Shown here: positions 1 to 64,000 of the stretch, piece by piece
Layout: each line of letters begins with the position of its first letter
Position numbering within the stretch: position 1 is the first letter of the stretch
Source: Bacteroidales bacterium
GTDB taxonomy: Bacteria > Bacteroidota > Bacteroidia > Bacteroidales > UBA3824
Assembly: GCA_016286055.1 (NCBI GenBank)
Contig: JAEERW010000003.1
Location: 124,001-188,000 of the forward strand
DNA length: 64,000 nt
Direction of reading: 5' to 3'
The notes under the pieces: generated by a model
Database searches by the model: none
Told to the model about the DNA's origin: nothing
Seen by the model: only the letters and a program-made list of their open reading frames with translations
Translations under genes and position numbers: made by a program

Positions 1-741
1 AAATGTAATGGTTACGTCAATATTCTCCATACACGGCTTCTCCAAATAACTGTAAACAGAGGCATTTTCGCCGAGGCAAGGGAAATCCCGTCCCTTTTCG
101 CTCTCAGGGTCGCTCATATACCAATCAACCCTGTCTTCCAACTGCATACGGCGGTAAATTCCAAACGTTAGCATACATTCAGGATCCAAGCCTTCACCGT
201 CTTCGTTTGTCTGAGTGTAAACTTCTTGTGTGACATTCCAATCGAGCGGAAACCAACCGAACTTAAACGGCGGATGTTTGGGCATATCGTATGTTTCTGA
301 GCCTGAGCCACTGGTTTCTACCGTTTTGTTGGTGAGAAAATTGTACGATTCGTTGCCGTATTTGCCGCCGATAAGCACAAAGGCATTATCTTGATAGCGG
401 AATAGGAACACATCAGATTTTGCAGTTTGGATTCTGAGCACGCCTTTGTCGGTAACAGAAAGTTTGGAATCGCTACCTACCGGCATATCGGAATCGAGGA
501 AAAGATTGTAGCCGCCGCCCGTCTTGCCGAAATAAAACGCGCTGCCGCTGTTGTTGCTTATGAACAAATCTTTTACGCCGTCTTTGTTGAAGTCGCCTTC
601 GGCTTTGTTGGTTATCTCTTCGGAAGAGAGTTGTTCGGCTGTTTTGCCCGACGGCTTAAAAGTTTGGGCTTTTGCCGAAATGCCGCACGATGCCAATATC
701 GCTATCGCGGGGATTACAATTGATAAATGTTTGATTTTCAT
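1..741 (-). CDS. Lipoprotein with FG-GAP/VCBS-like motif, partial at window edge
   Basis: The frame is open for 247 codons from an ATG at 741 to base 1 and has no stop, so the C-terminus lies outside the window. The start encodes MKIKHLSIVIPAIAILASCG, a signal peptide with lipobox LASC, so the product should be a lipid-anchored envelope protein. Residues 47-60 carry a Dx(D/N)xDG-type loop (GDFNKDGVKD). A later block (TDKGVLRIQT, then LIGGK and YNFLTNK) matches the C-terminal part of the lipoprotein at 13975-16005, so the two are paralogues. It lies 22 bp downstream of the 764-2329 gene and is probably its co-transcribed neighbour. The function is unknown. Confidence 0.8.
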   Translation of the reverse strand, partial: MKIKHLSIVIPAIAILASCGISAKAQTFKPSGKTAEQLSSEEITNKAEGDFNKDGVKDLFISNNSGSAFYFGKTGGGYNLFLDSDMPVGSDSKLSVTDKGVLRIQTAKSDVFLFRYQDNAFVLIGGKYGNESYNFLTNKTVETSGSGSETYDMPKHPPFKFGWFPLDWNVTQEVYTQTNEDGEGLDPECMLTFGIYRRMQLEDRVDWYMSDPESEKGRDFPCLGENASVYSYLEKPCMENIDVTITF

Positions 742-763
742 TATTATAATGGTTTTATAGTTT

Positions 764-2329
764 TTATTCTGTGGTAGTTTTTGATGTACTTTCGTCGATG
801 TATTTGTGGAAGAATTCGTAAGAATTGCCACCGATTTGAATAGCGGAGAGTTTGGGCAATGGAAGGTTTTTAAGTTTGGCGGTGGTGGTGTAACTATCGC
901 CTTCACATTCGTCGAAATCGCCTTTGTAAGTTTTTTCTTCAAAATTGAGCACTTCGGTGGTAGAGCCGTCTAATCCTTCATCGCAAAACAGATTTACGAT
1001 AACAAAATCGCCGTCTTGGAATTTTGCCGTGTAGTCGTAGTTTTCCCAGCCGTCGCCTTCACGACGTGTGGATATTATCATTTTGCCATTGTTGATTTTT
1101 ACCGAGGTGGTAAAACTTACGTAATCGTTGGTTTCGTGAGGATATACTTTATATTTTTTAAAAAGATTGTATTTGCCGTCGCCTGAGCCAAAATATACAG
1201 AGAAACCGTTGTTAAATGCGGCAGAATCTTGGATGCCATCGCCGTTGAGGTCGCCTGTGGCTGTGGGTGTGGGTTCCCACGAACCATTTTCTTCTGCGGG
1301 TTTGCTGAGACTTTCCTTATAAATTTTTATAGACTCAATAGTGTTATTGTCAGGTTTGCGACAAAATTCAACAACAGAGCCATCGGTTTTGATACACGAA
1401 TGGCCGTCTTCATATACAAAATCGGGAAGGTTTTCGGTTATCTCAGAATCAATATCGCTGCCTACCCCTAAATAACAGTAACCGCCACCGCACCAATATC
1501 TATAATCATAACTATTGCCTACCACAATTATCGTGTCGATTTTGCCATCGGCAGAGAGCGAGATTTTAAACTCCTTTTTGGCATTTCGGTTGAAATACAT
1601 AGTGCGCCCCATAGTGTTGATGTCGAAGCCGGCAAGTTGCGAAGGAGGAACGTCGCCTACACGAAGTTTGCCCAAGCCGTTGGTGGTAATAAGTCCTCCA
1701 CTCCAATCGGTTGTTTGGAATTCTCCTTGTTCAAAATTTTCGCCGTTGAACCTATAAAACAAACGCAAAAACGAATCACCTTGGCCTACCGACATCATAA
1801 TATCTTTGCCGTATAAACTACATCGATAGCCGTTTTGGGCAAAATCCGCCTTGGCAGCATCCAAATTTTTGTCGTCGGGATTGTAAAACCACACCGCCTC
1901 GTATTTGTTGAAATCGTCGAAAGTGGGTTTTGGCAGCAAGGTATTATCTTCTGAAATTTTTCCGTCGGCATAGTTGAAAGCCTTGAACGCCTTGGTTTCG
2001 CATTCACCTCCATCTCCTACTTCAGAACATTCTTCAACACAGTACACGGCCAAATATCCGCCTTTTTTTAGGGGATAACAGTTTACACTGGCATACTGAC
2101 CTACTTCTTCGTCTATTTGAAACCTTGCTGTGTATGTGAGTTTGTCCTCTTTGTAATCGGGTAAACCTACCGTAGAATCAGGATTGATTTGTTTGAACAC
2201 TTGATAAGCGATATACTCGGCAAGAGTGTCGGTTTGTGCATTGATAGCCTCCGAACCGCTATTGCTGTTGCCTCCGCACGCGCACAATGTAAGCGCAGCA
2301 ATGGCAGGGATGATAAGAATTTTTTTCAT
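764..2329 (-). CDS. Paralogous lipoprotein with GDLNGDGIQD motif
   Basis: A 521-residue protein starting MKKILIIPAIAALTLCACGG, a signal peptide with a Cys at the lipobox. It contains the family block GFDINTMGRTMYFNRNAK (about residues 237-255) followed by SLSADGKIDTI, then the calcium-loop-like GDLNGDGIQD near residue 365 and the segment SVYFGSGDGKYNLFKKYKV. The same blocks recur in the genes at 10038-11627 and, more weakly, 16270-17823, so these are duplicates of one ancestor. It sits 21 bp after the gene at 2351-2983 and 22 bp before the partial lipoprotein, suggesting one leftward transcript. FG-GAP/VCBS-type motifs often bind calcium; the biological role here is not known. Confidence 0.85.
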   Translation of the reverse strand: MKKILIIPAIAALTLCACGGNSNSGSEAINAQTDTLAEYIAYQVFKQINPDSTVGLPDYKEDKLTYTARFQIDEEVGQYASVNCYPLKKGGYLAVYCVEECSEVGDGGECETKAFKAFNYADGKISEDNTLLPKPTFDDFNKYEAVWFYNPDDKNLDAAKADFAQNGYRCSLYGKDIMMSVGQGDSFLRLFYRFNGENFEQGEFQTTDWSGGLITTNGLGKLRVGDVPPSQLAGFDINTMGRTMYFNRNAKKEFKISLSADGKIDTIIVVGNSYDYRYWCGGGYCYLGVGSDIDSEITENLPDFVYEDGHSCIKTDGSVVEFCRKPDNNTIESIKIYKESLSKPAEENGSWEPTPTATGDLNGDGIQDSAAFNNGFSVYFGSGDGKYNLFKKYKVYPHETNDYVSFTTSVKINNGKMIISTRREGDGWENYDYTAKFQDGDFVIVNLFCDEGLDGSTTEVLNFEEKTYKGDFDECEGDSYTTTAKLKNLPLPKLSAIQIGGNSYEFFHKYIDESTSKTTTE

Positions 2330-2350
2330 AATTGGTAATTGGTTTTGAGT

Positions 2351-2983
2351 TTAAAAACCGTTGCCGTTCCACTTGATTACCTTGTCGGTTTCGGACGAAA
2401 AGTCGTTGTATTTGAGGTCGCGGCCCGTTTTGGGAAGTTTGACAAAGATTTCGGTGTCGTCGCCCACGATGGTCATCACGTTTTTCACGATGTCGGCGCG
2501 GGGAACGAGCGTACCTTTTGAGGCGTTGTATTCGTAGAAGAAAACTGCGCAGTTGGCCATCACCTCACCGTCGGCGTAAAGGCTTATGCCCAAGAGTTTG
2601 TTGCCGTTGGGAAGGTTCCAATACACGGCTTGAATGATATGCTCTCTTGTTACCACTTCGCCTTTTTTGAAATTGCCGTCGAATTCTGAGGTAAATGAAT
2701 GAGTGTGCGCAAGTTCCACAAATCCGTTCTTGGGTGCGTAGTCAATTGTAAATTTCGACTTGCCGGTTTTCTTATAGGCGATAAAATCGTCGACATAGTC
2801 GTTGGGAAAAGCCTTGCCCCACGCGAGGAACAAGTTGTCGATAACAGCGTCTTGCGATGCGGGCACGGTGATGTTCTTTTGCCATTTGTCGCGAAAATCA
2901 TCAACATCGTAGTCGAAAATCTGTGCTGTGGCGGCGTTGAAAGCAAATACCGCCATAATTGCGATAAGGATTGATTTTTTCAT
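2351..2983 (-). CDS. Secreted protein of unknown function
   Basis: A 210-residue protein with a classic Sec signal (MKKSILIAIMAVFAFNAATA, cleavage expected after ATA-Q) and no lipobox, so it is probably periplasmic or secreted. The mature part is rich in Asp, Lys and aromatic residues and shows no motif I recognise. A -7-like element (TATATTTG on the minus strand, 3041-3048) lies about 58 bp upstream, so this is probably the first gene of the leftward operon continuing into the 764-2329 lipoprotein gene. Confidence 0.75.
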   Translation of the reverse strand: MKKSILIAIMAVFAFNAATAQIFDYDVDDFRDKWQKNITVPASQDAVIDNLFLAWGKAFPNDYVDDFIAYKKTGKSKFTIDYAPKNGFVELAHTHSFTSEFDGNFKKGEVVTREHIIQAVYWNLPNGNKLLGISLYADGEVMANCAVFFYEYNASKGTLVPRADIVKNVMTIVGDDTEIFVKLPKTGRDLKYNDFSSETDKVIKWNGNGF

Positions 2984-3123
2984 CTTAATAATTGGTTTTA
3001 TTGGTTGATAAATATTTTAGATTTTTAATTTTCGTTTCTGCAAATATACAAAATATTGTTGGATATGATTATCATTTTTGAACAACATCTCACCAAAAAC
3101 CGTAAAAAAACATAGCGATAGCG

Positions 3124-3218
3124 GCTCCGTAACCACTAAAAAAAATGAGTTACGGAGCAAGTATCGGCGATAGTAACTCCGTAACTATAAAAAAAAATGA
3201 GTTACGGAGCAAGTATCG
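3124..3218. repeat. Tandem stem-loops, two units with a 52-bp period
   Basis: Two inverted repeats, gctccgtaac/gttacggagc at 3124-3158 and ctccgtaac/gttacggag at 3177-3209, each have an A-rich loop. The 3' arm and its flank (gagttacggagcaagtatcg) are repeated exactly at 3147 and 3199. They lie between divergent genes, just upstream of the promoter of the ATPase gene. Confidence 0.7.
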
Positions 3219-3219
3219 C

Positions 3220-3250
3220 TTGTTTTTTTGGAATATTATGCGTAACTTTG
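3220..3250 (+). promoter_or_regulatory. Bacteroidetes-type promoter of the ATPase gene
   Basis: TTG at 3220-3222 and TAACTTTG at 3243-3250 are separated by 20 bp, matching the -33/-7 consensus of Bacteroidetes. The ATG at 3273 lies 22 bp downstream of the -7 element. Confidence 0.65.
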
Positions 3251-3272
3251 CAGCAACAAAACCTTTGAAACT

Positions 3273-4727
3273 ATGGCACAAAACAGCAACATAATAGGTC
3301 GCAAAGAGGAACAGGCACTCTTCAAAAACTATTTGGAGAGCCCCAAGGCGGAACTCATAGCAGTATATGGGCGCAGGCGGGTAGGCAAAACATACCTGAT
3401 TAAGAGTTTTTTCAACGAGAAATTCGACTTTTCGCTAACGGGGTTGTACGACGTTTCAAAGGCTGTGCAACTGTCGCAATTCCAAAAACGTTTGGAGGAT
3501 TATTCGGGCTCTCGTGTCAAACGTCCAAAAGATTGGTTTGAGGCATTCGACCTTCTTGCAAATTATTTGGATACGCTCAAAAAAGACAAAATAATCGTAT
3601 TTCTTGACGAGATTCCGTGGTTAGACACACCCAAAAGCAACTTTTTGGCGGCATTCAGTCAGTTTTGGAACGATTGGGCATCTATGAAACGAAACTTCAA
3701 ACTTTTTGTCTGCGGCTCGGCTACCACGTGGATGCTTTCAAAGTTTATCGGCGACAAAGGTGGCATCTACGGACGTGTGAGCCGTGCAATTTGGCTCAGA
3801 CCGTTCACTCTTGGCGAAACTCAAAAATTCCTGAAAGAAATCAAGGGCATCGACCTTAACCAAAAACAGACTTTGAGCATTTATATGGTTTTTGGCGGAA
3901 TTCCTTATTATTTGGATATGATAGAGAAGGGAAAGCCTTTGGATGCCAACATCGACAACTTGCTTTTCAGTCAAGGTGCGCCGCTGCGTCACGAGTTTGA
4001 CTTTCTGTTTCGCTCGCTGTTTCTCAATTCCAAGATATACCGATTGGTGGTGGAGGCGTTGTCGCAAAAACTCAAAGGCCTTACACGTCAAGAACTTATG
4101 GAAGCGTTAAAAATCAAGGAAGGCGGAATGCTGACCGAGGCGTTAGACAACCTCGCCAAGTGCGATTTTATCCGCAAATATTCCGCCATAGGCAAGTCAG
4201 AAAGGGATGCGATGTATCAATTGACCGACCTGTTTTCGTTGTTTTACCTCAAATTTGTGTCAGGTGACAGTGGTCAGGAACAACATTTTTGGACCAAAAT
4301 ATCAGGCAAGCCGGCAATGATTGCGTGGAGCGGCTATGCCTTTGAGCAAGTGTGCCTGCATCACACCGAGCAAATCAAAAAATCACTCGGCATCAGCGGC
4401 ATTATCAGCAACGTACATTCTTGGAGTTGCCGACCGTTCACCGACAAGAACGGCACAGCGTGGCAAGGCGGACAAGTTGACCTTGTAATCGACCGCTCCG
4501 ACGGCGTAATCAATCTCTGCGAAATCAAATATGTGTCGGGCAAATTTGTAATCGACGCTCAGTACGCCGCGCACCTTAGGGAACGTGCCGCACTTTTCGG
4601 CGCCGTTACCAAGAGCAGCAAAGCCATCCAACACACTTTTATCACCACCTACGGCGTAAAACAAAATCAAAACAGCGACATCGTGCAGTCGGAGGTGACG
4701 GCAGAGGGGCTGTTTGGGATAGGTTAA
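3273..4727 (+). CDS. AAA-type ATPase with DUF234-like C-terminal nuclease-fold domain
   Basis: A 484-residue protein of the widespread ATP-binding protein family seen in Bacteroidetes and archaea. The Walker A motif GRRRVGKT is at residues 33-40 and the Walker B motif IIVFLDE at 107-113. A winged-helix region follows around 270-330. The C-terminus has the PD-(D/E)XK-like signature QVDLVID...CEIKY (about 415-440), typical of the DUF234 tail. Substrates of this family are not established; DNA-related or mobile-element-linked roles are often assumed. It has its own promoter and is convergent with the gene at 4728; the two stop codons are directly adjacent. The family call is firm but the function is not. 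Confidence 0.85.
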   Translation: MAQNSNIIGRKEEQALFKNYLESPKAELIAVYGRRRVGKTYLIKSFFNEKFDFSLTGLYDVSKAVQLSQFQKRLEDYSGSRVKRPKDWFEAFDLLANYLDTLKKDKIIVFLDEIPWLDTPKSNFLAAFSQFWNDWASMKRNFKLFVCGSATTWMLSKFIGDKGGIYGRVSRAIWLRPFTLGETQKFLKEIKGIDLNQKQTLSIYMVFGGIPYYLDMIEKGKPLDANIDNLLFSQGAPLRHEFDFLFRSLFLNSKIYRLVVEALSQKLKGLTRQELMEALKIKEGGMLTEALDNLAKCDFIRKYSAIGKSERDAMYQLTDLFSLFYLKFVSGDSGQEQHFWTKISGKPAMIAWSGYAFEQVCLHHTEQIKKSLGISGIISNVHSWSCRPFTDKNGTAWQGGQVDLVIDRSDGVINLCEIKYVSGKFVIDAQYAAHLRERAALFGAVTKSSKAIQHTFITTYGVKQNQNSDIVQSEVTAEGLFGIG

Positions 4728-5669
4728 TTATAATGCTTCCACCAAATACCTCAACCTTTCTTGGTTGGTTTGGAGATATTTGAGCGTGTAGAGGAATAAG
4801 AATTTGTTATCATTCGAATAGGCGTATTCGGGGAAGTCGTTGGAACGCATTGATTCACCGCTAACATAGTGGAATACAAAACACGGACAGCGGTCGATGG
4901 GCTTGCCTGTTTCGTCGGTGATTGTAAGGCGGAACAAGACGCTGTCCGAATTGCCCGTGATTGTTGGAATCTGCGTGCTCAACGCCACGTAACTGCCTGA
5001 ATTTTTGTCATATTCGCCATTTTTATAATATTTATGACTGTAATAGTGAAAAAATACATCGAGCCGTCCTGACTGCAACTTGATGCTGTCGGTGATGTCG
5101 TTTTTTAAGGGTAGGATGCTCAGAACCGGCTTGTTGTCTTCCTTACCGAGAATTTGATCATAAGCGACAAGGTGGCTTTTGGGATGGGAATAGTAGCCAA
5201 GAAATATCATTACACCGTAAAATACAAACAACGCACAGAAGCAAGTCCAAAAAAATGTCTTGATTTTTCTCTTGCGCGTTTGTTCTGCGCTGACCGACGC
5301 CTTGTAATATTTCAGAAATAATTCAATGTCGGGATACTTGGAATATTTGGTTTCGGCAAGATTGACCTCGTGCATCAAAACCTTAAGGTTGAGTGTCGTC
5401 TTGTTGAACGTTTCCTTTTTTTCGGACTCTATCCACTGAATCACCAAAAACAATATCAGCATCGGCGAGATTATGCAACCTACTGTCGAGATTACCGTTG
5501 CATCATAAACACCGTCAAGAATCATACAAACGCTGAGTAAAATCAAAAAAAACTCCAAATACTTGCGGAACATCATTCCGAAGTTTTGCGGGTAGATGTT
5601 CTTGTACTCGGCCAAAAGGTTTTCCAATTTTATCAGGTCTTGTTGAAAAAGCGTCTTGTCTGTCTTCAT
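4728..5669 (-). CDS. Membrane protein, partner of zinc-ribbon protein (long form)
   Basis: A 313-residue protein with an N-terminal cytoplasmic segment, two adjacent membrane segments (about residues 33-82), a cytoplasmic stretch, a third membrane segment near 137-157 and then a soluble domain of about 155 residues that is probably outside the inner membrane. The N-terminal part (LENLLAEYKNIYPQNFG) aligns with the 156-residue protein at 17873-18343, which stops right after the third membrane segment. Its ATG overlaps the stop of the zinc-ribbon gene by 4 bp (ATGA), so the two are translationally coupled and their products probably interact. No known family was recognised. Confidence 0.8.
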   Translation of the reverse strand: MKTDKTLFQQDLIKLENLLAEYKNIYPQNFGMMFRKYLEFFLILLSVCMILDGVYDATVISTVGCIISPMLILFLVIQWIESEKKETFNKTTLNLKVLMHEVNLAETKYSKYPDIELFLKYYKASVSAEQTRKRKIKTFFWTCFCALFVFYGVMIFLGYYSHPKSHLVAYDQILGKEDNKPVLSILPLKNDITDSIKLQSGRLDVFFHYYSHKYYKNGEYDKNSGSYVALSTQIPTITGNSDSVLFRLTITDETGKPIDRCPCFVFHYVSGESMRSNDFPEYAYSNDNKFLFLYTLKYLQTNQERLRYLVEAL

Positions 5670-7141
5670 AATGCATTGTTTTTTAAGAACATGGTGAAAT
5701 AATACGTGCTGTCGGCGATTTCTTTCAGCCTTTGCGCTGACGACGTGGCCTCTTTGGATACAAAATCTACTAAAATATGCCCTCTGCCATTGGCAATCAG
5801 CGTTTGGTAATTGTCGTCTTTGTTGCTGACAATGATGTCAAAAGGGGAAAACTCCTTGCCTACTATGTCGCCGTTCTTGCTAAGAAGTGCCGCCTGCAAC
5901 GTGCAGGTGTCGGGAGTTCTCGTTGATTGTCCGGTGGGTAGAAGGTTGACGCCCGCAATCCTCATCTGATATTTCACATCGCTCCACCCCCGTATGACTA
6001 CTATATCTTTGCTCATTACGTCGAATTTTAATTCCGCAGTGGTATCGGGGGTAAAAAAAACGTTTTCGGCTCGGTCCTGCTGTGGAGTGTAATTCAGAGT
6101 CTTGGAAAAATCAGCCATTTGATATATGTCGGGATGCTTGTCGCTCTCGGATGCATATTGTTGAGCATCCGTAGGCAGAATAAAGTAAATTGCAATAGGA
6201 ATTAGCAACAGCACCACGTATAATGCGGCTAGTTTGTTGCGGTGTTTTAAACGTGCTTTCTTGTATACGTCAATTATCTCGGCATAGTCGGCGAGAAGTT
6301 TTTTCGCCTCCCGACTATCGCCGTAGAGAGTGTCAATTTGCCGCGAATACTTTTCGTAATTGTTGTGCGCTTTGTAAAACTTGTTGTCAGCCTCCTGTAT
6401 GACACTTAGCGTTTTAGGTTCAGTAATAACCATAATCATTGCAAACAACAAAAATAAGCCTGAAAAGAAAATAAAAAACAGATTGTAATACCGAAAACTA
6501 AAAATCAGTAATGCCGCCCCATAATAAAAGAGCCATAGAGGGGTTCTCGTTGTCACAATTTCGCCAAATGACATTTTTTTTCTCGATCGGTCTGAATTAT
6601 CCATTGAGATGACAAACGGTAGGATTGAGTCTTTCAGGGTGGAGATACTCTCTTTGATGTTGGCAATCAGATTTTGGATGTTCAGGTCGGAATCGGGTCG
6701 TTCGTGCAGAATGTATTGGCAATATGGACAGATGTTGCTTATTAGCGGATACGGTGCGCCGCATTTGGGACAGTTTTTCTTCTTTTCTTCGGCGGTGCAG
6801 GTGTTTTCGTCCCTAATGATGTTGGCTGCCTTGTCGGTGATTCGATATTGTGGCGGCACAATCTGTTGTTCGTCAATATGTTCGAGCCACCGTCCGCAGT
6901 ATGGACATTCGTTGGTGATGAGCGGCACGCCGTGTCCACAGTCCGGACACGAGCCGAGTTCCTCTTCGGTATAACTTTTAAGCCTGATGTTCAATGCTTC
7001 GTCGATGTAAGCATTGATTATTTTATCCTCAACATCCATATTCACCGCTGCATTGACAATGGTCTGACGCTCCTTGAATGTCAGCACACGGTCTTGAAGA
7101 GCGAGGGCTACGAGGTCTTTGATATGATCGGGTATAGTCAT
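5666..7141 (-). CDS. TerB-like / double zinc-ribbon membrane protein (long form)
   Basis: A 491-residue protein. Residues 1-55 resemble the short helical TerB-like module common in Bacteroidetes (LALQDRVLTFKERQTIV). Two zinc ribbons follow, with Cys pairs at 65/68 with 79/82 and 124/127 with 138/141. Hydrophobic segments near 200-240 and about 305-325 are followed by an extracytoplasmic domain of about 165 residues with a beta-rich look. It is coupled to the gene at 4728 and lies 23 bp after 7165-7953. The gene at 18353-19279 is a shorter paralogue with the same cysteine spacing. The zinc ribbons suggest a cytoplasmic sensing or protein-binding role; no function is known. Confidence 0.8.
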   Translation of the reverse strand: MTIPDHIKDLVALALQDRVLTFKERQTIVNAAVNMDVEDKIINAYIDEALNIRLKSYTEEELGSCPDCGHGVPLITNECPYCGRWLEHIDEQQIVPPQYRITDKAANIIRDENTCTAEEKKKNCPKCGAPYPLISNICPYCQYILHERPDSDLNIQNLIANIKESISTLKDSILPFVISMDNSDRSRKKMSFGEIVTTRTPLWLFYYGAALLIFSFRYYNLFFIFFSGLFLLFAMIMVITEPKTLSVIQEADNKFYKAHNNYEKYSRQIDTLYGDSREAKKLLADYAEIIDVYKKARLKHRNKLAALYVVLLLIPIAIYFILPTDAQQYASESDKHPDIYQMADFSKTLNYTPQQDRAENVFFTPDTTAELKFDVMSKDIVVIRGWSDVKYQMRIAGVNLLPTGQSTRTPDTCTLQAALLSKNGDIVGKEFSPFDIIVSNKDDNYQTLIANGRGHILVDFVSKEATSSAQRLKEIADSTYYFTMFLKNNAL

Positions 7142-7164
7142 AATGAGACAATTTCATTATAGCC

Positions 7165-7953
7165 TTATTTATTCTTTTTAAAGAACCATTCGTTTTGTTG
7201 GTTGCCTGCCTTGCTGCGTTGACGATTGATGCGGCGTTCTTCGGCGTCTTTTGCCGCTTGGGCTTTGCCCATTACGCTGCTCACTACTAAAATCACAAAA
7301 ATTACAGCCGCTATTATCAGCACAACCTTGATTGCTGTCAGCCAAAACGACGACTTGGCTGTGGATGTGAGTTGCTCCTTGCCGCCTGAGGCTATCCAAC
7401 AGTCAGATTCGATACCCGAGAGAAGGGCGGATTTCTGTCCCAACTCGGCAATGAATGTGAACGGCTCATCGGGGTTCAGGTAGGTGTATTCGTATTTCTT
7501 CTTCCATTCGGTAATAGTCTTGGAGTGTACGCCGGAATAATTTGCCTTGTCAAGCGGAAGTTCGATGCCGCCGTCGAAAAAGAGGCGTCCTACTTGGCGT
7601 TTTTCGCCGGCACTTTTCCATACTTTGCGCTCTTTGCCATCTTTTCTCTCGGTCTCCTCGTTGTAAGCGTGCACTTTGGCGTAAAGAAAACTGCCTTCGA
7701 GATGGCCGTAAGGGGCTTCAACGGTTTCGCAACGTGGGAAAACATAGTCGATTACAAGGTAGACCCTTTTTTCGGATGCGGCGAGGGCGTCGGCTACCTG
7801 TTGCGGTGTGGTGAGTTGTGGCAGCGAGTCGATTTTCCGTGATATTTCGTTTTCGCGCAAATCCTGACGGTGCGACACGTAACGGCAACCACCTATGCAG
7901 CATATAGTTAGAACTATAAAGATAATGTTTTTGATTTTTAATATTTCTTTCAT
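7165..7953 (-). CDS. Envelope protein with N-terminal signal/anchor and C-terminal TM (possibly GIDE-like)
   Basis: A 262-residue protein with a hydrophobic N-terminus (residues 8-24, ending CIGGC, a weak lipobox) and a clear membrane segment at about 205-228, followed by a basic cytoplasmic-type tail. The middle part is Lys/Glu-rich, and its end (NPDEPFTFIAELGQ... before the TM) recalls the GIDE domain that precedes a TM in MUL1-like and bacterial proteins; this resemblance is weak. It is the first gene of the leftward set with the zinc-ribbon gene (23 bp gap) and the membrane partner. The second zinc-ribbon cassette at 17873-19279 has no copy of it. Confidence 0.7.
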   Translation of the reverse strand: MKEILKIKNIIFIVLTICCIGGCRYVSHRQDLRENEISRKIDSLPQLTTPQQVADALAASEKRVYLVIDYVFPRCETVEAPYGHLEGSFLYAKVHAYNEETERKDGKERKVWKSAGEKRQVGRLFFDGGIELPLDKANYSGVHSKTITEWKKKYEYTYLNPDEPFTFIAELGQKSALLSGIESDCWIASGGKEQLTSTAKSSFWLTAIKVVLIIAAVIFVILVVSSVMGKAQAAKDAEERRINRQRSKAGNQQNEWFFKKNK

Positions 7954-8019
7954 AATGTTTGGTATTAAAGATTGTTTCCAACACCAAAGATACGAAAAAT
8001 TTTTGAATAGTGATGATAA

Positions 8020-8529
8020 TTACATCATCTTTGGCAATAATTGCAACCACCTGTCGGACTCTGCCCTGCTGCGAAAAATCAGAACTTGTTTTGTGTTGTA
8101 TTTTTTTATGAGGGAATAGACCACGGGGCGGTTTTCGGTGGCGTAATTCCTTACGAGGCGCACCAACTCATCGTCCAAAGTATCTTCCTGCCACGGAATA
8201 TCGGTGCGGAACTTTCCCACACGCTCTGCAATGCCTTCCATACAGACTTTTTCCGGGAAATCGAGAAAAATCACCGTGTCACAAGCCTTAAACCTCACCT
8301 CGTAAGTGCGGCTGTAATCACCCTCCACAATCCACCGCTCACCTGCAAGAATATCAGCGAGTTTGGCATCAAACTCCTCACGCAGAATATGCGTCCTGTC
8401 TGCCCTCCACCACACATTATCGAGGTGAAAAAGCGGCAGCCCCGTCCTAACTTGCAACCCCTTGGCAAAAGTGCTCTTGCCACTACCCGAACAACCGAGG
8501 ATGATGAATTTTGAAAAGGTGGATGTCAT
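8020..8529 (-). CDS. P-loop kinase-like protein (AAA_17 / topology-modulation FlaR-like)
   Basis: A 169-residue soluble protein with Walker A GCSGSGKST at residues 12-20, followed by LDNVWW and a lid-like basic stretch (ILREEF). This pattern is that of the adenylate-kinase-like family often named DNA topology modulation protein or FlaR. The family binds ATP, but its physiological substrate is unclear. The gene stands alone with its own promoter at 8577-8607, and a 19-bp perfect palindrome lies in its leader. Confidence 0.8.
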   Translation of the reverse strand: MTSTFSKFIILGCSGSGKSTFAKGLQVRTGLPLFHLDNVWWRADRTHILREEFDAKLADILAGERWIVEGDYSRTYEVRFKACDTVIFLDFPEKVCMEGIAERVGKFRTDIPWQEDTLDDELVRLVRNYATENRPVVYSLIKKYNTKQVLIFRSRAESDRWLQLLPKMM

Positions 8530-8549
8530 ATTTTTCTAAACCAAGTTGC

Positions 8550-8568
8550 TTGCCACAACTTGTGGCAA
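8550..8568. promoter_or_regulatory. 19-bp palindrome in the leader, possible operator
   Basis: TTGCCACAA-C-TTGTGGCAA is a perfect inverted repeat. It lies between the -7 element (8577-8584) and the ATG at 8529 of the kinase-like gene, right at or just after the expected transcription start. It could be a repressor site or an mRNA hairpin. Confidence 0.5.
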
Positions 8569-8576
8569 AATATTAA

Positions 8577-8607
8577 CAAAGTTACATTTTTTTGTCGGAT
8601 TATGCAA
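8577..8607 (-). promoter_or_regulatory. Promoter of the P-loop kinase gene
   Basis: On the minus strand, TTG (8607-8605) and TAACTTTG (8584-8577) are spaced by 20 bp, the expected Bacteroidetes arrangement. Confidence 0.6.
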
Positions 8608-8887
8608 GATTAATTTCACACCACAAAGCCCATCTGCTTAAATTTAGTTGACTACAAAGTGTATTCAACTCGATTATTTGACGTGTTAATGTCAAAGATA
8701 GGGAAATTTTTGAAAGGAAATATATAACCCGTGAGTGGCACTCACGAGTTGAATAATCTGCGCAGCGAGTTTCTTATTGTTCCAATGCCAATTTAATTAT
8801 ATTAAAACACCATCTCCCGCAAATCGCTATAATTAAAGCATTAGCGGGAGATGGATTGCATTTATGAAGGGTATTGAGTAAGAGTAC
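8608..8887. other. Intergenic stretch without a gene; several hairpins
   Basis: No credible coding frame is seen between the kinase-like gene's promoter and the lipoprotein at 8888. The stretch holds a small inverted repeat at 8730-8746 (cgtgagt/actcacg), an 11-bp-stem hairpin at 8810-8854 (ccatctcccgc/gcgggagatgg, 23-nt loop) and a hairpin at 8871-8900 that overlaps the lipoprotein stop codon. CAAAGATA near 8695 is a possible minus-strand -7 element. Confidence 0.5.
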
Positions 8888-8900
8888 TTACTCCCAATAC
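8871..8900 (-). terminator. Hairpin overlapping the stop codon of the lipoprotein
   Basis: gtattg-agtaag pairs with cttact-(cc)-caatac around an agta loop. The stop codon (tta at 8888-8890) is within the structure. There is no long T tract, so terminator activity is uncertain. Confidence 0.35.
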
Positions 8901-9565
8901 TCAATTGTCCTTGTTACTTCATCCTCAGATACTTCGTTGGATACTGCGTCGGATTTTTTTGTGATGCATTTTGTCCAATTGTTGTGGCTGTCGAAATCCT
9001 TGTAGGTGAATTCGAGGGTGCCGCAGGGCTCAAATTTAAACTCGCCGTTGTCTTCACACATTACGGTTGTGTTTTTTACGAGGCGGCTGTCTTTGTCGTA
9101 TTCGTAAGTGGTGAGCCAAACCTGACCTTCGCAGTAGGTGGTGTCGCGGATAATCTGCGAGCCTTCCCAAACGTAGATTTGCTCGTATTCCCAAGCACGT
9201 TGGCTGATGATGCGTCCCTTGCCGTCGCGAGTCCATTTTTCCAAGTCGGACACCTCGTTGGTCTCCTCGTTAAATGAGCGTTGCGGCTCTTCTAATTCAA
9301 ACGGGTTGTAGCCATCCACTTTGACGATGATGCCGCTTTTGTCGAATTCTACATTGTTGTTCATCTTTTTAACGTTGCCTTTGAGACCGTAGAATGCAAG
9401 GTCGTAGGGTTCGGTTTGTGATGGCGTAGAGACGCGATTCATCGCGTCTCCACCATTCGATACGGTTGTAGAATCGGCGTTGTTGCCGCTGTTTTGGTTC
9501 TGTTTTGCTCCGCACGCCATAAGCATAACGGCGGCGGCAGCGATTAAAAATACGTGTTTTTTCAT
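8888..9565 (-). CDS. Lipoprotein carrying an in-frame palindromic element
   Basis: A 225-residue lipoprotein (MKKHVFLIAAAAVMLMACG; lipobox LMAC). Residues 20-50 are a Gln/Asn/Ser linker in which a 28-bp palindrome (9426-9453) encodes roughly MNRVSTP. The rest has YD/RHS-like short strands such as WEYEQIYVWEG and LEFTYKDFDSHNNWT, reminiscent of Bacteroidetes proteins with toxin_WG- or RHS-like beta strands; I do not recognise a specific family. It lies 21 bp after the C_GCAxxG gene and so probably ends the leftward operon starting at 11627. Confidence 0.75.
   Translation of the reverse strand: MKKHVFLIAAAAVMLMACGAKQNQNSGNNADSTTVSNGGDAMNRVSTPSQTEPYDLAFYGLKGNVKKMNNNVEFDKSGIIVKVDGYNPFELEEPQRSFNEETNEVSDLEKWTRDGKGRIISQRAWEYEQIYVWEGSQIIRDTTYCEGQVWLTTYEYDKDSRLVKNTTVMCEDNGEFKFEPCGTLEFTYKDFDSHNNWTKCITKKSDAVSNEVSEDEVTRTIEYWE
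9426..9453. repeat. Interspersed palindromic element inside the lipoprotein gene
   Basis: gtagagacgcgat / atcgcgtctccac forms a 13-bp stem with one mismatch around a 2-nt centre. The core GTAGAGACG...CGTCTC recurs at 13129, 13822 and 20747. Here it lies in frame in the linker after the lipobox. Confidence 0.7.
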
Positions 9566-9586
9566 ATTGTTTTATATTATAATTTT

Positions 9587-9979
9587 TTATTCTATTCCCA
9601 AACATTCGCCCAAAATCTCAATGCCGTTGTATACACATTGCGGACAGGGGCAGAGGGGTTTGCCGTTGGTCATTGCTTTGAGGTCTTTGCAGATGGTGGC
9701 GCCGGATTTTTCTTTGAACTTTTGGACAATTTGGTTGGCGATTCTCGGGGTGCCCGCGCCGTTGTTGATAATTCCCGCCGAAATCACCCCACCGATAATT
9801 GCGCCGCAAGTTCCTCCCATTCCGCCCATTCCGGCGGCAAAGCCTGACGAAAGATTTTTGAGCGTATTCTCGTCAACATTCAGTTTGTCGGAATAAGCCT
9901 TTAAAACAGCCATTGCGCAGTTGCACACGCCGTTTTGTTTTAGTTCAAAGCCGTAGTTGGCTCGTTGTTGTATGGTCAT
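9587..9979 (-). CDS. C_GCAxxG_C_C family redox-type protein
   Basis: A 130-residue protein with no signal peptide. It has the spaced cysteines and glycine-rich core of the C_GCAxxG_C_C family: CNCAMAVL near residue 19, GMGGTCGAIIGG around 53-64, then CPCPQC near 110 and a final Cys. Family members are small, probably metal- or heme-linked redox proteins of anaerobes; their reaction is not established. It lies between two lipoprotein genes (gaps of 21 and 58 bp) and is the only evidently cytoplasmic product in this stretch. Confidence 0.85.
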   Translation of the reverse strand: MTIQQRANYGFELKQNGVCNCAMAVLKAYSDKLNVDENTLKNLSSGFAAGMGGMGGTCGAIIGGVISAGIINNGAGTPRIANQIVQKFKEKSGATICKDLKAMTNGKPLCPCPQCVYNGIEILGECLGIE

Positions 9980-10037
9980 AGTACTTAGTTTTATATGTTA
10001 GCAATGGTTTTTATGTTAACAATTTTCTCAAAACTAC

Positions 10038-11627
10038 TTAACGTGTTTTGGTTTTCACTGTGCTTTCATCTATGTAACTGTCGATGCAGTCGTATGGAGA
10101 GTCACCGATTACAATATCAGAGAGTTTGGGCGACGGAAGGTTTTTGAGTTTGGCTGTGGTGGTGTAACTGTCGCCTTCACCTTCGTTGAAATCGCCTTTG
10201 TATGTTCTTGCTTCAAAATCGTAGATTTGTGTGCTTGAACCATCCAACCCGCCATCGTCTATGAGTTTAAGAAGCACAAAATCATCATTTTGGAATTTGA
10301 GGGTGTAGTAATAGTCTTGGAATCCTCCGTCGCCACTACGGCGTGTCGTGATTATCAGTTTGCCATTTTCGATATCGGTTGAGTAATCATAGCAATTGCT
10401 CTCATCGGTTTCGTGAGGGAACACCTTGTATGTTTTAAACAAGTTGTATTTGCCGTCCTTGCTGCCGAAATATACAAAGAACCCCTTGTTAAACGCCACA
10501 GAGTCTTTGATGCCGTCGCCGTTGAGGTCGCCTGTGGCAAACTGAGGTTGGGTATCTGATTCATTATCAGTTTCAGGTTCGCCGACGGTGTTTCCTTTCT
10601 TATAAAATTTTATGCTCTTAATTACACCTTTGGGAGAATTAAACTCAATTATACAACCGTCATTTAAGAGTCGATAAATGTCGCCGTCGTATTCAGAAAA
10701 TTCCACAAAGCCGAGTTCCGGGTTGAGACAGTTAGAAAATTCGTTAGAAACCTCGTTGCTGCCCACCATTAGGAAGCCTGTGCCGGCGCAATAAAACTGA
10801 TAGCCATAATGTTCGGAAAATACTTCGATGGTATCAACCTTGCCCTCCGACGAAAGCGAAAGTTTAATGTCTCTTTTGGCGTTGCGGTTGAAATACATTG
10901 TGCGACCCATAGTGTTGATGTCGAATCCGGCGAGTTTTTGAGGAGGAACTTCGCCAAAACGGATGTTAGCCAAACCTTTGGAAGAAATGCAGCCAAAAAA
11001 CAAACCGCTGCCTGATGGTTCAAACTCAGAGCCGTTCCATTTGTAATGAAGTCTAAAATATTTGTCTTCGTTGCTGATGCAAGCGTCTATCATATCATCG
11101 TTGAAACGATATTCGCAGCCTTTTTTATTAAATGCGGTACGTGCCGAATCGCATTTCGGGTCATTGGGATTATAAAACCATAAACCCTCGGCATTGTTGA
11201 AATCATCGAACGATGGCTTGGGCAAAAGATTATTGTCTTCGGTGAGTGTGCCGTTTTTATAAAGGTAAGACTTAAAGGCTTCAACTTTAGATTCGCTATA
11301 ATCACCTGCATCCCAGTCGTTGGTGAGGATGTATACCGCAACGTATTCGCCATTGGATTTTGGAAAACATTGAACTTGGATAAAATATTCGCCAAACTGC
11401 GGATCTTCGGGGTCGGGATACGAACACCCATAAAACAGTTTGTTGTTGTCGGTGGCAGTGGCAGTGTCGGGCGTTTCCTTTGGGTTAATCTGTTTGCAGA
11501 TAGCGTGGGCGATATAGTCGGGCAGTGCCACGGTGTCGGTGTTTTGTGAGCCGCTGTTTTGATTTGCTCCACCGCAAGCACTTAGCATCAGAGCGGCGAG
11601 GGCTTTTGGTAAATGTTTGATTTTCAT
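10038..11627 (-). CDS. Paralogous lipoprotein with GDLNGDGIKD motif
   Basis: A 529-residue lipoprotein (MKIKHLPKALAALMLSACGG) closely related to the 764-2329 gene. It shares the GFDINTMGRTMYFNRNAK block, SLSSEGKVDTI, the acidic loop GDLNGDGIKD near residue 370, and the C-terminal YKGDFNEGEGDSYTTTAK segment. Its start resembles that of the partial lipoprotein at 741 (MKIKHL). A TATATTTG -7-like element (11666-11673, minus) lies about 40 bp upstream. It probably heads the transcript including 9587-9979 and 8888-9565. The anchor suggests an envelope location; the role is unknown. Confidence 0.85.
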   Translation of the reverse strand: MKIKHLPKALAALMLSACGGANQNSGSQNTDTVALPDYIAHAICKQINPKETPDTATATDNNKLFYGCSYPDPEDPQFGEYFIQVQCFPKSNGEYVAVYILTNDWDAGDYSESKVEAFKSYLYKNGTLTEDNNLLPKPSFDDFNNAEGLWFYNPNDPKCDSARTAFNKKGCEYRFNDDMIDACISNEDKYFRLHYKWNGSEFEPSGSGLFFGCISSKGLANIRFGEVPPQKLAGFDINTMGRTMYFNRNAKRDIKLSLSSEGKVDTIEVFSEHYGYQFYCAGTGFLMVGSNEVSNEFSNCLNPELGFVEFSEYDGDIYRLLNDGCIIEFNSPKGVIKSIKFYKKGNTVGEPETDNESDTQPQFATGDLNGDGIKDSVAFNKGFFVYFGSKDGKYNLFKTYKVFPHETDESNCYDYSTDIENGKLIITTRRSGDGGFQDYYYTLKFQNDDFVLLKLIDDGGLDGSSTQIYDFEARTYKGDFNEGEGDSYTTTAKLKNLPSPKLSDIVIGDSPYDCIDSYIDESTVKTKTR

Positions 11628-11747
11628 TTGAGTAATGGTTTTGATTTATAGTTATTAATACATTGCAAATATAAGGAAAAATGGGAATGGGGATATATTT
11701 TTTTGGAAAATATTGTTTGGTATTGAAGTGTGTTGGAGTGTTGGAGT

Positions 11748-11856
11748 GCGGACGGCTCGTCCGCTTTACAAGTAAAAAATGCCATATTTTTATGGCAGGC
11801 GAGCCGCCAGCATTCCAAGGGGTTGCAGGTGTTGAAATGGCAGGCGAGCCGCCTGC
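11748..11856. repeat. Three REP-like palindromes downstream of the RAYT gene
   Basis: Elements lie at 11748-11764 (GCGGAC-ggctc-GTCCGC), 11795-11811 (opposite orientation, one stem mismatch) and 11840-11856 (GCAGGC-gagcc-GCCTGC). Each is flanked on one side by TTGGA(A/G)T, giving a consensus TTGGANTGC-R-G-R-CGGCTCG in both orientations. This is the layout expected of REP sequences mobilised by a RAYT transposase. Confidence 0.8.
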
Positions 11857-11874
11857 ACTCCAACTCCAACTCAA

Positions 11875-12594
11875 CTATTGAAAAGCACTACTCCAACGAT
11901 ATTCTTGTGGAGAAGATACAAAGCCGGCTTTAACGGGATTGTTGTGTATGTAGTTGACTACCTTTTGATAATGGTTGTAGTCGCGGATATAACGGTCGAA
12001 ATATTCTGCCATCCAAACCTGTCCGGTGCGGTTAAGTAACTTGTTGATTTGGTGCGCTGTATACGAACGCCAACTATGCAACACCTCCGACAAAGATATG
12101 CCACTAAACATTTCTACTAATACGTGAACGTGGTTGGGCATAATGCACCAACATAAAAGATTGTATTTCTTGCCATTATGAAACATCAAATTATCTTTAA
12201 CAATTTGAGCGACATTGTCGTTTCGCAAAAAACACTCACCATAACCTTGATTTTCGTATTTATCAATTAAAAGAAGGAGTTTTCGTTGGTGCAGGAGCGT
12301 GGACGGCTCGTCCGCGTTATTTCCAAAGTGTGGCAATTGTTGGAATGCGGACGGCTCGTCCGCGATATTAGGCAGGCGAGCCGTCCGCATTCCAACATTA
12401 GCCGCTTGCTTTTCTTGTTGAGGCAGGCGAGCCGCCTGCACTCCATCTCCAATTCCAACTTCTTCCTTCCATTTATCTATGATTTCTTTGGGGAGGGAGT
12501 CGTAAAGCCGGTACGTTATCATTTGATAACGTTGGTTCTCAAAGTGCGGCAAATAATTGCGGCAATGATTTTGAATGTCGGATTCGTGGCTCAT
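11875..12594 (-). CDS. RAYT / IS200-like Y1 transposase with REP elements inside its frame
   Basis: A 239-residue REP-associated tyrosine transposase. The HUH motif is PNHVHVLVE (His155, His157), and the likely catalytic Tyr is Y215 in NYIHNNPVKAGFV, followed by the family-typical EYRWSS end. Residues about 50-102 are an extra segment (QAARLP, TARLPNIADEPS, ADEPSTL) encoded by four REP-like palindromes at 12299-12439, so the gene carries its own presumed substrate. Its ATG overlaps the stop of the upstream lipoprotein by one base (TAATG), indicating translational coupling. RAYTs cleave and move REP/BIME hairpins; whether this copy is active with the insert is unknown. Confidence 0.9.
   Translation of the reverse strand: MSHESDIQNHCRNYLPHFENQRYQMITYRLYDSLPKEIIDKWKEEVGIGDGVQAARLPQQEKQAANVGMRTARLPNIADEPSAFQQLPHFGNNADEPSTLLHQRKLLLLIDKYENQGYGECFLRNDNVAQIVKDNLMFHNGKKYNLLCWCIMPNHVHVLVEMFSGISLSEVLHSWRSYTAHQINKLLNRTGQVWMAEYFDRYIRDYNHYQKVVNYIHNNPVKAGFVSSPQEYRWSSAFQ
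12299..12439. repeat. Four REP-like palindromes within the RAYT coding region
   Basis: Elements lie at 12299-12315, 12347-12363, 12372-12388 and 12423-12439. The first two are in one orientation and the last two are inverted. The 12372 element is a hybrid, with one arm of the GCAGGC type and the other of the GTCCGC type. All share the ggctc/gagcc centre and the TTGGA(A/G)TGC flank of the set at 11748-11856. Inside the frame they encode repeated ARLP and ADEPS peptides. Confidence 0.85.
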
Positions 12595-13292
12595 TACTCT
12601 TTAAACTTCACAAATTTTTCACCGTTCCATTTGTATGTTACACGTTGGTATTTTTCTATTTCTTGAAATTCTTCGCCTTCCTCTAAGCCTGAGGGCAATA
12701 CGTCAATACTTAACACTCCTTCGAAATATGAGGATGTAAAATCATCGGTTAATTGGGCTATTCTTTCAGCATCGGCGGCGTTGCCATCTGACACAAAATC
12801 AGTATATTGCGGTTTAGGAAACATATCATCGGCGTTTGTGAGTTTGTCGTTGATATAGTTGTAGTGATTGTCGTAATTGTATACATAGCCCGATTCCATT
12901 GCACATACGTGTACAATTACAAAAAAACCGCCTGATTTATATGGGAAGAAATAGTAATTTTCGTCGGTGCGGTTATCTCCGTCAGGTATTTCGGATTTAT
13001 AAAAAGAATAAACCGTGTCGGCGTAAGCGGTGGGCAGTTGTGCGGCATATTGTTTCACACGGTCGATGTAGGTTTTTTGTGTTGGATCATCGGCGGGTGA
13101 TTCGTCAACGGGTGATTCGTCAACAGGTGTAGAGACGTCACATTGTGGCGTCTCTACCGTGGCGGCGGTGTCGGTGTTTTGTGTGGCAGTGGTATCGGTG
13201 TTTGTCGCCCCGTTATTTTGATTTTGATTTGTGCCTGAGCCGCAAGAATATAGCGTAATAGCGGCAAGGGCAATGATGATAGATTTTTTCAT
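12594..13292 (-). CDS. Lipoprotein with palindromic element in its linker
   Basis: A 232-residue lipoprotein (MKKSIIIALAAITLYSCGSG). The linker at residues 20-70 is Asn/Thr-rich and includes VETPQCDVSTP, encoded by the 29-bp palindrome at 13129-13157, then a 15-bp tandem duplication giving PVDESPVDES. The C-terminus YKWNGEKFVKF matches the end of the neighbour at 13305-13955 (YKWNGEKFIKQ), so the two are paralogues. It lies 12 bp after that neighbour and overlaps the RAYT start by one base. No enzymatic motif was seen. Confidence 0.8.
   Translation of the reverse strand: MKKSIIIALAAITLYSCGSGTNQNQNNGATNTDTTATQNTDTAATVETPQCDVSTPVDESPVDESPADDPTQKTYIDRVKQYAAQLPTAYADTVYSFYKSEIPDGDNRTDENYYFFPYKSGGFFVIVHVCAMESGYVYNYDNHYNYINDKLTNADDMFPKPQYTDFVSDGNAADAERIAQLTDDFTSSYFEGVLSIDVLPSGLEEGEEFQEIEKYQRVTYKWNGEKFVKFKE
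13095..13124. repeat. 15-bp tandem duplication in the lipoprotein linker
   Basis: The unit gggtgattcgtcaac occurs twice without spacing, encoding a repeated VDESP-type pentapeptide next to the palindromic element. Confidence 0.7.
13129..13157. repeat. Interspersed palindromic element, copy in the 12594-13292 gene
   Basis: The arms gtagagacgtcac and gtggcgtctctac surround a 3-nt centre. The 29 bp are the exact reverse complement of the copy at 13822-13850. In the gene's frame it reads VETPQCDVST. Confidence 0.8.
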
Positions 13293-13304
13293 AATATGTT
13301 TCTT

Positions 13305-13955
13305 TTATTGTTTAATAAACTTTTCCCCATTCCATTTGTACTCGGTATGTTTTTCTTCACCGAGGTTGAGGGTAAAGCCTTCGGCGGTGAATTTGGAGAG
13401 CGAAACGTCGGGTTCGAGCCACATCATTTCTTTGTTTTGCTGCATCACGTAGTTGTCGTCGAAGGGCGGAAACTGATTTTCGGCAAGGGTCAAAGTTCCG
13501 TTGTTGTAGATAAAAGGTTGCAGTTGAAAAGTTGCAGGACCGCCGTCGGGGTCGTCCTCACTTTCAAGATACCAAAGTGCATAATAACCACCATTTTTGA
13601 GAGGGTAACAAGCAATGGTGTGGGTTTCCCAAAATTCGCCGTCCATTGTAAACGATGCTACTGTGGGTGATTGCACATTAAGCATTGGAATATAAGTACT
13701 TATAAGGTCTTCGGGCGAAGCGTCGATACCAAACCAACCGCCTTTAAGATATTCTTTCCAAATGTCGATTATTACGGTATCCTTTGTAACAATGGGTTTG
13801 GTTGTTTCTGTTGTGGGCGTTGTAGAGACGCCACAATGTGACGTCTCTACATTGGCGGTGGTATCGGTTTGGTTTCCACCATTCTGTTGTGTTTTGTTGC
13901 CGCACGACGATAATGCAAGGGCGGCAAGGGCAATGATTGTGAGTTGTTTTTTCAT
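13305..13955 (-). CDS. Lipoprotein with palindromic element in its linker
   Basis: A 216-residue lipoprotein. I take the ATG at 13955, since it gives MKKQLTIIALAALALSSCG, a proper lipoprotein signal; a longer frame would run into the upstream gene. Right after the lipobox the palindrome at 13822-13850 encodes VETSHCGVST, followed by a Thr-rich stretch. Its C-terminus (YKWNGEKFIKQ) is shared with the 12594-13292 protein. It sits 19 bp after the gene at 13975-16005. It is presumably an outer-membrane or periplasm-facing lipoprotein; no known domain was seen. Confidence 0.8.
   Translation of the reverse strand: MKKQLTIIALAALALSSCGNKTQQNGGNQTDTTANVETSHCGVSTTPTTETTKPIVTKDTVIIDIWKEYLKGGWFGIDASPEDLISTYIPMLNVQSPTVASFTMDGEFWETHTIACYPLKNGGYYALWYLESEDDPDGGPATFQLQPFIYNNGTLTLAENQFPPFDDNYVMQQNKEMMWLEPDVSLSKFTAEGFTLNLGEEKHTEYKWNGEKFIKQ
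13822..13850. repeat. Interspersed palindromic element, copy in the 13305-13955 gene
   Basis: The arms gtagagacgccac and gtgacgtctctac surround aat. It is identical, but inverted, to the copy at 13129-13157, and both preserve an open frame in their host gene. Confidence 0.8.
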
Positions 13956-13974
13956 AATGAAATATGTTATATTA

Positions 13975-16005
13975 TTAATCATCAAGGAAATTATCTTTTG
14001 AGCCTCGGTCAAAATATCCAAGTTTTACCTCGGATAGTTTTTTGAGATTTCGAGCAGGAAATGTGGTGGTGGTTTTGCCTTCTACTTTTTGATTGGTGAG
14101 AAAGTTGTACGAAATGGGTGCTGATTCGCTCCATTCGTCTTTGCCGCCAATTAGGTAGAAGTCGCCATCTTGAAAACGAAACATATAAGTGAGTATGGTG
14201 GTGGATTCAAATTCGTAGAGGGTTTGAATGCGAAGTACGCCCTTGTCGGTGATTGAAATTGAGGAAACGTCTTGGGCATTAGCACATTCGGCAACAAGTT
14301 TTCCTCCGCCTTTGTCATTTCCAAAATACACACCAACATATTCACCGCCGCCGTCGCCGTGAATTGCTATTGCATAATCTTTTATGCCGTCTTGGTTGAG
14401 GTCGCCTTCGGCTGAAACTGGTTCGGTATATGCTTCTGAAACATCAGATAAAGATGATGTTGAAGAAGGGAACATTCCTGAAAATACGTTATCCGAAGTA
14501 GCATTTTCCTCTTCATCCTCCTCACCATTGGTAAATTTGCTACCGTTCCATTCATAAAGTTTGAAATCTTTTTCCGACATATTGTCGTAATGGAGTCCAT
14601 CGTCATCAAAACTGAGTTGGTAACCCGCATCGTTGAACGGGCGTTGTGGAATGGCTATTTCGGCGGGAGTGAATTTGCCATTGCTGTGGTGCCACCATTG
14701 TGCGGTGCCCGGGTCGGCTCCCTCGAAAGATGCGGTCTTTATTAACAACACATATTCGCCGCCTTGCGATGCAGGATAAACTTGAAAATGATAGTCACCA
14801 TTTTCGAAATCAACTGATATATTTTTACCAATGCCACTAAGCCGTTTGAACTTGCCTAAGCCGTTGATTCGCTCCATAATATTAAAGGCTTTGAAAATGT
14901 TTTTGGTTTCGGGAAGTAGACTTGTACATTTTTCAAGTTCGTCATCGATGCTTACCGAAAATGGTACGGTGTAAACGTGTATGGTTTCGATAGGCGAATT
15001 TTCGTCTTTGGCGGTGTATTCTCTAAATATGTCTAACAAATCATATTCATCGTGTTTTAGACGATATGTTACAACCAATTTGCCATCTTTTTGGGTTTTG
15101 GTGAGAGTGGAGTCGTTAATTTGAGAAAGAACGTTTTTGATAGGCAGTCCAATAGCGGCGGGGAGTCCCGTTACCGAATCTCTACATTCGGGAGCCAATG
15201 CCAACTTGCTGTCTAATAGATAATAACCCGATACCTTGCCATCGTTTAATTCAATTTTAGCAATGGCATTGCCCTTAGAATCTTTGAAAACACCGTCGGA
15301 ACCGATAACAAATTTATCGTCGGGTTGGCTGTTGATGTTGAAATAAGAATACTTGTTGTCGAAGTACGAAAAATTACCGGTTTGAATATCGTCGGCATTT
15401 TGCATCAGCGGAGTGGACGGAACGGCTACAAATTTGCTGCCCGACCAATAAAACTGAATAGGCCAAAAATACCGCGACCGAGTTTCAAACCGTGTGTTGA
15501 AAAAATTGTAATAAACTCCAAAGGCACTATTTTGGTTGATGTTGCCAATTTGGAAAAATATTTCCGGAAAAATTTCTGTACTGTCGATAGGTGTGATTTT
15601 GTTTTGGCTGTAATGCACGGCATACACCGTTTTAATAACACGGGTTGAGCCTTCCACCGTTTCGTCGATTTTTTTGTGTACCACGCCAATCCACGACGAA
15701 TCGTTTTTTTGGTAACATTTTAGTTCTACAAAATTATGGATATTCATATCGTCGTATCTCGACCACATATTGTATTCGATACATTTATAAGTGTTTGAGG
15801 CTGTGTCGATGTCCATATCTTCTTCACCACCAAAGTCGCTATCCTCTTCAAGAAGAAGTTCCCAAATTTTTTCTGCGATATTTTCTTTTGGTTCCACAAA
15901 TGTAAATTCAGGAATCGAGTTTTCTTGGTTTTGTTGAGTTGAGCCTCCTCCGCACGATGATAATGTAAGTGCAGCAAGGGCTAAGATTAAGAGTTGTTTT
16001 TTCAT
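13975..16005 (-). CDS. Large paralogous lipoprotein with GDLNQDGIKD motif
   Basis: A 676-residue lipoprotein (MKKQLLILALAALTLSSCGGG). It seems to contain several repeated modules: WSGSKFVAVPS and YEWNGSKFTNG mark the ends of two similar beta-rich units, followed by an acidic calcium-loop-like GDLNQDGIKD near residue 535, and a C-terminal part (TDKGVLRIQT, LIGGKDEW, YNFLTNQKVEG) shared with the partial lipoprotein at 1-741. A CAAAGATA box (minus-strand TATCTTTG) near 16041 is a likely -7 element. It heads a tight leftward set with 13305-13955, 12594-13292 and the RAYT. The function is unknown. Confidence 0.85.
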   Translation of the reverse strand: MKKQLLILALAALTLSSCGGGSTQQNQENSIPEFTFVEPKENIAEKIWELLLEEDSDFGGEEDMDIDTASNTYKCIEYNMWSRYDDMNIHNFVELKCYQKNDSSWIGVVHKKIDETVEGSTRVIKTVYAVHYSQNKITPIDSTEIFPEIFFQIGNINQNSAFGVYYNFFNTRFETRSRYFWPIQFYWSGSKFVAVPSTPLMQNADDIQTGNFSYFDNKYSYFNINSQPDDKFVIGSDGVFKDSKGNAIAKIELNDGKVSGYYLLDSKLALAPECRDSVTGLPAAIGLPIKNVLSQINDSTLTKTQKDGKLVVTYRLKHDEYDLLDIFREYTAKDENSPIETIHVYTVPFSVSIDDELEKCTSLLPETKNIFKAFNIMERINGLGKFKRLSGIGKNISVDFENGDYHFQVYPASQGGEYVLLIKTASFEGADPGTAQWWHHSNGKFTPAEIAIPQRPFNDAGYQLSFDDDGLHYDNMSEKDFKLYEWNGSKFTNGEEDEEENATSDNVFSGMFPSSTSSLSDVSEAYTEPVSAEGDLNQDGIKDYAIAIHGDGGGEYVGVYFGNDKGGGKLVAECANAQDVSSISITDKGVLRIQTLYEFESTTILTYMFRFQDGDFYLIGGKDEWSESAPISYNFLTNQKVEGKTTTTFPARNLKKLSEVKLGYFDRGSKDNFLDD

Positions 16006-16110
16006 AATGATATGCGTTTATTGTTTAATGTTTAATATGGCAAAGATACAAAAAAAATATTTTTGCAATCTCAATCATTATTTTTATTTTTGCAACTGAT
16101 AAACTAAAAA

Positions 16111-16212
16111 CCGCAGCCACTATGCCGTCAGAAGGAATATGATGGCTTTTCTATTGATATGATTTCAAAATACACCAAACTTACGTCGGAGGAAATTGAG
16201 AAAATATCATAA
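16111..16212 (+). pseudogene. C-terminal remnant of an Rpn/PD-(D/E)XK-type transposase-nuclease
   Basis: An open stretch ending at TAA 16210-16212 encodes KEYDGFSIDMISKYTKLTSE and then EIEK. This matches the characteristic tail (GxSIexIskyTgLsxeEIekL) of Rpn-family or similar Bacteroidetes nuclease/transposase proteins. Nothing upstream continues the frame (a TAA lies just before it), so only the tail is left. The identification rests on the tail motif alone. Confidence 0.5.
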
Positions 16213-16219
16213 TAAAACA

Positions 16220-16245
16220 ACAGCCGCAATATTTACTGCGGCTGT
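16220..16245 (-). terminator. Terminator after the 16270-17823 lipoprotein
   Basis: A 9-bp perfect stem acagccgca/tgcggctgt with an 8-nt loop. On the minus strand it is followed by TTGTTTTATT. It may act in both directions. Confidence 0.6.
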
Positions 16246-16269
16246 CATATTAGTTTGTTTTATAAAAAT

Positions 16270-17823
16270 TTATTCTTCTTGTTTTACCATACTTTCGCCG
16301 TCCCAGACAAAAGTATAGCCAATTCCTTTAAGACCATTGTCGGTGAGTGGCGTGGGGGTTGAGTGCAAATCTGATGGAATATCAGGTTCAAGGGCTGTGG
16401 GTGTTAGCGTGCCGTCTTTATAAATGTAACAATAGAGGTGGTATTGTTCGTCAAAAGGATCTACGTGGTAATCATATCGGAAGCCGTGTTCCCAAGCCAC
16501 ATATTCATAAACCTTGTAGCCTCCACTTTTGAGCGGAAAATACTTGAAAGCGTGGTTATAAACTTGATGAGAACCATAATCATTCAAATGAAAACCATTA
16601 GTTTTTTTATTGTCTTTGTATATTTCGTCGGCTTGTTCATCGTAGTTGAGTAGCGGGTTGTTGTCGTTCTCCTCTGCGTGTAGTTTGATGAGTTGACGAA
16701 AAATATCGAGTCCAAAATCAGGCTGACCTTTATAAATTTTTATAAGAGTGATGGTGGCATTACTGTTGAAATCGGGTCTGTTATCGTGGGTAACAATTTT
16801 GCCGTTTTCGGGATAAAGATTCGTAATGCCATCATTTGTGGTGTAAAACTCTATTACACCAAGCGAGTCGTTCTTTTGAGTTGCTTCTTCAAGATTTTCG
16901 TCGGCAACTGCGGGGATTGTCCTTACCCAATTGTTGTCTTTAAACTTGAAATACTGCTTGACCCAAAAACCATAGTCGATGGGGTTGAATCCTATTCCAA
17001 GAGGGGTTTTGGAAGGTCCGTCAACATCCATTCTATAAGTGTAAAGGTCTGACAAAATGGTGATTGTGTCTATTTTGCCGTCGGCATTTAGCGATAGTTT
17101 AAACATTTTTTTGCCGTCGCGGTTAAAGTACATAGTTTTGCCGAGGGTGTTGGCCTGAAATCCTTCGAGGTTTTCGGGAGGATTGTCGCCTACATAAATA
17201 TTGCCCAAGCCTGCCGACGTAATCAAATTGATATGTTTTGGCAGGTCGCTTTTATGGTCGAGAACAAATTTAGAACCGTCCCATTTGTAATAAAGGTAAA
17301 ACGGATCTACCCAAAACGGAGAAGCACTAACTTCAAGAAGTTGATCGACAAAATTATAATTGTATATAATACCCGCCGGACCAAAGTCTCCTTCATCATC
17401 AGGGTCGTAAAAAGCAACGGCATCGATGGCGGCAAATTCGTTGATTGATGGTGTGGGCTGAATGTCTTTCAGTTCGGTAAGTTTGCCATCGTTATAGTGA
17501 TAATATTTTAAATAATCTATGTATACATCGCCCATTTCGTCGTGCGAACTTTTCTCGGTAACAACTAAATATCCGTTGTCATTGTGGCGCAACAACAGAG
17601 TACTGATGCCAGACAATTCTTCCTCGTTGTACAAAAGATAATACATTCTATCAGAAGAGTCGGCATTAGTGGATTCAGCCGCCATATCGGGATTGATCAT
17701 TTTGAAAATTTGAAATGCGGTGATAGTGTCGGCATTTTGAGTGCCTTCATTTTGAGTTGTGCCTGAGCCACAAGCACATAGCATAATGGCGGCTAAGGCT
17801 GATAATAAGAGTTGTTTTTTCAT
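16270..17823 (-). CDS. Paralogous lipoprotein (NTLGKTMYFNR subfamily)
   Basis: A 517-residue lipoprotein (MKKQLLLSALAAIMLCACGSG). It carries the family block GFQANTLGKTMYFNRDGK followed by SLNADGKIDTI, as in the genes at 764 and 10038, but lacks the acidic GDLNGDGI loop. Instead the C-terminal third resembles the short lipoproteins, with an ending VWDGESMVKQ like WNGEKFIKQ. It thus appears to be a mosaic of the two lipoprotein types in this region. It has its own promoter at 17853-17882 and a terminator at 16220-16245, so it is probably a single-gene unit. Confidence 0.85.
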   Translation of the reverse strand: MKKQLLLSALAAIMLCACGSGTTQNEGTQNADTITAFQIFKMINPDMAAESTNADSSDRMYYLLYNEEELSGISTLLLRHNDNGYLVVTEKSSHDEMGDVYIDYLKYYHYNDGKLTELKDIQPTPSINEFAAIDAVAFYDPDDEGDFGPAGIIYNYNFVDQLLEVSASPFWVDPFYLYYKWDGSKFVLDHKSDLPKHINLITSAGLGNIYVGDNPPENLEGFQANTLGKTMYFNRDGKKMFKLSLNADGKIDTITILSDLYTYRMDVDGPSKTPLGIGFNPIDYGFWVKQYFKFKDNNWVRTIPAVADENLEEATQKNDSLGVIEFYTTNDGITNLYPENGKIVTHDNRPDFNSNATITLIKIYKGQPDFGLDIFRQLIKLHAEENDNNPLLNYDEQADEIYKDNKKTNGFHLNDYGSHQVYNHAFKYFPLKSGGYKVYEYVAWEHGFRYDYHVDPFDEQYHLYCYIYKDGTLTPTALEPDIPSDLHSTPTPLTDNGLKGIGYTFVWDGESMVKQEE

Positions 17824-17852
17824 AATGGAAAATGTTTTATGTTATTATGCTG

Positions 17853-17882
17853 CAAATGTACGGAATAATATGTTAGGGCAAA
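17853..17882 (-). promoter_or_regulatory. Promoter of the 16270-17823 lipoprotein
   Basis: On the minus strand, TTTG (17882-17879) and TACATTTG (17860-17853) are 18 bp apart. The element overlaps the 3' end of the adjacent gene at 17873. Confidence 0.55.
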
Positions 17883-18343
17883 TACAAAATTACCGAAATT
17901 GTAAAAACAAACACAAGCATTAACGAAATAAAACAAATACGGTGAATCCTAATATATTTTTGTTTGTTTTTGATGGTTTCATTCAACTCAATGTCAAATT
18001 CTTTGAGATAGTTTTTAACGTCAGGATATTCGGCAAATGGTTCAATCTGCTGTTTCAGTTGCTCTATTTGAGGAAGAAGTGTTGATGAAATTTTTTTTCT
18101 CTTTGTTTTTATTATCAATGTACCACTAAAAAAGAGAGACTCATAAATCATAATTTTATACTCTATGAGTTGCGTTCCAAAATAGAATACACAAGACAAG
18201 CCAACCGAAATCAATAGCACCCAAAAGGCATAATTGTTCATAAAAACATCTCCCATAGTTTTGGGATATTGCTTTTGATAATCTTTTAAAAGATTTTCAA
18301 GAGCAATGCTAATTTCCTGAAAACTTGATTTATTATCGTTCAT
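17873..18343 (-). CDS. Membrane protein, partner of zinc-ribbon protein (short form)
   Basis: A 156-residue protein with membrane segments at about residues 30-50 and 55-75 and a third near the C-terminus (FISLMLVFVFTISVILYLP). I use the ATG at 18343, because MNDNKSSFQEISIALENLL then aligns with the start of the 4728-5669 protein. It corresponds to that protein up to the last membrane segment and lacks its soluble C-terminal domain. It follows the zinc-ribbon gene with a gap of nine bases, repeating the gene order of the cassette at 4728-7141. Confidence 0.75.
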   Translation of the reverse strand: MNDNKSSFQEISIALENLLKDYQKQYPKTMGDVFMNNYAFWVLLISVGLSCVFYFGTQLIEYKIMIYESLFFSGTLIIKTKRKKISSTLLPQIEQLKQQIEPFAEYPDVKNYLKEFDIELNETIKNKQKYIRIHRICFISLMLVFVFTISVILYLP

Positions 18344-18352
18344 ACCGTTCAA

Positions 18353-19279
18353 TTAGTGAATCAAAGGAAGAAAAAAATGTTTGAAGAAAAGTATAAATCC
18401 CAAAAACACAATAACATCAATACCTAAAAAAATCATATTGAGAATGCGGCGTTTTTTGATTGCTTTTATTTTTGACGAGTAACTATCCAAAAGATCTAGG
18501 GCTTCTTTATTGTTGCCGTAAAGCGTTTTTACTATTCTAAGATACATTTTATGAGTATACAAGGCTTCGTAATAATACTCATCTGCCTCTTGAATAGTCA
18601 ATGCTTCTTTGTTTCGTGCTACAAGAAAAAAAAATGCAACGAAAGTGAAACATAAGAAAAAAACTATTGTATCAGGGTTGAAAATCGAACAAAAAAAGAA
18701 GGTCAAAAACAACAAAATAGAACCATAATACATAATAAAATCTATTATCGAAGGAATAGGAACATTTTTAAGCCTCCTAATGCTTTTTTCAATTTTCACA
18801 ATCAAAGTTTTGATATTCAACTCTGTTCCCCGTTGTTCGTGCAAAATATGTCCACAAGACAAACAGATATTACTCAACAATGGAAACGGTGCACCACAAT
18901 CGGGACAAGTTTTGAGATTTTTCTTTTCTTGCCACACTCTCATATTTTCAGAGCGGATAATATCTGCATCATCGCCTATCACAAATATGGGAGGACCTAC
19001 ACGTTGAGTATCAATATTTTGAAGATAATTACCACAATAAGGACACATATCTGAAATCAACGGAATTTGCGCACCGCACGCCATACAACATTTAAGTTCT
19101 TCTTTGGTGTAGTATTTAAGCCGTTCATTGAGCGCATTATCCAAATACTGATTGATTTCGTCAGACTTCACACCCTCTTTAATAGCAGCATCAACAATGG
19201 TCTCCCGCTCCTTGTAGGTTAGTACCCTATCGGCAAGAGCAAGGCGGGTAAGATTGATTATGTGTTGTGAGAGTGCCAT
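18353..19279 (-). CDS. TerB-like / double zinc-ribbon membrane protein (short form)
   Basis: A 308-residue paralogue of the 5666-7141 protein. The N-terminal helical module (LALADRVLTYKERETIV) is followed by two zinc ribbons, with Cys at 65/68, 79/82 and 125/128, 139/142, then the conserved segment ILHEQRGTELNIK, two membrane segments near 175-215 and a last one at about 278-303, where the protein ends. The extracytoplasmic domain of the long form is missing. A TATCTTTG-like box (19396-19403, minus) lies upstream. Function unknown; the zinc ribbons are intact. Confidence 0.8.
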   Translation of the reverse strand: MALSQHIINLTRLALADRVLTYKERETIVDAAIKEGVKSDEINQYLDNALNERLKYYTKEELKCCMACGAQIPLISDMCPYCGNYLQNIDTQRVGPPIFVIGDDADIIRSENMRVWQEKKNLKTCPDCGAPFPLLSNICLSCGHILHEQRGTELNIKTLIVKIEKSIRRLKNVPIPSIIDFIMYYGSILLFLTFFFCSIFNPDTIVFFLCFTFVAFFFLVARNKEALTIQEADEYYYEALYTHKMYLRIVKTLYGNNKEALDLLDSYSSKIKAIKKRRILNMIFLGIDVIVFLGFILFFKHFFLPLIH

Positions 19280-19438
19280 TGGGTTGGTTGGTTGTTAAAT
19301 TATTACAAAAACTAAGCATAATATATTGGCAAACAGATAGTTTCGCCATCTTTTTGATAGTCTTTGGTGTAATTTTCTTTTTATTATGGTTTCGATGGCA
19401 AAGATAACAATTCCATTCTTGTTCCCCAATTTTTTTTA

Positions 19439-19492
19439 CCAAATATGCGTAAATTCTCACTATTTTTTTTGCCAAATATGCGTAAATTCTCA
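19439..19492. repeat. Two direct repeats in the divergent intergenic region
   Basis: ccaaatatgcgtaaattctca occurs at 19439-19459 and 19472-19492 (33-bp period), each preceded by a T-run. The surrounding gap 19280-19626 has no credible gene; it holds this repeat and the leftward promoter-like box near 19396. Confidence 0.7.
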
Positions 19493-19626
19493 AAATGTTT
19501 GCTAAATCTATTTGGTAAGGCAAGGAGTGAGAGATGTTTTTTAATATTTTTTACCAAATAATAATAGGGTAGAAAACAAGTTAGGGGTTTAAATATTGAA
19601 AAAATCAATCAAAAACTTATTTCAGT

Positions 19627-20247
19627 ATGAACACATTAACCAAACTAATTATCGCTGTTGCAATATCTTTGGGCAGCGTATTAAGCGCACAAGCGCAAGA
19701 AAAAACTTGGGAACACAGCATTTATATTTCCGCTGGACCATTAATTATCACCGACATCGAAGACTCTTTTTGTGGTCACGGAGTCACCATTAAGGCAGGT
19801 TATGGAATTAACCATTATTTTAGTGAATATCTGTCGGTTATGTCGGGACTTGCTTGGCACAAAGATATGGAAGACCTTTTTAGCCCCAAAGAAGGCGGTT
19901 CATCAGATTGGTTTGAATTTCTCGACATTCCTGTAATTTTTCAAGCACACCTCAACGATGATGTTGAAGGCAACAAATGGATGCTCGGTATTGGACCTGT
20001 TTTTTCGCGTTGTATCCAAAACGACAAATATGATTTTGATGACGGCTTATATCATCAAAGTACAGGATTAAATAAAATCAAAGACTTTAATTTCAGCATA
20101 ATGCCTATGGTTGCATACGAAACTAAACATCTCCGCATAGGCATTGATGGCAACATTGGTTTACGAAACGTAAAACTCACACACGGAGAATTTTCCGGCA
20201 AAAAACATCTGCACAATATTTGTGCATCTTTTGGCGTAAAATTTTAA
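19627..20247 (+). CDS. Outer-membrane beta-barrel protein (PorT/OmpW-like size class)
   Basis: A 206-residue protein with a Sec signal (MNTLTKLIIAVAISLGSVLSAQA). Alternating hydrophobic/polar strands with aromatic residues (ISAGPLIITDIE, IKAGYGINHYFSEYLSVMSGL, IPVIFQAHL) and a terminal strand ending ASFGVKF fit an eight-stranded outer-membrane barrel with the C-terminal Phe used for BAM insertion. No closer family is recognised. It is convergent with 20251-20799, with only three bases between the stops. Confidence 0.7.
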   Translation: MNTLTKLIIAVAISLGSVLSAQAQEKTWEHSIYISAGPLIITDIEDSFCGHGVTIKAGYGINHYFSEYLSVMSGLAWHKDMEDLFSPKEGGSSDWFEFLDIPVIFQAHLNDDVEGNKWMLGIGPVFSRCIQNDKYDFDDGLYHQSTGLNKIKDFNFSIMPMVAYETKHLRIGIDGNIGLRNVKLTHGEFSGKKHLHNICASFGVKF

Positions 20248-20250
20248 GAA

Positions 20251-20799
20251 TTAATATATTACGCCAAGAACCCCCTCAAACCTCAACCCAAATCCACCCA
20301 AACTATACACAGCCGTAACGATTGAATCTTTAAAATCCTCTGTGGTGATGATTTGGGCCGGTTTAGTGCTGCGGTTGATGCGGAAATCGAGAATTTCGCC
20401 ACCAAGGCGCGAACCAAGCCAAAGGGGTCGTATCAGGCGACCATTGTACAACTTATAGATAAACAGTCGGTTGCCTTCTTCCCAATAGCGGGTCTTTTTG
20501 GTAACGCCTACTACTATTTCGTTAACGCCGTTGCCGTTGAGGTCGCCATAGTCGAAACGGTAGACAGGGAAGCGCAATTCCCACTGAGAGATAACGGAAT
20601 CGCCATCAAAATGCTCAATAATATTCAACGTGTCGGCAATGCGGCGGAGGGCTAGCGTTCCATAATCGGTTTTGAAACTTTCGCTATCTTGTCCGCCGCC
20701 GCACGACACTAATAGGCTGAATGATAATATTATAAATATTTTTATTTGTAAAGACGCGCCATGGCACGTCTCTACATTATAAAAATTAAACACCGCCAT
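20251..20799 (-). CDS. Small lipoprotein with one FG-GAP-like motif; 5' end rebuilt by a repeat
   Basis: A 182-residue frame. The true lipoprotein part starts near residue 19 (IKIFIILSFSLLVSC, lipobox VSC) and contains DYGDLNGNGVNEIVVGV, a single FG-GAP/VCBS-like loop. The only in-frame ATG (20799) lies in a stretch that duplicates the 3' end of the porin gene upstream (AVFNF) and continues through a palindromic element (ETCHGAS). So the annotated start may be new, giving an unusually long N-terminal tail before the signal peptide. Whether it is translated from there is uncertain. Confidence 0.6.
   Translation of the reverse strand: MAVFNFYNVETCHGASLQIKIFIILSFSLLVSCGGGQDSESFKTDYGTLALRRIADTLNIIEHFDGDSVISQWELRFPVYRFDYGDLNGNGVNEIVVGVTKKTRYWEEGNRLFIYKLYNGRLIRPLWLGSRLGGEILDFRINRSTKPAQIITTEDFKDSIVTAVYSLGGFGLRFEGVLGVIY
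20747..20776. repeat. Interspersed palindromic element, copy at the lipoprotein start
   Basis: A 30-bp inverted repeat, tgtaaagacgcgcca/tggcacgtctctaca, with two mismatches, of the same family as at 9426, 13129 and 13822. A half copy (ccatgacacgtctctaca) lies at 20795-20812. Confidence 0.75.
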
Positions 20800-20835
20800 G
20801 ACACGTCTCTACATCATATTAAAAATTAAACACCA
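20766..20835. repeat. Tandem duplication of the porin 3' end
   Basis: The segment cacgtctctacat...taaaaattaaacacc occurs at 20766 and again at 20802. The first copy in the reading direction contains the porin's last codons (VVFNF-stop); the second forms the start of the following lipoprotein (MAVFNF). Confidence 0.65.
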
Positions 20836-22093
20836 CGGCGGCAATAAAACGCGAATTGCCTACGGTGTAATCTTTGGTAAATTTATAAAAATCAGTACCT
20901 TCGGGCTCAGCCTTGCCGTATTCTGCCGCTGTGTATTCGTATTCTGCAAAAAAGTTGAGGGTTTTGTTTGGAATAATGCCAATGCGGGGTTGAATGCGGT
21001 AAACGGAGTTGATGTTGATGCCACGTCCGTATGTAGTTGCATCGTTGGCAATGCGGTCGCCAAAACTATTGTTGCAACCCCATCCAAGAAACATTCCCGG
21101 GCGGAAAACTCCACTGCATTTTGAAAAATCTACCCAAGCGGTGGTGGTGCCGTAGTTGGTGTATTTGTATTCGTGCTTAACTGGGTCGTATTCATCGTAA
21201 TAGCCGCCCATAAGACATTGTTCGTAAAGGTTGTCGCCATAGATTGCCTGACAACGAATGTCGAAATTATCGCCGTGATATTTGCCAAAAACTGAGAATG
21301 CCGAAGAGCCGATTTTAGTGTCGGTTTTGTAGGTGAGTCCCGAAGCCTCGTCGGTAAATTTGGTACGGGGCTGAATGAGCATATAGTTAAACATTGCGCC
21401 AAGATAGAGTTTTTCGCCACGGTAAACCACCTGAGCGTTGAGTTCGGGGAGGTTGCTGTTGCGCAGATACTCGGTGCTGCCGCCGTTAGGTCCAACGGCT
21501 TTGTTGTCTAACTGAAACGAGGCAATGGCATTGAGTTCCAATCCGCCGAAATACCTTGTGTATTTGGTTTGTACGTAACGCGAATAGGGGTGGAATGGTA
21601 CGCCCATATTAAGCGGACGAGTGCCCGGCATTACCTCGTGAGCCACCATAGGATGCCAATATTGACCTACAAGAAGTCCGTCGTTTTGCCAACGCATATT
21701 AACGTAAGCGTGACGCAGACGAAGCATATTGATTCCGCTCTCCGACGAACCTGTAAAATCGCCTTCGATATATCCAAAAACTTTTGCGCCGAGCATATCG
21801 GGAGCGTTGATTTTCATACCGATACGTGCTGTAATGGCTAGCATATTGAGGCTTGATTTTTCGTTAATATCGTTGCCAAACGAATCAAATTCTTTTGGTT
21901 TTGGGTAAAAAAGCATCTGTTCTTCGCGTCCGCCCACGATTTCGCGAGTATCAAAAAATGCCTGAGGGTCAATGAATCCCGATATTTTGTAACCCCAACC
22001 GCTTTCGCTTGCGTTGTTGTTAATTTCGGTCTGAGCCGATGCCGTTTGCAGCAAAACCACTGCCGCCGATAATGTGAGAATAAGTTTTTTCAT
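20819..22093 (-). CDS. Outer-membrane porin-like beta-barrel protein
   Basis: A 424-residue protein with a Sec signal (MKKLILTLSAAVVLLQTASA) and the look of Bacteroidetes porins: a start GYKISGFIDPQAFFDTRE, many amphipathic strands (VFGYIEGDFTG, LRHAYVNMRW), and a final strand FIAAVVFNF ending in Phe. It belongs to the broad porin O/P or DcaP-like group and presumably forms a diffusion channel for small anions or sugars; specificity cannot be inferred. It is followed on the same strand, 19 bp on, by the small lipoprotein whose 5' end derives from it. Confidence 0.75.
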   Translation of the reverse strand: MKKLILTLSAAVVLLQTASAQTEINNNASESGWGYKISGFIDPQAFFDTREIVGGREEQMLFYPKPKEFDSFGNDINEKSSLNMLAITARIGMKINAPDMLGAKVFGYIEGDFTGSSESGINMLRLRHAYVNMRWQNDGLLVGQYWHPMVAHEVMPGTRPLNMGVPFHPYSRYVQTKYTRYFGGLELNAIASFQLDNKAVGPNGGSTEYLRNSNLPELNAQVVYRGEKLYLGAMFNYMLIQPRTKFTDEASGLTYKTDTKIGSSAFSVFGKYHGDNFDIRCQAIYGDNLYEQCLMGGYYDEYDPVKHEYKYTNYGTTTAWVDFSKCSGVFRPGMFLGWGCNNSFGDRIANDATTYGRGININSVYRIQPRIGIIPNKTLNFFAEYEYTAAEYGKAEPEGTDFYKFTKDYTVGNSRFIAAVVFNF

Positions 22094-22163
22094 TTTTTTT
22101 TGTTGTTATAAATTATTTTGGCCGCAATGTTATTGAAAAAAAACGGATTATAAAAACAAAAAA

Positions 22164-22195
22164 GCGGATTAAAACACAAAAACGTCTTAATCCGC
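22164..22195 (-). terminator. Terminator after the beta-helix gene
   Basis: The stem gcggattaa/ttaatccgc (9 bp) is followed on the minus strand by TTTTTTGTTTTTATAA. It lies 27 bp after the stop of 22222-23811. Confidence 0.75.
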
Positions 22196-22221
22196 CAAAT
22201 GAAAAGTTGATTATAATACTG

Positions 22222-23811
22222 CTATTTAACAATCTTGTTGTCGGGCATTTGCGCTCCGTAGCCTTTTACCTTGCCAAAGAGGTCTTTGGCTTTTTCCCAA
22301 GGATACTTGTTGCAGTACATCGAGGGACGCACAATTTCGGTGCCTTGCTGATTGAGTCCGAATGCACGGTTTACTTGGTTGGCAGCCGAATTGGCATTGT
22401 AACTTTGGCTCGACATTATTTTCAGGCTCAAAAATCCTTCGAGGTAACTTTGGTCGATGGCGTTGGTAAATGCCTTCTCGCTTTCGGGCAACTCTCTGTT
22501 GTTCTCGTACTTAGGACCAATCTGATCAACCTCCTCGATACGGTCGGCGGGCACTGAGATCGAAGCCACTCCCGACGATGCTATTTCGAGGTCGCGCTTG
22601 TTGGCAAAAAAGTAGTTTTCGTAGAGGTTGCTCTGTTTGAGTTTTTCCATATTTGCATTGGTTTCGTAGTAAACACGCTCCACGGCGCAGTTGCTGTTGC
22701 AGCCAAAAATATTGTGGTGGCAGTCGATGGTGCGGATGCCGTTCATAAAGCGGAATCCCTGACCCATATCGTCAAACACCTTGGTGCGTGTCCAGGTAAA
22801 GAGTACAGTGTTGTGGTGAAAATCGAACGAAACCTTGTCGATGTCGGCGTCTCTTACATTGCCTTTAATTTGGCACGAAGCATAGCGGCACGAAATAAAA
22901 ATATTGTTGCACACCTCAATGTGTCCCTTGCCCATAAGTCCGGCGATACCATAATCGCGACAGTTTACAAAAATGCAGTTTGAAATGCGTACCTGACCTT
23001 CTACATCTAAATGCAAACCATATTCGTCGCCGCTGAGATAGCCTTCGGTGGGAACAGAAGGTTGAGCATCGGGTTCAACAAAACGACCTGTAAGCACGCC
23101 TTCGTTGGGAGTTCCCGAAACGTCTTTTTCTTTCATATTTTTAGTGCAATAGCGGTTGTTTTCACCAAGGTCGAATACAAGTCCGTCAACCACTACGCTG
23201 CCCTCAGGACCCGAATATCCGTATGGACGGCGGGCGTTGATATTAAACAGCGGAGCAATAAATTTTTGGCTTGTGGGTTGCAGTTTGGTAACGTGTTTCA
23301 TAACGTCGCGCTGGGCAAAATCGGTGGAGTATCCTCCATAAATGCTTATAAATTTGCCCATTTCGTGAGTAGCATTGCCAAAACGTCCAATTTCGATATA
23401 TCCCCTGTCCATATTGCCGAGATAGTTGCCCTCTGCCACAAGAATAATGTCGTTGTCTTGCGCAAGGTCGATGGCTTTTTGAAGGTCTTTGAGAGCGGTG
23501 GAGGGCGATTTGCCGTCGTTGCGGGCGCTGCCTGTGGAAACGCTCACATAATAGGTGTTGCCTTTGGCGGCTCTAATTTGAGGAGCGTTGTTAGAGGACT
23601 GAGATACAGTAGGTTGACTTGTAGTACCTTGCTGGGTTGTAGTGCCTTGCTGAGTTTGCGAACTGCCGTTGTTGTTGCCGTTAACAGCATTGTTGGCGGC
23701 TTCTTTTGCCTTGTTTAATAGGTTTTTACCTATCTGAGCGTCGGCGGTTGACACTGCAAAAGCAGCAAACAAAACCAACGACGCGATTTTTGCGAATCTG
23801 TTTAAGTTCAT
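22222..23811 (-). CDS. Secreted right-handed beta-helix protein (DUF1565/pectate-lyase-like fold)
   Basis: A 529-residue protein with signal MNLNRFAKIASLVLFAAFAVSTADA, then an Asn/Gln/Thr linker (residues 30-75). At about 85 begins the typical start of Bacteroidetes beta-helix proteins (TYYVSVSTGSARNDGKSPST, ALKDLQKAIDLAQ, ILVAEGNYLG). Short strands with regular CIFVNC, NIFISC and HHNIFG repeats follow to about residue 400. Such proteins include pectate and other polysaccharide lyases, but I see no catalytic signature, so a glycan-binding or lyase role is only inferred from the neighbourhood. The promoter region is the first copy of a 111-bp repeat. Confidence 0.75.
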   Translation of the reverse strand: MNLNRFAKIASLVLFAAFAVSTADAQIGKNLLNKAKEAANNAVNGNNNGSSQTQQGTTTQQGTTSQPTVSQSSNNAPQIRAAKGNTYYVSVSTGSARNDGKSPSTALKDLQKAIDLAQDNDIILVAEGNYLGNMDRGYIEIGRFGNATHEMGKFISIYGGYSTDFAQRDVMKHVTKLQPTSQKFIAPLFNINARRPYGYSGPEGSVVVDGLVFDLGENNRYCTKNMKEKDVSGTPNEGVLTGRFVEPDAQPSVPTEGYLSGDEYGLHLDVEGQVRISNCIFVNCRDYGIAGLMGKGHIEVCNNIFISCRYASCQIKGNVRDADIDKVSFDFHHNTVLFTWTRTKVFDDMGQGFRFMNGIRTIDCHHNIFGCNSNCAVERVYYETNANMEKLKQSNLYENYFFANKRDLEIASSGVASISVPADRIEEVDQIGPKYENNRELPESEKAFTNAIDQSYLEGFLSLKIMSSQSYNANSAANQVNRAFGLNQQGTEIVRPSMYCNKYPWEKAKDLFGKVKGYGAQMPDNKIVK

Positions 23812-23812
23812 T

Positions 23813-23923
23813 TTTTTTGCTATTTAGTTAATAATTATCAAATTTTACGATTGCAAAAATACCCCTGAAACAGCAAAAAAAATAGGATTTTCCGCTCAAA
23901 AAATAGGATTTTGGGCGAAAAAT
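23813..23923. repeat. 111-bp direct repeat, copy A (leader of the beta-helix gene)
   Basis: Identical to 25595-25705 except for one base (a/t in aattttacg versus aatttttcg). It ends 10 bp from the GH11 stop codon and includes a -7-like box (TATTTTTG, minus, 23854-23861) and an internal AAAAATAGGATTTT duplication. Confidence 0.95.
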
Positions 23924-23933
23924 CCATAAAACT

Positions 23934-25490
23934 CTAATTCACCAACACCTTGTAAGATAAGTTGCCGATAATTACAATGTAGATACCTGTTTTTATAATG
24001 TTTACCTCTTCTTTTGTTGATTTTGTGGCGGCAGACTTGATTATTTTACCGTTTATGTCGATGATTTTGTATTGGGTGTTGGGTGCGGATTCGATGTAGA
24101 TGGAAGAGCTGAACGACCAGACTTTGATGCCTGATTGATTGGCTGGAATGTCGGACACAGGTGTGGGAATATAGTTTTTGTCGATTGTGAAAGTTCCTTT
24201 TTCGTAACTAACTGAATAGTTGCCCTGTTTTGAGCTGCCCGACGGAGTGATAGTGTATTTGCCTTCGGATTCGCCCTTGGTGCGCGAGATGGTGTATTTG
24301 ATCAACGACTCGGATTCTCCGTCTACAAGTCCCGAAATTGTGGCAGTAAGTTTAGGATCGCTGTCGCCGGGGTTCTTGGCTTTGTCGTCGGCTTTTACGG
24401 TAATCTCTTTGGCAGTTATCTTAAATGTCTCGTATGATGTGCCTTTGTAGTCGCCAATGCCCACAATAGATAATGTGTAATTGCCAACATTGATGCAATC
24501 GTCGTCGGTCTCCACTTTGTAATCTTGATTCAAAACAAGAGTCTTGTCGCCGTCTTTAACTACTATGTTGTCAGGACTTTGCTTTTTGCCGTTGTAGGTT
24601 TTGCTGTCGCCTGTGATTGTTATGCTGCAGGATGAAATCTGTTTTTTGTAGTTGTCGTCTAATTTCACATAGGTGTAGTCTACTGTTCCTGAACTTAGGT
24701 TAGAACCAGTGCCGCCGCTATTGTGATAAAGGTTAACTTGATCTATATCACCCAGTGACACAGGTATATCAATATTGGAAGTGCCGTTGCACGCTATATT
24801 CATTGTCTGCCCGTAGAAAAGTTCCAACCACTTGCTGATATGAGCCGAAATATTGATATGTCCGCATTGGCGCGAAGTTTCTCGGAGACTGAATACCTGC
24901 ATTAAAGAGGTGTTTCCTACTTGACTAGGTTGGTTGGTTCTCCAATGGGCATAAATTGTGTATAATGCGCCATCTAATTCATACTCGCCTACTTTAGTGC
25001 CAAGAGATGCGGCGTAAGGCTTATCGCCATACCAATCGTCTATAATATAGCATTCTGTCACTGGGTTCAGAGTCCAAAGATGCACACCAATGTAGCCATA
25101 TAAGGCTTTGTTGTTGCCCTTGGTGTAGCTGTAATCTAATGCGAAATTCTTGGTTTTAGGATCTACGAGTTCAGAATAGTCGTAACCAAACTCAAATTGA
25201 TATTCTATAGCCTGCATCCATTCTGCCACAATGGTGTTGTTTTCGTAAACTGTCAGATGGCTTTTGTATGCATTGTCCGACCATTGGGTATACACTAAAG
25301 GGGTTCCTGTTATTTTTTCAGTTTTATTGCCGTTAAGATTTAGAGGCGTACCCGTATGCCCCATATCGGTGGAACAAGGATCCTGGGCGTTTACCGACTC
25401 GACATTAAGTGTACACGTTAATGACAACGCTAACGAAAGGATGAGCGCTTTTTGCCCTCTCGTTGAAATCTGGTTTGTATGTTTTTTCAT
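23934..25490 (-). CDS. GH11-like xylanase with MBG domain and T9SS sorting domain
   Basis: A 518-residue secreted protein. Residues about 65-240 fit the GH11 jelly roll: YTQWSDN, a nucleophile-type Glu146 in NPVTECYIIDDWYG, the thumb HWRTNQPSQVGNTS and the SLRETSRQCGHI strand. The position where GH11 has its acid/base Glu (ATEGYQS) reads IACNGTS, so Asn235 replaces it. An MBG-type repeat follows (SKTYNGKKQSPD, then AKEITVKADDKAKNPGDSDP), and the last 70 residues (KVWSFSSSIYIES... YKVLVN) are a type IX secretion sorting domain. GH11 enzymes cut beta-1,4-xylan; activity here is doubtful without the acid/base residue. It is flanked by 111-bp direct repeats. Confidence 0.75.
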   Translation of the reverse strand: MKKHTNQISTRGQKALILSLALSLTCTLNVESVNAQDPCSTDMGHTGTPLNLNGNKTEKITGTPLVYTQWSDNAYKSHLTVYENNTIVAEWMQAIEYQFEFGYDYSELVDPKTKNFALDYSYTKGNNKALYGYIGVHLWTLNPVTECYIIDDWYGDKPYAASLGTKVGEYELDGALYTIYAHWRTNQPSQVGNTSLMQVFSLRETSRQCGHINISAHISKWLELFYGQTMNIACNGTSNIDIPVSLGDIDQVNLYHNSGGTGSNLSSGTVDYTYVKLDDNYKKQISSCSITITGDSKTYNGKKQSPDNIVVKDGDKTLVLNQDYKVETDDDCINVGNYTLSIVGIGDYKGTSYETFKITAKEITVKADDKAKNPGDSDPKLTATISGLVDGESESLIKYTISRTKGESEGKYTITPSGSSKQGNYSVSYEKGTFTIDKNYIPTPVSDIPANQSGIKVWSFSSSIYIESAPNTQYKIIDINGKIIKSAATKSTKEEVNIIKTGIYIVIIGNLSYKVLVN

Positions 25491-25594
25491 AATGAAATAG
25501 TGTTAGATAATTAATATTTAGCTTTTTATATAAACGCAAGATTACTCTTCAGTATTATTCCTTTTTTGAGATAGTGGTGAGAATATGTTTTTCC

Positions 25595-25705
25595 TTTTTT
25601 GCTATTTAGTTAATAATTATCAAATTTTTCGATTGCAAAAATACCCCTGAAACAGCAAAAAAAATAGGATTTTCCGCTCAAAAAATAGGATTTTGGGCGA
25701 AAAAT
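25595..25705. repeat. 111-bp direct repeat, copy B (upstream of the GH11 gene)
   Basis: The second copy of 23813-23923. It starts 105 bp upstream of the GH11 ATG and ends 8 bp from the stop of the DHHW gene at 25714. The two copies thus occupy equivalent positions just after a stop codon and bracket the GH11 gene. Confidence 0.95.
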
Positions 25706-25713
25706 ACAAGTCG

Positions 25714-27189
25714 TTACTCCGTCTGTGTGGTATCTCGCACAATTCCTGAGCCTTCTGGTTGGGTGAGAAAACGCTTGTATTTTTGGGCGGCGGTGAGGGT
25801 GCAGCAGAAGGTGAGGTTGTTGGCAAAAAGGATGTCGGTGATTTGGTGGTCTTCCACGTATTTTTTCATATTTTTGGGAAAATAGCGGAAATCTACCACG
25901 TGAACTTCTTCAAACGAATAAAACAAGCACGAGGGGATTGTGTTGCCGTAACTGTCTTTGAGTATGAGTATTCGGCGACCGTTTTTGGTAGAAGTTTCCA
26001 CACGGGTCAACTGCGAATCGCTACCAAGAAATGTGGAGTATGCGCCCGAACTGCCATCGCGAAATTTGGCAAAATATGAACGTTCTTTTTCGGGATATAC
26101 TTTGGTGATATTATATTTATTATCAATAATATAAGATATTACGTGGGTGGTAAACTGCGTTTGCGATGGGTAATAATAGACAAAATCTTCTGGCGAATTT
26201 TTTACCGAAATATCCTTGGCATAGCCGTACATCGAACCCACAAAATTGTGAATTACACGGGGTTCGTAGCCGTCTTCAAGACTCTTAAACGGCAATCCGG
26301 CTTGATTGGCAAAGCATTTGGCAGCGTAATATCCTCCGAGGGCGCTCCAATGGTGGTCGGTGCGGAGGTAAATAGGTTCGTTGACGTGCGCCAAAAGTGT
26401 GTCGTAGATATGCACGGCGTTTACATTTTCGTTGAGTTTCTTAAACACGGCTTCGATACAGGGTTTTTGCCGCCAATTTACCGAACGCGCCTCTTCTGGT
26501 CCGTAAAACTCTGACGCTGTGGGTATTGGCATTACCCAAATATTCACATCAGGAAAAGTCTCTTTGTATGAGTTCACCACCGCACAATACACTTTGGTGT
26601 AATACGATGTGCACCCAAAAGCCAAAAGAGCACGCACATTAGGTTCTTCGCCCACAAGTATTACGCCTGAGTTTGGAATGCGGAAACCATCGTGATTATC
26701 AGGCTCTTTGGGTGCAGGCTTGTTTTCGGAGGACTTGTTTTCGGCGGTTTTGTTTTCTACGGGCTTGCTTGGCGCAATGGTGTCTTTTATTTGCGGTGCA
26801 ATGGCGGGAGTATCTACTGCAACTACCTCGTTGTCAAGCAATTCATCGATAGATAGAGTGGTATCTACCACAGGACGGTCGTTGGCATCGCCGGTGATAA
26901 AGGTAACGGCATTTTCGCCGCTGCCGGTTTTTACGCCTTTCATACTGTTGAACTTTTCGCTCAAAGACATAAACGATTCGCGGAAAGGCTCACTGTCGCT
27001 ATACCATTTTGAAATGCTGTCGGTAAATTCACCGCTTGCAAATTTTTCGACAGAAAACTCGGGAAAAGTGGCAAGGTCGCGGCGTTCGCGTTCCGAAAAC
27101 GACGACCGTGGAAAAAAATTCAGCACCACGGTCATTATTCCAAATGCCGCCGCTGTACCTATTATGTAGATTTTAGAATAGTTATTCAT
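25714..27189 (-). CDS. DHHW family protein (AlgJ-like, O-acetylation accessory), long
   Basis: A 491-residue protein anchored by an N-terminal membrane segment (IYIIGTAAAFGIMTVVLNFF). I take the ATG at 27189 (MNNYSK). The motif LRTDHHWSALGGYYAA (about residue 290) defines the DHHW family, and LILKDSYGNTIPS later resembles the SGNH-type Asp/Ser region of AlgJ/AlgX proteins. A Pro/Lys-rich linker lies at about residues 120-165. These proteins work with an MBOAT acyltransferase to acetylate exported polysaccharides. It is the last gene of the set 30730 to 25714, together with a second DHHW paralogue, MBOAT and SGNH genes. Confidence 0.85.
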   Translation of the reverse strand: MNNYSKIYIIGTAAAFGIMTVVLNFFPRSSFSERERRDLATFPEFSVEKFASGEFTDSISKWYSDSEPFRESFMSLSEKFNSMKGVKTGSGENAVTFITGDANDRPVVDTTLSIDELLDNEVVAVDTPAIAPQIKDTIAPSKPVENKTAENKSSENKPAPKEPDNHDGFRIPNSGVILVGEEPNVRALLAFGCTSYYTKVYCAVVNSYKETFPDVNIWVMPIPTASEFYGPEEARSVNWRQKPCIEAVFKKLNENVNAVHIYDTLLAHVNEPIYLRTDHHWSALGGYYAAKCFANQAGLPFKSLEDGYEPRVIHNFVGSMYGYAKDISVKNSPEDFVYYYPSQTQFTTHVISYIIDNKYNITKVYPEKERSYFAKFRDGSSGAYSTFLGSDSQLTRVETSTKNGRRILILKDSYGNTIPSCLFYSFEEVHVVDFRYFPKNMKKYVEDHQITDILFANNLTFCCTLTAAQKYKRFLTQPEGSGIVRDTTQTE

Positions 27190-27284
27190 AATATAATTTT
27201 GTTTTTTTAAAAACGAATTAAACAAATTAAAACGAAGAAAATTATTTATAAAATAAAAAATTTAATCAAGATTAAATTTTTTTG

Positions 27285-27402
27285 ACGAATTAAACTAATA
27301 CACTAAAAATGTATTAGTTACATTCGTAAAAGAAAGTTTCTTTAAGGAACTTTCTTTATAATAATATCAATAAAAAATATTCGTATCATTAGTTTAATTC
27401 GT
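27285..27402. promoter_or_regulatory. Structured intergenic element between the two DHHW genes
   Basis: The 15-nt arms acgaattaaactaat (27285-27299) and attagtttaattcgt (27388-27402) are perfectly complementary and enclose further hairpins: aactaatac/gtattagtt (27293-27319, competing with the outer arm) and agaaagtt/aactttct (27331-27355). The region 27226-27416 has no gene. It could be an RNA switch, a processing site or a termination structure. Confidence 0.5.
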
Positions 27403-27416
27403 TGTTAGTTAATAAT

Positions 27417-28496
27417 TTATCGTGTTGGGTTCTGAGTTAAATAACGTTTTAGTGCGTCTTGAATTTTGGGCTGACCCACAAATTGAAGGTTGTTGCACAA
27501 AACTATATCTGTAATACCTTGTTTTTCAACATATTCTGTTAGGTTTCGATTAAAATATCTGCAATCAATTACGTGCAAATCTTCAAACGAATAAAACAAA
27601 TATCCCGGAATTGCATTTCCAAAACTATCTTTTACAAAAAGCACCTTGCGACCGTTGCCCACATTGGTATGCACGTGAACAAGACGGGCGTCGCCACCAA
27701 TAAAAGTGCAATACGCCGCCGCGCTGCCGTCGGGATACTCTTTAAAATAGTTTTGGTCTTTGGGTATAAATTCGCCAGTAACTTGGTGAACACCAGCATA
27801 TTTAAACTGTACTATGCTTGTAGAATATTTGGCAGCGATGGGCAACCAAAAATCAAAATCTTCGGGATTGTTTTTAACGTTGATATTTTTGGTGTAATGA
27901 TACATTGTGCCGCAGTAACGGTGAATTACACGGTGCTGATAACGTGTTGAATCTTCGATACTTACAAATGGAACACCTGCCAAAGCAGCAAACCTTTTGG
28001 CGGCGTAATAAGCCCCGAGTGGAAGCCAGTGATGGTCGGTGCGGGCATAGATATTTTCATTGGCGTGCTGACCCAAAATTGTGTGAATATCAACACAATG
28101 CACATCCTTGTCGGCATATCCAAACATATAATTTATGGTAGAATATTGCTCTGATGTAAAAGCATTGTTTTTGGGACTGTAAAACGCTGCCGCAGTGGGA
28201 ATTGGCATCAACCAAATGTTCACTTTGTTGCCAAATGTCTTTTTGTAAAGATTCGCCACTTTGGAATATTCCGACGATGTGTATTGAATACTTTTCCACG
28301 GCGAAAACGCACGAATATCTTTGCCGCTACCTGTTACCGCCACACGATTCCACATTTTGAGACTCACGTTTGGACATACAACATTCTCATACTCAGGCAC
28401 AACGCGGTTTTCTACCGTATCGTTGTACGCCGTTTGCGCATTGGCTGCAAAACTTATTGATAATGAAGTTGTTACAATTAAAAATACCTTGTTCAT
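27417..28496 (-). CDS. DHHW family protein (AlgJ-like), short periplasmic form
   Basis: A 359-residue protein with a cleavable Sec signal (MNKVFLIVTTSLSISFAANA). It has the motif ARTDHHWLPLGAYYAA, the preceding IWLMPIPTAAAFYSP, and VLFVKDSFGNAIPGYLFYSFEDLHV, which align with the C-terminal two thirds of the 25714-27189 protein. So it is a duplicate without the membrane anchor and linker. Gene order with MBOAT (15 bp away) supports a role in O-acetylation of a surface or exported glycan. Confidence 0.85.
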   Translation of the reverse strand: MNKVFLIVTTSLSISFAANAQTAYNDTVENRVVPEYENVVCPNVSLKMWNRVAVTGSGKDIRAFSPWKSIQYTSSEYSKVANLYKKTFGNKVNIWLMPIPTAAAFYSPKNNAFTSEQYSTINYMFGYADKDVHCVDIHTILGQHANENIYARTDHHWLPLGAYYAAKRFAALAGVPFVSIEDSTRYQHRVIHRYCGTMYHYTKNINVKNNPEDFDFWLPIAAKYSTSIVQFKYAGVHQVTGEFIPKDQNYFKEYPDGSAAAYCTFIGGDARLVHVHTNVGNGRKVLFVKDSFGNAIPGYLFYSFEDLHVIDCRYFNRNLTEYVEKQGITDIVLCNNLQFVGQPKIQDALKRYLTQNPTR

Positions 28497-28510
28497 TTTT
28501 CCTATATAGT

Positions 28511-29917
28511 TTAAAATCTGAAATACAAAAATGCATTATTGGTGGCGCCCACAAGTAGCGCGGTGCTAAACAAAATCACTAATACTGAAAACGTTATCCT
28601 GTATGCGCAGATATATTCAGGTTTGGTGATTTTTTCTTCCAAAATCTTGCGCACAGGCATACAAAACGCAATGGCGGCTATCCACAACCACAGATTGCCC
28701 GAAACTGCCTGAACGTCTGCAAAATTATAAAATTCTCCGCAAGTAAAAATCCTACTGAAAAATAATTTCATACTTTCAAAATCGGTGAAGTAAAATATAC
28801 CCCAGCCAATGTAAACCATCAAAAGGCTGTAAACGTTTCCGACAACGGGTATATCCTTGATTTTCTTTAAGATAAATAGTTTTTCGATTACCAAAATCAC
28901 ACCAAAAAACAAACCCCAGATAATAAAATTCCAACTTGCACCGTGCCACATACCTGTTAAAAACCACACGCACAGCACGTTGCGCCATTGATTTTTACGG
29001 TTTCCACCCATCGGGATATACACATAATCTCTGAAAAACGACCCGAGCGAAATGTGCCATCTGCGCCAAAAATCAGTTATGCTGTTGCAACAATAGGGAT
29101 GGTTGAAATTCTCGTTGAAATGGAATCCCAAGCAGCGTCCAATGCCGATAGCCATATCTGAATAGCCTGAAAAGTCGAAATAAATCTGCAACGAAAACGC
29201 CAACAGTCCGAGCATCAAGCCGAGCGTTGTGGAGGTCTCTAAACCATTGGTAAGATACTGAGTAGCAATGCTTCCTATTTGGTTGGCGATAATCACCTTT
29301 TTGGCAAGACCAATCATAAATCTGTAAACGCCGTCGGCAATATCGTCGAACGAAACTTTGCGGTTGTTAATCTCCTCAGCCACAGTGTTGTAGCGTACAA
29401 TAGGTCCTGCAATAAGTTGCGGAAACATACTAATATATAGCAGCAAATCCACAAACCGTGTTTGCGCCTTTGCCTCTTTGCGATAAACGTCTACTAAGTA
29501 ACTGATACTCTGAAAAATATAAAACGAAACACCAATCGGCAAACTAATCTCCGGCACGGGGATAGGAATACCTACGGCATTGAGCGTTTCGGCAAAAAAT
29601 CCGGCATATTTAAAAATACAGAGTATCAATACGTTGCACGCCACGCCGACAATCAATGCCTGACGTTTTTGAATAGATTTTTCTATAAATTTGCCTGCAA
29701 AATAATTGATAATTACGCATATAAGCATTAAAAACACATAAATTGGTTCGCCCCAAGCGTAAAATATCAGGCTAAACGCCACAAGCACGGCATTTTTAAA
29801 CGCCATTGAGCCCGCACCGTCTAACGATTTCTTTTTGTCGATGTAATACGCTGCAAGATAGCATATTACAAACAACGGTAAAAAAACAAACAAAAAGAAT
29901 AAATCTGAAAATACCAT
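28511..29917 (-). CDS. MBOAT family O-acyltransferase (AlgI-like)
   Basis: A 468-residue polytopic membrane protein starting MVFSDLFFLFVFLPLF, typical of AlgI/PatA/DltB-like MBOAT proteins. It has the family signatures FDFSGYSDMAIGIGRCLG, NFNHPY, ITDFWRRWHISLGSFFRDYVYIPMGGNR (here split) and the catalytic-His motif TGMWHGASWNF near residue 325. It would move acetyl groups across the inner membrane to the DHHW/SGNH partners encoded beside it. It lies 7 bp after the SGNH gene and 15 bp before the short DHHW gene, so the four genes look co-transcribed. Confidence 0.92.
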   Translation of the reverse strand: MVFSDLFFLFVFLPLFVICYLAAYYIDKKKSLDGAGSMAFKNAVLVAFSLIFYAWGEPIYVFLMLICVIINYFAGKFIEKSIQKRQALIVGVACNVLILCIFKYAGFFAETLNAVGIPIPVPEISLPIGVSFYIFQSISYLVDVYRKEAKAQTRFVDLLLYISMFPQLIAGPIVRYNTVAEEINNRKVSFDDIADGVYRFMIGLAKKVIIANQIGSIATQYLTNGLETSTTLGLMLGLLAFSLQIYFDFSGYSDMAIGIGRCLGFHFNENFNHPYCCNSITDFWRRWHISLGSFFRDYVYIPMGGNRKNQWRNVLCVWFLTGMWHGASWNFIIWGLFFGVILVIEKLFILKKIKDIPVVGNVYSLLMVYIGWGIFYFTDFESMKLFFSRIFTCGEFYNFADVQAVSGNLWLWIAAIAFCMPVRKILEEKITKPEYICAYRITFSVLVILFSTALLVGATNNAFLYFRF

Positions 29918-29923
29918 CTTTTG

Positions 29924-30730
29924 TTATTCTTGATTTTGGGTTAATAATTTGCTGATTTCTAAGGCAATAAGTTTGCCATTTTTTTGTGCGCCAATTATTG
30001 ATGTGTGAGTGCCGTCGTAGGTGTTTACCTTTTTTACACGCTCGTCGGCAGATTTTACACAGCATATTTTATCTTGACGGATTGTACTGATATTCATCAG
30101 TTTACCACAATTATCTATAACATCACCAATTTGCTCAATTACCGATAACGGCACGGCGGTTGTTTGCATTGGAGTTAACAAAATTATCCTTGCCTCGGGG
30201 AAATATTTTTGCAACAATGCACAATTAAACACTACACTTTCGGCTAAGGTAACTATTTTGTTTATAGGCGTTTGCGCTATGCTATCGTATTTTGAAAAAG
30301 CCTCGTTGGCAGAGCGGACAAAAAGTTGAGGATAATACTTGGCTTTGAACCATCCGTCATTAGTGCCGCAAGCAATGATTATAAGATTTGGAGAGGCAAT
30401 TAGTGTGCTGTCAACTTTTTCTTTAAGGCGTTCTACTTGATTGTAAATCACATTGTTTGGCGTAGGTTTGGCTGCATATTCGGCAGTATTGCGGACGGTT
30501 TGGGGCGTATGAGTCCACGATGCACCGCTGCGGGCAAGACTTACGCACGATTTTGGCTTAAATTCTGCCTTAAAATATGTGTTCCAACCTTTTGGCTTTG
30601 TGCAGTCGTCGCCGCCGAGCCACGTGTTTGAGTCGCCAAGGATAGCCACATCAATAGTGTCGTGCTGCGTTTGAGCACTTGCCAAAGTGGTAATTATCAA
30701 CAATATGAGCGATATAATAGTTTTTAGCAT
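29924..30730 (-). CDS. Secreted SGNH/GDSL hydrolase
   Basis: A 268-residue protein. The ATG at 30730 gives the signal MLKTIISLILLIITTLASAQ. Block I is VAILGDSNTWLGG, the block III-like motif is IIACGTNDGW, and the final Asp-His pair is YDGTHTS. This is the SGNH hydrolase layout (nucleophile Ser in GDS, catalytic Asp/His near the C-terminus). It heads the O-acetylation set with MBOAT and two DHHW proteins, so it may add or remove acetyl groups on a glycan in the periplasm, though a role as a carbohydrate esterase acting on xylan cannot be excluded. Confidence 0.85.
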   Translation of the reverse strand: MLKTIISLILLIITTLASAQTQHDTIDVAILGDSNTWLGGDDCTKPKGWNTYFKAEFKPKSCVSLARSGASWTHTPQTVRNTAEYAAKPTPNNVIYNQVERLKEKVDSTLIASPNLIIIACGTNDGWFKAKYYPQLFVRSANEAFSKYDSIAQTPINKIVTLAESVVFNCALLQKYFPEARIILLTPMQTTAVPLSVIEQIGDVIDNCGKLMNISTIRQDKICCVKSADERVKKVNTYDGTHTSIIGAQKNGKLIALEISKLLTQNQE

Positions 30731-30809
30731 TGTATTATAAGTTTTACAATGCAAAATTATCAAAAACAATGCTAAAACTATCCGTCGGGGCAAAATCTTA
30801 AAAAAAACT

Positions 30810-31733
30810 TTACAACTTTACCCTGTATTTTTTTAGCCTGTCGTTGATCATATTTTCGGGAATAATGCTCTTGATGCCGTCGATAACAATATTGATAAGG
30901 TTTTCGCGCATATAATCGGCTCTAACAAAGAGAGATACAGTGCGCGTGGGCACCGGCTCGGCTATCGGACGGAGATTTTTCTTAGTTTCGTCGCACAAAA
31001 GCGGAATATGCAGTTCGGGCAAAACGGTAAAGCCGTCGTTCTCGTCTACAATCTGCAAAAGCGTTGATATATTGCCAGTTTCGTAAATATTGCGTTCGAT
31101 ATTGTTGTAAGTAGTAAGACCTTCAATTTGATTTTTGAAGCAAATCGACTGTTTCAGCGGCCAAAGTTTTTTGTTTGGCGATTTTTCTAAATCAATGCTT
31201 TCGTTTTTGCTCAGCGGGTCGTTGGGCGAAACGTATGCCAAAAGTTTCTCGTTATATAGCGGAATTTCAAGCAGTTCGCTATTTTTTTCGGGGTTCGACA
31301 TTATAGCCATATCAATCTCTGCCGATTTTAGTTTTCCCACTATGTCGCAGTTGTACATCTCTTTGGCTATCAGTTTGATATCGGTAAAATTGTTGATGTA
31401 CTTAAAAAACTTAGGCATAATGTATGGCGCAATTGTGGATGTGATGCCAAGACGGATTTCGCCGCTCGACTTTTGCCTTTCGTTTTGTGTAAGTTTTAGC
31501 AACTGCTTTGAGTGAAAAAGCACTATACGTGCCTGACGGATAAGGTTTTCGCCAGCAAGTGTGGGCTTTATGGGGTGCATCTTTCGGTCAAAGATGGTGA
31601 TGTCGAGTTCTTCCTCCAACTTGCGTATCATCAGGCTGAGGGTCGACTGTGTTATCTTGCATACCTCTGCGGCGCGGGCAAAATGCCTTTGCTCGTCTAA
31701 GGCTACGATATATTCCAATTGTTGTAGAGTCAT
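30810..31733 (-). CDS. LysR family regulator, OxyR-like, lacking the second redox Cys
   Basis: A 307-residue LysR-type protein with an N-terminal winged helix (LEYIVALDEQRHFARAAEVC, TQSTLSLMIRKLEEEL) and an effector domain. SICFKNQIEG near residue 196 aligns with E. coli OxyR GHCLRDQ: Cys198 matches the peroxidatic Cys199, but the position of Cys208 is Thr207. It may sense peroxide by a one-Cys mechanism, or respond to another signal. A TACCTTTG box (31751-31758, minus) lies just upstream. It is adjacent to the O-acetylation set but separated by a short gap of 79 bp, and its targets are unknown. Confidence 0.85.
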   Translation of the reverse strand: MTLQQLEYIVALDEQRHFARAAEVCKITQSTLSLMIRKLEEELDITIFDRKMHPIKPTLAGENLIRQARIVLFHSKQLLKLTQNERQKSSGEIRLGITSTIAPYIMPKFFKYINNFTDIKLIAKEMYNCDIVGKLKSAEIDMAIMSNPEKNSELLEIPLYNEKLLAYVSPNDPLSKNESIDLEKSPNKKLWPLKQSICFKNQIEGLTTYNNIERNIYETGNISTLLQIVDENDGFTVLPELHIPLLCDETKKNLRPIAEPVPTRTVSLFVRADYMRENLINIVIDGIKSIIPENMINDRLKKYRVKL

Positions 31734-31820
31734 AGAGTAAGTATTTTGCGCAAAGGTATTTGTTGTTTTGTAAAAATCTACATTATTTCTTATTTAGTTT
31801 ATCAATAAGCATATATATAA

Positions 31821-31851
31821 AAAAGAATATGCCCTTAGAGCATATTCTTTT
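31821..31851 (-). terminator. Terminator after the serine hydrolase gene
   Basis: The stem aaaagaatatgc/gcatattctttt (12 bp) has a 7-nt loop. It lies between the LysR start and the stop of 31875-32906; A/T-rich flanks on both sides allow bidirectional action. Confidence 0.65.
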
Positions 31852-31874
31852 GCATATTATTTAGTTTTTTTACC

Positions 31875-32906
31875 TTACAAAACCGGGAAAAGGTACTTGT
31901 AAATATTTGACAATTCGGCTTGAAGGTCGGGCGAATCGGCGGTTACGGCTATCACGGCGTTTTTGGCGGGATGCACTATTATATATTGTCCGCGTGCTCC
32001 GTCGGCGCGGTATGCGTTTTCGGGACAACGCCACATTTGGTATCCGTAGCCCAAAAGCCAAGCGCAGTTTTCTTCGGTAAGTCCCTTAGCCTCAACTTCA
32101 TCGGGGCGTGTGCCGGCTGGTACTGACGGAACCTGATATTTTGATGCTTCCTCAACCCATTGACTGCTAACGAGTTGTTTGCCGTTCCAAACACCTTTTT
32201 GCAGAAACAGTTGACCAAATTTTGCCATATCTTCGGTTTTGAGATACAATCCCCAACCGCCGCAGTTGATACCCTGAGGACTCTCTTCCCATTTGGGTTT
32301 TTCGATTCCAAGCGGTTCAAAAAGACGCGGTGTAAGGTAGTCTACTATTTTTTCGCCTGTAACTTTCTGAACAATAGCCGAAAGCATATACGTGCCGATA
32401 GAGTTGTAGCAATACCAAGTGCCGGGAGTTTTGGTAACGGGATGAGCAAGAAACGCCTTTGTCCAAGTTTCGGTGGTATCGTTGCGCACCTGCGGTTCGG
32501 TTTCGTGTCCGCAATTCATTGTGAGCAAGTCTTTTATGGTAATTGCTTTGAGATTATCCGAAACCTCTTCGGGCAGTTCGTCGGGGAAGAAATCCACCAA
32601 TTTGTCGGTAACTTTGAGTTTGCCTTCGTCCACAGCCATTCCCACAGCAGTGGCGCAAAACGATTTGCTCACCGAGTGCATTACGTGCGGAAGATTTTCC
32701 TCACCGCCATTAGCCCAACGCTTATACACCGTCTCTCCGTTTTTCAAAATCATAACGCTCTGTAATGTAACGTCTTTGATAGTGTCGGTGGCGGCAAAAA
32801 GTTCGTCGGCAGCGGTGGTAATTTTGTCGTTGCTGCCTTTGTCGCCTGCGCAACCTGACAACAAAGCACCGGCGGCAAACATTGTGATAATAAAAGTCTT
32901 ATTCAT
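31875..32906 (-). CDS. Serine hydrolase lipoprotein, class C beta-lactamase fold
   Basis: A 343-residue lipoprotein (MNKTFIITMFAAGALLSGCAG; lipobox LSGC). The SxxK motif is HSVSKSF (Ser78, Lys81) and the YxN motif is WYCYNSIG near residue 175. The length and motifs fit the beta-lactamase-related serine hydrolases, which include esterases, D-aminopeptidases and PBP-like enzymes. The position among xylan-degrading genes favours an esterase, but a cell-wall role is equally possible. It has its own promoter (32938-32968) and terminator (31821-31851), so it is a single-gene unit. Confidence 0.85.
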   Translation of the reverse strand: MNKTFIITMFAAGALLSGCAGDKGSNDKITTAADELFAATDTIKDVTLQSVMILKNGETVYKRWANGGEENLPHVMHSVSKSFCATAVGMAVDEGKLKVTDKLVDFFPDELPEEVSDNLKAITIKDLLTMNCGHETEPQVRNDTTETWTKAFLAHPVTKTPGTWYCYNSIGTYMLSAIVQKVTGEKIVDYLTPRLFEPLGIEKPKWEESPQGINCGGWGLYLKTEDMAKFGQLFLQKGVWNGKQLVSSQWVEEASKYQVPSVPAGTRPDEVEAKGLTEENCAWLLGYGYQMWRCPENAYRADGARGQYIIVHPAKNAVIAVTADSPDLQAELSNIYKYLFPVL

Positions 32907-32937
32907 TGCATTATAGTTTAAGTGATTGAAATTATTG

Positions 32938-32968
32938 CAAAGGTATAAAACATTATCAACTCATCAAA
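32938..32968 (-). promoter_or_regulatory. Promoter of the serine hydrolase gene
   Basis: On the minus strand, TTTG (32968-32965) and TACCTTTG (32945-32938) are separated by 19 bp, a near-consensus Bacteroidetes promoter. Its -33 box overlaps the T tract of the terminator upstream. Confidence 0.7.
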
Positions 32969-32972
32969 AAAA

Positions 32973-32997
32973 AGGCTATCGAAAAAATCGATAGCCT
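32973..32997 (-). terminator. Terminator after the 33027-34499 lipoprotein
   Basis: aggctatcg/cgatagcct (9 bp, 7-nt loop) is followed on the minus strand by eight T. Confidence 0.8.
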
Positions 32998-33026
32998 GAT
33001 TTATTGTGTGCTAACGCGTTTGCTAT

Positions 33027-34499
33027 TTACACTCCGCTAACTCGGTCGAGAGAGAATCTGATTGTCAAACCAGCATTTACGTTCAACAATTTGTTGTAGA
33101 TGATTTCGTAAGCGGGATATATTTCGGTTTCACCAAGTCCGGGATCGGTTGCACCCCAATTGCTTGCCTTGTATTCTATAAAAGTATCCGACAGTTTGGG
33201 TTTTTCGTTTTTAAATAGAGCCTTCTGTTCGTCGGGAAGCGAATCCCAGGCATCGATAATCTTTTGAAGGGCGGCGTCAGAATCTTCGTCAACAGTAGCG
33301 AGGTTTAATTTTCGCACTTCGGCGATATATTCTCGCGCCTGTTCAGGAGTGGCATCTTTAATGTAAATGTTGATGCCCACAATATTGTCGTATCCAACCC
33401 ACGCGCGGCGGCTAACTTCAAACGAAGTAATGTCGTGCTGATATTTTACGAGCCATTTGTTTAGCACTTCGGGATATTCGTCGCTAAGCCATTCGTTGGC
33501 GGTTTTTTTGTGACTTTTGAGGCAATCGTCCCAAATGCATTTACCCAAAGGACTATATGCTTCTGTTAAAGTGGCATAATTCTCTTTCATTGTTCCACCG
33601 GGAATAAATGCATCCATTTTCCACTTGTTCCAACCGAAAGCAACGCCCCAGTCAAACAGTTGCAGACAGATAAAGTCGTCGGTGAGCCACCACTCTTGGA
33701 GTATTTCGGGAGCATCTTCGTAGGGCTGACCAAAGAGCATTATCTGTTCTCCGGGAGCCAACGTAATAGAATAATGAGTGCAAGGCACACCGTAGAGTTC
33801 GGTTTTCTCCGATTTGAGCACAAACTTCTTGTCGGTGTAGGTGTTAGTTATCATCGGCGCGTATGTATCTTGCAGTAGAGAATACATAGAAGCGAGGCAT
33901 TTTTCGTGGTTGTTGGTAATGTCGCTCACCAAAGCATTGGCGGCAATGAGTTCATCGCGCGAAAGATATTCAAATTGTGCGTATGTGGGTGCAGGCTTGT
34001 AGTTAAGTGCCTTACCAAACCGATCGGGATAAATCCAAAACATAGAATTTTTGCCATCATCACCGAAACTTTCCACATAAAGACTGCTGCCAATGAACGA
34101 CGCATCCGACTCCAAATCATCCATATTAAATATCATAAGACTGCCGTCGGAACCTTTTGAGAGTACATATTGCTCGGCGTCTTGGGTGTCGTAGTTTTTG
34201 GTGAAAACGTAGTTGCCTGTGGGAATCAAATTTTTGATACGGTCGTAATCATTGGCAACAGAATACTCCGCAGGACTACTTTTGCCTGCCAAAGGAAATT
34301 TGCTGTAAAAATCCACAAGGTCGGGATTCTTGCCATCGTCAGTTTCTTTTTCGTTGTTGTTCTGATTATTCTCCTCGTTGTTTCCTTGGATTTGGTTCTG
34401 TTCTTCGGGAATAGGGTCATCTTCTTTGTCGGACGAGCAACCGTTGAAGGCTAATGCCGCCGACAAGCACATTGCCATCACTAAATACTTATGTTTCAT
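33027..34499 (-). CDS. Large lipoprotein of unknown function
   Basis: A 490-residue protein with signal MKHKYLVMAMCLSAALAFNG and a Cys right after (NGCSS), so a lipoprotein. Residues 25-60 are an Asn/Glu/Asp linker. The mature domain is rich in Trp, Tyr and Asp (for example LQLFDWGVAFGWNKW and ISLAPGEQIMLFGQPYEDAPE) and shows no family I recognise. It is a single-gene unit ended by the hairpin at 32973-32997. The acidic linker and location suggest a surface-exposed lipoprotein. Confidence 0.75.
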   Translation of the reverse strand: MKHKYLVMAMCLSAALAFNGCSSDKEDDPIPEEQNQIQGNNEENNQNNNEKETDDGKNPDLVDFYSKFPLAGKSSPAEYSVANDYDRIKNLIPTGNYVFTKNYDTQDAEQYVLSKGSDGSLMIFNMDDLESDASFIGSSLYVESFGDDGKNSMFWIYPDRFGKALNYKPAPTYAQFEYLSRDELIAANALVSDITNNHEKCLASMYSLLQDTYAPMITNTYTDKKFVLKSEKTELYGVPCTHYSITLAPGEQIMLFGQPYEDAPEILQEWWLTDDFICLQLFDWGVAFGWNKWKMDAFIPGGTMKENYATLTEAYSPLGKCIWDDCLKSHKKTANEWLSDEYPEVLNKWLVKYQHDITSFEVSRRAWVGYDNIVGINIYIKDATPEQAREYIAEVRKLNLATVDEDSDAALQKIIDAWDSLPDEQKALFKNEKPKLSDTFIEYKASNWGATDPGLGETEIYPAYEIIYNKLLNVNAGLTIRFSLDRVSGV

Positions 34500-34576
34500 A
34501 GCATTATAATTTATTGGGTTAATAAATAGATTATTTGTAAAATTATATATACGGAAAAATTACCAGTAGGTTGTTT

Positions 34577-34612
34577 GTTAAAAAAAAAGACAGCACGCCT
34601 TCACGTGCTGTC
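34577..34612 (-). terminator. Terminator after the alpha/beta-hydrolase lipoprotein
   Basis: gacagcacg/cgtgctgtc (9 bp) is followed on the minus strand by nine T. Confidence 0.85.
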
Positions 34613-34643
34613 CTTAAAAAATATTGGTGTTAAATCAAAATTC

Positions 34644-35561
34644 CTATTTATCAATCAACTCGTTTTTCTCAAAACTCCAATCTTTGCGCGAAAGGATTCC
34701 GGGAGTTTCGCCTTTGAACATTTTGGCTGCTTCGGCGTCGCCTTTGAGTTGCCAGTTGAGCCAAGCGGTAGCCACAATCGAAAATTCGCCGCCGTGGGGC
34801 TGTGCGTAAGTGCCGCCGTGTCCTACGGGAAGATTGGCTGCAAATGCAGGAACTTTTGAAATGCGGTGAAAATCGTCCATACCGTTTTCGTAGGCAATGT
34901 CGAGAGTATCGCCAAGAATATAGATAATAGGTGTGTGAAGTTCTTCCAACTTAGATTTTTCGGGCATAGGCATTCCGGGGATAGCCACGCCGGGATTCAT
35001 AAACAATCCGCTGTTGCAAATCATAATGGTTTTAAGACGCGGGTCGGCACAGTTAAACAAAGTCTGCAAACCTCCGCACGACATTCCTGCGGCTGCAATG
35101 TTCTTAGTATCAACTTTTTCAAACAGGTAACCGTCTTTGTTGGCGTTTTGAGCGATAGCCCAATCGATAGATTCAATTTGCTGTTCGGTTTTCGACATCG
35201 GACCTTTATAGAATACGGTGTCGTGAGGCATAAATCCCGTTGCCACAACGAGATAACCCTGCGATGCAATTTCGTTGAGGAAAAGCACGTGCTCGTGAGG
35301 CGAATTGTTGCAAGCGCCGTTGCCCCAAACCAATACAGGAAGGGGATTATCCTTGGAAAATGGAGTTAAGTCCTTGGGACAGAAGATTGTGTGCTCTTTG
35401 AGAGTGGTATCCTCAAACATTACGGCTTTGAATGTGCCCGTTCCGCCGTCTTCGAGAACTATCTGACCATCGGGCAATTGTGCGGGAACTTTGTTGCTTC
35501 CGCCTTGGCACGACGCCAACAACGCCGCTGCCATCACTGATAATACTAATGTGTGTTTCAT
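34644..35561 (-). CDS. Alpha/beta-hydrolase lipoprotein (probable esterase)
   Basis: A 305-residue lipoprotein (MKHTLVLSVMAAALLASCQGG). The alpha/beta-hydrolase signs are an early VLVWGNGACNN (oxyanion region), the nucleophile elbow GMSCGG (Ser near residue 170), then YILGDTLDIAYENG with an Asp and a late His in LPVGHGGTYAQPHGGE. The sequence recalls the family of PET-hydrolase-like and dienelactone-hydrolase-like proteins found in xylan-degrading Bacteroidetes. The substrate is probably an ester on plant polysaccharide, inferred from the neighbouring GH10-CE1 gene. It is divergent from that gene, with two back-to-back promoters between. Confidence 0.8.
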   Translation of the reverse strand: MKHTLVLSVMAAALLASCQGGSNKVPAQLPDGQIVLEDGGTGTFKAVMFEDTTLKEHTIFCPKDLTPFSKDNPLPVLVWGNGACNNSPHEHVLFLNEIASQGYLVVATGFMPHDTVFYKGPMSKTEQQIESIDWAIAQNANKDGYLFEKVDTKNIAAAGMSCGGLQTLFNCADPRLKTIMICNSGLFMNPGVAIPGMPMPEKSKLEELHTPIIYILGDTLDIAYENGMDDFHRISKVPAFAANLPVGHGGTYAQPHGGEFSIVATAWLNWQLKGDAEAAKMFKGETPGILSRKDWSFEKNELIDK

Positions 35562-35585
35562 AAGATTGAATTAATTTTTGCGAAA

Positions 35586-35617
35586 CAAAAGTATTTATTT
35601 TGCCATAATTCTCCAAA
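35586..35617 (-). promoter_or_regulatory. Promoter of the alpha/beta-hydrolase lipoprotein
   Basis: On the minus strand, TTTG (35617-35614) and TACTTTTG (35593-35586) are 20 bp apart. Confidence 0.65.
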
Positions 35618-35624
35618 AAAAATG

Positions 35625-35654
35625 TTGCCAGAATTAAACCTTTTGTTAATTTTG
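35625..35654 (+). promoter_or_regulatory. Promoter of the GH10-CE1 gene
   Basis: TTG at 35625-35627 and TAATTTTG at 35647-35654 are 19 bp apart. The start codon at 35716 implies a leader of about 55 nt. It is back-to-back with the leftward promoter at 35586-35617. Confidence 0.65.
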
Positions 35655-35715
35655 TGTCCAATAAAAGGAAAACGATTATTCATTTTTACCCAAATTTAAA
35701 ATAAAGAAAAACAAT

Positions 35716-37893
35716 ATGCGAAAACAAATTTTCAGAGGCCTTTGCGCAGCAGCATTGGCTCTTAGCGTAGGAAGCGCAAGCGCACAATGGGGACGCCCCG
35801 AACCCGAGGATCCCGATGGCTTGAAAGATGCCTACAAAGACTATTTCAAAATTGGTGTTGCCGTTAACATGAGCAACCTCAACCGTCCCAACGAGGTGGA
35901 AACCATCCTCAAAGAGTACAACAGCATCACCGCTGAAAACAACATGAAACCCGGCGAACTTCATCCCTCAGAGGGCAAATGGACATGGGAAAAAGCCGAC
36001 TCAATTGCCAACTTTGCCCGTCAGCACAACATCAAAATGCGTGGACACTGTCTCGTATGGCACAGCCAATTCTGCGACTGGATGTTTACCGATGCCAAAG
36101 GCAAAGAAGTTACCAAAGAGGTATTCTACAAACGCCTCAAAGAGCACATCACCACTGTGGTAAACCGTTACAAAGATATCGTTTACTGCTGGGACGTGGT
36201 TAACGAGGCTATGGCCGACAATGCTTTCCCCTCACCGTGGAATCCCAATCCGTCGCCTTACCGCGATAGCCGTCTTTACAAACTTTGCGGCGACGAGTTC
36301 ATTGCCAAGGCTTTCCAATTTGCTCACGAAGCCGACCCCAATGCTCAACTTTTCTACAACGATTACAACGCAGCCGACCCCGGCAAACGCGACCGTATTT
36401 TCAATATGGTTAAGAAAATGAAAGACGCCGGTGTGCCTATCGACGGTATTGGTATGCAGGGTCACTACAACGTTTACGGTCCTTCGATGGAAGACATCGC
36501 TGCCGCAATCGAAAAATACTCTACAATTGTTAAACACATTCAATTCACCGAGTTAGACGTTCGTGCTAATGAAGAAATGGGTGGTCAGTTGCGTTTTAGC
36601 CGCAACGAGGGCGTAACAATTCAACCCTACGTTCGCACCCTCCACGACAATATGTACTCGCAACTTTTCCGCGTTTTCCGCAAATACAAAGACGTTATCG
36701 ACGTGGTAACATTCTGGAATGTTAGCGACCGTGATTCGTGGCTTGGCACCAACAACTATCCTCTTCTTTTCGACAAAGACTGCAAACGCAAATCTTCGTA
36801 CCGCGTAGTAAAACGTTTCAACGCAGCACTTGACAATCAGAAGATTAAAGACGATTTCAAACCCTCTGAACTCAATCAGCCCGGACAAGAATATCCCCAA
36901 GTTAACTCTCAGGGATTTGCACGTTTCCGCGTAGAAGCACCTCAGGCTAAATCGGTTATCGTAAGCCTCGGTCTTGGTGGCAATATGGGCGGCGTTGGCG
37001 CAACAGTTCTCAAAAAGAACAAAGACGGTGTTTGGGAAGGCACCACCGAAGGTCCTATGGACGAAGGTTTCCACTACTATCACCTCACCATCGACGGCGG
37101 TGTAGTTAACGACCCGGGTGCTAAAAACTACTATGGTTCAGTACGTTGGGAAAGCGGTATCGAAATTCCCGCACACGACCGTGATTTCTACGCTGAGAAA
37201 AACGTTCCCCACGGAAATGTTCAGCAGATTCTCTTTTGGAGCAAGAGCACAAACAAATTCCAACGCGCATTTGTTTACACTCCTCCCACATACGGTGTTA
37301 ACCCCAAAGAAAAATTCCCCGTACTCTACTTGCAGCACGGCTGGGGTGAGGACGAAACCGCTTGGAGCAACCAAGGACACGAAAACCTCATTATGGACAA
37401 CCTTATTGCAGAAGGCAAGGTTAAACCTTTCATCATCGTAAACGCTTACGGCTTGACCAACGATTTCAAATTCGGCTCAATCAACCGTTTCGACGGCAAA
37501 GAGTTTGAAGAAATGCTCTGCAACGAACTTATCCCTTACGTTGATTCGCACTTCAAAACCAAAACCGACCGTGCAAACCGCGCTCTCGCTGGCTTGTCGA
37601 TGGGCGGTATGACCACAAAATTGATTTCTGGCCGTAGAGTTGACCTCTTTGCTTCGTTCGGACTTTTGAGCGGTGGACAGTTTGCTCCTGCCGACTTCAA
37701 AGATGCCAAAGCAGTTAACTACCTGTTTGTTGGCTGTGGCGAAAAAGAGAGCCCTGACGCTATCAAGAAATCAGAAGCCGACTGCAAAGCCGCAGGTTAC
37801 AACATCCAAGGCTACGTATCACCTGGCACAGCACACGAGTTCCTCACTTGGCGCCGTTGCTTGTACCAAATGGCTCCGAATTTGTTTAAATAG
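35716..37893 (+). CDS. Bifunctional GH10 endo-xylanase / CE1 feruloyl esterase
   Basis: A 725-residue secreted enzyme (signal MRKQIFRGLCAAALALSVGS, cleavage before QWG). The GH10 barrel at about 40-372 has acid/base Glu164 in WDVVNEA, nucleophile Glu279 in FTELDV, and KIGVAVNMSNL at its start. A beta-sandwich of the E-set/CBM48 type spans about 390-490. The CE1 esterase at 500-725 has nucleophile Ser628 in AGLSMGG and His707 in GTAHEFLTWRR. The architecture matches the Xyn10D-Fae1A type known from Prevotella, which cuts xylan and releases ferulate. It has its own promoter and a strong terminator. Residue roles are by motif comparison. Confidence 0.95.
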   Translation: MRKQIFRGLCAAALALSVGSASAQWGRPEPEDPDGLKDAYKDYFKIGVAVNMSNLNRPNEVETILKEYNSITAENNMKPGELHPSEGKWTWEKADSIANFARQHNIKMRGHCLVWHSQFCDWMFTDAKGKEVTKEVFYKRLKEHITTVVNRYKDIVYCWDVVNEAMADNAFPSPWNPNPSPYRDSRLYKLCGDEFIAKAFQFAHEADPNAQLFYNDYNAADPGKRDRIFNMVKKMKDAGVPIDGIGMQGHYNVYGPSMEDIAAAIEKYSTIVKHIQFTELDVRANEEMGGQLRFSRNEGVTIQPYVRTLHDNMYSQLFRVFRKYKDVIDVVTFWNVSDRDSWLGTNNYPLLFDKDCKRKSSYRVVKRFNAALDNQKIKDDFKPSELNQPGQEYPQVNSQGFARFRVEAPQAKSVIVSLGLGGNMGGVGATVLKKNKDGVWEGTTEGPMDEGFHYYHLTIDGGVVNDPGAKNYYGSVRWESGIEIPAHDRDFYAEKNVPHGNVQQILFWSKSTNKFQRAFVYTPPTYGVNPKEKFPVLYLQHGWGEDETAWSNQGHENLIMDNLIAEGKVKPFIIVNAYGLTNDFKFGSINRFDGKEFEEMLCNELIPYVDSHFKTKTDRANRALAGLSMGGMTTKLISGRRVDLFASFGLLSGGQFAPADFKDAKAVNYLFVGCGEKESPDAIKKSEADCKAAGYNIQGYVSPGTAHEFLTWRRCLYQMAPNLFK

Positions 37894-37923
37894 TTAGATA
37901 TTAAACAATAGTATAATTAAACA

Positions 37924-37959
37924 GATGCTCGGGAACATATTTCTCGGGCATCTTTTTTT
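37924..37959 (+). terminator. Strong terminator after the GH10-CE1 gene
   Basis: gatgctcgggaa/ttctcgggcatc forms a 12-bp stem (two wobble pairs) with a 5-nt loop and is followed by seven T. Confidence 0.9.
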
Positions 37960-37980
37960 ATTTGAATTAACCATAATTGG

Positions 37981-38139
37981 CTATTTCCCCGATAGTCTCT
38001 CAACAAAGGCTTTGAGCCTTAAAACAAGAATCTGAGGGAAAGGAATCTCTTTGAGCACATCGTAATGAGTATCATCAGATACTATGAATGTGGCACCCGC
38101 AGCAAAAGCGCAGTCAACAAACTTGTTTTGATGCGTGAA
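37981..38139 (-). pseudogene. C-terminal half of a PIN-domain toxin (truncated)
   Basis: An open stretch of 52 codons plus TAG reads NKFVDCAFAAGATFIVSDDT and then HYDVLKEIPFP. This is the conserved C-terminal half of PIN-family toxins, including the late acidic residues (VDCA, SDD). The N-terminal half, with the start codon and first catalytic Asp, is missing. The frame overlaps the 3' end of the antitoxin gene out of frame, as if a deletion had joined the two. It is therefore a broken toxin. Confidence 0.7.
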
Positions 38140-38353
38140 CATCTTCTCTCAAAATGCTGTCTATCCTTTCTTGACTCCAAGCACCGCTATCCCAAAGTTT
38201 ATCCATACCTTCGTCAATTTTTTTTGCGTAATAGTCGAGAATGACTTGACGAAGTTCTTCAACCTCTTCTACGGTTTTCATTCTTCCCAATAGGCGTAAC
38301 ACGCTCATTTGAGCCTTATTGAGTGCACCATTTTGTTGTTCTAATTTTTCCAT
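38114..38353 (-). CDS. Antitoxin-like protein of a broken PIN toxin-antitoxin pair
   Basis: A 79-residue helical protein (NKAQMSVLRLLGRMKTVEEV, then LRQVILDYYAKKIDEGMDKL) of the kind that precedes PIN toxin genes in Bacteroidetes. I prefer the ATG at 38353 (MEKLEQQ) because a TACCTTTG box at 38378-38385 leaves too little leader for the ATG at 38365. Its last residues (about HASKQVC) arise from toxin sequence read in another frame, so the original C-terminus was lost in the same deletion. The DNA- or toxin-binding role is inferred from context. Confidence 0.7.
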   Translation of the reverse strand: MEKLEQQNGALNKAQMSVLRLLGRMKTVEEVEELRQVILDYYAKKIDEGMDKLWDSGAWSQERIDSILREDVHASKQVC

Positions 38354-38447
38354 ATTCCTATACATTCAATTACGAGCCAAAGGTACAAAAAAATTAATAC
38401 TAATATCTCTTTTCTGATGTTTTTTGTAAGCACCCCCCCAAAAAAAA

Positions 38448-38471
38448 CGGCCGGAGAAACATCTCCGACCG
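38448..38471 (-). terminator. Terminator after the GH43 gene
   Basis: cggccggaga/tctccgaccg has one mismatch. The minus strand continues with GTTTTTTTGGGG. Confidence 0.7.
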
Positions 38472-38497
38472 CTGTTGATTATGAAAAGAAACAGATT

Positions 38498-39952
38498 TTA
38501 TTTCTTCTTAAAATTCCACTTTGCGTTGTCGTTGTTGAAATCGAATTTGGCAAGTGTGGGGGTGCTGTCGCCAATTGAATAGAGCACGAGTTCTTCGCCG
38601 TTGTGTCCGGGAACGCTCTTAGGCATAATGCGGTATGTGCCATCAATACATTGATCAATGCGCCAAAGTTGCTCATCAGCGCCAGTGTATTCGGGAACTG
38701 TAACCACCTCAGCATCAGCTGTGGCAGCAAGTGCGCGGTTTGTGCCTTCGATTACAATCTTGAAATAAGGTCCGCCAAGATAGCCGCCTTTTTCGGGAAC
38801 TGCGGTAATCTGCCAACGTTGGTGAGGACGGTTCATCCATTCGTTCATTCTTACAGGATTTTCACCCTTGGGGAATGTGCTTTGAACATCAGCAAGAGCC
38901 TGATTTTTAACTTTTTCGATGGGGCGTTCTTGGTTGCGGTTAAACCAACGCATTCCGCCTTCGGCACGGGTAAAGTCTACGCTGAGTTCGAGCGCATATC
39001 CGCGACGTTCAGAAGATATTTCGTAAACGCCGTCTTCGATGTTTTCGCCAACGGTAGGCCAATCGTTTTTCCAAATAATAGGACGAATTGCAAGTGTGCT
39101 GTATCCGCTGAGGTCGAGGTCAGCCTCAAAGTGGAACGACATTTTTTCAATGCCGTCGGTGATGATTTCTCTGCCAAAGTGTCCTGCGCCAAAACGACGA
39201 TCTTCGGCATCAACAACCATCTTGCCACCGCCGTGAATCATATCGCGACCAACATTATCAACGTAAGGACCTGTAACTGTGCGTGAACGTCCGCAAACGA
39301 TGTTGTAAGTAGAGTTAGCACCGTCGCAGCAAGTGCCGTGAGTACCAAGCAGATAGTACCATCCGTTGTGATACATAAGGTCGGAAGCCTCGCAGTCGAT
39401 AGCCACGTCGATAGCCTTGTTGCCTTTAACACGCTCGCCAGTTTTGGGGTCGAGTTCCACAAGGCGGATAAAACCGAAATATGTACCGTAAGTAAGCCAC
39501 AGACGGCCATCGGTGGGGTCTAACAAAAGACCAGCGTCAATAGCGTCGCAATCTTCATCGTATTCTGAATTAGCCACCTCTATGGGTTCGGTAAATTTGA
39601 AGTCGGGTGATTTTGGGTCGAGGGTCTTGTTCCACATAGTTACCACCTTGCCTGCGTGACCGCCGCCGAGACCTCCACCTGTGGTAGAGTAAGCGATAAG
39701 GTAACGGTCGCCAATTTTGATAGCATCGGGAGCAGCACCGCCACCGGGACGTTCTGCGCCGCCGTTCCAAGTCCATCCGTCCTCAGAAATTAATCCGCCG
39801 CCACCTGTACCAAAGGTGTAGTATTTGCCGTCGCATTCCATAATGGTAGACGGGTCGTGGATAAACGGTGCGCCAATCTGTGCGTTTGAATTTTGAGCAA
39901 AAGCCGCCGACGCTACGCACAACGCGCCTGCAAGTATATTTCTTGTTTTCAT
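38498..39952 (-). CDS. GH43 arabinanase/arabinofuranosidase-type enzyme with C-terminal ricin-type domain
   Basis: A 484-residue secreted protein (signal MKTRNILAGALCVASAAFAQ). The five-bladed GH43 propeller spans about 25-300, with catalytic-type residues Asp33 in IHDPST, Asp139 in DAIDAGLLLDP and Glu188 in DCEASDLMYH, plus GAGHFG near the end. The C-terminal part (EGTNRALAAT, EQLWRIDQC, YRIMPKS) is a ricin-like beta-trefoil segment that could bind sugars. The propeller sequence suggests an arabinan or arabinoxylan target. It ends in a terminator and follows the 39989-40786 gene (36 bp), probably on one transcript. Confidence 0.9.
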   Translation of the reverse strand: MKTRNILAGALCVASAAFAQNSNAQIGAPFIHDPSTIMECDGKYYTFGTGGGGLISEDGWTWNGGAERPGGGAAPDAIKIGDRYLIAYSTTGGGLGGGHAGKVVTMWNKTLDPKSPDFKFTEPIEVANSEYDEDCDAIDAGLLLDPTDGRLWLTYGTYFGFIRLVELDPKTGERVKGNKAIDVAIDCEASDLMYHNGWYYLLGTHGTCCDGANSTYNIVCGRSRTVTGPYVDNVGRDMIHGGGKMVVDAEDRRFGAGHFGREIITDGIEKMSFHFEADLDLSGYSTLAIRPIIWKNDWPTVGENIEDGVYEISSERRGYALELSVDFTRAEGGMRWFNRNQERPIEKVKNQALADVQSTFPKGENPVRMNEWMNRPHQRWQITAVPEKGGYLGGPYFKIVIEGTNRALAATADAEVVTVPEYTGADEQLWRIDQCIDGTYRIMPKSVPGHNGEELVLYSIGDSTPTLAKFDFNNDNAKWNFKKK

Positions 39953-39988
39953 CGTTTTCTGAAAATAAAATAAATTAATGTATTACAA

Positions 39989-40786
39989 TTAGTTGCAGGT
40001 GATGGTGATATTCTTTACAGGTTTGCCGTTTTCGTCGATAAACCTAACGCAGAAGTCGCTCATACCCGGACCGTTGATAACTGCACCACGGAGAATGTTC
40101 TTGCCCTTTTTGAGGGTAAGACGTTTTGACACGCAGTCGTCCATTACCATACGACGGTCGCCCGAAAGGATAACGGCTTCGCTGCCATTGAGCCACCACA
40201 TTGATGCCGAGTTAGAACCTACTGCAAGACGTACATTAGGAATGTCTTGGTCGCAGTTGATAACTGTAACAGCGTGGAATATAATACCATAACGGGTTTT
40301 GTTGTTGCCAGTGGCAAAACGGTAAAGTTTAATATTGAAAAGTTTGCTGTCGTAAGCGTGCCAAACGAGAGTTTCTTTTGCAGGCACAGGGTCGGGAAAT
40401 TTGAAACCCATAGGCGGACGTTGACCGTCGAATTTAACCTCAGGCTCTTTCAAAACGTTGGCTTTCACCTTCTCGCCATTCTTGGGGATGGTTTTGAATT
40501 GGTTTGGATAATACTCCTTGGTCAACTGTTCGCGCACGTAACTATCAACGAACACAGTGTTGCCACGGTTTGGGCGACCGATGGGGTCTAACAAAAGCCA
40601 ACGACCGATAAAGCCGTCCTCATTGGGTTTGGCAGGCGAATTAGACGCCGGCACAAAATAGTTGTCGATACTCGGCGAGGGAGCAATCTGTTGAGGCTGA
40701 CCCCCGGGATTGAACTGCGCCGACACGCTAAATGCTTGAAAAGCAAGCGCTACAATCAATGCTGAAACCTTTAAATTGTTTCTCAT
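39989..40786 (-). CDS. Secreted beta-sandwich domain protein related to acetylxylan-esterase N-domains
   Basis: A 265-residue secreted protein (signal MRNNLKVSALIVALAFQAFS, mature start QFNPGG). The sequence FIGRWLLLDPIGRPNRGNTV, then ASMWWLNGSEAVILSGDRR and FCVRFIDENGKPV, resembles, from memory, the N-terminal region of some Bacteroidetes proteins annotated acetylxylan esterase, where a separate esterase domain follows. Here no esterase domain follows, and I see no catalytic triad. It may bind substrate or assist the GH43 enzyme encoded next to it. Confidence 0.7.
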   Translation of the reverse strand: MRNNLKVSALIVALAFQAFSVSAQFNPGGQPQQIAPSPSIDNYFVPASNSPAKPNEDGFIGRWLLLDPIGRPNRGNTVFVDSYVREQLTKEYYPNQFKTIPKNGEKVKANVLKEPEVKFDGQRPPMGFKFPDPVPAKETLVWHAYDSKLFNIKLYRFATGNNKTRYGIIFHAVTVINCDQDIPNVRLAVGSNSASMWWLNGSEAVILSGDRRMVMDDCVSKRLTLKKGKNILRGAVINGPGMSDFCVRFIDENGKPVKNITITCN

Positions 40787-40904
40787 ATTTGTTTTATAAT
40801 TAAAAAATTAATAGTTATAAAAATTAATTTATCGCTTTTTAGACGCTGGTTTTTAAGATTGGTTTAATATAAATATTGATTTTTTTTAAAATTTTTTAAC
40901 AAGA

Positions 40905-41135
40905 CTACGCCACATTTTTGGTGTAATCGATAACAGAAATCTCCTGATGCAGTTTTTTAGCGGCATCGATGAATTTTTCCAAATTGGCTAATACATTGCC
41001 TGTATATATAATCTCGTCGCAGTGCTCGCATTGATAACAAGGCACGTTTCTTACGATAATTAACACATCGCCAAGGTCAGTAACGCTCGATGTGGTACTT
41101 TTGACGGCATTTCCGCCACAACGTTGACATTTCAT
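40905..41135 (-). CDS. YgiT-type zinc-finger antitoxin-like protein
   Basis: A 76-residue protein with MKCQRCGG at its start and PCYQCEHCDEIIYT near residue 32, the four Cys of the YgiT/MqsA-type N-terminal zinc finger. The C-terminal helix (LEKFIDAAKKLHQE) is short, so there is no HTH. It follows the DUF4258 gene with a 5-bp gap. YgiT-type proteins next to DUF4258 genes form a common presumptive toxin-antitoxin arrangement, so this one is likely the antitoxin. Confidence 0.85.
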   Translation of the reverse strand: MKCQRCGGNAVKSTTSSVTDLGDVLIIVRNVPCYQCEHCDEIIYTGNVLANLEKFIDAAKKLHQEISVIDYTKNVA

Positions 41136-41140
41136 TTTCT

Positions 41141-41452
41141 TTATAGTTTTTTGGTTTTAAAATCGTTTTCCCAGATAGTAAGAGATGGATAATATGCAGT
41201 TATCAAATAGATAAATTCCGAATCGTGGCTTACTACCACGTGGAGCGACTTGCCCTGTAATGATATACCCAATATCAGACAACTTGCAAAAGGCTTGTCG
41301 TATTCATATTGGCGTATTATCTCACCTTCATCTATCGCTTTTTGTACATCATATACGGATATACCACGCTGATAGAGTTTGTTTCTAGCGTGTTCGGTTA
41401 CGATAATACGCTCCAATGCATTTAGGTTACGAAGTTCTGCTATATCAATCAC
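41141..41452 (-). CDS. DUF4258 protein, presumptive toxin
   Basis: About 103 residues. The DUF4258 pattern is TEHARNKLYQRGISVYDVQKAI followed by ASCLILGISLQGKSLHVVVS and ITAYYPS; this family shares a BECR/RelE-like fold in toxin-like contexts. I choose the GTG at 41452 because the upstream TTG (41482) lies inside the promoter's -7 box and cannot be in the mRNA. The GTG is preceded by aggaaaaa, a possible ribosome site. It forms a two-gene unit with the zinc-finger gene. Confidence 0.75.
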   Translation of the reverse strand: MIDIAELRNLNALERIIVTEHARNKLYQRGISVYDVQKAIDEGEIIRQYEYDKPFASCLILGISLQGKSLHVVVSHDSEFIYLITAYYPSLTIWENDFKTKKL

Positions 41453-41479
41453 TTTTTCCTGTATTATCCTTATCGGTTG

Positions 41480-41509
41480 CAAATATAGCCATTATTTGCG
41501 AAAAAGCAA
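41480..41509 (-). promoter_or_regulatory. Promoter of the DUF4258/zinc-finger pair
   Basis: On the minus strand, TTG (41509-41507) and TATATTTG (41487-41480) are separated by 19 bp. It is divergent from the promoter at 41550-41581. Confidence 0.7.
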
Positions 41510-41549
41510 TTAATTGGAAATAAAATACACAGCGTTTTTAAAACTAATA

Positions 41550-41581
41550 TTTGCTCATTTTTATAATAACATCTATCTTTG
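41550..41581 (+). promoter_or_regulatory. Promoter of the membrane-protein/nucleosidase pair
   Basis: TTTG at 41550-41553 and TATCTTTG at 41574-41581 are separated by 20 bp, a near-perfect Bacteroidetes match. The ATG at 41603 lies 21 bp after the -7 box. Confidence 0.8.
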
Positions 41582-41602
41582 CCTCTGTTAAATCTAAAAT
41601 CT

Positions 41603-42130
41603 ATGATGACACACAACGGCAAACAACTCTTGCGTAAAATCCGCTTAATAATTGCCTTTTTTATGTTGGCATTAATAGTGTCGGGGGTAACGGCATTTCC
41701 TGTGGAAACTGAATTAAAAATGCTTTGTTCGATGGCAGAAATTGATTCGGCAACGGTAAATGATTCTCCGGCAATTTTCGGATTTGTTCACACCATCAAA
41801 GAGAGCATCACCGAAATCAATCAAAAAACTCCACAAATTGCCTACGGTTTTGATTGGTTGGCATTTGCACATTTGGTAATAGCCGCATTATTTATAGGAC
41901 CATTCCGCGATCCTATCCGCAACAAATGGGTTGTGCAATGGGGTATGATAGCGTGCATTTCGATATTGCCCCTTGCCCTTATCTGCGGTCCCATAAGAGA
42001 AATTCCCCTCTATTGGCGTTTTATAGATTGTTCATTTGGCGTGTTTGGTATAATTCCATTGGTGATTTGTATGAAGTGGATAAAGGAGTTGGAGGGGATG
42101 GCAAACGAATCAAAAACATTAGTTAATTAA
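41603..42130 (+). CDS. Small integral membrane protein of unknown function
   Basis: A 175-residue protein with about four membrane segments: near residues 15-35, 85-105, 113-133 and 142-160. The first loop (about 40-85) is hydrophilic. No family is recognised. I take the ATG at 41603 (MMTHNGK), since the promoter's -7 box lies just upstream. The gene ends two bases before the exported nucleosidase-like gene begins, so they are surely co-transcribed and may act together at the membrane. Confidence 0.75.
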   Translation: MMTHNGKQLLRKIRLIIAFFMLALIVSGVTAFPVETELKMLCSMAEIDSATVNDSPAIFGFVHTIKESITEINQKTPQIAYGFDWLAFAHLVIAALFIGPFRDPIRNKWVVQWGMIACISILPLALICGPIREIPLYWRFIDCSFGVFGIIPLVICMKWIKELEGMANESKTLVN

Positions 42131-42132
42131 AT

Positions 42133-42873
42133 ATGAAAACAATCCTCACCCTGACCATATTTTTCACCATTTTTACTCAATCTGTATTTGCAGCACCACA
42201 CCGCATCGGCCTCTTAGTAGCCGTGGAGCAACAGAGTATTTTTGAAAAATATGGAAAGGCGGCTAAGGTGGAGGCGGCGGGTGGATTTGATGTTTATAGT
42301 TACAAAAACCGCGATTATCAACTTTTTGTGATTAATAGCGGTGTGGGCGAAATTGCGGCAGCGGCAGCCACTCAGGTACTTATTGATGTCTATAAAGTGG
42401 ATTTGGTGGTGAATTTTGGCGTGGTGGGCGCTCTCACCGACGAGATGACGGTGGCAGAAAACTGCGTTGTGGAAAAAATTGTTCATTACCAATTCGACCT
42501 TTCGGGCATCGACCCTGTAAAAAAAGGACAATATCCGGGGTTCAACAGCGAGTTTCTATATACCGATACCGTTCTGATTAACAAGGCGTTAACGGTGTGT
42601 CCTTCGCTCAAAAAAGTTACTTGTGCCTCTGCCGACCGTTTTGTAGCCAACAAAGACGAAAAAGATGAACTTCACACGCTTTTTGGTGCTGATATTTGCG
42701 AAATGGAATGCGCTGCAATTTTCCTCACCTCCAACCGCAACCACGTTCCCTGCTTATTTATAAAGGCTGTTTCCGACTCGCTCACCGGCGATGGCAAGGA
42801 GTATTACCAAGAGTACCTCCGCACCGCCGCATTGTGTTTAGACATCACCGACAAAATTATCCATCAATTGTAA
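42133..42873 (+). CDS. MTA/SAH nucleosidase-like protein with signal peptide
   Basis: A 246-residue member of the PNP_UDP_1 fold. The MTAN-like features are IGLLVAVEQQ (Glu32 in the place of the E12-type acid), VINSGVGEIAAAAATQ, VVNFGVVGAL, then CEMECAAIF and KAVSDSL, which carry the ribose-binding Glu and catalytic Asp. Unusually it begins with a Sec signal (MKTILTLTIFFTIFTQSVFA), implying a periplasmic nucleosidase. Cytoplasmic MTAN recycles methylthioadenosine and S-adenosylhomocysteine; an exported one would act on extracellular nucleosides. It follows the membrane protein gene by two bases. Confidence 0.85.
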   Translation: MKTILTLTIFFTIFTQSVFAAPHRIGLLVAVEQQSIFEKYGKAAKVEAAGGFDVYSYKNRDYQLFVINSGVGEIAAAAATQVLIDVYKVDLVVNFGVVGALTDEMTVAENCVVEKIVHYQFDLSGIDPVKKGQYPGFNSEFLYTDTVLINKALTVCPSLKKVTCASADRFVANKDEKDELHTLFGADICEMECAAIFLTSNRNHVPCLFIKAVSDSLTGDGKEYYQEYLRTAALCLDITDKIIHQL

Positions 42874-43017
42874 AAAATCATTACACCACTGTAAAATTTT
42901 TTTACACTCTTTACACTTTTACAATTTTCTAATTTATTGTATATCAATACATTGTTGATATTGGCACGCGGTATGCCATTTTTTTGGTGTAAGCAAACAA
43001 TTTAAAACTAAAACACA

Positions 43018-43758
43018 ATGAAAACATTAGGAATTTTGTCATTATTATTGACATTGGCAGTTTCAACAGTAAAAAACTGCAACGAAGAATACTACGACGG
43101 CGGCGATACCACTTGCACAGCCAAGGTAGAAATGTTCAACCAGATTAACGCTCAGGGAGTTGCCACAATCTACTTTACACAAGGCGACGAACTCAACATC
43201 GACATCGAGGGCGACAAAAGGTCGGTAGAAAACCTCAACTTGCAGGTTTACAACGGCACTCTCTACATCTCTGACAAGAAAAACATCAATGGTAGAGCAT
43301 TTCAGAGGCTCAACCTCTACATCACTGCTCCCGACTTGGAAAAAGTATGGATGAACGGCGTCGGCTCGTTTACCGTAAATGAGAATCTCAATTTGAACCA
43401 CAAATTAAACTTTTACTCCGACGGCGTTGGCTCGGTTAACATCAACTCGGTATCGTGCGATAATGCCGAATTTTACAACAACGGCGTTGGCTCGTTCACA
43501 ATCAACCATTGCGAATGTGGCGACATAAAAATCGAACAAGGCGGCGTAGGCAATTTAAAGATAGACCTCAACGCTAAGGATATCAGATTAAACTCGACGG
43601 GCGTGGGCAGCGTAACCCTCAACACCCAATGCCGCAAAATCGACATCAGCTCCTCAGACATAGGCTCCACCACAGTTACAGGCACCGCCGACGATTACAC
43701 AGTTGTGAAAAGTGGAATTGGAAGTGTGAATGTAAATGGACTTAACAGAGCGAAATAA
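43018..43758 (+). CDS. DUF2807 (GIN domain) secreted protein
   Basis: A 246-residue protein with an N-terminal signal (MKTLGILSLLLTLAVSTV). It has a right-handed beta-solenoid look, with the phrase GVGS recurring about every 20 residues (GVGSFTV, GVGSVNI, GVGSFTI, GVGNLKI, GVGSVTL, GIGSVNV). It matches DUF2807, the putative adhesin-head GIN domain of Bacteroidetes. These proteins are exported and probably surface or periplasmic; their role is unknown. It is a single-gene unit ended by the hairpin at 43796-43845. Confidence 0.85.
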   Translation: MKTLGILSLLLTLAVSTVKNCNEEYYDGGDTTCTAKVEMFNQINAQGVATIYFTQGDELNIDIEGDKRSVENLNLQVYNGTLYISDKKNINGRAFQRLNLYITAPDLEKVWMNGVGSFTVNENLNLNHKLNFYSDGVGSVNINSVSCDNAEFYNNGVGSFTINHCECGDIKIEQGGVGNLKIDLNAKDIRLNSTGVGSVTLNTQCRKIDISSSDIGSTTVTGTADDYTVVKSGIGSVNVNGLNRAK

Positions 43759-43795
43759 TATTGCTTTAATGAAAATATGTTTATAGAAGTGTGTT

Positions 43796-43845
43796 AACGT
43801 TTCATGTCTCACAAATAATTGTGAAAAACATGAAACGTTTTTTTA
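43796..43845 (+). terminator. Long hairpin terminator after the DUF2807 gene
   Basis: aacgtttcatgt/acatgaaacgtt (12 bp) encloses a second stem (cacaa/ttgtg) and is followed by a T-rich run. It also lies just upstream of the TACCTTTG -7 box (43862-43869) of the next gene. Confidence 0.8.
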
Positions 43846-43892
43846 TTTCTCCTCTTTTTTATACCTTTGCCAAAAACTAAATTTCAAATTTT

Positions 43893-45065
43893 ATGAAAAG
43901 AAATTTTATAAAACCCTTGTTGATATGCTCTGCGCTGTTTGCGGCAGGTGCTGTCAACGCACAACAGCCCGAAAATATGGGCTTTGGCGGATTTCAGTTC
44001 CGCGAAGTTAAACTCGAAAACGCCGACAAAATAGCCGACGTAAACTATGCTGGCGATGATCAGGCTTATCACAATTGCGACATCTACATTCCCAAAAACG
44101 CTCAAAAACCTTATCCCGTGGTGATTCATATCTACGGCAGCGCTTGGTTTAGTAATAGTTCAAAGGGAATGGCAGACATCGCCACCATCGTAAAAGCCTT
44201 GGTAGATGCAGGTTACGCCGTTGTAACGCCCAATCACCGTTCGTCGATGGATGCTAAATATCCTGCACAAATCAATGATATCAAGGCAGTTGTCCGTTTT
44301 GTACGCGGTGAGGCTGATAAATACGGTTTCGACCCAAGATTTATTGCCACATCGGGATTCTCGTCGGGCGGACATTTGGCTTCGCTTGCTGCCACCACCA
44401 AAAATACCAAACAAGGCAAATCGGGCAGCGTAACAGTGGATTTGGAAGGCTCTGTGGGCAAATATACCAATATGAGCAGCAATGTTGACGCTGCTTGCGA
44501 TTGGTCTGGTCCTATCGACTTGATGAATATGGATTGCGGCGGCAAACGTGGCGAAGGTGCAAGCGGTCCTGAGGAGGCTCTCCTTGGTGCAAAGGCATCT
44601 GAAAACCCCGACCTTTACAACCTGCTTACTCCTGTATATTATATCGACAAAAACGACCCTCCGCTGATTGTTTTCCACGGCAAAGAAGACAATGTAGTAC
44701 CCTGCTGCCAAGGTCAGGAACTCTACGACCATCTTAAAGCCGCTGGCGTAAAAACCGACCTCACACTTGTAGACGGTGGCGGACACGGTATGAATATGTA
44801 TTCAGAAGCCAACCTCCAAAAAATGGTCAACTTCCTCAACGCTGCCAAAGCCGCCCGCATCACCAACAATGGCAATGTAAACGGCAACGGCAATGCCAAT
44901 GGTCACAGCAAAGAAAAAGTTAACGGCAATGGGCAAAACAAAGAGAAAGCCAACGGCAATACAAACAAAGGCAAAACCAAGGTAAACGGTAATTCTGGCG
45001 CCACCGACCAAAAATACCAAGGACCTACCAGCAAAGGCAAAAAAGTTAAAACCAAAAAGAAATAA
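43893..45065 (+). CDS. Alpha/beta-hydrolase (esterase) with Asn/Gly/Lys-rich tail
   Basis: A 390-residue secreted protein (signal MKRNFIKPLLICSALFAAGA, mature QQPEN). The esterase domain is at about 35-320, with oxyanion region HIYGSAWF, nucleophile Ser157 in TSGFSSGGH, VFHGKEDNVVP containing the Asp, and DGGGHGMN containing the His. This is the BD-FAE/acetyl-esterase type of hydrolase found in xylan loci. After residue 322 comes a low-complexity tail of NGN/NGK repeats ending in a run of Lys, with no sorting motif I recognise. It has a TACCTTTG box upstream and a terminator downstream. Confidence 0.85.
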   Translation: MKRNFIKPLLICSALFAAGAVNAQQPENMGFGGFQFREVKLENADKIADVNYAGDDQAYHNCDIYIPKNAQKPYPVVIHIYGSAWFSNSSKGMADIATIVKALVDAGYAVVTPNHRSSMDAKYPAQINDIKAVVRFVRGEADKYGFDPRFIATSGFSSGGHLASLAATTKNTKQGKSGSVTVDLEGSVGKYTNMSSNVDAACDWSGPIDLMNMDCGGKRGEGASGPEEALLGAKASENPDLYNLLTPVYYIDKNDPPLIVFHGKEDNVVPCCQGQELYDHLKAAGVKTDLTLVDGGGHGMNMYSEANLQKMVNFLNAAKAARITNNGNVNGNGNANGHSKEKVNGNGQNKEKANGNTNKGKTKVNGNSGATDQKYQGPTSKGKKVKTKKK

Positions 45066-45087
45066 AATAATTGATTATTAAAAATAT

Positions 45088-45120
45088 AAGGGACGCACTT
45101 GTTGCGTCCCTTTGTTTTTT
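45088..45120 (+). terminator. Terminator after the esterase gene
   Basis: aagggacgca/tgcgtccctt (10 bp, 5-nt loop) followed by a T-rich tail. Confidence 0.9.
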
Positions 45121-45230
45121 GTTTGAGTATTGTAGTGCAAAGATAATGATTATTGGGTAATAAGAGTGATATTTTTAATAATTTTTACTATATTTGTGGC
45201 ATTATATAACTAACGAAACTAATCACAATT

Positions 45231-45926
45231 ATGAATATGAAAAACAAAATCACAAATTTCCTTTTGTTGCTGTTTTGCCTGTCGCTGAATATCGGCATTG
45301 CCACTGCACAGAAAAATCACGAATACGTCGACCTCGGTCTCCCATCTGGCACACTGTGGGCAACTTGTAATATTGGTGCTGAAAATCCTTGGGAATGTGG
45401 TGATTACTTTGCTTGGGGCGAAACAACCACGAAGGCCGACTTTTCGTGGGATAATAGCAATTACGCTTATGGAGCGGAAGATAAACTCACCAAATACTGC
45501 TACAATCCCAACTACGGCAACAACGGTTTTACAGACACCATGACCGAGTTGGAACGCTTCGATGATGCTGCTACTGTCAACTGGGGTAGCAGCTGGTGTA
45601 TGCCGACGATAGACCAAATAAAGGAACTGACAGACAAATGCACTTGGACTTGGACAACCGACCACGGCATCAATGGCTACAAGGTTGCTGGGACTAACGG
45701 CAAATCGATTTTTCTGCCCGCTGCCGGTTGCCACCTCGGCACGTCTCTCAGCAGCGACGGCTTCCTCGGTTCCTACTGGTCGTCGTCGCTCGGCACGGAT
45801 TGCCCGAACCGTGGTTGCTACCTCTTCTTCTATTCCGGCTGCGTAACTTCCGTCAATTGGGGCTACCGCTGCTGCGGTTTTTCGGTGCGCCCGGTGCTGT
45901 GCAGAATTCCGAAAAAAAAGTCGTAA
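45231..45926 (+). CDS. FISUMP-domain secreted protein, copy 1
   Basis: A 231-residue protein with a signal (about residues 1-26, ending IATAQ). It has the Fibrobacter succinogenes major paralogous (FISUMP) domain: YVDLGLPSGTLWATCNIGAE, FAWGETT, WCMPTIDQIKEL, FLPAAGC, YWSSS and SVRPVLC. The domain's role is unknown; it often occurs in exported Bacteroidetes and Fibrobacter proteins. The mature part is Cys-rich, with Trp/Gly. A TATATTTG box (45189-45196) lies upstream. It is followed, after a 116-bp gap, by a diverged copy. Confidence 0.85.
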   Translation: MNMKNKITNFLLLLFCLSLNIGIATAQKNHEYVDLGLPSGTLWATCNIGAENPWECGDYFAWGETTTKADFSWDNSNYAYGAEDKLTKYCYNPNYGNNGFTDTMTELERFDDAATVNWGSSWCMPTIDQIKELTDKCTWTWTTDHGINGYKVAGTNGKSIFLPAAGCHLGTSLSSDGFLGSYWSSSLGTDCPNRGCYLFFYSGCVTSVNWGYRCCGFSVRPVLCRIPKKKS

Positions 45927-46042
45927 TCCGAAACGCACAGTTGATTATCCTACCGAGTTTTGAGGCAAAGTTACACATTTTCCTTTTTTGCTAAAAATTT
46001 TTTGCTATATTTGGGGCATAGAATAATTAAACAATTACAATT

Positions 46043-46801
46043 ATGAAAACTATATTTTTAAATCTTCTTTTATGCCTTACATTCTTATTAATGAATATCG
46101 GCAATGCATCATCACAGCAAAACCACGAATACGTTGACCTCGGTCTCCCTTCCGGTACACTCTGGGCTACTTGCAATGTGGGGGCTAACAACGAATGGGA
46201 AAACGGAAACCATTATTCATGGGGCGAAACCTCAACAAAACGAACTTACAAATCTAACTGTAAATATTACATACGCAAAGGTCTTTTCATTTACCTTAAA
46301 AAGTATTGCAATGACGATGGAGAGGGTTATAAAGGCTACAGCGACAAATACACTATTCTTGAAAAAGCCGATGATGCTGCATACGTTAATTGGGGCAGCA
46401 ATTGGTGTATGCCAACGTTAACACAATATGAAGAACTATGTTCCAATTGTTATTGGGTATGGACCGATACAATAGATAATCAAGGTCATAAGTACATAGG
46501 ATATATGGTTTATAAGGCTTTGAATACAGAAGACAAAGGTGTTAAGATATATGTAGGAAAAACGGCAGATGCTGCATATACTGAAAACGTGGATCATATC
46601 TTTTTCCCTGCCGCTGGGTTAGATTTTGAATCCTCTGAGGTTGGGTATTCCGGTTTCTACTGGTCTTCTTCACTCGACTTAGACAATCCCAAATGCGCTA
46701 AGGTTCTGTTCATTGATTCCGGTTATATGTCCGGTAGTGCGTACACTACTTCATCTGGTCGCTCCCACGGTCACTCGGTTCGTCCGGTGCGGTGTAAATA
46801 A
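46043..46801 (+). CDS. FISUMP-domain secreted protein, copy 2
   Basis: A 252-residue paralogue of the preceding gene, with signal (about residues 1-27), YVDLGLPSGTLWATCNVGAN, YSWGETST, WCMPTLTQYEEL, FFPAAGL, FYWSSSL and SVRPVRC. Relative to copy 1 it has an insertion around residues 140-185 (YKALNTEDKGVKIYVGK). Its -7 box TATATTTG is at 46006-46013. Function unknown. Confidence 0.85.
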   Translation: MKTIFLNLLLCLTFLLMNIGNASSQQNHEYVDLGLPSGTLWATCNVGANNEWENGNHYSWGETSTKRTYKSNCKYYIRKGLFIYLKKYCNDDGEGYKGYSDKYTILEKADDAAYVNWGSNWCMPTLTQYEELCSNCYWVWTDTIDNQGHKYIGYMVYKALNTEDKGVKIYVGKTADAAYTENVDHIFFPAAGLDFESSEVGYSGFYWSSSLDLDNPKCAKVLFIDSGYMSGSAYTTSSGRSHGHSVRPVRCK

Positions 46802-46840
46802 TTACCTTTTTCCAAACCGAGAACGTAAAACCAAATTCGC

Positions 46841-46874
46841 ATTGTAGGGACGTGGCGCGCCGTGTCCCTACAAT
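46841..46874. repeat. Palindromic repeat, GTAGGGACG variant
   Basis: attgtagggacgtgg/ccgtgtccctacaat with a few mismatches and a short centre. It is related in layout to the GTAGAGACG family in the lipoprotein region but lies between genes. Confidence 0.6.
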
Positions 46875-46892
46875 GATTATTACCTAAAAAAA

Positions 46893-46921
46893 ACACCCGT
46901 CAGATTTGCTCCAACGGGTGT
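46893..46921 (-). terminator. Terminator after the double esterase gene
   Basis: acacccgt/acgggtgt (8 bp), followed on the minus strand by TTTTTTTAGG. Confidence 0.75.
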
Positions 46922-46943
46922 GTTTTATAAAGTTAATCCTTGT

Positions 46944-49187
46944 TTATTTAAACAACTCTTTTGCGGTGAGTTCGAGGTAATCGCGGCAGTTCATCCAAGT
47001 GTGTCCGCCACCAGGATTGTAGAAGGTGTGCTTGATGCCGTTGTCGGTGAGGTATTTTTCCAAACCGAGCGATGCCTGAATCAAGAAATCGTCTTTGCCA
47101 GTGCCGAGGAACATAAATTTGAGTTTTGATTTAAGTACGTCGGGGGTGGCGTATGTGCCGTTGGTGAAGTTGTCTTTAAACTCGTTGCCAAAGATTGCCG
47201 GTGCAAATGCTGCCACGTAGTGGAACATATCGGGATTGCCAAGACCTGTTGCCAAAGTCTGACGTCCGCCGAGCGAGAAGCCTGCAATGGCGCGGTTGTC
47301 GGCATCGGTGAGCACGTTGAAATTCTTTTCGATGTAGGGCACAACGTCTTTGGTGATTTCGGTAACAATCTTTTTGGTGTCCATTGCGTCGTAACGCTCA
47401 GCCTTGCCGCGGAGAATAAGTTCGGGGTAGGGGTTGGCGTAGGGCATTACCACAATCATACGTTTTGCAAGACCCTTGGCTATAAGGTTGTCGAGAATGT
47501 TGTTCATTTTGCCAACTTTAAACCAAGTTTCGTAAGTGTCTGTCATACCGTGAATTAGGTAAAGTACGGGGAGTTTCTCGTTGCCGTCGGGTTTGTAGCC
47601 TTCGGGAGTGTAAACGCACATCGGACGGTCGATTCCAAGGCTGTTGGAATGATAAAAACGGTAAGCCACTTTACCGTGGGGCACTTTTTGAATGTCCTGC
47701 ATTCCAGGTTCTTTGGTGCGGATGTCTACGAGGCTGCCTTTGAAACCTTCGTTGGGGAAAATGTCCACGTTGTTGGGGTCGTTGATGCTGGTGCCGTCAA
47801 CAATAAAGCCGTAGGGGTAGATGTCGGGATGGTCGGTGGCAATGGTGATGCTCCAAACTCCATCGGCATCTTTGGTCATAGTGTTTTGACCGCCCATAAG
47901 TTGGTTGAGGTCGAGTTTTACTTCCTTAGCGTTGTCGGCTTTGAGGCGGAATGTTACGCTGCCGTCTTTGTGATATTCGGGCGAAATCACAGGTTTGGGA
48001 AACATTCTTGCCATTACGCCGGGGGTGAACTGTTGGTCTTTTTTAGCCTCGGGAAGTGTTACCTTCATATTTGCGCCCTTGTAGGGGTTGGCTTGGAAAA
48101 GACGGGGAAGCGATTCCTCTAAGAAATAACGTGCGTTCATCCAAGTGTGACCGTGTTTGTCGGAGGTTATCACCTTCATATTCTTGATGTTGTGCTTGTC
48201 TAACTCTACCATAAAGTCGCGAGCGTTGCCATAGAGAAAATCGTCGCTACCAACGCCAAGCCAGAAGAGTTTTATCTTAGAATTCAACGACTTAGCATCG
48301 TCTAACTGACCGGGGCGCAACTGTGTGAACGAACTGTAAGAGCAGAGGTGCGAAAATTTGTCCAAATTGTTGAGACCAATGCTGAGAGCCTGATTGCCGC
48401 CGCGAGAGAATCCGCCGATAGCACGGTTGGCAGCGTTGTTGATGGTGCGGTAGTTTTTCTCAACGTAGGGCATAAGGAAATCGAGAAAATCTTTGCCAAA
48501 CATATCAAACTGCATAGCGGGTGTATCTCCCTGACCTGCAATACGATTGGGGTTGCCGTAGGGGAGAACGATAATCATCTCTTTGGCTTTGCCCTGTGCG
48601 ATGAGGTTGTCGAGAATAAGGTTCATTTTGCCTACTTTGAAATATACCTCTTCGGTGTCGGTAGTGCCGCTGATGAGGTACATTACGGGGTAACTTGCGC
48701 CCTTGCCGTTGTAGTATGTGGGGGGAACGTAAACAATAGCGTTGCAGAATGTGTTGGCTGCGTCAGACCAATAAGTTACGTACTCTACGCTCCCGTGAGG
48801 AACGTTTTTGAGAGCGTGGGGCAGGTTGAAATCGCCACGCATATCCAAAAGGCTGTTTTTGAAACCCTCGTTTGGAAACCATTCGGCGTTAACGGGGTCC
48901 ATAACCTGCATTCCGTCAACGATAAAGCAGTAAGGATAGATGTCGGGAGTGGTAGGTCCGAGAGTGATAGACCACACGCCCTTGTCGTCTTTTTTCATCT
49001 CGTGGCGACCGGCAAACTGAACGTCTACCTCCACCTTTTGAGCGGTTTTGTTTAAGTAATTGAAAGTTACTGAGTTGTCTTTGTTGACAATCGGCGACTG
49101 CACCTGCGGACCGCCGGGCTGTGCCACTGAGGTCTGCAACGTTGCAGCAAACAACAGCGCCAATCCTGTTTTGATAAATTTGTTCAT
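46944..49187 (-). CDS. Tandem double CE1-type esterase
   Basis: A 747-residue secreted protein (signal MNKFIKTGLALLFAATLQTS) built from two repeats of the same two-domain unit: a beta-sandwich (about 30-120 and 400-490) followed by a CE1 esterase domain (about 135-365 and 505-745). The nucleophiles are Ser261 in GGFSRGG and Ser638 in AGFSLGG; the His sites lie in KHGHTWMNARYF (347) and GGGHTWMNC (about 735). Both catalytic sets look intact, so it may act on feruloyl or acetyl esters of xylan at two sites. It lies close to the type-B carboxylesterase gene (66 bp). Confidence 0.9.
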   Translation of the reverse strand: MNKFIKTGLALLFAATLQTSVAQPGGPQVQSPIVNKDNSVTFNYLNKTAQKVEVDVQFAGRHEMKKDDKGVWSITLGPTTPDIYPYCFIVDGMQVMDPVNAEWFPNEGFKNSLLDMRGDFNLPHALKNVPHGSVEYVTYWSDAANTFCNAIVYVPPTYYNGKGASYPVMYLISGTTDTEEVYFKVGKMNLILDNLIAQGKAKEMIIVLPYGNPNRIAGQGDTPAMQFDMFGKDFLDFLMPYVEKNYRTINNAANRAIGGFSRGGNQALSIGLNNLDKFSHLCSYSSFTQLRPGQLDDAKSLNSKIKLFWLGVGSDDFLYGNARDFMVELDKHNIKNMKVITSDKHGHTWMNARYFLEESLPRLFQANPYKGANMKVTLPEAKKDQQFTPGVMARMFPKPVISPEYHKDGSVTFRLKADNAKEVKLDLNQLMGGQNTMTKDADGVWSITIATDHPDIYPYGFIVDGTSINDPNNVDIFPNEGFKGSLVDIRTKEPGMQDIQKVPHGKVAYRFYHSNSLGIDRPMCVYTPEGYKPDGNEKLPVLYLIHGMTDTYETWFKVGKMNNILDNLIAKGLAKRMIVVMPYANPYPELILRGKAERYDAMDTKKIVTEITKDVVPYIEKNFNVLTDADNRAIAGFSLGGRQTLATGLGNPDMFHYVAAFAPAIFGNEFKDNFTNGTYATPDVLKSKLKFMFLGTGKDDFLIQASLGLEKYLTDNGIKHTFYNPGGGHTWMNCRDYLELTAKELFK

Positions 49188-49223
49188 CTTATAATAATAT
49201 TAGTGTTAAAATTTTGACTTCCT

Positions 49224-49251
49224 AATTATGAATTATGAATTATGAATTATG
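49224..49251. repeat. Four perfect 7-bp tandem repeats (aattatg)
   Basis: aattatg occurs four times without gap in the leader of the double esterase gene, between it and the upstream gene's stop at 49254. Repeat number changes would alter leader length. Confidence 0.7.
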
Positions 49252-49253
49252 CA

Positions 49254-50786
49254 TTACTTAGCCCATTCCTTTCCTTCGGGAGTGCGCCTCCAAGCGAAAT
49301 AAGCATCAAGCACCTTCATAGATTCGAGGCTCGGGGTAGTGCCTACAAACGGAACTGGCCCGGTGAGATACATAACCTTTTGATTTTCTGTGGTAAATTC
49401 AGGCCAATGAGGAACGCCTTCGCCATCGGGATTGCCTGTTTTGGCAAAATTGGTCCAATACAAGCCCATTGCTTTCGACAGAGCAATATCGCTTTCGCCC
49501 TGTGTAACGTGCTGAAATACATAGTTTACGTCCATTCCGTGGTGCGAACCTTCGCTGTCGGCTGGGTGTTGGTCGAAATAGTAGAGATAAACCTTTGATT
49601 TGCCTTTTTGACTTTGAAGCGAAGCCCACGCCCATGTTTGCCAACCAAAAGCGGCATCACGCATAAGGTCGCGAGCGGTTTTGTTGAGTTTGCCCTCGTC
49701 GGTAAGGGGATACGCCTTTAACAATGTGTCGGCAAAACGTCCGTAACGGTCGGCTACAAACTTAGGATGTGTTTCGTAAGTGTCGGCAAACGAGAAACTT
49801 GCACCTTCGTCAGAATTGTATCCCACAAGAATATCCACATCGTTGAAATCGCCGTTTTGGTACATTACATATTGGTCGTCTTTGATAACATAGCCGTCAA
49901 CCACAGGCCAAGCGCCAAAGCCCGACATATCGCCACCTGCATATTTTTCGGCAGGGAGTGCGCGAAGGTCGGCAAGCGATTTTGCACCGAGTTTTTCGGC
50001 AATCTGAGCACCGTCTTGCTCAGCCATTGCGAGGGTCTTCATATTTTCGCCGGGATATGTGGTGGCACGCGAAGGACCAAATGATCCGCCGCTTTGTGAT
50101 ATTGCCCTCTGAAATAATCCCTTAGCCAAAGGCGAAGCACACAACATGCTAACCGAAATGCCGCCGGCACTTTCGCCAAAGATTGTAACATTGTTGGGGT
50201 CGCCGCCAAATTTATCAATATTCTTTTTAACCCATTGTAAACCTGCAATTTGGTCTAAAATACCATAGTTGCCGCTTACGTGATTTGGATTTTCGGCGGT
50301 GAGTTCGGGATGACACAGAAAACCGAGATTTCCCACGCGGTAAGTGATTGATACTAAGACTACACCATTGCGCGAAAGAAGTTCGCCGTCGTGACTTGGG
50401 TCGGCAGTAGAGCCAAACGAAAAACCTCCGCCATAGATCCACACCATAACGGGCAGTTTGTCTTGGGGCGTTTTTGCGGGAGTCCACACATTTAAATATA
50501 GGCAATCTTCGCTAAAATTGTTTGGGTCACCGCCTTGGATAGGACCTTTGGCAAATTCGGTAGTCTTTTTAACGCCCTGCCACGGAATTAGCGGCTGAGG
50601 TGCTTTCCATCTGAGGTCGCCCACAGGGGGAGCTGCAAACGGTATTCCCTTAAAAATTTTGAGGCTGTCTTGAATGTAGCCTTCAATTTGTCCGCCCTCT
50701 ACATCCACAATGTTTGAGAGTTGCGGATTACCGCACGAAGCCAAAATCACGGCCGATACAGCGGAAAAAAATGCTAACTTTTTCAT
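49254..50786 (-). CDS. Type-B carboxylesterase lipoprotein
   Basis: A 510-residue lipoprotein (MKKLAFFSAVSAVILASCG) of the COesterase family (PF00135). Typical blocks are EDCLYLNVWTP near residue 95, VMVWIYGGGFSFGS (oxyanion hole) and the nucleophile elbow FGESAGG (about residue 208), with a Glu and the late His in SHHGMDVNYVF. It is presumably an outer-membrane-linked esterase acting on plant-derived esters, as its neighbours suggest. It probably shares a leftward transcript with the double CE1 gene. Confidence 0.92.
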   Translation of the reverse strand: MKKLAFFSAVSAVILASCGNPQLSNIVDVEGGQIEGYIQDSLKIFKGIPFAAPPVGDLRWKAPQPLIPWQGVKKTTEFAKGPIQGGDPNNFSEDCLYLNVWTPAKTPQDKLPVMVWIYGGGFSFGSTADPSHDGELLSRNGVVLVSITYRVGNLGFLCHPELTAENPNHVSGNYGILDQIAGLQWVKKNIDKFGGDPNNVTIFGESAGGISVSMLCASPLAKGLFQRAISQSGGSFGPSRATTYPGENMKTLAMAEQDGAQIAEKLGAKSLADLRALPAEKYAGGDMSGFGAWPVVDGYVIKDDQYVMYQNGDFNDVDILVGYNSDEGASFSFADTYETHPKFVADRYGRFADTLLKAYPLTDEGKLNKTARDLMRDAAFGWQTWAWASLQSQKGKSKVYLYYFDQHPADSEGSHHGMDVNYVFQHVTQGESDIALSKAMGLYWTNFAKTGNPDGEGVPHWPEFTTENQKVMYLTGPVPFVGTTPSLESMKVLDAYFAWRRTPEGKEWAK

Positions 50787-50989
50787 TTTCAGTTAATACA
50801 GTATGAATAATTTTGGGGGCAAGTTAGCAATTATTTTTGTAACGGCATCACCTTTTTGAGGCTATCTATCAAAAAAGTCTTTTATATTTGATATTAGAAA
50901 TTATCACTCATTTATTATCAATCACTTGCAAAATTAGTTTCCCTGCGGTGTTGGTGTGGCAGGGAAACTGAGTTGTTTTAAAATCTCAA

Positions 50990-51418
50990 TTATCTAACCT
51001 TTTGTGGCTTAATGTTTTTTTCTGCCATTTTAAGCTTGATGTCATTAATTAAGCTGTCGGTGAATTTGCAGGTGCGATAGTATTCTCCGTTATAGATAGT
51101 AGTGTTGTCATCGTAAATAGAGTATTCAAATACAACGATTGAGCTATCTCCAAAGGTCATTTCATTGGGATTACCGCTTGCAAACCAATATATCAAAGTA
51201 TTAGGTGACTTATAATCTGAAATTTTTACTGTGTCGTTTTTTTCTAATAGTAAATAGTTTTCCTTGTTATAGCCGTATTTGAATGAAAGGTTATACTGCG
51301 ATGTATTTATATACATTGTATGTGAAGGAGACGGTCCACAACCGCCTTCGTTGGTGCATCCGCTATTTGATAGCAGCCCAAGCGTTAAATAAATCATCAA
51401 GATAAATTTCCGTTGCAT
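50990..51418 (-). CDS. Small lipoprotein of unknown function
   Basis: A 142-residue protein whose signal ends LLSNSGCTNEGG, so a lipoprotein. The mature part is short beta-type strands (YNLSFKYGYNKENYLLLEKN, then IVVFEYSIYDDNTTIY) without a known motif. It overlaps the upstream HExxH fragment by 56 bp in a different frame, which is unusual and hints that this stretch has been rearranged. Confidence 0.65.
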   Translation of the reverse strand: MQRKFILMIYLTLGLLSNSGCTNEGGCGPSPSHTMYINTSQYNLSFKYGYNKENYLLLEKNDTVKISDYKSPNTLIYWFASGNPNEMTFGDSSIVVFEYSIYDDNTTIYNGEYYRTCKFTDSLINDIKLKMAEKNIKPQKVR

Positions 51419-51773
51419 TGTTGTAATATTTTTTCAAGTTATTTTTCCAGTCGTCCCATGTTCTTGCTCCTTTGAGGGCATATTCTAATTGGGTAATAGT
51501 GTAGCCTGACACTTTGTCGTGTCGTATGTTGTTTAGTTCATCATAGTCGATCAAGTCTTGAACTATCAATGTGTAGTATTTAGAATAGTTTGCTTGGTAA
51601 GAGGGATAGCCTAAGGACCGGGTAAGATACCATTCTACTCCTCTTGCCCAAGATTCTTTGAGTATTTTGTCACAATAACTGTAAATTGTGTCTAAGTCGT
51701 GGTGAGCGTAATGTGTTAACTCGTGAGTGGTGATGGCAAAATAGTCCATAGAGGAGTATGTGGTGTTGTTCAT
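51363..51773 (-). CDS. HExxH metallopeptidase-like fragment
   Basis: A 136-residue protein with no signal peptide. It contains TTHELTHYAHHDLD near residue 15, an HExxH zinc-peptidase motif, followed by ESWARGVEWYLTR, which could supply the third ligand Glu. The frame starts only a few residues before the motif, and a TAG lies three codons upstream, so the N-terminal part of a longer peptidase seems lost. It is probably a pseudogene or a small zinc-binding remnant. It lies 35 bp after the lipoprotein gene at 51809. Confidence 0.55.
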   Translation of the reverse strand: MNNTTYSSMDYFAITTHELTHYAHHDLDTIYSYCDKILKESWARGVEWYLTRSLGYPSYQANYSKYYTLIVQDLIDYDELNNIRHDKVSGYTITQLEYALKGARTWDDWKNNLKKYYNNATEIYLDDLFNAWAAIK

Positions 51774-51808
51774 TGGGCACTAATCAAGTGTTTTATTTGT
51801 TTTGTAGT

Positions 51809-52261
51809 TTATTCAAAATCCTTATCTGTGATGGTGAAACGTAATATAGTGGTGTCCTTTTTTTCAATACGTTCCCAATCACCAATTTCGTATGGTGTAT
51901 GTAAGCTTGTTTGAGATTCTGTAAGTGGTCCGTGCCAAAGTTTTATAAGTGTATCGGCGCGGAATATTTTGATGGTGTCGTATGTACGGTTGAATTTTAG
52001 ATTTTGTACATAGTAAGCGTCATCATCGCCCCAATCTTCATATTGTAATGCTTCTTTTTGTGGTGGTAAATAATAAGACGTACTATCTTCTGCACTAATG
52101 TATATAAAGCCAGCGATATGTAATACTTTTATAGTATCATTACTTTTGTTACAAAATCCGTAACCTTGCCAATGTCCTGGTTCGTCAATTGGATCGCATG
52201 ATTGGACAAGAAAGAATAATGATGCAACGATAATAAATATATATTTAGAATCCATAGCCAT
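51809..52261 (-). CDS. Small lipoprotein of unknown function
   Basis: A 150-residue lipoprotein: signal with lipobox VQSC (MDSKYIFIIVASLFFLVQSC), so the third-codon Met at 52255 is an equally good start. The mature part has acidic and aromatic residues (QYEDWGDDDAYYVQN) and no known domain. It starts inside the extended frame of the upstream gene (52248-52340), as expected in a tight operon of small lipoproteins. Confidence 0.65.
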   Translation of the reverse strand: MAMDSKYIFIIVASLFFLVQSCDPIDEPGHWQGYGFCNKSNDTIKVLHIAGFIYISAEDSTSYYLPPQKEALQYEDWGDDDAYYVQNLKFNRTYDTIKIFRADTLIKLWHGPLTESQTSLHTPYEIGDWERIEKKDTTILRFTITDKDFE

Positions 52262-52340
52262 TAAATTGTTTGATAATAGTAGTTGATTTACTTGGATATT
52301 TCTCGCATAAGGCTTGTTTTAATCGTTCGTGACTATAAAT

Positions 52341-52640
52341 TCAAGCTTTCATGCAATCGAAAATCTGACGTTCTGTAAGTCCGGCATTTTTGACTAAATC
52401 GTAGACGTAGTTTAGCGCAACTTTCGAGAGAGAGTTTTTTCTCACTTCTTCTAATGCTTTGCGCATATAGTCAAGCGAGTAGGGGTTTTCAATTTGTTTG
52501 CCGAGTATGGTTTGCTGTTTTGTTGATATAGATACAGAGTCGGATGGTAATGCAATTCTGTTGAGAGGTTCTTCTATAGGCTCGGAGCATGCTATAAACA
52601 TTATTGTAGTTGATACTATTAAAAATATGAGATGTTTCAT
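52341..52640 (-). CDS. Small lipoprotein ended by an in-frame TGA
   Basis: A 99-residue lipoprotein (MKHLIFLIVSTTIMFIACSE; lipobox FIAC). The mature part (LDYMRKALEEVRKNSLSK and then LTERQIFDCMKA) is helical. After the TGA (52343-52341) the same frame stays open for 31 more codons (IYSHERLKQALCEKYPSK...) to a TAA at 52245, ending after the start of the next gene. The stop may thus be a recent nonsense change in a gene that was once about 131 residues long. No function is known. Confidence 0.6.
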   Translation of the reverse strand: MKHLIFLIVSTTIMFIACSEPIEEPLNRIALPSDSVSISTKQQTILGKQIENPYSLDYMRKALEEVRKNSLSKVALNYVYDLVKNAGLTERQIFDCMKA

Positions 52641-52798
52641 TTACAGTAGATTTGATTAATTAATTTTGTTGCAAGTTAACATATTTTTTCTACGAATACA
52701 TAGATTTTGTGATTTTTTTGCATCCCGTTTTTTTCAGCCCACAGATTAAACCAATACTCAAATTCTCGGCGTTCTTTTTGTTTTGTTAGCAATAAAAA

Positions 52799-52823
52799 TC
52801 CCCACGGAAAAATCCGCAGGGAT
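52799..52823 (-). terminator. Terminator after the 52854-53708 lipoprotein
   Basis: atccc/gggat with an inner cgga/tccg stem and a small bulge, 31 bp after the stop codon; a moderate hairpin with A/T-rich flanks. Confidence 0.5.
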
Positions 52824-52853
52824 ATGATTAACTATGTTTACAACTATGATACT

Positions 52854-53708
52854 CTATTTCAGCCCCTTCCATTCGCCTTTGATTTGCTGGCACTGGGTGT
52901 AGAACGAGGGACAGTTGTTCATGTGGTAAAGTCCTGTGGCTTCGTCGTCTTCAAACATAACAATTTCGCATTGACGCTGGTGAGTGTCCCATCCGCCGCC
53001 GATAACGTACATATAGTATACAGTGCCGTATTTGGGCATTGTCATTTGTTTGATGCCGTTGGGGCTGCCCTGACATTTGATTGTGTAAGGTTCGGTGGGT
53101 GCGTAAGAGTTGGTGCGAACAGCTCCGTCTATGAGGGCGGCGGCTATGTAACGCTGTGAATATCCGTCACTGGTGTAGTTGCCGTAACGGTCTTTTAATA
53201 TGTTCATTACCGACGAAACATTGTTAGGAGTGTTGATGAGGCGGATGCAGCGTTCGCCCACGGCTTTGTCGCGTCCGTACATCTCCATAGCCATCACCAT
53301 CATTGCGGCTGTGCCGTTGATGTGCTTGCCAAGATACTCTTTGTAGACCTTTTCAAACTCGGTGTAGTCGGAGGGAATGTTGCTGAATGTAACCTCGTTG
53401 AAATCGCTTGTGGTGATTTTGTCGGTTTTGAAATCACCTTTCACCTGATAAGTGTGGTTGCCGTAGCGGTAAACGTCGCCGTCCATGCCAGCCTGAACGT
53501 CTGCCTGAGCAGATGATTCTGGAGCCGTTTGCACTGATAGAGTGCCGTTTGAGGCTGAACTCTCTTTTGATTCGATTGCGATGTTGTCAGAATTGCCCGA
53601 AAGCATTGTGGCTTGGGTGTCTGAATTGGATTTTTCAGAAGTTCCGCCGCACGATACTGCGCAGAATAATGCCAAGGCGGCAAATGTGTAGATGTTTATT
53701 TTTTTCAT
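52854..53708 (-). CDS. Lipoprotein of unknown function with a Ser/Gln linker
   Basis: A 284-residue lipoprotein. I take the ATG at 53708 (MKKINIYTFAALALFCAVSC), since a TAACTTTG box at 53742-53749 rules out the longer frame from 53744. Residues 20-80 are a low-complexity linker. The core (SDYTEFEKVYKEYLGKHING, MMVMAMEMYGRDKAVGERC, YIVGGGWDTHQRQC-like segments) looks like a widespread Bacteroidetes domain of unknown function. It is divergent from the DUF2807-like gene. Confidence 0.75.
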   Translation of the reverse strand: MKKINIYTFAALALFCAVSCGGTSEKSNSDTQATMLSGNSDNIAIESKESSASNGTLSVQTAPESSAQADVQAGMDGDVYRYGNHTYQVKGDFKTDKITTSDFNEVTFSNIPSDYTEFEKVYKEYLGKHINGTAAMMVMAMEMYGRDKAVGERCIRLINTPNNVSSVMNILKDRYGNYTSDGYSQRYIAAALIDGAVRTNSYAPTEPYTIKCQGSPNGIKQMTMPKYGTVYYMYVIGGGWDTHQRQCEIVMFEDDEATGLYHMNNCPSFYTQCQQIKGEWKGLK

Positions 53709-53843
53709 ATAATATAAAGTGTTAATGTTAAAAAATCGCCTCAAAGTTAATTATTTTTTTTAAAAGCTGTGTTTCAAGAGGCAGAAATCTTTTTAATCGT
53801 ACATATTTTGTAAATTTGCAGCGCAAAAATATAATGATAAACA

Positions 53844-54599
53844 ATGAACAAACTGATTTATAAACTATTATCTGCCGTTATGATGTTTTCGGTAGTTGTT
53901 ACAACAAGTTGCGACAACGAAAATGCTCCCGACTTTTTTAAGAGCATTGGCGATGAGGTGACACAAGAATGGCATTTCGACAGTCTGATTACAGTTTTCC
54001 GCATAAATGATGCTTTTGATGTTTCCATCGTGAAAGATACAGCCGATTTTGCGGTAGTTACCTGTGGCAAAAATCTGATAGACAAGGTAAAATGGGAATT
54101 TGCCGGAGCCAATACGGTAGAATTTACCAACGACAACGCCTGCCGAATTGTTCGCAATTATGAGGGTGTGCCTAAAATTGAAATTCATTACACATATAGC
54201 GATCTGAATGTTTATGTAAATGGTTCTGGACGTGTTCATTCATCTGATTCAGTGGATGTTAAACGTGTGGTTTTTACTGAACGCATAGGCAATCTCGACA
54301 TCATTACCAATGCACCTGAGTTTGTGTTGGAGGTTTGGTTCGGCACTGGACGCTATTATGTGCGAGGCAAAACCGATTGTTTCCGCTGCGAACCTCGTTA
54401 TTCGGCAATTGTTGACGCTTCGCAACTATCTGTAAAAAAAGCTTTTGTAGATAATTACAGCACTGGCGATGTGTATGTAAATCCTTCCGACTCGCTTACT
54501 GCCAAGATTTTTTGGACTGGCGATATTATTTACAGCGGCAATCCCGGCATTAATCTTTTAGAAAATCCCGGAAAAGGCGGGTTAATTAAGAAAGAATGA
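53844..54599 (+). CDS. DUF2807-like lipoprotein coupled to a PagL-like gene
   Basis: A 251-residue lipoprotein (MNKLIYKLLSAVMMFSVVVTTSC). The pattern FRINDAFDVSIVKD, then IEIHYTYSDLNVYVNGSGRV and the repeated short strands, matches the GIN/DUF2807 beta-solenoid class, though the Gly phrases are less regular than in 43018-43758. Its stop overlaps the next start by 4 bp (ATGA), so it is translated together with the deacylase-like protein; the lipoprotein may assist or partner it in the outer membrane. A TAAATTTG box (53811-53818) lies upstream. Confidence 0.75.
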   Translation: MNKLIYKLLSAVMMFSVVVTTSCDNENAPDFFKSIGDEVTQEWHFDSLITVFRINDAFDVSIVKDTADFAVVTCGKNLIDKVKWEFAGANTVEFTNDNACRIVRNYEGVPKIEIHYTYSDLNVYVNGSGRVHSSDSVDVKRVVFTERIGNLDIITNAPEFVLEVWFGTGRYYVRGKTDCFRCEPRYSAIVDASQLSVKKAFVDNYSTGDVYVNPSDSLTAKIFWTGDIIYSGNPGINLLENPGKGGLIKKE

Positions 54600-55708
54600 A
54601 ACATTATATAAAAATATTATTATTTGCGTTAATTACTACTTTGTTTGTTACATCATCTGTCTTTGCTGCCGATTCGTTGCGCACAAAGCTTCCTCGCAAC
54701 AAATATCTGTCGGTGCGCTACCTTCACGGACCAGTATACGACCATCGTGGTCTGTCGGGTGTGCTTGATTTTCATTCTACCGATGGTATTGGGGTAGAGT
54801 ATCTTGTGGAAACTGATGGCAGCCGTGCTTGGGAAAATATCTATCGACATCCTCGTCTTGGTGCGGCGTTTTATTACGAAGATTTTCATTACGATGTGCT
54901 TGGAAAGGCTTTTTCTAACGCTGTGATTGCCGAGTTCCCATTGGTAAAACGAGGTTTCTTTGGTATGGATATGCGTTTTCTTGCTGGTACGGGTTATGTT
55001 ACAAAAAAATTCGACAGCGAGAGCAATCCCGACAATTTGCTTATAGGTTCGCGGTTTTCGGCTTTTTTTGTGTTCGGCCCTCAGTTTCAGTTTTTTATGA
55101 ATCGCCCACAGAGGCTTTTGGCGGGATTCAACTTTGTACATTGGAGCAATGGAGCTATGCGTTTGCCTAATCTTGGACTTAATCTGATGCAGTGGCATAT
55201 TGGCGTTCAGGGTAGGATAGGAGGGGAGAAACCCCGATTCCAAGGCGAACCCGTGGAAACCATTGTTTACAATAAGTGGCAGAAATATGTTACAGCAGCA
55301 TTCGGTGTACGTGAAGCCAACCAGCCAGAAGGTCCTAAATATTGCATATTGTCCACTACTGCAGGTATTTACCGAATGATGGGAAAACGCACAAGGATAG
55401 GAGCGGGACTTGATTTTTTCCGCGACCCGTCGCAGTTGAAAAAATTCGGAAACTCAGGCATTGAATATTCCGACGGCAGTCCATGCTTGTTGGGGCTTCA
55501 TTTCGCATACGGTTTCTGTTTCGGACGCACCACAGCCACACTGCATCTGGGAGGATTCCTTTTCAACGAAATCTACGACGAACTGCCCATTTACGACCGT
55601 CTTGTAATCAACTACCACATCACTCCGCACATTATGGCAAACCTCGGACTCCGTACATACTTTATGCGTGCCGAGTATATCGAGTGGGGCGTGGGGTACG
55701 TGTTCTAG
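54596..55708 (+). CDS. PagL-like acyloxyacyl hydrolase (outer-membrane lipid A deacylase family)
   Basis: A 370-residue secreted protein (signal MKHYIKILLFALITTLFVTS, SVFAAD). The PagL-type signature FVHWSNGAMRLPNLGLN (about residues 178-195) supplies the His and Ser of the lipid A 3-O-deacylase active site, and the flanking strands (GIGVEYLVET, GLRTYFMRAEYIEWGVGYVF) fit a beta-barrel. The protein is longer than classic PagL. The family removes or handles acyl chains of lipid A in the outer membrane. It is coupled to the DUF2807-like lipoprotein and convergent with the next gene (adjacent stops). Confidence 0.8.
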   Translation: MKHYIKILLFALITTLFVTSSVFAADSLRTKLPRNKYLSVRYLHGPVYDHRGLSGVLDFHSTDGIGVEYLVETDGSRAWENIYRHPRLGAAFYYEDFHYDVLGKAFSNAVIAEFPLVKRGFFGMDMRFLAGTGYVTKKFDSESNPDNLLIGSRFSAFFVFGPQFQFFMNRPQRLLAGFNFVHWSNGAMRLPNLGLNLMQWHIGVQGRIGGEKPRFQGEPVETIVYNKWQKYVTAAFGVREANQPEGPKYCILSTTAGIYRMMGKRTRIGAGLDFFRDPSQLKKFGNSGIEYSDGSPCLLGLHFAYGFCFGRTTATLHLGGFLFNEIYDELPIYDRLVINYHITPHIMANLGLRTYFMRAEYIEWGVGYVF

Positions 55709-58516
55709 TTATTTGTTGGCGTTGGCAATGCCGTTGTATACTGCTTGATTGATCAATTTTCTGATCCGATACTTGTTGATATTTTGATTCTTTTCGTCGG
55801 GATAAACTCTGTTGCTGAGAAAAACTATCACAATCTCATTTTCTGGGTCAACCCATGCGCAAGTGCCTGTGAATCCTGTATGACCGAATGTTTTCACAGA
55901 CGCACTGTCGGCACAATATGCAGAGGGATACATATCAAAACCAAGTGCTCTACCTGTTTTGGGTTGCTTGGTGGTATACTGCTTAATAGCATCGGGTTCA
56001 AGATATTTGGTGCGTCCGTAAGTGCCTTGGTTTAAGACCATTTGAAACAAAACGCCGAGGTCTTTGGCGGTAGAAAAAATACCAGCATTGCCAGATACAC
56101 CTCCGAGAATTTCTGCTGATGGGTCGTGAACGTCGCCTTGCAGAATCTCGTCTGTCCAAAGGTTTGGAGCTGTGGGGGCAAATTGGTTTTTATCATAGTA
56201 ACGTGTCGGGTTGTAGTGAGTTCTAAACATACCAAGTGGTTGATAGAAATTCTTTTGCAGAAAAACGTCGGCATTGGTACCGAGCAAATCTTCAGCCATC
56301 TGTTGCAAAATAATCATGTTGACATCGCTGTACTTGTATTCTTGTTTGGCATCAACGGCCAGACGTCGGGTGTTGATTAGCACCGAATCGCGCCATTTGT
56401 TTTTGAGATAGAGGTTGTAGCATATTTTTGATTCTGCTACGTTTTTGATATATTTTTCGGAGAAAAACTCGTCAAATGCCTGTTTTTTAAGGTCATCGGC
56501 ACTTAAGCGTTCCACTTTTACACCATCGTCTTTGAGCATGCGGCGTTTGGTAGAGCGGTAGTAAAGTATCTTAGTAAAAGGCAGATATGGGTATATTCCG
56601 CTTTTGTGTTCAAGCAAAAGTCTAACGGGCACACCAAAAATAGTTCTTTCAGGAATGTCGCGCAAGAAAGTGGTGTCGGTGTTGTCGTTTGGGTTGATGA
56701 TAGTGTCGGCAGGAAGGTTAGACCAGTCGATGGTGGTATCGTTGAAGTATGCGCCGATGTTTTTGTCGAGGTTAATCATCTTTTTGCCCGAAAGGTGCAT
56801 CATAATGATGGTGGCGGCAGTGATTTTTGTGAGCGATGCAATATCGTACATGGTGTTGGTGGTAACAGCTTGCGATGTAGAGTCGTAGGTGTAATGTCCG
56901 TAGCCCTTGTTGATGAGGATTCTTCCCTTGTAAGCCGCAAACACCTGACAGCCGGGAAAACAGTTGTTGCTGATAGCCATATTGACGATGGAATCTATTG
57001 TGTCGCAATAGTTTGGATTGAATCCAGCTATGCTCAGAGGCAGCGTTTGCAGACGGCATGTTTCAATACGCTTGCCAGTACCCGCCTTGATGTCGTGGGC
57101 TATTTGAAAAGGTGTCTTGGCGTTGACCTCAAGACTGCCGAAAATAGCCTGAGCCGCTAATTTGCCAGAGGCAAAACCGCTACCATAAATCTGTAGTAAT
57201 GAGGAACTTTTTATTTTGTTGAGGTTATCTAAATTGCCGAAGTTAACTACGCACGAGTGGGTGTTGCGTGTGGCGTTGTTTATCAGTGAAACTATCTTTG
57301 GGTCAGTAATTTTGTCGTTGATAAGCACAATGAGGTTTTTTGAAGAGCTGTTTTTTAGAGCCCTTGCCACGCGTTCATAATTGTTTCTCACATATTGCAT
57401 ATTGGTGGTGCAGAAATTGTATTTTTCTGATACAAAACCATTTAGATAAGTTCCTCCGATTTGTATAATTTTAAGGTTGTTGATATCTTTTATGGGAAGG
57501 AAACCAAACGAATTGTAAATGCATGTGTTGGAGCTTGAAATTGCTTTCCACGATACCAAGCGTCGGGGAAGGGTTCGGGTGGGATGTTTCTCATGGTGTT
57601 CTGCAACCCAATATTTAAGCTTGATAATCTTGTATGCTTTGAGTTCCACTACTTTACGCAGCTTTTTGTTCTTTTTGATAGCGGTGTGGAGCGTCTTTAA
57701 AAATATTTCTGGATCTAATGTGCCGATAATCAAATCGGCATTGGATACGATTGTTTTGATTATGTCTTCTTTACGGTTTAATGTTTTGTAGATGAGAGCG
57801 TTAGGCGGATATTCTATCTTGTAATAATTATATAGGCGCTTGCCAAGAGTGTAGAGCGAGTCGATAGATTTCTGCACAAACTCACGGCGTTTTTTATCGG
57901 TTATGTTTGATAGGTCAGATTCTATGAGAACAGTTATGCCGTTTTGCCACATAGTTTTAATAAATAATTTTGCATTAGCTGTTTTAGCAAAAAGCTCCTT
58001 GTCGGTGGTACGACCTGTAATGTCAGAAAAATTGGTGTAAGGACTTTTCACCACAGTTACGCCAGCTTTTGCGAGTGAGTCAGACATCTGCTCAGACCAC
58101 ACTCTAAACAACATTGTGTCGCGCGATGTAGCAACGGCGTAGTAGTTGAGAAAAACGGGTAAATCTACAAACGGCTTGGAAATGTCGGTAATAACTAATG
58201 GCTTGGCTATGGTTGTGTCGGTTATAGAATTGATCAACTTGCTGAGTTCGTTAAAGTTGTCGGTATTGTAAATCAGTCCCTGAGGTTTGTTTTTGCCAAA
58301 TGTAGGAGTCTGGTAGCCAGCGTTGTAAATGTAAAGTTGCATAATCTTATCCTCAACCGACATATGGTTGAAAAGAGTGTCGGGCGAAAGAATAGGATTA
58401 AAATCGAGCCGAGCATTATTCTCGGCGCAAAAGGCAAATGCCGCAGCAGATAGCGGCATTAGCACAGCTAAACAATATATAAATTTGTTTTTCAGCAGTT
58501 TGATGATGTGTAGCAT
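55709..58516 (-). CDS. Fusion of degenerate GH3-like domain and class C beta-lactamase-type serine hydrolase
   Basis: A 935-residue exported protein. Residues about 40-330 follow the NagZ/GH3 N-domain layout (SVEDKIMQLYIY, GLIYNTDNF), but the KHFPGHGxT and catalytic Asp signatures are not seen. Residues 510-930 are a beta-lactamase-fold serine hydrolase with SLTK (in YDIASLTKITA), YKYSDVN as the YxN motif and HTGFTGT as the KTG-like motif. Such GH3-serine hydrolase fusions occur in Bacteroidetes and may recycle peptidoglycan; here the GH3 part looks inactive, leaving the hydrolase half intact. Confidence 0.8.
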   Translation of the reverse strand: MLHIIKLLKNKFIYCLAVLMPLSAAAFAFCAENNARLDFNPILSPDTLFNHMSVEDKIMQLYIYNAGYQTPTFGKNKPQGLIYNTDNFNELSKLINSITDTTIAKPLVITDISKPFVDLPVFLNYYAVATSRDTMLFRVWSEQMSDSLAKAGVTVVKSPYTNFSDITGRTTDKELFAKTANAKLFIKTMWQNGITVLIESDLSNITDKKRREFVQKSIDSLYTLGKRLYNYYKIEYPPNALIYKTLNRKEDIIKTIVSNADLIIGTLDPEIFLKTLHTAIKKNKKLRKVVELKAYKIIKLKYWVAEHHEKHPTRTLPRRLVSWKAISSSNTCIYNSFGFLPIKDINNLKIIQIGGTYLNGFVSEKYNFCTTNMQYVRNNYERVARALKNSSSKNLIVLINDKITDPKIVSLINNATRNTHSCVVNFGNLDNLNKIKSSSLLQIYGSGFASGKLAAQAIFGSLEVNAKTPFQIAHDIKAGTGKRIETCRLQTLPLSIAGFNPNYCDTIDSIVNMAISNNCFPGCQVFAAYKGRILINKGYGHYTYDSTSQAVTTNTMYDIASLTKITAATIIMMHLSGKKMINLDKNIGAYFNDTTIDWSNLPADTIINPNDNTDTTFLRDIPERTIFGVPVRLLLEHKSGIYPYLPFTKILYYRSTKRRMLKDDGVKVERLSADDLKKQAFDEFFSEKYIKNVAESKICYNLYLKNKWRDSVLINTRRLAVDAKQEYKYSDVNMIILQQMAEDLLGTNADVFLQKNFYQPLGMFRTHYNPTRYYDKNQFAPTAPNLWTDEILQGDVHDPSAEILGGVSGNAGIFSTAKDLGVLFQMVLNQGTYGRTKYLEPDAIKQYTTKQPKTGRALGFDMYPSAYCADSASVKTFGHTGFTGTCAWVDPENEIVIVFLSNRVYPDEKNQNINKYRIRKLINQAVYNGIANANK

Positions 58517-58624
58517 TGTACTTTTTTTATAAAAACTCGGTTAACAATTTCGGTTTAAAGTTACTGAATGTTTTACAAAAAGAATACCATTTATTAAGTT
58601 TTTTTTGCCGAGGTAAACATATTT

Positions 58625-59821
58625 TTAGTCCACTTGTAAAAAGCAACTGTCGCCGTAGCTCAAAAAACGGAAGTTGTTGTCCAAGGCGTATTTGTAAATA
58701 TCTTTCCAAACGTTTCCAATAGCTGCTGATACTAATAATAAAAGTGTGCTTTCGGGTTGATGAAAGTTTGTTATAATATTGTTGACCACCCTATAGCGGT
58801 ATCCTGGACATATCATTATGCCTGTGGATGCCTTGTACACTGGGGTATTGGAGCGTTCCATCACCTTTAATATATTAGATAGTGCTTCGGTTAAAGTGAG
58901 TGTTGATGGCAAGTTGTAACATTCCCATTGACTAAGATGTTCGCAAGTGTCTGATGTTTCGAGTTTTACACCTATCCAATATAGACTTTCGAGGGTACGA
59001 ACCGAAGTGGTGCCCACGGCGGTTATCTTTCCTTGGTATTTGATGAGGTCTTCTACCACTTGCTTATTAACAGCAAAAAACTCGCGGTGCATCTCGTGTT
59101 CACCTATGGTTTCGGTTTTCACGGGCTTGAATGTGCCTGCTCCAACATGCAAAGTAAGTTCGTCTATCTTGGTTTTCAGGCTTTTAAGCAATTCAGGGCT
59201 AAAGTGCAAGCCAGCAGTAGGAGCCGCAACCGACCCTTTGAAATGTGAATAAACTGTTTGATAATCAATGCTGTCTGACTCTTCGGCCTTCCTATTCAAA
59301 TAGGGTGGGATAGGAATGCTGCCTGCTGCGTCGATAATTTCAGAAAACGAATAACCACCTGTCCACGAGAATTTTGCAACAATTTCACCGCCCGAAACTT
59401 CTAACTTTTCGGCAGTAAGGGTGGTTTCGCCGTTGGCACATTGAAGAGTACGTGTGAGGTTGAAATTTTTCCAACGTTTAAGATTTCCAGCAAGACAACG
59501 CCACATACAGCTATCCTTGGATGCAAAATTTGAGTCGTAATCGGAAGGAGTGTGCGGTTCTAGGCAGAATATTTCAATTCTTGCGCCGTTTTGGGTGAAA
59601 AATTCCAAGCGAGCGGGAATCACCTTAGTATTGTTCACCACCATCAATCCGTCGTCGGGTAGGAGAGAGCCAATGTTGGAAAAGATGTCCTCTGAAATTT
59701 GTTTGTCTTTGTATATCAATAGTTTGCATTTGTCACGCTCTTTCAACGGAAACTTTGCAATACGTTCGTCGGGCAGTGGATAGTTGAAATCTGCAATACG
59801 TATGTTGCCTGGTTGATTCAT
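58625..59821 (-). CDS. queA: S-adenosylmethionine:tRNA ribosyltransferase-isomerase (QueA)
   Basis: A 398-residue cytoplasmic enzyme of queuosine synthesis. It transfers and isomerises the ribosyl part of SAM onto preQ1-tRNA to give epoxyqueuosine. Family blocks are FNYPLPDERIAKFPLKERD at the start, VVNNTKVIPARL, AAPTAGLHFSPELL near residue 205, LHVGAGTFKPV, AVGTTSVRTLESL and ITNFHQPESTLLLLVSA, which are all present. Its length is slightly above the usual 350. It is a single gene; no other queuosine gene is in view. Confidence 0.97.
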   Translation of the reverse strand: MNQPGNIRIADFNYPLPDERIAKFPLKERDKCKLLIYKDKQISEDIFSNIGSLLPDDGLMVVNNTKVIPARLEFFTQNGARIEIFCLEPHTPSDYDSNFASKDSCMWRCLAGNLKRWKNFNLTRTLQCANGETTLTAEKLEVSGGEIVAKFSWTGGYSFSEIIDAAGSIPIPPYLNRKAEESDSIDYQTVYSHFKGSVAAPTAGLHFSPELLKSLKTKIDELTLHVGAGTFKPVKTETIGEHEMHREFFAVNKQVVEDLIKYQGKITAVGTTSVRTLESLYWIGVKLETSDTCEHLSQWECYNLPSTLTLTEALSNILKVMERSNTPVYKASTGIMICPGYRYRVVNNIITNFHQPESTLLLLVSAAIGNVWKDIYKYALDNNFRFLSYGDSCFLQVD

Positions 59822-59966
59822 TTTATGATAATTTTTTTAGTCTTTAATTTCTTATTAATCAGTTATTTATTAATAATTATCAAAAAAATACGGTTTTAAT
59901 GGTGTTATTGACGTAAATTTTTGGCAAAAATAACTAACTTTGGCGCATGATAAAAGCAAATTAGCA

Positions 59967-61010
59967 ATGAATTTTAAAAAAGGCGACAAAGTTCGTTTTC
60001 TCAACGAAAACGACCATGGTACAATTACACGAATATTGGCAAACGGCACTGTGATGGTGCTAAATAGCGACGATTTTGAAGTTCCGGCTCGAGTGTCAGA
60101 CCTTATATTGGACTTACCGATGACACCTCAGCGCAAATCTCAGCCCGAGCCCGAAAAGCCAGCACCAAAGGAACGCACGGCACAATCAAAAACACAGCCC
60201 AAAGAGCGTAAGTTTGTGGATGTTAACGCCAACCACAACGACGATGTGTTTGAAATTCTTTCGGCATTTGTGCCCACCGATCCGCGTAAACCAGAAGAGT
60301 GCGACCTCGATTTATACCTCATAAACGACAGTCCTTACCAATTGGCGTACAACTACATAATGCCAGTAGGGCAAGCCTACGCTATGCACACCGGCATCTT
60401 GGAGCCCGACACGAAAGAGCTTTTGGAAACCATTCCTCGAATGGATCTCACCAAAATTGCATTTGTAAAATTTCAATTATTATTTGCCAAAAACGGGTTT
60501 GGCAAGATACTGCCTCCGTTTGAATGCGAGGTTAAATTGCACGCAGCCAAGTTTTTCCAAGAAAATTTCTATAAAAATAACGACTTTTTCGACGAGAAAG
60601 CAGTGGTAACATCACTTTTTACCAATTCGCCAATGGCAGAGGCTGTTAAAAATCTTGCTAATAATCCGTTGCCCAACAAAGATAAAGCACAACCTCCTGC
60701 AAAAAAATCCGTTAAACCATTGGGCGACAAAGAGGTTGTTGACCTTCATTTAGTAGAGCTTATCGACGATGAACGTGGTATGACACCAAAGGAAATACTT
60801 GATTTACAAATGAATACATTCCGCCAAAAGATGGACGAGGCAATTAAAGACCCACATCTTAAAAAGGTGGTGTTTATACACGGCAAGGGTAATGGTACTC
60901 TCAAACTTGAAATTCGTAAAGAATTGGAGCGAAAATATCGTCGTTATAGTTTCCAGGATGCTTCGTTTGAGGAGTATGGAGGCGGAGCAACTCTTGTTTA
61001 CGTAAAATAA
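59967..61010 (+). CDS. DUF2027 and Smr domain protein
   Basis: A 347-residue cytoplasmic protein. An N-terminal KOW/SH3-like start (MNFKKGDKVRFLNENDHGTI) is followed by the DUF2027 core (VFEILSAFVPTDPRKPEECDLDLYLINDS, in parts) and a C-terminal Smr domain with EVVDLHLVEL and VFIHGKGNGTLK, the DLHG/HGxG-type motifs of nicking or RNA-cleaving Smr proteins. I take the ATG at 59967, since an upstream TTG (59940) lies in the -7 box TAACTTTG (59935-59942). It is common in Bacteroidetes; the substrate is unknown. Confidence 0.9.
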   Translation: MNFKKGDKVRFLNENDHGTITRILANGTVMVLNSDDFEVPARVSDLILDLPMTPQRKSQPEPEKPAPKERTAQSKTQPKERKFVDVNANHNDDVFEILSAFVPTDPRKPEECDLDLYLINDSPYQLAYNYIMPVGQAYAMHTGILEPDTKELLETIPRMDLTKIAFVKFQLLFAKNGFGKILPPFECEVKLHAAKFFQENFYKNNDFFDEKAVVTSLFTNSPMAEAVKNLANNPLPNKDKAQPPAKKSVKPLGDKEVVDLHLVELIDDERGMTPKEILDLQMNTFRQKMDEAIKDPHLKKVVFIHGKGNGTLKLEIRKELERKYRRYSFQDASFEEYGGGATLVYVK

Positions 61011-61108
61011 AATCTCTTTTCCGAAAAAAACTATAAAAAAAACTAACGTATTATAATTTTATTCGTTACATTTGCTAAATGTTTCTACATCGATAACAAC
61101 AATAAAAA

Positions 61109-62032
61109 ATGAGACACAGATTAACACTTATAGTAGCTGCCATAATCGCATGTATAGTAGTGTTTCAGGCATGTACACCTGTAAACAACAACGGCACGGG
61201 AGCTCAAACTGCACCTCCAAACACTGATCAAGCACAGATGCTTGACCCAAACCATAGCGCACTATTAAAGTATAACGATAGGCTATTCAACGTACCTTCG
61301 CCTATACAGCTGGCAGGAGTTATTCAAAAGGTACAACTTCCTTACAATAAGGATCTTTTGAACGACGTAAACAAATACCAGAATTACACCACCACATTCA
61401 AACAAGCATTGAACCTCGGTATTTACGGCGCTAACCTCGGATATATCAATGTGTTTGAGCAACTGCCCGATGCCGCCGCTTATTTTGGCGCTATTAGAGC
61501 TTTGAGCAAGGAACTCGGCATTATGAATACATTTAATGAAGAGACCATGCAGCGCATAGAACGTAACAACGGCAACAAAGATTCGCTTCTCTATATCGCC
61601 TCTATAATGTACCGAGAATCAGATCAATACCTTATGGATGCCGAACGAAACGAAGTGGGCGCCTTGATACTTGCAGGGGGCTGGGTAGAAAGTCTTTATC
61701 TGCTTACCCACATTCAGTCGCCATCCGAGATGAAACCCGAAATCCAAGAGCTCATTGGTCAGCAAAAAGCTGCACTCAACAATCTTATCGACATTCTTCG
61801 TCCATATTACGGAGTTAGTTCTAACGAATACGACTCTTTTCTTGAAAATTTGTCGGAGCTTGCTGCTATTTTTGATGATATTATTGTTAAATATACTTTT
61901 AAATCTGTCTCCACCGACGAAGACAAGAAACTTACCATCGTGGATTCTCAAACAGAAACCATTATCGACGCTCAACATATTGAAACTATTTCGCGCAAGA
62001 TTGAACGTTTGCGCAATATGATTACTGAATAA
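61109..62032 (+). CDS. Conserved Bacteroidetes lipoprotein
   Basis: A 307-residue mostly helical lipoprotein (MRHRLTLIVAAIIACIVVFQAC; lipobox FQAC). The body is alpha-helical, with segments such as TTTFKQALNLGIYGANLGYI, VFEQLPDAAAYF and GALILAGGWVESLYLL, a pattern I have seen in conserved Bacteroidetes proteins of unknown role. It heads a rightward set with the next small secreted protein (18 bp) and the TerB-ABC gene, so the lipoprotein may serve that exporter. A TACATTTG box (61067-61074) lies upstream. Confidence 0.8.
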   Translation: MRHRLTLIVAAIIACIVVFQACTPVNNNGTGAQTAPPNTDQAQMLDPNHSALLKYNDRLFNVPSPIQLAGVIQKVQLPYNKDLLNDVNKYQNYTTTFKQALNLGIYGANLGYINVFEQLPDAAAYFGAIRALSKELGIMNTFNEETMQRIERNNGNKDSLLYIASIMYRESDQYLMDAERNEVGALILAGGWVESLYLLTHIQSPSEMKPEIQELIGQQKAALNNLIDILRPYYGVSSNEYDSFLENLSELAAIFDDIIVKYTFKSVSTDEDKKLTIVDSQTETIIDAQHIETISRKIERLRNMITE

Positions 62033-62050
62033 CACTTAAAAATTACTAAA

Positions 62051-62473
62051 ATGAATAAAACGCTGATTATCACAATATTACTTACAATTATGGCGTTCGT
62101 TTACAACGACGCCAACGCACAAGCCGACACGCTGATCAATTTCTGTGCCCAGCATATACCATCGTCGTATATCAGCGACGGCCAGGTTTATCAAACAGCA
62201 ATAGCTAAGGAAGAAACGGCTGTGTTTCACGTTACATTCTATGGGGGAACTACATATCGCGTGGCTGCATGCAGCGGTCTAAACGATGGTAACCTTCTTT
62301 TTACCGTGCGCGACACTGATGGCAACGAGATATTCGCAAATATGGACCATAAAAACGCTCCTTATTGGGATTTTCAGTTCGCATCTACGGTAAACTGCGA
62401 GATTGAGGCTATGCTCGACGATCTTGCCCCTGATTCTGGTTTCGCCATTTTGTTAATAGGTTTCAAAAACTAA
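62051..62473 (+). CDS. Small secreted protein in the ABC transporter set
   Basis: A 140-residue protein with signal MNKTLIITILLTIMAFVYND (ANAQ cleavage). The mature part is a compact beta-rich domain (TAVFHVTFYGGTTYRVAACS, then LLFTVRDTDGNEIF), conserved in Bacteroidetes next to such ABC genes as far as I can tell. It lies 18 bp after the lipoprotein and 15 bp before the ABC gene. A periplasmic partner role is likely but unproven. Confidence 0.75.
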   Translation: MNKTLIITILLTIMAFVYNDANAQADTLINFCAQHIPSSYISDGQVYQTAIAKEETAVFHVTFYGGTTYRVAACSGLNDGNLLFTVRDTDGNEIFANMDHKNAPYWDFQFASTVNCEIEAMLDDLAPDSGFAILLIGFKN

Positions 62474-62488
62474 AAACACTTCCGCGCA

Positions 62489-64000
62489 ATGAGTGAAAGC
62501 ATTTTAAAAGCGTTGATGCAATTGTTTGCTATAATCGCCGCTTCAAAGGCTCAGGCGGAACAGAACAATATTGTTGAAACTTTTCTAAGGCATGAACTTT
62601 CGCAAGAACTCGTAGACGAGTATATGGCCGTTTACAACGGGTTCTACAATCAATATAGAGGTAAACAAACCACCGACAGCAAACGCAAAAAAGCGGTGTC
62701 GCTCAGTAGCACTAAAATTCTTGTAATATGCAACGTTATCAACAAGGAACTAGTTCAGCGTCAGAAGATTATTGTGCTTGTGCGCCTTTTGGAGTTTATC
62801 AGTAGCGACCGCAACGACGAAGTGTCGCAGCAAGAATTAGAGTTTGTGCAAACCGTAGCCGAAAACATATTCATCAGCGACGAGGAGTACCGCACAATAC
62901 TTGATTTTGTGTTTAATTCTTCAAAAGCAGTACCTGATGGCGACAATATACTTTTGATTGATAATCACCACGATACCCCAAAAAATAGTCAGGCAAAGCA
63001 TCTATACAGCGAAAACCTTACCGGACAGATAATTGTGTTCGCAGTAAAGTCGGTGAATATGCACTTGTTTGTTTTCAAGGGAGTTAAAGAACTTTTGCTC
63101 AACGGTCAGGTGCTAAATCCTAACCGTGTGCATGTGTTTTCCGCAGGTTCGTCGATACGTGGCGGTAAGATTAAACCCATCTATTACAGCGATATAGTAT
63201 CAATCTACAATTATGACAAGACCAAGGCAAACATCGTATTTGAGGTCAACCGCCTCGAATACAAGTTTAATAATGGCACGGTGGGTCTTCACAGCATGAG
63301 CTTCCTTGAAAAGAGCGGGAAGATTGTAGGTATCATGGGCGCATCTGGCGCTGGTAAAACAACCCTCTTAAACGTGCTCAACGGCAATCTTAAGCCCTCG
63401 TCGGGCGAAGTACTAGTTAACGGTATCAACGTTCATAGAAACAAAGGCGAACTCGACGGACTTATCGGATACGTATCGCAAGACGACCTTTTGATAGAGG
63501 AACTTACTGTTTTTCAGAACCTTTATTATAGTGCTAAACAGTGTTTCGACAATTACTCGCGTTTTAAGCTCTACCGCACAGTGCTGAAAATGCTCAAAAA
63601 CCTCGGACTCTACGAAATTCGCAATATGCGTGTGGGCAACCCACTCAACAAACGAATCAGCGGTGGTCAGCGCAAACGTTTGAATATAGCCTTGGAACTT
63701 ATCCGCGAACCTTCCATCCTGTTTCTCGATGAACCTACTTCGGGTCTTTCGTCGCGTGACAGCGAAAATATTTTAGACCTTCTCAAAGAGTTGACTATCA
63801 AAGGAAAACTTGTGTTTGTGGTATTACATCAGCCTTCGAGCGAAATATTTAAGATGTTCGACCGTCTGATAATCCTCGATACTGGCGGATATCTTATCTA
63901 TACTGGCGACCCTGTGGAGAGTATTTCGTATTTTAAATCAAAAATACGTCAGGCCAACTGGAACGACAGCGAATGTCCCGTTTGTGGTAACGTCAACTCC
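62489..64000 (+). CDS. ABC transporter ATP-binding protein with N-terminal TerB-like region, partial
   Basis: An open frame of 504 codons from the ATG at 62489, running off the window. Residues 1-160 are helical and TerB-like (VRLLEFISSDRNDEVSQQEL). A pseudo-FHA or spacer region follows. From about 270 an ABC domain appears: Walker A GIMGASGAGKTTLLNVL, Q-loop GYVSQDDLL, signature ISGGQRKRLNIALEL and Walker B ILFLDEPTSGL. The order resembles ABCG/White-type half transporters, so membrane segments should follow outside the window. It ends a set with a lipoprotein and a secreted protein. Substrate unknown. Confidence 0.9.
   Translation, partial: MSESILKALMQLFAIIAASKAQAEQNNIVETFLRHELSQELVDEYMAVYNGFYNQYRGKQTTDSKRKKAVSLSSTKILVICNVINKELVQRQKIIVLVRLLEFISSDRNDEVSQQELEFVQTVAENIFISDEEYRTILDFVFNSSKAVPDGDNILLIDNHHDTPKNSQAKHLYSENLTGQIIVFAVKSVNMHLFVFKGVKELLLNGQVLNPNRVHVFSAGSSIRGGKIKPIYYSDIVSIYNYDKTKANIVFEVNRLEYKFNNGTVGLHSMSFLEKSGKIVGIMGASGAGKTTLLNVLNGNLKPSSGEVLVNGINVHRNKGELDGLIGYVSQDDLLIEELTVFQNLYYSAKQCFDNYSRFKLYRTVLKMLKNLGLYEIRNMRVGNPLNKRISGGQRKRLNIALELIREPSILFLDEPTSGLSSRDSENILDLLKELTIKGKLVFVVLHQPSSEIFKMFDRLIILDTGGYLIYTGDPVESISYFKSKIRQANWNDSECPVCGNVNS

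Follow-up and report, generated by a model that had tools for sequence, protein, structure and literature searches.

The locus lies within a window of 64,000 nucleotides (the whole stretch of DNA that was analysed) from a Bacteroidales bacterium, on contig JAEERW010000003.1. It comprises three genes and two copies of a 111-bp block, termed R1 and R2. Every gene here is on the minus strand, on which the order is DHHW1, R2, GH11, R1, beta-helix:

22222–23811, minus strand: beta-helix gene, 529 aa, no Pfam family, the native owner of the promoter
23813–23923, minus strand: R1, which serves the beta-helix gene as promoter and 5' leader; three relatives, G004, G017 and G015, have it in the same position with the same sequence
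23934–25490, minus strand: gene for a GH11-fold protein of 518 aa, with a signal region, a GH11 domain, MBG domains and a weak type IX secretion sorting tail
25595–25705, minus strand: R2, the same block placed between the DHHW gene and the leader of GH11; it matches the one copy of G004 at every base
25714–27192, minus strand: DHHW1 gene (DHHW protein, AlgX-like), the left neighbour

The name beta-helix was given in a preliminary description of the sequence; Pfam and PDB sequences provide no confirmation of it. Two DHHW proteins, an MBOAT acyltransferase and a GDSL/SGNH hydrolase follow in a row over 25714–30748, as in an alginate-acetylation-like surface modification cluster.

Alignment of R1 with R2 bore out the earlier account of a near-perfect repeat with one mismatch, which is an A at 23847 against a T at 25629; stretching the comparison to 114 bp gave two differences. 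Exact repeats in the window reach 76 bp, whereas the longest in 20 simulated windows (first-order Markov) were of 15–18 bp, which excludes a chance origin. A whole-genome search returned exactly two copies, and a looser search yielded, besides R1 and R2, only short partial matches; the repeat is therefore not a common unit elsewhere in this genome. Both blocks had been said to start 8–10 bp after a stop codon: on the minus strand R2 begins 8 bp past the DHHW stop (25714–25716) and R1 begins 10 bp past the GH11 stop (23934–23936). R1 ends 1 bp ahead of the beta-helix ATG. Because it occupies the gap from the GH11 stop to this ATG, R1 provides this gene with its promoter and with its leader, the latter as had been proposed; R2 is upstream of GH11, with the correction that a 104-bp leader (25491–25594) separates it from the GH11 ATG.

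The gene between the repeats had been called a GH11-like xylanase, and at the level of fold the assignment holds. The domain matches Pfam PF00457 (5.5e-22), and a structure model (mean pLDDT 78) gave best PDB matches that were all GH11, with Z up to 27.7; this comparison used a longer model, the first being too weak (pLDDT 57). The closest solved structure is CDBFV from the rumen fungus Neocallimastix patriciarum (3wp4–3wp6), which the domain resembles over its whole fold (Z 27–28, about 30% identity) and in the nucleophile Glu. This residue, Glu146, is invariant across 13 aligned sequences. In contrast to CDBFV and other GH11 xylanases, the window protein has no acid/base Glu, carries extra residues before the last strands and is fused to MBG domains and the weak sorting tail. 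Sequence alignment revealed no acid/base Glu in an EGY or EAY/EAW motif: opposite the Glu of the remaining aligned GH11 sequences, the window protein (Ser258 or Asn257) and that of G015 have Ser or Asn. The term xylanase is therefore doubtful. Judged from these residues, the protein may be inactive, or may bind xylan without cutting it, and the prospect of an inactive or altered GH11 cautions against counting the gene as a xylanase. The G+C content of the gene bears no mark of foreign origin.

We then compared the locus with its counterparts in relatives, all of them metagenome assemblies. Among 59 genomes searched, the beta-helix homologues closest to that of the window are in G017, G004 and G015. 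In G004 (L055:4474–4584) and G017 (L054:15438–15547), DHHW1 and the beta-helix gene are joined by a single R without GH11. This is the single-copy junction that the preliminary description predicted, and the lack of GH11 at this place in close relatives agrees with its proposal that the gene was gained there. In G015, a Bacteroidales MAG from yak rumen (JAGCYI010000113.1), GH11 occupies the corresponding place and R is present on the beta-helix side only; here the DHHW1 stop is followed by the GH11 ATG 57 bp later. As G015 has GH11 without a second copy of the repeat, insertion of GH11 and formation of the repeat are separable. The arrangement is thus not common to all relatives: GH11 was found in two of 18 genomes of the genus, that of the window and G015. 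The remaining genus genomes, several of them incomplete, gave no GH11-domain match, the query matches falling in the MBG and tail region, and an order-wide search of the GH11 family, in which the genus was sampled in part, gave no GH11 for the other genus members listed. In the outgroups G010, G011, G002 and G007, DHHW1 adjoins other genes, and R is absent ahead of the beta-helix homologue in G010, G011 and G006; outgroups therefore do not set the direction of change.

The earlier account spoke of target duplication. It is extremely unlikely that a mobile element brought GH11 and left a long target-site duplication, even though a near-perfect direct repeat does bracket the gene at a formerly empty place. 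The repeat belongs natively to the neighbouring gene as its promoter block, and its 111 bp are far beyond normal target-duplication lengths. Besides GH11, the insert contains only ORFs of < 80 aa, with no transposase or recombinase among them, and there are no terminal inverted repeats at its ends. It has no match to phages and no close match to plasmids (weak GH11 matches only). Finally, G015 has GH11 in this very place and shows no duplication.

The window locus has recipient-type flanks outside and donor-type sequence inside. Near the junctions but outside the repeats, the window is 98–99% like G004 and resembles G015 clearly less. On the beta-helix side of R1 the likeness is 98–99% to G004 and G017, as against about 90% to G015, and R2 equals the G004 copy exactly and runs on into a G004-type DHHW gene. 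Between the repeats, the GH11 gene and the 69 bp upstream of it are G015-like. Three segments stand out inside:

24871–25432, minus strand: tract near-identical to G015, with three differences in 562 bp (99.5%)
25535–25559, minus strand: 25-bp remnant of the 3' end and stop of a G015-type DHHW gene (23 of 25 positions match)
25560–25594, minus strand: 35-bp filler between the remnant and R2, with CAAAAAAGG at or near both its ends

The edge of the near-identical tract is sharp at 25433, beyond which identity to G015 is about 81%, and we read the tract, from its identity, as a recent exchange between lineages. The remnant covers the last codons, the stop and the following bases of G015 DHHW1; its counterpart in G015 is a functional DHHW end, with GH11 57 bp behind. 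The window therefore has two DHHW1 3' ends flanking R2, its own before R2 and the remnant before the GH11 leader, as expected if a G015-type inside was joined to an empty-type chromosome. When microhomology was looked for at this non-homologous join, CAAAAAAGG was seen at or near both filler ends; the filler had no match elsewhere in the genus, and the GH11 leader had no good match in the genus besides G015.

Two further observations concern G015. Over 32819–34160 the window is 99.5–100% identical to it, versus about 93% in adjacent stretches, which is another recent lineage exchange. Its DHHW1 (L053 11571–13019) is a divergent allele, the protein being only about 80% identical to that of the window (25714–27192), versus about 95% for the neighbours.

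We consider it fairly probable that the repeat is a recombination scar, left when a G015-like fragment entered an empty-type chromosome, duplicated R and placed GH11 behind the promoter copy in R2. What we see directly are the empty sites, the G015 allele that is filled but lacks R2, the types of the flanks, the DHHW remnant of 25 bp and the GH11 tract that G015 shares almost exactly. From these we infer the direction of change and the recombination route. The ancestor of the strain would have had the empty arrangement, DHHW–R–beta-helix, that G004 and G017 still keep, and a G015-like relative would have donated a fragment with the end of its DHHW gene, GH11 and R. Through homology within R this fragment would have recombined with the chromosome, while its other end would have joined without homology just before the beta-helix start codon. 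The fragment may have been end-joined into a circle and integrated by a single crossover, or it may have entered by homology-facilitated illegitimate recombination; the same structure would result, with R duplicated and GH11 behind a copy of the beta-helix promoter. Homologous recombination in R together with a join without clear homology would account for the repeat, for how long it is and for both flanks. That the beta-helix side is of the recipient type and unaltered speaks slightly for the single crossover, although a short homologous tract in homology-facilitated illegitimate recombination would look the same. Certain features count against a scar: the remnant is only 25 bp long and a deletion could instead have made it the DHHW end of G015, no source was found for the 35-bp filler, and the four genomes are mosaic at the locus, so that no clean tree orders the alleles.

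The main rival explanation makes R–GH11–R ancestral. G004 and G017 would then have lost GH11 by recombination between the repeats, which gives exactly the single-copy junctions observed, and one deletion of about 0.15–0.2 kb, fusing the DHHW end to the GH11 leader, would account for the absent R2 in G015. We regard this as possible though unlikely. It needs losses in G004 and G017 as well as in G015, and the one-base difference between R1 and R2 fits a young duplication. The remnant, short as it is, also argues against it. Moreover, the DHHW end of G015 (ACC..ACGGAAGAGTAA) resembles the intact DHHW end of the empty alleles (ACC..ACGGAGTAA), a coincidence if the former derives from the GH11 leader.

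An assembly artefact, in which either the repeat or the link from DHHW to R2 joins two co-occurring strains, is very improbable. Like those of its relatives, the genome is probably a metagenome assembly, and alleles of both types are in circulation within the genus. Nevertheless, the window is inside a 403-kb contig of a 36-contig, 99% complete genome, and the junction of R2 with the leader has no misleading homology; the DHHW–R2 link alone is exposed, via the 111-bp repeat.

The empty, filled and double-promoter alleles all persist in close relatives and, if the repeat is a recombination scar, the steps of the gene gain can be read, whereas gene gain by recombination is usually visible merely as its end product. 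Recombination between the two repeats could possibly delete GH11 and recreate the state of G004.

The duplicated block is of particular interest for what it contains:

23854–23861, minus strand: -7-like box TATTTTTG in R1
25636–25643, minus strand: -7-like box TATTTTTG in R2
23883–23910, minus strand: candidate operator in R1, two AATCCTA half-sites 21 bp apart, the second 28 bp upstream of the -7 box
25665–25692, minus strand: candidate operator in R2, laid out as in R1

The box, which the preliminary description had also noticed, is of the Bacteroidetes type and occurs in each repeat copy on the minus strand; R showed no canonical -33 box at the usual spacing. The exact operator pattern had 16 matches in the 18 genomes, versus four for a reversed control, and a search of viral contigs for the operator core gave none. 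The AATCCTA motif is upstream of genes for large surface-type proteins in G000, G004, G005, G012 and G017, and the protein-gene promoters listed have the 21-bp spacing, with the second site 28–29 bp upstream of TAnnTTTG. In G000, G015, G005 and G009 the motif is associated with an adjoining AraC-type hybrid two-component (HTCS) gene, which in G000 is on contig C31 (1867–4953).

In G015, inspection against the consensus gave no evident promoter of GH11's own in the 57 bp behind DHHW1. In the window, GH11 has a predicted 5' leader of about 139 bases downstream of the beta-helix promoter copy. Because the copied block holds the -7 box and both half-sites, GH11 has probably captured the beta-helix promoter and answers to the same switch, to judge from the sequence. 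The presence of the motif beside HTCS genes, together with the 21-bp spacing of published HTCS motifs, leads us to infer that an HTCS reading the AATCCTA repeats would control both genes and drive GH11 from R2. The co-regulation suggested earlier is thus plausible, and the candidate operator strengthens it.

The AATCCTA repeat also occurs in other settings. At L151 (G000 C31, around 1691–1718, minus strand), L144, L142 and L113 it comes directly after an AraC-type hybrid two-component gene and is followed by a conserved non-coding stretch, which in G000 and G015 ends in a terminator-like stem. This stretch is possibly a small RNA under the same operator; Rfam gave nothing above the gathering score at three of the operator loci with putative small RNAs. 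Elsewhere in G000, large surface-type proteins whose sorting tails are related form a tandem array on contig C22 (263371–282670; L169, L170); one of them (C22:278681) has a variant AATCCTA operator.

What was copied is exactly a promoter with its candidate operator, and the locus offers a concrete, testable case in rumen Bacteroidales of a gained gene entering a regulon at insertion. A broader and unlikely extension is that the promoter block may serve as a reusable anchor: incoming genes would recombine at this shared promoter sequence bound by a regulator, duplicate it and join the regulon in one step, so building sets of surface proteins under one HTCS.

The candidate operator, a two-site direct repeat with 21-bp spacing, resembles those of Bacteroides HTCS regulators, in which directly repeated sites are on average 21 bp apart (PMC3878776). 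Theirs are read by AraC-type hybrid two-component regulators, whereas the candidate motif AATCCTATTTTTTGA belongs to an uncultured rumen-type genus and is known here from sequence.

The locus itself reflects an ordinary mechanism and a known kind of event, of which it is an unusually clear and well-preserved snapshot. Sequenced E. coli clones in which recircularised linear DNA had undergone a single crossover carried duplications of 109–950 bp (PMC3240628). Our 111 bp are within this range and, as in such Campbell-type integration, the anchor is duplicated and flanks the new DNA; in contrast, ours is a natural rather than an experimental locus, deduced by comparing genomes, and involves no plasmid. 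Homology-facilitated illegitimate recombination is known from S. pneumoniae, A. baylyi and P. stutzeri and has been proposed for Vibrio T6SS immunity gene arrays (PMC5361080). The window locus shares with it one homologous and one non-homologous end, and the keeping of older neighbouring material beside the newcomer; the usual laboratory product, however, has a deletion about as large as the insert, whereas here none is detectable and the anchor is duplicated.
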